Below the pieces are notes generated by a model that was not told the DNA's origin, did no database searches, and was given only the letters and a program-made list of their open reading frames with translations. 19,110 nucleotides of DNA from a bacterium. GTDB taxonomy: Bacteria; RBG-13-66-14. The stretch is from assembly GCA_035528375.1 (NCBI GenBank), contig DATKYS010000135.1, positions 1-19,110 of the forward strand, written 5' to 3'. The stretch's first letter is position 1. The number at the start of each line of letters is the position of its first letter. The position numbers were made by a program, and so were the translations under genes. Of this stretch, positions 1-19,110 are shown piece after piece.

Positions 1-2927
1 TCGGCATAGACTGGCAGTTCGGTCCCGATCCCTTCAAGCGCTTCCTGATTGACAACGGCTTCCTCGACATCGGTTACACCCCCGGCATCATCCGCCGCGC
101 CATAAACAGCTACTCCGATTACGGGTGGTTTCCTCAGGCCATCAACCTGGCGCGGTTCTACGTAGATACGTATCCCGACTCCCCCGACGCGCCCAAGGTT
201 TTCTACGACATCGTCAAGTTCTACGGCTCCTGGGCCGAGACGCTGATCATCAAGGACCGCGAGGACCCCGCCCAACTGGCGTGGCTCGAACAGGAGACCA
301 AGCGCCTCGAGGCCCTGCAGAACCAGGTTCGTGACGAGTTCATCAGCCGTTACGCGGTGGGCAGCGCCTGGTACGAAGCGAACCGGGACAACCCCGAGGC
401 CCTGGCGAACGCCCGGGCCGCCCTGGCGCGCTCCCTCTACGACGTGGCCATCTACACCTACATCGTGGGCTACGACGCCGAGGAGGCGAAGGACCTGGTT
501 ACGGCCAAGAAGAACTACGCGAGGGTCATCACCTACCTGGAGCAGTACCTGCTCGACTACCCCCTCGAGGAGGATGCGTACAAAGCCAACTTCTACCTGG
601 CGATGAGCTACTACAGCGTCGGGGATTTCGCTCATGCGGGGGACAACTTCATGCTCACCGCCGGCACCTCCAGTGTGGACCTCTACCCCGATAAGACCGA
701 GTTCAAGGAGGAGAGCCTCTGGTACGCAGCCGCGGCGTACAAGTTCGGCTCCGACGAGTTCGAGAAGGCCCGCTGGGAGGAGAAGATCAACCAGCCCCAG
801 GTGAAGCTGACTCTGGATCAGCAGCGCGAGAAGACCCCGAGCAAGAATCCCCGGGATGTCCTGCCCGACGTGTGCAAGAAGTTCGTCTGGGCCAGCCGGG
901 AGTACGGTCGCATCTTCAAGGAGGGAAACCCCGAGGCCGAGCACGATCTGGAGAAGCTCTACTACTGGGAAGGCAACCTGATGATGGCCTTCGACTGCTT
1001 CGACTCCGGACGCGACGCCCTGGCGCGGATCGTGGACCTCGATTTCGTGCCGGCCTACGATCCCGATCCGGCGAAGATGAACCGGGCCCAGATCGCCTTC
1101 CGCATCGGCGAGAGCTGGTTCGACCAGCACTACTACTGGCGCGCCGCCGAGTGGTACCGTAAAGCCGCCGCCCTGGCCGATACCGGCTCAGAGCTCGAGG
1201 AGATGGCCCTCAACAACGCCTCCGCCGCCGAGATAACCGCCGTGGACCTGGGCGTGCCCCGGGTGGAGCTCGCCGAGGGTGAGGAGGAGGTGGAACTGCC
1301 GCCGGAAATCCGCGCCCAGCTCGAGGAAAGCGCCAAGAGCTACCTCCGCGTGGCGCGGGAGAACCTCTACAACTCGGACATCGCCGTCAAGGCCTTCAAC
1401 AACGCCGGGTACATCTACGCCGCCCAGCTCAAGGACTACGAGCAGGCCATCGTGGCCTACCATGAGCTTTCCGAGAATTTCCCCGACCACCCCGACGTGG
1501 ACAAGGCGCTCTTCTCCGAGGCGCTGGCCTACTTCGAGCTCGAGGAGTGGTACGAGGCCGCCGGTATCTTCGAGCGGGTGCTGGACAACGCCATAACACC
1601 GACGGATCAGGAACCCGCGGCGCTTTTCAAGGCCGGCGAGTGCTACGAAAAGCTGAAGAACTGGCCCAACGCCCAGCGCACCTTCACCCTCTACGGCCAA
1701 CGGTACAGGGAAACCGGCGTCCCCGACCAGGTTGTGGATTCCTTCTACCGCGCCGGTCACGCCTCGCTGAAGCTGGGCGACGTGGAGACCGGTCGCAATC
1801 TCCTCTTCGAGTGCACCAAGGTGTACGAGGACTTCAGCACGAGGCCCGGCATCGAGGTGAACTTCGACATCCCGGCCAAGGCCTACGTGGAGATAGGCGA
1901 CCTCCTCTTCGACGACTACGCGGCGATCACCCTCGAGGGCGATCTGTTGGATCTGGACCCCCTGGTGCAGACGGCGACGAAGAAGTACGGGATGATGGAC
2001 GAGCTCGTCGAGATCTACGGCCGGGCCTCCAGGGCCGTGGACCTCGAGGTGAACCTCTCCGCCCGCTACAAGGCCGGCCTGGTTTACGAGCAGTTCTACC
2101 TCACCGTCAGCCGGATGAAGATCAGTTTCGCCCAGTTGGACAAGCTGATAGAGGAAAATCCGGATTACGCCACCGAGATAGAAGATATCGTTATGGAGCA
2201 GTTGGACGTGTTCAAATCGCAGATGGACACCTGGGCGGCGGAAAAAGGTCTCGACAAGGCGATCCAGGTCTACGAGTTGATCCTCATCAACGCCCAGGAG
2301 CGCGGCGAGACCAACCAGTGGGTCCAGAAGGCCAAGGAGCGCCTGGTGGACCTGGTTCCGCAGTCATACATGCTCTATCCGCCCATCGGGGTCAAGACCG
2401 GCATGGACAACCTGGGCGCCAGCATCTGGGACTATTCGGGCGTGCGCTTTTACTCCCGGACCGTGGACATCGCGGCTATGGCTCCGGAGCCCGAGATAAT
2501 AGTGGAGCCTCTCATCGAGGAGACGCCCATCGGGGAGACGCCCATCGGGGAGACGCCCATCGGGGAGACCCCCATCGAGGAAACGCCCATCGGGGAGACG
2601 CCCATCGAGGAGACGCCCATCGAGGAGACGCCCATCGAGGAAACGCCCATCGAGGAGACGCCCATCGAGGAAACGCCCATCGAGGAGACCCCCATCGAGG
2701 AAACGCCCATTGATGAAACGCTCATCGAGGAAACGCCCATCGAGGAAACGCCCATCGAGGAAACGCCCATTGATGAAACGCCCATTGAGGAGACGCCCGA
2801 TGTTACCCCGTCGGAGGACACCGAGCCTGTCGAGGAGAGTGTTGACACCGAACCGACCGCAGACGGCACAGACACTGCTCCAGTAGAGGAAACTGCGACC
2901 GAAGACACAACCGAGCCGATTGATTAA
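1..2927 (+). CDS. TPR-repeat protein with C-terminal ETPIE pentapeptide tail (5' partial)
   Basis: The frame is open from the left edge (first full codon at base 3) to TAA at 2925-2927, so the start lies outside the window and 974 residues are visible. The body is alpha-helical and full of TPR-like helix pairs rich in Tyr, Ala and Glu (for example around residues 470-590, with DYEQAIVAYHELSENFP and ALFKAGECYEKLKNWPNAQR). From residue 839 to 933 the chain becomes 19 tandem E-T-P-I-(E/G/D) pentapeptides, followed by a Glu/Thr/Pro-rich acidic end. TPR proteins are usually protein-interaction scaffolds. Its position upstream of secreted proteins and an ExbB/ExbD motor set suggests a periplasmic or envelope scaffold of that machine, comparable to the TPR proteins of Myxococcus Glt/Agl systems; this role is inferred. 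No signal peptide can be judged because the N-terminus is missing. The acidic tail could be a flexible, surface-facing or wall-spanning linker. Confidence 0.85.
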   Translation, partial: GIDWQFGPDPFKRFLIDNGFLDIGYTPGIIRRAINSYSDYGWFPQAINLARFYVDTYPDSPDAPKVFYDIVKFYGSWAETLIIKDREDPAQLAWLEQETKRLEALQNQVRDEFISRYAVGSAWYEANRDNPEALANARAALARSLYDVAIYTYIVGYDAEEAKDLVTAKKNYARVITYLEQYLLDYPLEEDAYKANFYLAMSYYSVGDFAHAGDNFMLTAGTSSVDLYPDKTEFKEESLWYAAAAYKFGSDEFEKARWEEKINQPQVKLTLDQQREKTPSKNPRDVLPDVCKKFVWASREYGRIFKEGNPEAEHDLEKLYYWEGNLMMAFDCFDSGRDALARIVDLDFVPAYDPDPAKMNRAQIAFRIGESWFDQHYYWRAAEWYRKAAALADTGSELEEMALNNASAAEITAVDLGVPRVELAEGEEEVELPPEIRAQLEESAKSYLRVARENLYNSDIAVKAFNNAGYIYAAQLKDYEQAIVAYHELSENFPDHPDVDKALFSEALAYFELEEWYEAAGIFERVLDNAITPTDQEPAALFKAGECYEKLKNWPNAQRTFTLYGQRYRETGVPDQVVDSFYRAGHASLKLGDVETGRNLLFECTKVYEDFSTRPGIEVNFDIPAKAYVEIGDLLFDDYAAITLEGDLLDLDPLVQTATKKYGMMDELVEIYGRASRAVDLEVNLSARYKAGLVYEQFYLTVSRMKISFAQLDKLIEENPDYATEIEDIVMEQLDVFKSQMDTWAAEKGLDKAIQVYELILINAQERGETNQWVQKAKERLVDLVPQSYMLYPPIGVKTGMDNLGASIWDYSGVRFYSRTVDIAAMAPEPEIIVEPLIEETPIGETPIGETPIGETPIEETPIGETPIEETPIEETPIEETPIEETPIEETPIEETPIEETPIDETLIEETPIEETPIEETPIDETPIEETPDVTPSEDTEPVEESVDTEPTADGTDTAPVEETATEDTTEPID
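2517..2801 (+). repeat. 15-bp tandem repeat array, 19 units, inside the TPR gene
   Basis: Nineteen consecutive 15-base units of the form GAG-GAR-ACG-CCC-ATC encode (E/G/D)-E-T-P-I. Units 2-4 and 6 begin with Gly (GGG), units 14 and 18 begin with Asp (GAT), unit 14 has Leu instead of Pro, and unit 19 ends in Asp instead of Ile. Most units differ from their neighbours by one or two bases, mainly GAG/GAA, so the array grew by recent in-frame duplication. Because the unit length is a multiple of three, the other frames are also open across it, which creates false antisense ORFs. It is a coding minisatellite, not a CRISPR. Confidence 0.97.
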
Positions 2928-3123
2928 AAAAAAGGAAATCTCGGTCGGTTCCCGAGCGTAAATGAGTGTGGACCCCCTCAGTGAGAGGTGGTTGCGGCGA
3001 GTTATTGAAAACAGGGCAACTGAAGAAACCCGAGGCACTCCAATAACCGCTGCCAGCGCGTGACGGCAAGCCCGACGGGGATTGTCGGTACGCACCGAGG
3101 TTCGCAATCGGGGGAAGGAAAAG

Positions 3124-3783
3124 ATGCCGTTCACCGTCAAGTCCCGTCTGATACTGGCCCTTTTCGCCCTCCTGCTGCTCGGGCCGATTGCCCTGGACAA
3201 CGTCCACGCCCAGTACGCGGAACTCACCGCGGAGCAGATCGAGGCCCTCAAACAGGCCTGGCACGTCACCAACGCCCGCCAGGATGGCACGTCCTGGACG
3301 ACGGCGGACTACAACGACAACGATTGGGGCACGGCCTACGTGGGCGCGTTCAAGGACGGTCTTTCCGGCGCCCGGAACCAGGTGTACGGGTGGCCGGACG
3401 CCGACGCGGAGTGGATCTGGGCCCGCAGCGGGGTTACCGCTTACTTCCGCCGCGAGTTCGGTCTGCCGCGCAACCTCCTCAACGACGAGGACTCCGACAT
3501 CCAGGAGCACTTCATCGTACGGATAACGGCCAACAACAACTACCAGTTTTACGTCAACGGCGTCCTGGTGCACCAGGACTCGAGTGAGAACGAAGATGAT
3601 TGGATGACCTACGATCAGATAGATGTGACGGAGTACCTGGACGTCGGTGACAACGTGTTCGCCATCGAGGCGGTCAACACGGACGATCCGGAAAACTACG
3701 GTCTTTTATTCGACGCCGAGCTCGTGGTGACCGGCAGCGGCGGCTACATAGCCCCGCCTCCGGTGCGCCAGGGCGGGTGTTAG
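3124..3783 (+). CDS. Secreted protein with galactose-binding-like jelly-roll domain
   Basis: The product is 219 aa. ATG 3124 is chosen because a purine-rich Shine-Dalgarno (GGGGGAAGGAAAAG) directly precedes it and the N-terminus is then a clean Sec signal peptide (basic MPFTVKSR, hydrophobic core, cleavage near HAQ at residue 30). An in-frame upstream GTG at 3082 would bury this signal. Residues about 45-202 look like the beta-sandwich found at the N-termini of GH2 and alpha-L-rhamnosidase enzymes: W-T followed by D-W, then AYFRREF (106-112), ITANNNYQFYVNG (134-146), a Y-D-x-x-D-V-T-x-Y-L-x-x-G-x-N motif (163-177) and N-x-x-x-x-x-x-GLLF. There is no catalytic domain, so it is probably a binding or adhesin module in the periplasm or on the surface. 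It follows the TPR gene by 196 bases and precedes the motor genes on the same strand. The ligand is unknown. Confidence 0.85.
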   Translation: MPFTVKSRLILALFALLLLGPIALDNVHAQYAELTAEQIEALKQAWHVTNARQDGTSWTTADYNDNDWGTAYVGAFKDGLSGARNQVYGWPDADAEWIWARSGVTAYFRREFGLPRNLLNDEDSDIQEHFIVRITANNNYQFYVNGVLVHQDSSENEDDWMTYDQIDVTEYLDVGDNVFAIEAVNTDDPENYGLLFDAELVVTGSGGYIAPPPVRQGGC

Positions 3784-3800
3784 CTGGGGGTTAACCTTCG

Positions 3801-4256
3801 ATGAATACGCCACGGAAGGGTGACTGCGACCGAAGGTATATAAGCCTCTCGGTTTTAATACCGCTGGTCCTCGCGGCGATCCCATGGTCGGCTTTCGCCC
3901 AGGACTCCGACGTGGACGCCGTGGTGGAGCTCGAGATCTTCGGACGGAGAATGGCGCCGTCCCAGATGTCCTTCATCCTGCGCACGGATCCCGAGTTTGA
4001 GAAGGTGATGCTGCGCCAGACCTATGCCAGCCAGATACTCAACCCCATTGACAAGGAGGAGTTCGAGGAGGGCATCGCCGTGAGTCAGCGGTCCATTAAA
4101 AACCCCTTCCTCTGGCTGGCCACGGGCGCAGGCATAGCCTCCGGTATAACCGCCGGTTACATGGACGCCAATTCCGAGACCCTCAACGCCAACTGGCTGG
4201 CGGGTACGGCGGGCGTGGCGCTCCTGGCTGCGGCGGTCATCATGCTCGTGGATTAG
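3801..4256 (+). CDS. Small exported membrane protein of unknown family
   Basis: The product is 151 aa, starting 17 bases after the previous stop with a weak GGGGG upstream. I do not recognise the family. Residues 12-34 form a signal peptide or N-terminal membrane segment with a likely cleavage after AFA (33). A charged region (35-100) follows, then two short apolar segments, about 102-121 (rich in Gly and Ala) and 131-150, separated by a small polar loop. The protein stops right after the second segment. This resembles small outer-membrane- or inner-membrane-anchored accessory proteins with a C-terminal hairpin. It lies between the jelly-roll protein and the ExbB-like gene on the same strand, so it is a candidate accessory subunit of the motor complex. 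That role is inferred from position only. Confidence 0.75.
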   Translation: MNTPRKGDCDRRYISLSVLIPLVLAAIPWSAFAQDSDVDAVVELEIFGRRMAPSQMSFILRTDPEFEKVMLRQTYASQILNPIDKEEFEEGIAVSQRSIKNPFLWLATGAGIASGITAGYMDANSETLNANWLAGTAGVALLAAAVIMLVD

Positions 4257-4382
4257 GACTTATCGTATTCGACCGGGCGATCACACACATCCACCACGGC
4301 CGCGAAAGGAGACAAACCTGTTCAGCCGGAAAGGCCGCCGGAGGCTAAAACCCAACAACCCACAAACCGAGGAAAGGAATCC

Positions 4383-5006
4383 ATGTACAGACTCATTGAC
4401 TCCTTCGCCGACGGTGGGGACTTCATGTGGATCATCCTCTTCGTTGCGATGCTCGACCTGACCTTCATCCTCGAGCGGACCTACTTCGTGGTCTTCAAAT
4501 CGAGCATCAACACCAAGACCTTCATCGCCGAGCTGGAAAAGCTCATCCAGAACCGCAACATCGAGCGGGCCATCGCCCTGTGCAACACGACCAACGCTGC
4601 GCTGGCCCAGGTCTTGCGGGAGATCCTCAAGCACCACTCGGGGTCCGGGCGCGACATGCAGGTGGCCGCGGACGCCAAGACCCTCGAGGTCATCCCCCGG
4701 CTCGAGAAGCGCACCGGCTACCTGGACATGCTGGCACAGATCGCGACCCTCCTCGGACTGCTGGGTACGATCTCCGGCCTGATGACGGCGTTCGACGCCA
4801 TTACCGTAGCGAACCCGGAGGATTCGGCCCGGCTCCTGTCGGAGGGTATCTCCATCGCCATGTTGACCACGATGTTCGGTCTGGTGGTAGCCGTGCCGAC
4901 CCTGGCCGCGGCGGCTTGGCTGAAAGACAGAACTCGGAAGATCGTCAACGATATAGACGAGTTCTCGGTGAAGATCACCAACCTCATCACCCAGATGAAA
5001 GGATAG
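4383..5006 (+). CDS. MotA/TolQ/ExbB-family proton channel protein
   Basis: The product is 207 aa. ATG 4383 follows a good Shine-Dalgarno (GAGGAAAGGAA). The family layout is clear: an N-terminal membrane helix (about 14-34), a cytoplasmic domain (40-110), then two long helices. Helix 2 (about 114-137) carries the signature LLGLLGTISGLMTAF and helix 3 (about 154-180) carries GISIAMLTTMFGLVVAVP. Thr129 and Thr162/163 match the polar residues that line the proton path in TolQ and ExbB. The protein forms the pentameric stator around an ExbD/TolR dimer and converts the proton motive force into movement of a periplasm-spanning partner. The next two genes encode ExbD-type partners, the first only 3 bases downstream. 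The association with AgmX-type proteins rather than TonB or TolA suggests an AglR/AglQ-like role, which is inferred. Confidence 0.95.
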   Translation: MYRLIDSFADGGDFMWIILFVAMLDLTFILERTYFVVFKSSINTKTFIAELEKLIQNRNIERAIALCNTTNAALAQVLREILKHHSGSGRDMQVAADAKTLEVIPRLEKRTGYLDMLAQIATLLGLLGTISGLMTAFDAITVANPEDSARLLSEGISIAMLTTMFGLVVAVPTLAAAAWLKDRTRKIVNDIDEFSVKITNLITQMKG

Positions 5007-5009
5007 GCC

Positions 5010-5615
5010 ATGGCTTTCGGACCGAGTGCGGCCAGACGGACCGGTGAGGAGAAGAACGTGGGTGATGAGTACCTCGTCCCGATCATGGGCCTGATGACAT
5101 TGCTGATCCCCCTGCTCTTGATGTCCGCCGTTTTCGTCACCACGGTAGCACTACAGGTCACTCTGCCACCCCAGGCCGCGGCGAGCGGAGCCGGAGCGGG
5201 AGGAATGGGTGGGGTCACCAAGATATTGATGGTCGGGATGAGCGCCGACAAGGGCTTCATCATCACCAACGACAAGGGCGTACTGCCAGCCTTTCCCGAA
5301 CGGTCCGGGGCCGACAGAAACTGGATCCCGAAGGTCGGCGGGTCGTTCGACTTCGCCACGCTCCGTGAAGTGCTGCTGGAAAAAGTCAAAAAGCTGCCCC
5401 AGTACCAGGACCACGAGGAAGTTTACCTTGCCATTCAGGACAACATACCCTTCACCGATGTCATCAACCTCATGGACACCGTCCGCGGAGACGTGAACGT
5501 CATCGAGGTCAAGACCGACGAGGACGCCGCCAAATACAGCGTCGAGAAAGGTCAGAAAGCTTACGTCGCGACCCTTTTCCCCAGCGTGATATTCGGTGGA
5601 GCAGTGCCGCGCTGA
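5010..5615 (+). CDS. ExbD/TolR-family protein lacking the intramembrane Asp (first copy)
   Basis: The product is 201 aa. ATG 5010 lies 3 bases after the ExbB-like stop, with AAAGGA upstream. It has a short cytoplasmic N-terminus, one membrane helix (about residues 22-44) and a periplasmic domain whose end (YLAIQDNIPFTDVINLMDTV, about 148-167) matches the conserved ExbD/TolR core strand and helix. In ExbD and TolR the helix begins P-x-x-D, and this Asp is essential for proton translocation. Here the matching stretch reads P24-I-M-G27, so Gly takes the place of Asp, and Pro34 interrupts the helix. A Gly/Ala linker (57-68) and an insertion (about 77-120) separate the helix from the core domain, making it longer than the usual ~140 aa. 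It probably pairs with the next protein as a non-protonatable subunit of a heterodimeric ExbD pair. Confidence 0.88.
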   Translation: MAFGPSAARRTGEEKNVGDEYLVPIMGLMTLLIPLLLMSAVFVTTVALQVTLPPQAAASGAGAGGMGGVTKILMVGMSADKGFIITNDKGVLPAFPERSGADRNWIPKVGGSFDFATLREVLLEKVKKLPQYQDHEEVYLAIQDNIPFTDVINLMDTVRGDVNVIEVKTDEDAAKYSVEKGQKAYVATLFPSVIFGGAVPR

Positions 5616-5635
5616 CCGTTGAAAGGAGGTGAGAT

Positions 5636-6163
5636 ATGCCAGGCGCACAGACCCCGAGCAAGTACCTGAAGTTCAAACCACACCACGCGAGGAAGAAGAG
5701 TGAGTCGTCGTCCCTGAGAATCACATCGCTGATGGACATGATGACCATCGTGCTCGTGTTCCTTCTCAAAACCTTCTCCGCCCAGGGCGACCTGTCGGCC
5801 ACTGCGGCCCACCTGTCGTTGCCGAAGAGTGACTCCATGGCCATCCCCGGGGTCATTGACCGCGTCGCCGTCGGCTCGAACGCCATCTACTTCCTCGAAG
5901 AGGAGATCATGCCCACAGACGAGGCCATCAGCTCGAAGGACATCGTGATCAAGCCTCTGAAAGCCAGGATGGAGACGCGCGTCGAGGCGCTTCAGGAGAC
6001 GATGCGTACGGCAGGTCGTGAAGCAGAACCGGCGAAAATCCTGATTTTGGCGGACAAGAACCACTACTTCAGCCTGATCAAGAAGGTGGTGGCGACGGCG
6101 GCGAACGCCGGGTACATGAACATCACCCTCGCTGCGATTCAGGACACCGGTAAGTGGGAGTGA
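5636..6163 (+). CDS. ExbD/TolR-family protein with conserved Asp (second copy)
   Basis: The product is 175 aa. ATG 5636 has a near-perfect Shine-Dalgarno (AAAGGAGGT), stronger than that of the first ExbD copy. Residues 27-50 form the single membrane helix, starting L-R-I-T-S-L-M-D34, so the proton-carrying Asp is present. The periplasmic part ends in the conserved ExbD/TolR block around ILILADKNHYFSLIKKVV and NITLAA. The cytoplasmic N-terminus is strongly basic (KFKPHHARKKS). It lies 20 bases after the first ExbD and 20 bases before the FHA/AgmX gene. Tandem TolR-like partners for one TolQ-like protein are known from Myxococcus gliding (AglX and AglS with AglR). Here this copy should supply the protonatable residue of the pair. 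Confidence 0.93.
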   Translation: MPGAQTPSKYLKFKPHHARKKSESSSLRITSLMDMMTIVLVFLLKTFSAQGDLSATAAHLSLPKSDSMAIPGVIDRVAVGSNAIYFLEEEIMPTDEAISSKDIVIKPLKARMETRVEALQETMRTAGREAEPAKILILADKNHYFSLIKKVVATAANAGYMNITLAAIQDTGKWE

Positions 6164-6183
6164 GGGTAACCTAAGGAGAAAAA

Positions 6184-7533
6184 ATGCCAGAAACACCAGT
6201 CAAGCCAGTGCTGGGCCTGGTGATCTCCCGGGGGGACAGGATAATCAAACGCCTGATCCCCGAGCGGGACACGATCACCGTGGGCCAGGCACCGGACTGC
6301 GATGTCGTGCTGCAGCACGATCCCGCGATCGCGCACAGGCACGTACTGGCCGTCCAGCGGGGCGACGAGTACGAGTTCACCATCGCCGAGGACATGAACG
6401 GCAAGATCAGCGTGGGTGACTCGACCATATCGCTCCGCGACCTGAGGGTCTGCGGTTTCCTGCCCCGGGTCAAAAACGGCTACACGTTCCGGGCGTCGCG
6501 TTCCAAGAAAGGCCAGATTCGCATCTCCGACATAACCATCCACTTCGGCTACTTCACCCCGACGGTGCAGCAGATCGCCGGTGAGCCCCGGCTGGCCGAT
6601 TCCATCACCTCCGGTTTCGCCCTAGAGCCGGAGGACAAGGTCTTCGCCGGATTCTTCGCCGCTTCGATGCTGTTGGGCGGCCTTTTCGGCTGGCTCACCA
6701 CCGTCGTCGGACCTCACGATCCCTACGCGGCACTCGAGGACCGGCCCCGACTGCGGCAGATCCTCGTAGCCGAGGAGTCGGACGTGATCATAGACCCTTC
6801 GGCGCTGGGCGCCGGGGAGGGTGAGGAGATAGTGGCCGACATCACCTCCTCCGGGACCGGAACCGGTGGGGGCGGCACCGGCAGCGGCCCTTCGGCCGGA
6901 GACATAGTCGGCGCGGCCGGACTGACGGCCGGCGGCGGCGCGGCGGACCTTCTCATAACCGCCATCACCTCGAACGTTGTCGGTGGAGCCGGCGGCGTGA
7001 TGGGTCTCTCCGGCGGCGAAGGTACCTCTAGCCTCTTCTCGGTCGGCGGAACGGTCGGGGTTCAGGGCGGAGGCGCCGGGGCCGGCGGGGCCGGTGAAGG
7101 CGGCGGTTTCGCCGGTGGTGGACTGGGAGGTGCCGGTGGACCGACCATCGGACGTACCGGGGTCGGCGGCGCCGAAGGCGGCCCGACCATCGTCAAGGCC
7201 CGGCCGGTAAGCCCCCGGGCGACCGTGATGGACAAGGGCGCCGGTGTATCCAGCGAGGCCATCAACGAGATTTCCAGCTACATCCGCCAGCGGGGCGGAC
7301 AGATCAAGTCCATCTACGAGAAGTACCTGAAGCTGAACCCGAACCTCCAGGGTCGTATCGTCGTCAAGGTCACCTTCTCCAACGGCGTGGTTTCCAACGT
7401 CTCGGTGACCGGTAACGATACGGGGAATACCCAGATGGAATCCGAGATTGTGGGCGTGGTTCGAGGCTGGGCCGTCGGCGGCGTACAGGGCCAGGTGACC
7501 CTGTCGGTGCCGTTCGTGCTCTCGCCTAAGTAG
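6184..7533 (+). CDS. FHA-like, single-TM, AgmX/PglI C-terminal energy-transducer protein
   Basis: The product is 449 aa. ATG 6184 follows CTAAGGAGAAAAA, a strong Shine-Dalgarno. Domains in order: an FHA-like cytoplasmic beta domain (about 10-125, with ITVGQAPDCDVVLQ at 31-44, A-H-R-H at 50-53 and M-N-G-K at 71-74); a membrane helix (about 153-175); a Gly/Ser-rich periplasmic linker (about 205-340); and an AgmX/PglI-type C-terminal domain (about 355-449, with IRQRGGQIKSIYEKYLKLNP, LQGRIVVKVTF and G-V-V-S-N-V). The topology matches TonB-like transducers and Myxococcus GltG/GltJ-type proteins: cytoplasmic sensor, helix to contact the motor, long linker, periplasmic contact domain. Two canonical phosphothreonine-contacting FHA residues are changed (Arg to Gln35, Ser to Ala50), so phosphopeptide binding may be lost. 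It is the last gene of the motor operon, before the terminator at 7595. Confidence 0.9.
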   Translation: MPETPVKPVLGLVISRGDRIIKRLIPERDTITVGQAPDCDVVLQHDPAIAHRHVLAVQRGDEYEFTIAEDMNGKISVGDSTISLRDLRVCGFLPRVKNGYTFRASRSKKGQIRISDITIHFGYFTPTVQQIAGEPRLADSITSGFALEPEDKVFAGFFAASMLLGGLFGWLTTVVGPHDPYAALEDRPRLRQILVAEESDVIIDPSALGAGEGEEIVADITSSGTGTGGGGTGSGPSAGDIVGAAGLTAGGGAADLLITAITSNVVGGAGGVMGLSGGEGTSSLFSVGGTVGVQGGGAGAGGAGEGGGFAGGGLGGAGGPTIGRTGVGGAEGGPTIVKARPVSPRATVMDKGAGVSSEAINEISSYIRQRGGQIKSIYEKYLKLNPNLQGRIVVKVTFSNGVVSNVSVTGNDTGNTQMESEIVGVVRGWAVGGVQGQVTLSVPFVLSPK

Positions 7534-7594
7534 CCCGTCCCGCGGTTTACACCCGGGCGGGTTATGCACTCATATCCCGGATCGGGTATTCCCA

Positions 7595-7626
7595 AAGGGG
7601 GGCCGTGAAAGCGGCCCTCCTTATTA
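7595..7626 (+). terminator. Intrinsic terminator of the motor operon
   Basis: An 11-bp stem (bases 7595-7605 with 7612-7622, one G-U pair) closes a TGAAAG loop and is followed by TTATTATT. It lies 62 bases after the FHA/AgmX stop and separates this operon from the GYF protein gene, which has its own promoter. Confidence 0.8.
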
Positions 7627-8027
7627 TTAGAGATCATTCGCACCAAAGGGCTGGTCGAGGAGTACGCCCAGGCGTGGGATAGTGGGATCGGGCGTTCATT
7701 TCCAGGGGACGTTCTTATTGGCGCCTTGAACGAGAGTTTTAGACGCCTGCCTTGACCCCTTGCGAACGACAACGAGGGTTTTATGCAACTTGTCTGATAC
7801 TGCGGCGGGTCGCTTTAGCCGGCCCGTTCGAGAGCTCTTTACTCCGCCTCCCCCCGCCGCCGCCCGCGTGGGGACGGCGTGATTAAAACGCCCCCGTCCG
7901 TAGCAGCTAATTCAGGTACGGGCGTTTCCGGTCTACGACGAACGGTTGATTCCCCTTTCAACACCGGGCACAATAGGGGGTGCCTGTGCGTATTGTTATG
8001 GGAATACGGGGGGAATGAACGGGGGAC
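7627..8027. other. Non-coding interval, no gene recognised
   Basis: About 400 bases carry no ORF with convincing coding features on either strand. An imperfect inverted repeat is present (GGACGGCGT at 7872-7880 against ACG-CCC-CCGTCC at 7888-7899), and CCGTA/TACGGGCGTTT-type matches extend to about 7930. There is no clear T-tract, Shine-Dalgarno or coding-like stretch. It ends in a good promoter at 8028. The long spacer could hold a regulatory RNA or upstream control sites, but nothing specific supports that. Confidence 0.4.
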
Positions 8028-8056
8028 TTGACCGAAGGCGCGACGTGGGCTAGACT
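8028..8056 (+). promoter_or_regulatory. Sigma70-like promoter for the GYF/AgmX gene
   Basis: A -35 box TTGACC (8028-8033), a 17-base spacer and a -10 box TAGACT (8051-8056) lie in good register. Transcription should start near 8063, giving a leader of about 35 bases that contains the GGGAG Shine-Dalgarno (8087-8091) of the ATG at 8099. Confidence 0.7.
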
Positions 8057-8098
8057 ATCCCGTGGAAGAAACGCGCCGATTATCACGGGAGCTTCCAG

Positions 8099-9286
8099 AT
8101 GGCCGACGAGGAAAAGAAACTCTTCCTGAAGATAGAGGGCAAGCAGTACGGACCCGTCTCGGTGGAGACGGTCAGGAAGTGGATTGACGAGAACCGGATG
8201 GGTTCGGACGACTACGTCCGCGTCTCCACCCAGAAGGTCTGGGTTCAGGCCAAGAACGTCGAGCACCTGAACGCCATCTTCCACAAGTCCAAGACCAAGG
8301 CCCGGACCGAGGCCTTCACGAGCTGGATAGACGCCGTCGGTTCCGGGTCGGCCACCATCCTCACCTTCGAGGGGCAGAAGGCCGAGCGCGACAGGATTCT
8401 CACCGAGCAGCGCCGGCTCGAGTCCGAGCGCCAGGAGCTCGAAGAGCTGGCCAAACAGGCGGAGATGACCAAGGAGCAGGCCGCCGCGCTCGATTCGCAG
8501 CGCGCGGACCTGGATAGGCGGGCCAAGGAGCTCGAGGCCGAGGCCGACGAGATAATGAACATGGAGCGGGCGGTCAAGAAGCGCCGCAAGCGCCAGACCA
8601 TCCTGGTCGTCGCCATCATCGCCGTCGTCGTCGCCGGGGGGACCTGGCTCACCATCGAGCTCATCGGCGCACGGACGGCCACCGAGGAGCTGAGCGCCGA
8701 GCTCAGGGAGCGGATCAAGGGGATAGACACCCGGCTGGCGGCCATAGACAGCCGTTTGAAGGACATTGACGAGGCCATTGACCTTGCCCGCGCCGCTGGG
8801 AAAGACGAGCTGGTCGCCTCCCTGGAGGCGGAGCGCTCCCAGTTGGAGGAACAGCGCACGGAGCTCAAAGTGCAGAGGGAGCAGCTCCACGCCGAGGCGC
8901 CCGAGGTGGATTCCGGCGGACCCCACGTCCAGGGGCGCACGGGGAAGATCGGGGTCGCCGGACCGGTGCAGATAACCGGCGAGGGTGCGGGTGATCCGGG
9001 CCGTTCACAGACCGAGATCCGCACTGCCGTCTCCTCGGCCCTCGGGTCGGCGCGACAGCAGTACAACGAGCTTTTGAAGACCAACCCCGATGCCAGCGGC
9101 TCCATCAGCATCATCTTTGGCATCCAGCCGGACGGCTCCGTGGAGAACGCCACCTTCTCCAACAGTACCCTTCCCGATACCGGCCTGATCGGACCCATTC
9201 TAAACGGAATCCGCGGCTTGAATTTCTCCGCCATCGAGGGCGGTTCGGTCAGGGTTACCTATCCCCTCTCCCTGACCCCCCAGTAG
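8099..9286 (+). CDS. GYF_2-like, coiled-coil, single-TM protein with AgmX-like C-terminal domain
   Basis: The product is 395 aa. ATG 8099 has GGGAG seven bases upstream. Domains in order: a GYF_2/DUF4339-like module (about 8-58, Y-G-P-V at 17-20 with W48 in K-V-W-V-Q-A); a long cytoplasmic coiled coil (about 93-160, heptads of Glu, Arg, Leu); a basic stop-transfer KKRRKRQ; a membrane helix (about 167-190); a periplasmic coiled coil (about 195-268); a Gly/Pro linker; and a C-terminal domain (about 300-395) resembling that of the FHA protein (A-R-Q-Q-Y-N-E-L-L-K-T-N-P, G-S-I-S-I-I-F-x-I, D-G-S-V). In Myxococcus, GltJ/AgmX likewise combines cytoplasmic regulatory modules, including GYF, with a TM and a periplasmic transducer domain. 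This is therefore probably a second transducer for the ExbB/ExbD motor encoded upstream, transcribed separately. Confidence 0.88.
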   Translation: MADEEKKLFLKIEGKQYGPVSVETVRKWIDENRMGSDDYVRVSTQKVWVQAKNVEHLNAIFHKSKTKARTEAFTSWIDAVGSGSATILTFEGQKAERDRILTEQRRLESERQELEELAKQAEMTKEQAAALDSQRADLDRRAKELEAEADEIMNMERAVKKRRKRQTILVVAIIAVVVAGGTWLTIELIGARTATEELSAELRERIKGIDTRLAAIDSRLKDIDEAIDLARAAGKDELVASLEAERSQLEEQRTELKVQREQLHAEAPEVDSGGPHVQGRTGKIGVAGPVQITGEGAGDPGRSQTEIRTAVSSALGSARQQYNELLKTNPDASGSISIIFGIQPDGSVENATFSNSTLPDTGLIGPILNGIRGLNFSAIEGGSVRVTYPLSLTPQ

Positions 9287-9320
9287 GCGGGGGGGGGGAG
9301 TTGGGGGGGATTTATCCAAC

Positions 9321-9349
9321 GAGACCGGCGCGACGCCGGTCTTTCTCAT
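9321..9349 (+). terminator. Intrinsic terminator after the GYF/AgmX gene
   Basis: AGACCGGC (9322-9329), loop GCGAC and GCCGGTCT (9335-9342) form a perfect 8-bp stem followed by TTCTCATT. It lies 35 bases after the stop. The stretch between stop and hairpin contains runs of 10 and 7 G. Confidence 0.8.
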
Positions 9350-9427
9350 TGAACGAGCAGCCTTTACGCGGCGGGTTGTTTTTTTGAAATTCTTCTGGTA
9401 GTTTCACTAACGAGGAGGCGATGGACG

Positions 9428-9823
9428 GTGTGGCGGATCTTGCTCCCGATTCTCCCGTTGCTCCTCGTCTGCTGCGGCGGGTCCGCTCCACAGGACGTTT
9501 ACGATGATTTCGTCCGGGCGAACAACGCCCGGGATGCCGAGGGGCTCGTAGACTGTCTGTGGTTCCCGGCGTGGGACGGTCTCTCCCCGGACGAGGTGGA
9601 GAGTGCGCGACGGGAACTCATCCCCACCGCCGAGCGTGAGTACTTCCTGGACGAGATCGTGGACCACGAGGTAATCCAGGTCGAGGAACGCTCCGAGGAC
9701 GAGCGCCGGGTGTTGGCCCGGCAGGTGTTCCTCGACCCCTACGGCAACCGGTGCTCGGATCAGTACTCCTTCACCCTCGTCCGCCGCAACGGCGCCTGGT
9801 TCATCTACATCCCCGCGGAGTAG
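9428..9823 (+). CDS. Small NTF2/SnoaL-like probable lipoprotein
   Basis: The product is 131 aa. GTG 9428 is chosen because the GAGGAGG at 9412-9418 is well spaced from it. The nearby ATG 9421 is in a different frame, and no other in-frame start fits. The N-terminus (WRILLPILPLLLVCCGGS) is a short export signal with Cys15 and Cys16. The lipobox is not canonical because the residue before the Cys is Val or Cys rather than Gly, Ala or Ser, but a lipoprotein is likely. The rest (D-V-Y-D-D-F-V-R-A-N-N-A-R-D at about 23-36, ending N-G-A-W-F-I-Y) is typical of small cystatin/NTF2-fold DUF4878 or SnoaL-like secreted domains. It lies 7 bases upstream of the M23 peptidase gene, so the two are probably co-transcribed and act in the envelope. 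No specific ligand can be named. Confidence 0.75.
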   Translation: MWRILLPILPLLLVCCGGSAPQDVYDDFVRANNARDAEGLVDCLWFPAWDGLSPDEVESARRELIPTAEREYFLDEIVDHEVIQVEERSEDERRVLARQVFLDPYGNRCSDQYSFTLVRRNGAWFIYIPAE

Positions 9824-9830
9824 AGGCGGA

Positions 9831-10850
9831 ATGCCCCTTTCCCGACACATCTCCGTGGTCATCGTGCCCCACACCGGCGGTGCGGCGCGGCCGTACCTCG
9901 TCAGGCGCTGGTTGCTCTTGGGGGCCATCGTCTTCATCGCCGCCCTGGTCCTGGGACTGGGCGGGACGGCGCTGTACTACGCCCTTTTATACAACGACAC
10001 GGTCCACGATTTGAAGCCCCTCGAGGAGCGCGGCGACTTCCTCGCCCGGCGGGTGTCCGAGTACAAAGAGGCGGCGATGATTTCCGGCTCCGAGCTCTCT
10101 GCGCTCCGGGCCGCCGCCGAACGTGACAAACGGGCCTACGAGCGCTCCATGCTCAACATCCGCCTCCAGCTCACCCAGCTGCAGAACTTTTATAAAAACC
10201 TGAGAATCATGGCCGGATTCAAGCTGGAGGAGGAGCAGGCTTCGGATCTCCTGGGGCAGGGCGGGGGGACGGGCCTCCCCCTCGGGCGATCCGAGACCCC
10301 CAGGTCCGGGGATGAACGGGTGGCCGTCACCACCTTCGGGCTGAACTTCATCAACCACGACACCGAGGAATACGCCGCCGCGGAGGCCGCGCTGCTATCC
10401 GACATGGCCGGCCTCTCCCAGGACATGTACCACCTGGTCCGGGAGCTGGAAAAGCGCATCTCCACCATCAGCCCCGACGTTCCCTACGGTGTCCCCGTCC
10501 AGGGGGTAATCACCAGCTACTTCGGCGAGCCGCGCTGGCACGGCTCCCACAAGGGCCTGGACATCGCGGCGCCCATCGGGACCCCGGTCCGCACACCGGC
10601 CTCAGGCGTCGTCGTCGAGTCCGGTTTCAAGGGGGCCTACGGGCTGACCATCTGGGTTGACCACGGGAATGGGTATCAGACCCGCTACGCCCATCTGAGC
10701 TCCGTGGCCTACCAGGTGGGCGAGCGGGTGAACGCCGGTCAGGTTGTGGGTTGCATCGGCATCACCGGCGCCACCACGGGACCCCACCTCCACTACGAGG
10801 TCCGGCTGAACGGCATCGCCGTGGACCCCATCTACTACATGGTCCAGTAG
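9831..10850 (+). CDS. Membrane-anchored M23 (LytM) family metallopeptidase
   Basis: The product is 339 aa. ATG 9831 has GAGGCGG just upstream. An N-terminal membrane anchor (about residues 24-52) is followed by a coiled coil (about 60-125), a Gly/Pro-rich spacer (about 145-160), a second helical segment (190-220) and an M23 domain (about 225-339). All metal and catalytic residues are present: H240 and D244 in H-K-G-L-D, H288 in Y-A-H-L, and H319 and H321 in H-L-H. M23 enzymes of this type cleave peptidoglycan peptide cross-links. The anchor plus coiled coil resembles the NlpD/MepM-like periplasmic hydrolases used in growth, division or the placing of envelope machines. It follows the lipoprotein gene and ends in a TAG embedded in a GTAGGGGCGGGG repeat end. 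Confidence 0.93.
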   Translation: MPLSRHISVVIVPHTGGAARPYLVRRWLLLGAIVFIAALVLGLGGTALYYALLYNDTVHDLKPLEERGDFLARRVSEYKEAAMISGSELSALRAAAERDKRAYERSMLNIRLQLTQLQNFYKNLRIMAGFKLEEEQASDLLGQGGGTGLPLGRSETPRSGDERVAVTTFGLNFINHDTEEYAAAEAALLSDMAGLSQDMYHLVRELEKRISTISPDVPYGVPVQGVITSYFGEPRWHGSHKGLDIAAPIGTPVRTPASGVVVESGFKGAYGLTIWVDHGNGYQTRYAHLSSVAYQVGERVNAGQVVGCIGITGATTGPHLHYEVRLNGIAVDPIYYMVQ

Positions 10851-11008
10851 GGGCGGGGTCGGAATGGCTGAAAAATAAGGAGGGGTCGCCTCCTTTTTTT
10901 GTAACCGGTCTTTCACCGCGGGCCGCACGGTGGCGTCGAGTTCCCGGTCGCCCGACCGGTCGGCTCGCAGATTGCTGAAAATGGCGGGGATTAAAATCCC
11001 CGCCCTAC
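10847..11008. repeat. Decayed GTAGGG-type palindromic element; its hairpin is a possible minus-strand terminator
   Basis: The left end GTAGGGGCGGGG (10847-10858) includes the TAG stop of the M23 gene. The right end ATCCCCGCCCTAC (10996-11008, counting one flanking A) is its complement apart from one extra G. Just inside the right end is a perfect 10-bp hairpin (10983-10992 with 10995-11004, loop AA). Read on the minus strand this hairpin is followed by ATTTT, 20-odd bases beyond the stop of the secreted-protein gene at 11028, so it may also serve as that gene's terminator. The end sequences match those of the cluster at 18065-18395. The M23 terminator lies within the interval, so either the element is old or the pairing of its ends is chance. 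Confidence 0.5.
10877..10901 (+). terminator. Intrinsic terminator of the M23 unit
   Basis: AAGGAGG (10877-10883), loop GGTCG and CCTCCTT (10889-10895) form a 7-bp stem followed by a run of T to 10900. It lies 27 bases after the stop. Confidence 0.88.
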
Positions 11009-11027
11009 TTCGTATTGACCGCGGCCG

Positions 11028-11630
11028 CTAGTCCGAGAACCCGGCCTTGATTTCCCCCCAGCTCATGGGCTGGACGGCGGTGTCCTCGGGCGTGCCCAGG
11101 AGGCGGAAGTAGACCGCTTCGTCCCATTGGTACCACTGGGAGTACAGGTTGCCGCCGGATTTCATACCCCACTTGCAGTTCTCGGCTTCCGTGCGGATTT
11201 CGAGCCAGAACGGCGTCCCGCCGTCAACGTGTTGGGGCACGATGTTCAGCCGGTAATAGTAGACGCGTAGATACCCCATGTAATCGAATCCGGTGTAGGT
11301 CTCCTCCACGTCGTCGCCGCCGGTTGTGGTCCTGAAGTAGTAGGCGCCGGGCATGCCGTACTGGTCGTAGCGCACGTTCACGTAGAACAGCCTGGGATGG
11401 GCGGGCTCCTCGGGGTAGTAAAAGGCCCAGCATTCCACGGCCTCGAGCTCCGCGTCCGTCTCCAGGGTGAAGTCGTCCTGGGTGTAGTACTCGCCGTATA
11501 TCCCCTTGCCGCCGTGTATGAACTGATAGTCGTAGCATTGGTCCCACAGGACCTGGGGGTCGTCGTCGGCCGGGGCGGGAACGGCCGAAAACGCGACGAC
11601 TACGAGTAAAAGAATCGTAATCCTTGTCAT
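11028..11630 (-). CDS. Secreted beta-rich protein of unknown function (paralogue A)
   Basis: The product is 200 aa. ATG at 11630 has a strong GGAGG seven bases upstream. A Sec signal peptide (MTRITILLLVVVAFSAVPAPA) is followed by an acidic mature chain starting DDDPQ. The mature region is rich in Tyr, Trp and Glu, with alternating beta-like strands. Q-D-D-F-T-L-E-T-D-A-E-L-E-A-V-E-C-W and Y-G-M-P-G resemble the beta-sandwich of many secreted 'DDFTL...W' proteins, often with other anchors. Cys residues occur at D-Q-C-Y-D-Y, V-E-C-W-A and E-N-C-K-W. I cannot assign a function. A close paralogue (roughly 80-85% identical over the mature part, by eye) is at 18435-19067 on the same strand. It is transcribed alone, probably from the promoter at 11781-11809, and converges on the M23 gene. 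Confidence 0.85.
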   Translation of the reverse strand: MTRITILLLVVVAFSAVPAPADDDPQVLWDQCYDYQFIHGGKGIYGEYYTQDDFTLETDAELEAVECWAFYYPEEPAHPRLFYVNVRYDQYGMPGAYYFRTTTGGDDVEETYTGFDYMGYLRVYYYRLNIVPQHVDGGTPFWLEIRTEAENCKWGMKSGGNLYSQWYQWDEAVYFRLLGTPEDTAVQPMSWGEIKAGFSD

Positions 11631-11642
11631 GGCTCCACCTCC

Positions 11643-11741
11643 TTAATCCGTCAGACGGGGATTGTTCGTATCATTACTGTAAATCACCCGGAGCACCGTT
11701 AAAATCACCAGAAGAGAAGAGAAGAGCTGGGGTTTGTCCAT
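11643..11741 (-). CDS. Possible 32-aa upstream ORF with a hydrophobic segment
   Basis: On the minus strand an ATG at 11741, preceded by GGGGGATAAA, opens a 32-codon frame reading MDKPQ, then a hydrophobic stretch (L-F-S-S-L-L-V-I-L-T-V-L-R-V-I-Y), then a polar end. Its TAA (11645-11643) touches the GGAGG that serves the secreted-protein gene at 11630, so its translation could be coupled to or modulate that gene. It lies within the roughly 145-base leader predicted from the promoter at 11781-11809. It may equally be a chance ORF, as no homologue is recognised and it is very short. Confidence 0.3.
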   Translation of the reverse strand: MDKPQLFSSLLVILTVLRVIYSNDTNNPRLTD

Positions 11742-11780
11742 TTTATCCCCCTTTTTTTAGACCTTTCCCAAGGCTAAATT

Positions 11781-11809
11781 AATCTATCACAAAAAATTAA
11801 GGCCGTCAA
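11781..11809 (-). promoter_or_regulatory. Sigma70-like promoter for secreted paralogue A
   Basis: On the minus strand, TTGACG (11809-11804), a 17-base spacer and TAGATT (11786-11781) form a good promoter in an A/T-rich island that stands out from the GC-rich surroundings. The predicted leader to ATG 11630 is about 145 bases and includes the small ORF at 11643-11741. Confidence 0.6.
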
Positions 11810-11824
11810 GGGCCACCGGGTGTT

Positions 11825-11870
11825 AAAAAAAAGGGCCCCCAACCCCCGGGTCGGTTGAAAAATACCCGGG
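11825..11870 (-). terminator. Possible terminator of the recX-LUD operon
   Basis: Read on the minus strand after the LUD stop, CCCGGGT and ACCCGGG (11870-11864 with 11851-11845) form a 7-bp stem, and a run of eight T (11832-11825) follows 12 bases later. The gap between stem and T-run is longer than ideal. Confidence 0.4.
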
Positions 11871-11879
11871 CGCGCTGCC

Positions 11880-12542
11880 CTAGAGCCCCAGCGTCTCGCC
11901 CACGACGATGACCGAGTGCTCCCCCCTCCCGGCGCGCAGGTGGATGACCAGGCGGTTGCAGATGCGCTGGTCGGAGTCGCAGTCGTGGCAGAAACCGGTG
12001 TCGGCGCAGGGTGTGTCGAGCCCCAGGCGCATGGCGTTGGCCGGCGCGGCGAAGTTCCTCACCCGGGAGACGGCCTCCTCCAGGTCGCCGGTGAGCTTGT
12101 TGATTCCCAGCACGTAGATGACCCGACCGGGCCCGAAGCAGGTGGCGGCCACCCGGTTGCCGGTGCCGTCCAGGTTGACGATTTCCCCGTCGGCGGTGAC
12201 GGCGTTCACCCCGGTGAGGAAGACGTCGGCGGTCAGGCCCCTCCTGCGCAGAGCGGTCTTCTCCTCGCCCGACGCGTCGGCGCCGAGGGGGGAAAGCACC
12301 TCGTGACCCCGCTCGCGGAGGGCGTCCAGGGCGCCGATCTGGCCCAGGGTGAGCGATCCGCCGACGCCCACCGTGGCACCCTCGGGCACCCTATCGAGTA
12401 GCTCCTCGAGGGCCTTCTCCCGGGTCGGGACGAAGACCGCGTCGTAGCCCAGGGCCCGGAGCTGGGCGACCAGGTCCTCGCCGGCCAGGCGGTGGTACTT
12501 TTCCAAGGCCTTTTCCGCGGATCTGTCGGCCGGGGTGGGCAT
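11880..12542 (-). CDS. LUD domain (LutC/YkgG-type) protein
   Basis: ATG at 12542 is preferred because GAGGAGG (12553-12547) lies four bases upstream, giving 220 aa. An ATG at 12563 overlaps the recX stop (TAATG) but lacks a Shine-Dalgarno and would add seven residues. The sequence shows the single-domain LUD family features: V-G-V-G-G-S-L-T-L followed by a predicted helix, T-G-V-N-A-V-T-A-D-G-E-I-V-N-L-D-G-T-G-N-R, G-x-N-K-L, and a C-terminal Cys-rich motif P-C-x-x-T-G-x-C-x-D-C-x-S-x-x-R-I-C-N. Multidomain relatives LutB/LutC take part in L-lactate oxidation. Stand-alone members like this one are widespread and usually of unknown substrate, and the Cys motif suggests a metal or Fe-S site. 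It is co-transcribed behind recX. No lactate genes are nearby. Confidence 0.9.
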   Translation of the reverse strand: MPTPADRSAEKALEKYHRLAGEDLVAQLRALGYDAVFVPTREKALEELLDRVPEGATVGVGGSLTLGQIGALDALRERGHEVLSPLGADASGEEKTALRRRGLTADVFLTGVNAVTADGEIVNLDGTGNRVAATCFGPGRVIYVLGINKLTGDLEEAVSRVRNFAAPANAMRLGLDTPCADTGFCHDCDSDQRICNRLVIHLRAGRGEHSVIVVGETLGL

Positions 12543-12562
12543 CCGTCCTCCTCGTCGTGTCA

Positions 12563-13039
12563 TTACGCTGAGGGCCAGCCCTCGAGGGCGCGCAGGGCGG
12601 CTCCGCGAATGAGATCAGGTCTGAAGCCGCGCCGTTCCAGGTGGGAAAGGAGCCTCCGGGCGGCGGCCTCCCGGTCCAGGCCGGCGAGGGAGGGCAGCTT
12701 TGACCGCACCGCCTCCTCCACCAGCTCCTCCTCGTCGAGGGACATCTCGCCCAAAACCTCACCGATGACCGCCGGCTCCACCCCCCGCTGGGCGAGTTTT
12801 ACCCGGATCAGCCGTTCCCCGCACGGTTCCCTGTTCTCCAACTCCCTGGCGAAGGCCAGGGCGAAGCGGCGGTCGTCCAGCAGCCCCCGCTCCACGAGGC
12901 TCGCCAGGACGGTCCCCACGACCCCGGGCTCGAAGCGCCTCTCCAGCTTTATTCCGAGCTCACGCAACCCGTGGTCCCGCCGGGCGAGGAGGCGGTAGGC
13001 GGCGTCGCGGCACTTTCGGAGCTCCCGGGAATCGTCCAT
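12563..13039 (-). CDS. recX: RecX-family regulatory protein
   Basis: The product is 158 aa from ATG 13039 (MDDSRELRKCRDAAYRLLAR). The longer frame reaching 13141 is rejected because its extra N-terminus is unlike RecX and would overlap the divergent promoter. The protein is a string of helical repeats with RecX hallmarks: A-Y-R-L-L-A-R-R-D-H-G-x-x-E-L, V-V-x-x-V-L-A-S-L-V-E-R-G-L-L-D-D-R-R-F-A, and further three-helix repeats ending L-x-R-R-G-F-x-x-x-L-I. RecX binds RecA filaments and inhibits or modulates recombination and SOS activity. It is usually next to recA, which is not in this window. A TATAAT lies 10 bases upstream of the ATG, so the mRNA should have almost no leader. It is followed by the LUD gene with a one-base overlap at the alternative start. 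Confidence 0.88.
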   Translation of the reverse strand: MDDSRELRKCRDAAYRLLARRDHGLRELGIKLERRFEPGVVGTVLASLVERGLLDDRRFALAFARELENREPCGERLIRVKLAQRGVEPAVIGEVLGEMSLDEEELVEEAVRSKLPSLAGLDREAAARRLLSHLERRGFRPDLIRGAALRALEGWPSA

Positions 13040-13049
13040 CTTCAGGGGG

Positions 13050-13077
13050 ATTATAGCAGCCACGACGGGACCGGCAA
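13050..13077 (-). promoter_or_regulatory. Promoter of recX, predicted near-leaderless transcript
   Basis: On the minus strand, TTGCCG (13077-13072), a 16-base spacer and a perfect TATAAT (13055-13050). Only ten bases separate the -10 box from the ATG at 13039, so transcription should begin within a few bases of the start codon. No Shine-Dalgarno is present, which fits leaderless translation. Confidence 0.65.
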
Positions 13078-13085
13078 AGTAACCC

Positions 13086-13114
13086 TTGTGAAAGCGCCCG
13101 CGGGCCGGTAAGAT
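13086..13114 (+). promoter_or_regulatory. Promoter of the GH57 operon
   Basis: TTGTGA (13086-13091), a 17-base spacer and TAAGAT (13109-13114) lie 35 bases before ATG 13150. It is divergent from, and about 10 bases away from, the recX -35 box, so the two promoters may influence each other. Confidence 0.5.
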
Positions 13115-13149
13115 TGCCCTGCGCAAAAAAGCGCGTCCCAACCTTTCCC

Positions 13150-14808
13150 ATGGCTCAATTCGCCGACGTCGTTTTTTACCTCCACGCCCACCTCCCGTAC
13201 CTTCTGGGTCACGGCACCTGGCCGCACGGTTCGGTGTGGCTCTACGAGGCGGCCGCCGGGGTTTACATCCCTCTCCTCCGCCGGCTCCGGGAGCTGGCGG
13301 GGCGCGGGGTTCCGCTCCGCCTCGGCCTCGGGTTCACCCCCACGCTGGTGGAGCAGCTCGCCGACCCCCGGTTCGAGAGCGGTTTCCGGGAGTACCTGCG
13401 CGGACACGCCGCCGCGGCCGCCGCCGACGCCCGGAGTTTCGAGGCGGAGGGCGAAGTTCGCCTGGCCGAGATGGCCCGGGGTTGGGAGGCCGAGCTCCTG
13501 GGCCACCTGGAGGACTTCGACCGTCTGGACGGCGATATAATCGGCGGATTCCGCGAGCTCGCCGATGGAGGTTTCCTGGAGCCGGTAGCCGGAGCAGCCA
13601 CACATGGCTACCTCCCGCTCCTCGGTCGGGAGGACGCCGTGGCGCGCCAGGTCCGGCTGGGACTCCTGGCCCACGGGCGGCATATGGGCGGCTGGACCGG
13701 CGGGTTCTGGCTCCCCGAGTGCGCCTACCGGCCGGGGCGCGAATGGCGGCGTCCCTTCACCGCGGATTCCCTCTCGCCGCGGGAGGGCACCGCCGCCCAC
13801 CTCGACGCGGCGGGGGTCCGCTACACCTTCGTGGACGCCCACCTGGTCGAGGCCAAGTTACCCGAGGACACGCCGGGCGACCCGGTCCTCCTGGCCGATT
13901 ACAACGATTCCCGCCGCCAGTTCCACACCCCCTACCCCGACCGTTCCCCCTACGGCGTCTACGCGCCGGATGGATCGGCGTTCCGCGTGTTCGTCCGGGA
14001 CTCTTCCGCCAACCGGCAGGTGTGGGACGGCTTCGTCGGCTACCCCGGTGACGCGGATTACCGGGAGTTCCACCGGCGGAGGTGGCCCAGCGGCCTGCGT
14101 TACTGGCGGGTGACCGGCAAGGACGTCTACGTGGGACACAAGGCCCCCTACGACCCCGAGGCGGCCCGGGCGAAGGTCCGGGAGCACGCCGGGCACTTCG
14201 TGGGCGTCCTGGAGGGCCTGGCGTCGAAGGCCCCCGGCGAGCGGGCGGTTCTGACCCTGCCCTTCGACTGCGAGCTCTTCGGGCACTGGTGGTACGAGGG
14301 TCCGGAGTGGCTGGCTCAGGTACTGGAGGGCGTCGTCCGCTCGCAGAGGCTCACCCTGGCCTCCCCCTCGGAGGCGCTGGGGCGCGTCCCGGCCGAGCCG
14401 GTGGTTCTCAGGGAGGGTTCCTGGGGCTACGACGGTTACCACAAGGTGTGGCTGGGGGAACACGCGCGGGATTACTGGGACGCGGTTTACTCCGCGGAGG
14501 ACCGCCTGGCCGGCGCCGTTCGAAAACACGGGGACGAGGGGCGGGAGCTGGCCCGTCGCCTTCTGGCCGCCGCCGCCCGGGAGCTCCTCCTCCTGGAGGC
14601 CTCCGACTGGTCGTTTCTCATCTACTCTCACTCGGCGCGGGATTACGCCCACCTGCGGTACAATCAGCACCGGGAGTGTTTTCACGCCCTCGTGACGGCC
14701 CTGGAACGGCTGGACGCGGGCGGGATTCCACCCGAGGCCGAGGAGCTCCTCGCCCGACGCGAGGCTAACGCGCCCTTCGGCTGGGCCACCTGGGAGGAGC
14801 TCCGGTGA
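13150..14808 (+). CDS. GH57 family 1,4-alpha-glucan branching enzyme
   Basis: The product is 552 aa from ATG 13150 (MAQFADVVFYLHAHLPYLLG). The frame extends upstream to 13114, but that part lies in the promoter and is rejected. GH57 motifs appear in order: LHAHLPY (11-17); G-F-W-L-P-E-C-A-Y (185-193) with the nucleophile Glu190; L-P-F-D-C-E-L-F-G-H-W-W (370-381) with the acid/base Asp373; and E-A-S-D-W-S-F-L (483-490). The C-terminal helical part with G-S-W-G-x-D-G-Y-H-K-V-W-L is typical of the branching-enzyme branch of the family (DUF1957 type), whose members are about 520-560 aa. It makes alpha-1,6 branches in glycogen-like glucans in the cytoplasm. Other GH57 activities such as amylase or 4-alpha-glucanotransferase are possible but less likely. 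It overlaps the next gene by 4 bases and leads a six-gene operon. No Shine-Dalgarno is visible. Confidence 0.9.
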   Translation: MAQFADVVFYLHAHLPYLLGHGTWPHGSVWLYEAAAGVYIPLLRRLRELAGRGVPLRLGLGFTPTLVEQLADPRFESGFREYLRGHAAAAAADARSFEAEGEVRLAEMARGWEAELLGHLEDFDRLDGDIIGGFRELADGGFLEPVAGAATHGYLPLLGREDAVARQVRLGLLAHGRHMGGWTGGFWLPECAYRPGREWRRPFTADSLSPREGTAAHLDAAGVRYTFVDAHLVEAKLPEDTPGDPVLLADYNDSRRQFHTPYPDRSPYGVYAPDGSAFRVFVRDSSANRQVWDGFVGYPGDADYREFHRRRWPSGLRYWRVTGKDVYVGHKAPYDPEAARAKVREHAGHFVGVLEGLASKAPGERAVLTLPFDCELFGHWWYEGPEWLAQVLEGVVRSQRLTLASPSEALGRVPAEPVVLREGSWGYDGYHKVWLGEHARDYWDAVYSAEDRLAGAVRKHGDEGRELARRLLAAAARELLLLEASDWSFLIYSHSARDYAHLRYNQHRECFHALVTALERLDAGGIPPEAEELLARREANAPFGWATWEELR

Positions 14809-15494
14809 GGGACATCACCTACGCGGCTTCTCTTAATGCAGACGAGCCTCTGGACGAAGAGCGTTACTTCGCCGGGTTGACCGGCTTGCGGGCCTGGCTC
14901 GACTCCGGGGAGGCCCCCTTCTCCGGTTACCGGCGCCTCTACACCCTCTTCACTCAACGGGGTGCGACCGGTTTCCGCGAGCACCCCGATCTCCTCGTCC
15001 GCCTCCGCCGGCGCCTCTACCCCCTGTACGCCTGGCTGAGGGTGGAGTTAGGCGCCGATTTGAAGGCCCTTCAGGTTCGAACGGGCATGGCCAGCCACAC
15101 GGGAGCCGACGCCGGCTGGGGGGCGATTCTCTGGGCGGCCATCGGGCGGGCGTTCATCTACATCATCCCCGCCTGGCTCGCGCTCTACGTGCTCAAGCCC
15201 TGGGAAATCAGCCTGGCCTTGGGAATCGCCTGTTTCGTCGTCGCCGGCCTCGGCTTCCTCATTTTCGAGTACACGCTGATCCGCGCCGCGCTCACCGCCC
15301 GCAGCATCGCCTTCCGCGCCGAGCTGGTCCGGCTCCATGACGGCGCCGTGAGCCGCGTCGCCGCGGAGCTCGGGCTGGAGCTCCTGGCCAGCCGGCAGGT
15401 CACCGGCCCGGGCATCGAGATGAAGCCGCCCAGCCGCCACACCGTGGCCGATACCGGGGAGAATGGCGGCGAATCGCCCCCTTCGACGGGTTGA
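14805..15494 (+). CDS. Two-TM membrane protein of unknown family
   Basis: The product is 229 aa. GTG 14805 overlaps the branching-enzyme stop (GTGA) with GGGAGGAG upstream, so translation is probably coupled. An N-terminal soluble region (1-100, with helical R-L-R-R-R-L-Y-P-L-Y and a charged stretch) precedes two membrane segments (about 105-130 and 134-158) joined by a short K-P-W-E loop. A soluble helical end (160-205) and a polar, probably disordered tail follow. I do not recognise the family. Its location between a glucan branching enzyme and a phospholipid synthase gives no decisive hint. The protein is inner-membrane with both ends probably on the same side. Confidence 0.75.
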   Translation: MRDITYAASLNADEPLDEERYFAGLTGLRAWLDSGEAPFSGYRRLYTLFTQRGATGFREHPDLLVRLRRRLYPLYAWLRVELGADLKALQVRTGMASHTGADAGWGAILWAAIGRAFIYIIPAWLALYVLKPWEISLALGIACFVVAGLGFLIFEYTLIRAALTARSIAFRAELVRLHDGAVSRVAAELGLELLASRQVTGPGIEMKPPSRHTVADTGENGGESPPSTG

Positions 15495-15498
15495 ACCC

Positions 15499-16140
15499 AT
15501 GCCGAGAGGATTCACCGACAGCCCCGGACCCGCGAACGATCGTCCCCCGGCGACCGGTATCCGGCGACAGGTCCCCAACCTCCTGTCGGTCACCCGTCTG
15601 GTCATGCTGCCGGTGGTCCTGTACCTGGTCACGCTTCCCGATGCCTGGGCGCCCTGGGCCGCGGCCGGGCTGATGATACTCTCCATGGCCTTCGACGGTC
15701 TGGACGGCCTTCTTGCCCGGCGGTGGAACGCCGTCACCGAGTTCGGCAAGGTGATAGACCCCGTGGCGGACAAGGTCTGCATCGGCGCCGCGGCGGTGAT
15801 GCTGGTCATCTACCGGGATTTCCCCCTGTGGCTGGCCGTCGTCGTCCTGGGGCGGGACGCGCTGATTCTGTTGGGCGGGTGCCTCCTGCGGCACCGCCGG
15901 CGCGCGACCCCGATGAGCAACTCCGCGGGCAAGGCGGCGGCCTTCGTCATCGGGGCGACCCTCGTCGTCTACACCCTGCGCACGGGCCATCTCTGGTTGG
16001 AGACGGCCCTGTCCTGGCTCTGCGCCGTTCTGGTGGCGCTGTCTCTGGCGGTCTACCTGTACCGGTACTTCAGGCTGATGCGTGAAAAGGGCGCCGATGC
16101 GGCGTCCGCGGGAGGTGCTCATGGCGGCGAGGGTCGTTGA
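15499..16140 (+). CDS. CDP-alcohol phosphatidyltransferase (PgsA-like)
   Basis: The product is 213 aa from ATG 15499, five bases after the previous stop. ATG 15463 is an alternative adding 12 residues and overlapping the upstream gene. The diagnostic D-x2-D-G-x2-A-R-x8-G-x3-D-x3-D motif is complete: D66, D69-G70, A73-R74, G83, D87 and D91. At least four further hydrophobic segments surround it (about 33-45, 53-65, 92-118, 140-155 and 165-195). The N-terminal P-N-L-L-S-V-T-R-L resembles phosphatidylglycerophosphate synthase, which joins CDP-diacylglycerol to glycerol 3-phosphate in the inner membrane. Other members of the family, such as cardiolipin-type or archaetidyl/inositol-phosphate synthases, share the motif, so the substrate alcohol is not certain. 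It overlaps ltaE by 20 bases. Confidence 0.9.
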   Translation: MPRGFTDSPGPANDRPPATGIRRQVPNLLSVTRLVMLPVVLYLVTLPDAWAPWAAAGLMILSMAFDGLDGLLARRWNAVTEFGKVIDPVADKVCIGAAAVMLVIYRDFPLWLAVVVLGRDALILLGGCLLRHRRRATPMSNSAGKAAAFVIGATLVVYTLRTGHLWLETALSWLCAVLVALSLAVYLYRYFRLMREKGADAASAGGAHGGEGR

Positions 16141-17152
16141 CCTGCGCTCGGACACCGTGACGCGGCCGGACTCACCCATGCTCGAGGCGATGGTCTCCGC
16201 CGAGGTGGGCGACGACGTCCTGGGCGACGACCCCACGGTGAAGGAGCTCGAGCGGGTGTACGCCGGGCTGGTGGGGAAGGAGGCGGCGCTCTTCACCGCC
16301 TCGGGCACCATGGCGAACCAGGTGGCCGTCGCCGCCTGGACCACGGGCGGGGACGAGGTCATCCTGGGCCAGGACGCCCACATCCTGGAGTACGAGTACG
16401 GGGCGCCGGGGTTTTTAGCCCGGGTGCTCACCCGGGAGGTGCCCGTGGTGGAGGGGGCGCCCGACCCGGACGCGGTGAGGAAGCGCTACAAGACCGGCGA
16501 GTTCCACTCCTCGCGCACATCTCTGATCTGCCTGGAGAACACCCACAACCGGCTGGGCGGCGTCGTGCCGAACCAGGAGATTTTCCGCGCCCTGCGCGCC
16601 TTCGCCGACGAGCGCGGGGTGCGGATTCACCTGGACGGCGCCCGCCTGTGGAACGCCTCGGTGGCCACCGGGAAGAGCATGGCCGAGCTCGCGTCGGTGG
16701 GTGACTCGGTGATGAGCTGCTTCTCCAAGGGGCTGGGCTGCCCCGTCGGCTCGATTCTGGCCGGCCCGGCGGACTTCATCGCGCGGGCGCACCGGCTGCG
16801 TAAAATCTGCGGCGGCGGGATGCGCCAGGTGGGAATCCTCGCCGCGGCGGGCCTCTACGCCATCGAGCACAACTGGGCCCGCATGGCCGAGGACCACGAA
16901 AAGGCCCAGCGGCTGGCGAAGATTTTAGCCGGAACCTCCTGGGCCCGGATCGAACCCGCCGGCGTCCACACCAACATCGTCATCCCCCTGCTCGATGACG
17001 TCCCGTCGCAGCGGGTGGCGGACGAGGCCGGGGCAATGGGGGTCCGCTTCTTCCCCTTCGGCCCCGACAAGTTCCGCCTGGTAACCCACAAGGACGTCTC
17101 CGACGATGACGTGGACTACGCCTGCGGGGTCCTGGCGGACCTGCGCTTTTAA
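16121..17152 (+). CDS. ltaE: Low-specificity L-threonine aldolase (PLP enzyme)
   Basis: The product is 343 aa from ATG 16121, preceded by GGAGGT with four bases spacing. The upstream start at 16082 would extend 39 bases into the previous gene and lacks support. The N-terminus V-D-L-R-S-D-T-V-T-R-P is the family hallmark, followed by G-D-D-V-L-G-D-D-P-T, the H87 region (D-A-H-I) that stacks on the cofactor, H-L-D-G-A-R (170-175) with Asp172 and Arg175, and the PLP lysine K203 in F-S-K-G-L-G-C-P-V-G. The cytoplasmic enzyme cleaves L-threonine or allo-threonine to glycine and acetaldehyde. The C-terminal domain is complete (L-V-T-H near the end). It is the fourth gene of the operon. Confidence 0.95.
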   Translation: MAARVVDLRSDTVTRPDSPMLEAMVSAEVGDDVLGDDPTVKELERVYAGLVGKEAALFTASGTMANQVAVAAWTTGGDEVILGQDAHILEYEYGAPGFLARVLTREVPVVEGAPDPDAVRKRYKTGEFHSSRTSLICLENTHNRLGGVVPNQEIFRALRAFADERGVRIHLDGARLWNASVATGKSMAELASVGDSVMSCFSKGLGCPVGSILAGPADFIARAHRLRKICGGGMRQVGILAAAGLYAIEHNWARMAEDHEKAQRLAKILAGTSWARIEPAGVHTNIVIPLLDDVPSQRVADEAGAMGVRFFPFGPDKFRLVTHKDVSDDDVDYACGVLADLRF

Positions 17153-17154
17153 CG

Positions 17155-17508
17155 ATGCACGAGCTGGGCGTCACGCGGGAAATCGTGCGGGCCGTGGAGG
17201 AGGAGCTGGACCGGCTCCCGGAGGGCACGCATCTGATCAAAGTGAAGCTGCTGCTGGGCCGCCTCACCGGTTTCGTGCCCGAGAGCCTCGAGTTCTGCTA
17301 CGCGGCGCTCGCGGAGGGGGGACGGCTGGCGGGCTCGGAGCTGGAAATCGAGCGCCGGGACGGGCGGGTCCGCTGCGAGGGCTGCGGCGAGGAGTTCACC
17401 CTCGACGAGCCGTACTTCATCTGCCCCGGCTGCGGGGGGAGGGATTTGACCGTCCTCGGCGGCCGCGAGTTCCTCATCACCGGCCTGGAGGTCGAGGAGG
17501 GGTCTTGA
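17155..17508 (+). CDS. hypA: HypA-family nickel metallochaperone
   Basis: The product is 117 aa, close to the usual 113-118. ATG 17155 lies two bases after the aldolase stop. It begins M-H-E, with His2 as the nickel ligand together with Glu3. The C-terminal zinc site has two C-x2-C motifs: C74/C77 (C-E-G-C) and C90/C93 (C-P-G-C). Internal V-P-E-S-L-E-F-C-Y and the helix-strand pattern match HypA/HybF. HypA delivers Ni to [NiFe]-hydrogenase, usually with HypB and others, and sometimes to urease. No other hyp, hydrogenase or urease gene is in the window, so the partners must lie elsewhere. It overlaps the Nudix gene by 4 bases. Confidence 0.94.
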   Translation: MHELGVTREIVRAVEEELDRLPEGTHLIKVKLLLGRLTGFVPESLEFCYAALAEGGRLAGSELEIERRDGRVRCEGCGEEFTLDEPYFICPGCGGRDLTVLGGREFLITGLEVEEGS

Positions 17509-18068
17509 GCGAGGAAAGCCTTTCCAGCCGGTTGATCTACTCCGGTCGGATCATGGAGGTCCGGGTGGACGAGGTGCGGCTGGCCAACGGGCGGCTATCC
17601 ATCCGGGAGCTGGTCCGCGTCGCCGACGCCGTGCTGATGCTGCCCCTGCTCGATGACGGAACCGTCCTTCTCATCCGCCAGTACCGCAAGGGGCCCGAGG
17701 TGGACCTTCTGGAGCTCCCCGCCGGGAAGATAGACCCGGGCGAGGACCCCCCGACGGCCGCGCACCGGGAGCTTCTGGAGGAGACGGGATACCGGGCGGG
17801 AAAGATGGAGCGGCTGTCCGGCGTGTACACCTGCCCTGGCTTCTGCAACGAGCTCATCCACCTGTACCTCGCGACGGAGCTGAAGCGGGAGCGGCCCAAG
17901 CCCGACGACGACGAGCTGATCCGCCTCGTGCCCACGCCGCTGGAAGAGGTGGGGCGGATGCTCGCCGATGGGCGCCTGGTGGACTCGAAGAGCGTGGCCG
18001 CCCTGGGGCTCTATTTCATGCGCCGCGCTTCGGGCCGGGTGTTAGGGTCGAACAGTGGTCCGATGTAG
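17505..18068 (+). CDS. Nudix hydrolase, ADP-ribose pyrophosphatase-like
   Basis: The product is 187 aa starting with TTG 17505, which overlaps the hypA stop (TTGA) and has GAGGAGGGG just upstream. The long in-frame extension to 17106 is a shadow of hypA and is rejected. The Nudix box G-x5-E-x7-R-E-L-x-E-E-x-G is complete (G74 to Y96, with R88-E89 and E92-E93). Residues about 32-72 with I-R-E-L-V-R-V-x-D-A-V and L-L-I-R-Q-Y-R match the ADP-ribose pyrophosphatase (NudF-like) subfamily, which hydrolyses ADP-ribose to AMP and ribose 5-phosphate using Mg2+. The exact substrate is inferred from this similarity. The TAG stop lies inside the GTAGGG end of the palindromic repeat cluster that follows. 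Confidence 0.93.
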   Translation: MSEESLSSRLIYSGRIMEVRVDEVRLANGRLSIRELVRVADAVLMLPLLDDGTVLLIRQYRKGPEVDLLELPAGKIDPGEDPPTAAHRELLEETGYRAGKMERLSGVYTCPGFCNELIHLYLATELKRERPKPDDDELIRLVPTPLEEVGRMLADGRLVDSKSVAALGLYFMRRASGRVLGSNSGPM

Positions 18069-18153
18069 GGGGGCCCTTCTACGGGCCCCCGCGGTGGGGA
18101 TAGTATCTGCGACCGAAAGTTATATGGGCCCGAAGGGAAATCCCCGCCCTACG
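18065..18153. repeat. Compound palindromic element 1 (GTAGGG...CCCTAC)
   Basis: The outer ends GTAGGG (18065-18070) and CCCTAC (18148-18152, plus the flanking C) are complementary. Inside, hairpin 1 is a perfect 8-bp stem (18069-18076 with 18083-18090, loop TTCTAC). A second, looser palindrome pairs GGTGGGGAT (about 18094-18102) with ATCCCCGCC (about 18139-18148) across a 36-base interior that looks inserted. The TAG of the Nudix gene is part of the left end. Hairpin 1 has no T-tract but could slow RNA polymerase. Confidence 0.65.
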
Positions 18154-18175
18154 TTTTGAACCGCCGGATTACCCC

Positions 18176-18231
18176 CGTAGGGGCGACCGTCCACGGTCGC
18201 CCGCGGGCGGGTGTGGACACCCGCCCCTACG
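18176..18231. repeat. Compound palindromic element 2 (56 bp, two 9-bp hairpins)
   Basis: Perfect 10-bp inverted ends CGTAGGGGCG (18176-18185) and CGCCCCTACG (18222-18231) enclose two perfect hairpins. Hairpin 1 is a 9-bp stem 18181-18189 with 18194-18202 and loop TCCA. Hairpin 2 is a 9-bp stem 18205-18213 with 18218-18226 and loop TGGA. The two loops are complementary. It contains no coding potential and no target-site duplication that I can identify. Confidence 0.85.
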
Positions 18232-18258
18232 TCATCATAAATTCGGGTGAGGGGTGAA

Positions 18259-18285
18259 AAGGCGGGGATCGAAGTCCCCGCCCTT
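18259..18285. repeat. Isolated GGCGGGGA/TCCCCGCC hairpin
   Basis: GGCGGGGA (18261-18268) and TCCCCGCC (18275-18282) form an 8-bp stem with loop TCGAAG. It matches the hairpin of the element at 10983-11004 in its stem but has a different loop, and it lies between elements 2 and 3. Confidence 0.7.
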
Positions 18286-18314
18286 CGCGCAAGGCGTCAA
18301 TCGCGCGTTAACCT

Positions 18315-18395
18315 CGTAGGGGCCGACCGACGGCGCGCCGTTCAGGTCGGCCAGCGGGCGACCGCAGAGGACTTGTCCTACGGGTCGCCCCTACG
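18315..18395. repeat. Compound palindromic element 3 (81 bp)
   Basis: The ends CGTAGGGGCCG (18315-18325, one base inserted) and CGCCCCTACG (18386-18395) match those of element 2. Hairpin 1 pairs GGCCGACC (18321-18328) with GGTCGGCC (18345-18352) and encloses a perfect 12-base palindrome ACGGCGCGCCGT (18330-18341). Hairpin 2 pairs GGGCGACC (18356-18363) with GGTCGCCC (18383-18390) and encloses a small AGGAC/GTCCT stem. The architecture is the same as element 2 with longer interiors. It lies 40 bases from the stop of the convergent secreted-protein gene. Confidence 0.8.
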
Positions 18396-18434
18396 TCATC
18401 GCAGCGCGGCACTGGCCGGGAACCGTCCCACCGG

Positions 18435-19067
18435 CTAATCCGAGTACCCCGCCTTGATTTCCCCCCAGCTCGCCGGTTCCACGTTGCTTTCCTCCGGCGT
18501 GCCCAGGAGGCGGAAGTAGGCCGCTTCGTCCCATTGGTACCACTGGGAGTACAGGTTGCCCGTAGTTTTGCTGCCCCACGTGCAGTTCTCGGCTTCCGTG
18601 CGGATTTCGAGCCAGAACGGCGTACCGGCTTCGATGTGGCAGGGCTCGATGTTCAATAAGTAGTGGTACAGGGGATGCCCGTGGTAATCGAATCCGGTGT
18701 AGGTCTCCTCCAGGTCGTCGCCTCCGGTTGTGGTCCTGAAGTAGTAGGCGCCGGGCATGCCGTACTGGTCGTAGCGCACGTTTACGTAGAACAGCCTGGG
18801 ATGGACGGGCTCCTCGGGGTAGTAATACGCCCAGCATTCTACGGCCTCGAGCTCCGCGTCCGTCTCCAGGGTGAAGTCGTCCTGGGTGTAGTACTCGCCG
18901 TATATCCCCTTGCCGCCGTTCATGAACAGGTAGTCGTAGCACTGGTCCCACAGGACCTGGGGTTCGTCGTCGGCCCGGCTCGGGGACGAAACGCCGATGG
19001 CGCCGGTGAAACCGAGCGCGGCCGAGAAGGCGACGGCGCAGAGCAAAAATGTTATCGTCCTGGTCAT
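18435..19067 (-). CDS. Secreted beta-rich protein of unknown function (paralogue B)
   Basis: The product is 210 aa. ATG at 19067 has GAAGG seven bases upstream. The signal peptide is longer than in paralogue A (MTRTITFLLCAVAFSA then about 14 residues, likely cleavage at S-R-A before DDEPQ). From there the mature chain is roughly 80-85% identical by eye to the protein at 11028-11630, including long identical blocks such as GKGIYGEYYTQDDFTLETDA and V-R-Y-D-Q-Y-G-M-P-G-A-Y-Y-F-R-T-T-T-G-G-D-D. Differences cluster around Y-H-G-H-P-L-Y-H-Y, where one residue is missing relative to A, and near the C-terminus. It has one extra Cys (E-P-C-H). Exported, function unknown, probably extracellular or outer-membrane-associated. 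The high identity points to a fairly recent duplication within a multi-copy family. The stop lies at the edge of the palindromic repeat cluster. Confidence 0.87.
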   Translation of the reverse strand: MTRTITFLLCAVAFSAALGFTGAIGVSSPSRADDEPQVLWDQCYDYLFMNGGKGIYGEYYTQDDFTLETDAELEAVECWAYYYPEEPVHPRLFYVNVRYDQYGMPGAYYFRTTTGGDDLEETYTGFDYHGHPLYHYLLNIEPCHIEAGTPFWLEIRTEAENCTWGSKTTGNLYSQWYQWDEAAYFRLLGTPEESNVEPASWGEIKAGYSD

Positions 19068-19110
19068 GAGGTTACCTTCTTCATTTTTGGTTTTTTACAC
19101 GACTAAATTT

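Follow-up and report, generated by a model that had tools for sequence, protein, structure and literature searches.

Which kind of envelope machine is encoded by the eight same-strand genes at the start of this contig, and what does it act on? The window, a stretch of 19,110 nucleotides, is one entire contig of a Candidatus Coatesbacteria MAG, and the contig end cuts its first gene. The initial annotation proposed a possible relative of the proton-driven Agl/Glt machine of Myxococcus with novel accessory proteins and an open output. All eight proteins correspond to open frames on the + strand (as do all features described below) at the positions first given, and their gene order is conserved in related genomes.

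Composition of the cluster and its relation to Agl/Glt machinery

Three genes encode the motor. The ExbB protein (4383..5006; PF01618 MotA_ExbB, 9.1e-24), a ring subunit of the AglR/TolQ/ExbB type, is 38% identical to Myxococcus-type AglR and groups in a tree with AglR and other core-complex motors (99 SH-aLRT), in a clade that excludes TolQ, E. coli ExbB, and the TonB motor of the same genome. The PDB sequence matches obtained with the ExbB profile include no entry for AglR, AglQ, or AglS. Two ExbD paralogs follow: ExbD1 (5010..5615; PF02472 ExbD, 6.4e-8), an AglQ-type axle subunit that lacks the proton-carrying Asp, and ExbD2 (5636..6163; PF02472 ExbD, 2.4e-9), an AglS-type subunit that has it.

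The motor is followed by two putative transducers. The first (6184..7533) comprises a cytoplasmic FHA fold, a single TM helix, a Gly-rich linker, and a TonB/AgmX C-terminal domain (AgmX/PglI model NF033768, 3.9e-15; NF033760, 1.6e-10). The FHA domain is weak by sequence, and the predicted fold, as judged by PDB matches, is FHA at the N-terminus and a TonB C-terminal domain at the other end. Because the protein scores below the NF033760 equivalog cut-off, we refer to it as GltG-like rather than as an equivalog. As read from the sequence (VGQAP...AHRH), the phosphothreonine pocket of its FHA domain is missing the canonical Arg and Ser, and hence phosphopeptide binding is doubtful. The second transducer (8099..9286), separated from the FHA gene by a 565-bp gap, consists of a GYF_2 domain (PF14237, 3.1e-6), a coiled coil, a TM segment, another coiled coil, and a TonB/AgmX C-terminal domain (NF033768, 2.7e-16). 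It has the overall layout of Myxococcus GltJ, with which it shares the GYF domain, the single TM segment, and the AgmX/TonB C-terminal domain; it differs in the absence of the N-terminal zinc finger and in the coiled coils flanking the TM segment. We regard it as GltJ-like and not as an equivalog, since the GltJ model NF033761 covers its C-terminal domain only, at 2.8e-4 and far under the cut-off. As a whole, the GYF protein has no PDB sequence match. In the reverse direction, HMMs built from Coatesbacteria proteins recover both GltG and GltJ in a Myxococcus-like genome, the latter at 2e-7 with the GYF model.

The truncated first gene (3..2927) encodes a GltD-like outer-membrane lipoprotein (TPR_6, 9.7e-8) with its 5' part missing and C-terminal TPIEE repeats; a 15-bp tandem repeat of 19 copies within the gene (2513..2798) codes for (I)EETP repeats. 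Upstream of base 1, the view could be extended through a sister genome, Ca. Coatesbacteria RBG_13_66_14, which carries both a complete TPR gene (L023:4699-8628; 1309 aa, lipoprotein-type signal) and, upstream, a GltC-like gene. Only the GltD-like gene is visible within the window. The assignment of the two TPR proteins draws on f3, one of the five families of the phylum compared here (f1 to f5). The window protein aligns with its f3 homolog at 3e-31, the Myxococcota protein at the GltD position matches the f3 TPR homologs with a best E of 3e-61, and the GltC model matches an f3 protein at 7.7e-11. GltD is thus represented by position and similarity, and GltC by the f3 match; the direct matches of the TPR protein to Myxococcus GltD are weak and TPR-driven (5e-5 and 1e-5). 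No separate GltE lies between the TPR and small genes in Coatesbacteria or KSB1, with the window's own contig starting inside the TPR gene.

The small exported protein (3801..4256), which carries a TonB-box-like segment and an extra C-terminal hydrophobic segment, has no match in Pfam or NCBIfam. With an HMM of the non-Myxococcota small proteins, Myxococcus GltF ranks first after the known family members among 1128 targets, at a borderline E of 0.002 (next target, 0.58). By this borderline similarity the protein belongs to the GltF family, although GltF has been described as limited to Myxococcales and Bdellovibrionales (PMC3169522). Between it and the TPR gene lies an exported jelly-roll protein (3124..3783). 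Its sequence matches are weak, and its predicted fold (mean pLDDT, 63; 226 PDB matches at E<=0.001) resembles GH2/GH78 enzymes with sugar-binding jelly rolls; from this fold, the protein is predicted to bind sugar in the manner of the GH2 N-terminal type. In the family of the window the jelly roll has a gene of its own; in f3 and f5 it is joined to the TPR protein as a C-terminal fusion. Of the accessory proteins proposed as novel, the jelly roll is truly a new part, whereas the small protein falls into the GltF family and the second transducer has the layout of GltJ.

On sequence grounds, then, the cluster is an Agl/Glt/Nfs core complex, defined as Group B (gltC, gltD, gltE, gltG, aglR, aglQ, and aglS; PMC3169522). 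Common to both are an ExbB-ExbD-ExbD motor of the same clade with two ExbD paralogs of the AglQ and AglS types, large TPR proteins, and an FHA-TM-TonB_C protein, all encoded in one region. The relationship to the Agl/Glt machine first suggested is therefore upheld by the ExbB tree, the identity to AglR, the HMM recovery of GltG and GltJ, and gene order; profile searches placed the motor, the ExbD pair, and the transducer C-termini in known families. In addition to its occurrence in a phylum for which no core complex has been reported, with no separate GltE seen, the Coatesbacteria cluster is distinguished by the Asp-less ExbD1 and by three additions: the GH2-type, predicted sugar-binding jelly roll, the second, GYF-TonB_C transducer, and the GltF-family protein with its hydrophobic tail. 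GltA, GltB, GltH, GltK, and the giant GltI are not seen at the locus. The systems built around vWA force transducers likewise cluster TPR, TolQ-like, and two unlike TolR-like genes (PMC12204202), but there the transducer ends in a vWA fold, whereas both Coatesbacteria transducers end in TonB-like domains.

Two further genes border the machine. A small secreted protein without a family match (9428..9823) adjoins it throughout the genus and is a candidate member only. Beyond it lies an M23 peptidoglycan endopeptidase (9831..10850; PF01551, 2.9e-33), which is found in loci L022, L023, L025, and L027 and as a conserved neighbor in the family may possibly be a cell-wall partner of the machine. The window contains no Rfam RNA, and its counts of terminator-like and promoter-like signals are not above those of shuffled sequence.

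An asymmetric pair of axle subunits

The two ExbD proteins differ at the residue expected to carry protons. ExbD1 has Gly27 (codon 5088..5090) at the position of ExbD Asp25 and AglQ Asp28, leaving ExbD2 Asp34 (codon 5735..5737) as the sole proton-carrying Asp of the pair. In the ring subunit, the acid corresponding to E. coli ExbB Glu176 is lost as well, being replaced by Ile158 (codon 4854..4856). This combination recurs widely. One ExbD lacks the Asp in 53 of 86 non-redundant motors and both lack it in none (0/86); the ExbB Glu176 equivalent is lost in 52 of the 53, and of 209 ExbB columns this one is the most strongly associated with the ExbD1 state, a pattern that rests on just four to five changes on the tree, which leaves too few pairs for significance in an independent-pairs test. 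A Pro seven residues past the ExbD1 Asp site splits the two classes completely. Within Coatesbacteria, the residue at the Asp site of ExbD1 varies among G, S, and N in f1, and f2 to f5 have Asp in both ExbDs.

Frequent loss of one Asp, never of both, together with loss of the ExbB Glu, suggests a heterodimeric axle, made of ExbD1 and ExbD2, in which a single acid is functional. Alternatively, the Asp-less ExbD1 could be an accessory outside the motor, with an ExbD2 homodimer as the working axle, as the retention of the ExbD2 Asp in all motors but one and the drift of the ExbD1 residue might indicate. We consider this account of the axle unlikely, if still a serious competitor: ExbD1 is retained in every cluster examined for its Asp state, and the strict Pro signature in its TM helix, with matching changes in the ExbB pore, suggests that ExbD1 sits in the pore.

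Extending the heterodimeric reading, we tentatively propose, at slightly less than even odds, that most Agl-type core-complex motors constitute a distinct 5:2 class. Such motors would have an obligate heterodimeric axle with one Asp and a matching loss of the ExbB Glu, would fire once where TolQR and ExbBD fire twice, and would, in Coatesbacteria, power a machine for surface polysaccharide that has its own sugar-binding adapter. Whether AglQ and AglS form heterodimers is listed as unknown (PMC9389320), and the Asp/Glu pattern provides a direct test of this question. The AglQ mutation D28N abolishes proton conductance (PMC3858216), and in most core complexes the matching subunit naturally carries Asn, Ser, Gly, or Ala at the equivalent site. 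If a single Asp suffices, current models in which each axle has two alternating protonation sites need a variant. We found no report of Asp-less AglQ homologs in the freely readable literature.

Distribution and descent

The motor is present in 13 of the 14 genomes of the phylum examined, and all five families share one order of motor and transducer genes, confirming the conserved neighborhood on which the original proposal depended. The TPR and small proteins accompany the motor in f1, f3, and f5, and only motor and transducers are seen at the f2 locus and on the truncated f4 contig. The core-complex order of GltC/GltD-like TPRs, small protein, ExbB, ExbD, ExbD, and FHA-TonB_C recurs in Myxococcota, KSB1, Gammaproteobacteria, Nitrospirae, and Hyd24-12, and a related cluster is present in many phyla besides Coatesbacteria. 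A tree that keeps the f1 and f2 to f5 motors in one group is rejected, though weakly (AU p 0.026, subject to long branches and to a group picked after the tree was seen), as might be expected had the motor been replaced horizontally within Coatesbacteria. However, the shared jelly roll, GYF transducer, and extended small protein argue for common descent, with horizontal replacement a possibility.

Possible outputs of the machine

Comparison thus reveals an ExbB proton-channel ring, two unlike axle subunits, two inner-membrane transducers with TonB-like domains, a small exported GltF-family protein, large exported TPR proteins, and a predicted sugar-binding jelly roll. Taken as a whole, these parts are probably best explained as an Agl/Glt/Nfs-type trans-envelope machine with an asymmetric axle that handles surface polysaccharide. 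One ExbD1 and one ExbD2 would form the axle, with protons carried by the ExbD2 Asp only, and proton flow would make the TonB domains of the GltG-like and GltJ-like transducers extend cyclically across the peptidoglycan as far as the GltF-like and TPR proteins that sit at the outer membrane. With the jelly roll as their point of contact, these proteins may in turn hold surface polysaccharide and move, arrange, or anchor the polymer in an Nfs-like manner. Gliding motility would be a derived use of such a machine and is not needed.

That surface polysaccharide is the most likely output, favored over motility, is suggested by the Wza-, Wzz-, or Wzy-type genes that flank the machine in three lineages. 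In the f3 Coatesbacteria, Wzz-like and Wzy_C genes adjoin it; a Wza-like gene lies downstream in 10 Myxococcota loci; Wza and Wzc lie beside it in Fibrobacteres, and Wza and Wzy_C in L097. The resemblance of the jelly roll to GH2 enzymes with sugar-binding domains, and its fusion to the TPR protein in two families, point the same way. The window itself holds no polysaccharide genes, the next genes being those for the small secreted protein and the M23 peptidase. In Myxococcus, the Agl-Nfs machine moves spore-coat polymer (PMC3858216), and the likeness lies in an Agl-driven, Glt-like complex linked to Wza-type polysaccharide. Unlike Agl-Nfs, the Coatesbacteria machine has its motor encoded inside the cluster and a jelly-roll domain, with no evidence of sporulation. 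The core complex, now found in a deep uncultured phylum and tied to polysaccharide assembly, thereby bears on the open question of its role in non-gliding bacteria (PMC3169522).

The machine could instead track along the cell, adhere to the surface, and push the cell as in Myxococcus. Homology to AglRQS, GltC, GltD, GltF, GltG, and a GltJ-like protein is compatible with such a gliding motor, as is the presence in the genome of MglB (NF052242, 4e-29) beside a small GTPase whose sequence resembles that of MglA. MglA and MglB are, however, common in bacteria and not specific to gliding. The locus shows neither homologs of GltE, GltA, GltB, and GltH nor the giant GltI. Moreover, the core complex alone has been judged an unlikely driver of motility and is also present in bacteria for which gliding is not known (PMC3169522). 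We therefore regard gliding as improbable, at roughly one chance in five.

Still less probable is a role in outer-membrane maintenance, in which a Tol-Pal-like pull would draw the outer membrane to the wall, for example at division. A TolQ/TolR-like motor, matches of the tol-pal YbgF/CpoB model in the TPR proteins, and the adjacent M23 wall hydrolase would fit this role. Against it, the motor clusters with AglR rather than TolQ, the YbgF match reflects generic TPR similarity, TolB and Pal are not recognized at the locus, and TolQ/TolR scores lie far under the curated cut-offs, on which last two grounds we rejected membership in the Tol-Pal system.

TonB-like nutrient import via an outer-membrane receptor, to which the TonB-type C-terminal domains of both transducers might point, is very improbable, and membership in a TonB system was rejected, given that neither TonB nor a receptor is encoded at the locus and that a separate, classical ExbB-ExbD-ExbD-TonB operon lies on contig C74, preceded in G001 by a receptor-like gene. 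The initial statement that TonB and Tol parts are absent accordingly holds for the locus, where no such partners accompany the motor, but not for the genome as a whole, which has the C74 operon and two OmpA-domain genes that lie away from the cluster.

The core-complex locus and its distribution

The window is the entire contig C135 of a 2.63-Mb MAG in 144 contigs, whose close relatives are Candidatus Coatesbacteria RBG_13_66_14 (locus L072, same genus) and Coatesbacteria bin961 (L098). Gene calls and family models bear out the eight plus-strand genes of the initial annotation: TPR protein, jelly-roll protein, small exported protein, ExbB, two ExbDs (called ExbD1, of AglQ type, and ExbD2, of AglS type, below), and FHA/TM/AgmX-C and GYF_2/TM/AgmX-C transducers. 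The contig end truncates the first gene (TPR). Its counterpart in the sister genome G002 (locus L023) is a complete 1309-aa TPR protein, upstream of which the operon encodes first a 307-aa protein with what we read as a barrel-like character and then a further TPR protein of 912 aa. On the 3' side of the cluster, the window encodes a 131-aa secreted protein and then an M23 peptidase. Genes of the relatives were called by a simple script, and their start codons are approximate.

The motor is present in 13 of the 14 Coatesbacteria-phylum genomes examined, the one exception being a 70% complete genome. The order TPR, small protein, ExbB, ExbD, ExbD, FHA/AgmX-C, GYF/AgmX-C is common to the window's family (f1) and family f3, and recurs in the f5 locus, where the TPR gene is partly masked; motor and transducers are visible in the f2 locus and on the cut f4 contig. 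In G004, an f1 genome, the GYF gene lies on the opposite strand and more distantly. We screened 84,980 species genomes with a profile and recovered at least 582 related motors; analysis continued with the best 80, among which the cluster neighbourhood occurs in Myxococcota, KSB1, Gammaproteobacteria, Nitrospirae, and Hyd24-12, and partially in Bdellovibrionota and Fibrobacteres. This recurring neighbourhood is the core complex of PMC3169522. The machine is real and conserved and represents a novel version of the Agl/Glt/Nfs type; we found no literature report of such a machine for the Coatesbacteria phylum.

Several local features were also observed. L023:10073-11119 (G002) joins ExbB and ExbD1 in one frame, without the C-terminus of ExbB and the TM region of ExbD1, which reflects either a ~190 bp deletion or an assembly error. 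In a KSB1 locus, the gene immediately after the core complex (L108:13170-14897) has a product of 575 aa whose TM motif (SLVLH) is TonB-like. Two closely similar secreted proteins of ~200 aa (window 11028-11630 and 18435-19067, both minus strand) form one family, for which Pfam and NCBIfam gave no match with the one copy tested; further members lie at L023:16359-16958 and L214:4291-4890, giving at least three copies in the window genome, and the sister genome has the family too.

The motor and its proposed asymmetric axle

In the ExbB tree, the window protein falls within a 60-member clade (SH-aLRT 99) together with Myxococcus-like AglR, an MXAN_3003-like motor, and core-complex motors; E. coli TolQ, E. 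coli ExbB, and the same genome's TonB motor lie outside. That separate TonB operon, downstream of a receptor-like gene (G000:C74, L214, in the window genome; G001:C386, L213, in a relative), retains Asp in both ExbDs.

The most consequential observation, which goes beyond the original finding, is an asymmetric axle, in which one ExbD lacks the proton-carrying Asp. At the position of E. coli ExbD Asp25, the ExbD1/ExbD2 residues of 91 pairs are Asn/Asp (44), Asp/Asp (38), Ser/Asp (4), Gly/Asp (2), Ala/Asp (2), and Asp/Ala (1); none lacks Asp in both subunits. With duplicates removed, 86 motors remain, 53 asymmetric and 33 symmetric. The Asp-less subunit is AglQ-type in all asymmetric motors but one; in this reversed case (L095, Deltaproteobacteria bacterium CSMAG_2928), the Asp is found in ExbD1 and an Ala in ExbD2, and the ExbB Glu is retained.

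The ExbB Glu176 site is Glu in 33/38 symmetric motors versus 1/53 asymmetric, the sole exception being the reversed Asp/Ala pair. Of 209 ExbB columns, this one shows the strongest association with the state of ExbD1, with the residue one helical turn on a close second, and an ExbD1 Pro seven residues past the Asp site separates the two classes completely. The pore threonines are retained in all motors except one. Across five f1 genomes, the ExbD1 and ExbB residues are, respectively, G and I in G000 and G001, S and I in G003, N and K in G004, and N and Q in G006, variation that would be expected of relaxed sites. Because the ExbD state changes only 4-5 times on the tree, an independent-pairs test has too few events for the coupling to become significant, and further changes that arose along those branches may play a part.

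Transducers, small protein, and jelly roll

A Myxococcus-like reference genome was picked by its GltG (1093 bits; cut-off 650), and its GltJ scores 866 bits (cut-off 450). Coatesbacteria-built HMMs match both its GltG (AgmX-C 2e-24) and its GltJ (AgmX-C 3e-14, GYF 2e-7). An AlphaFold model of the FHA transducer (12 homologues) shows an FHA fold linked through a TM helix and a disordered Gly-rich stretch to a TonB/TolA C-terminal domain; the N-terminus (best Z 8.3, many FHA domains tied) and the C-terminal domain (Z 7.9 to 1tol, rmsd 2.8, 91 residues) give values that are middling on their own, and the sequence models agree with them. The two transducer genes are separated by a 565-bp gap (window 7534-8098) with no RNA family or clear terminator; in sister genomes it measures ~350-400 bp. 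Elsewhere in the window genome, a 4.3 kb contig that has no motor (G000:C129, L198) encodes two adjoining secreted proteins with AgmX/TonB-like C-terminal domains, apparently in tandem, next to a Clp-type ATPase.

The small exported protein can be aligned with a 66-144-aa protein at the equivalent position in other phyla. Since Myxococcus GltF is the top match beyond the known members for an HMM of the non-Myxococcota small proteins (E 0.002, against 0.58 for the following match), GltF seems to be part of the ancestral core, whereas PMC3169522 assigned it to the later Group A. GltF has a TonB box according to PMC9389320, citing Faure 2016, and the conserved segment of the small proteins (ETVIKG, EVVIEG, VVELEIFG) appears TonB-box-like, as judged by eye only.

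In f1 the jelly-roll protein has a gene to itself; f3 and f5 carry it as a C-terminal extension of the GltD-like TPR protein (E 4e-17 to 5e-12), a fusion that ties the two together. At E<=0.001, 226 chains of GH2 and GH78 enzymes match its predicted structure (mean pLDDT 63) over what we read as their non-catalytic, sugar-binding jelly roll; the protein contains no catalytic domain. Intact f1 jelly-roll proteins (window 3124-3783 and relatives) share the C-terminal residues Gly-Gly-Cys.

Polysaccharide neighbours and possible function

In Coatesbacteria f3, a Wzz-like gene (TIGR03007 8e-12; PF02706 6e-10) and a Wzy_C/TPR gene adjoin the machine. A Wza-like gene adjoins it in ten Myxococcota loci (TIGR03027 1e-31 in L074), Wza and Wzc lie beside it in one Fibrobacteres locus, and Wza and Wzy_C in L097; among all loci covered by that search, Wza-like matches were confined to these eleven. 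Family f1 has no such neighbours, so the polysaccharide link is inferred for the window itself.

Myxococcus Agl-Nfs moves exported polymer once it is secreted, AglR binds GltG and NfsG, and AglRQS must conduct protons (PMC3858216); TonB-like domains are thought to reach outer-membrane partners through the wall (PMC5349195). What is observed here is the set of parts and its conservation across genomes; we infer that the axle is probably a heterodimer and that the machine probably handles surface glycan via the jelly-roll domain. The genome encodes MglB and, adjoining it, a small GTPase resembling MglA, so gliding is a possible, though less likely, role, but PMC3169522 judged the core complex insufficient for it.
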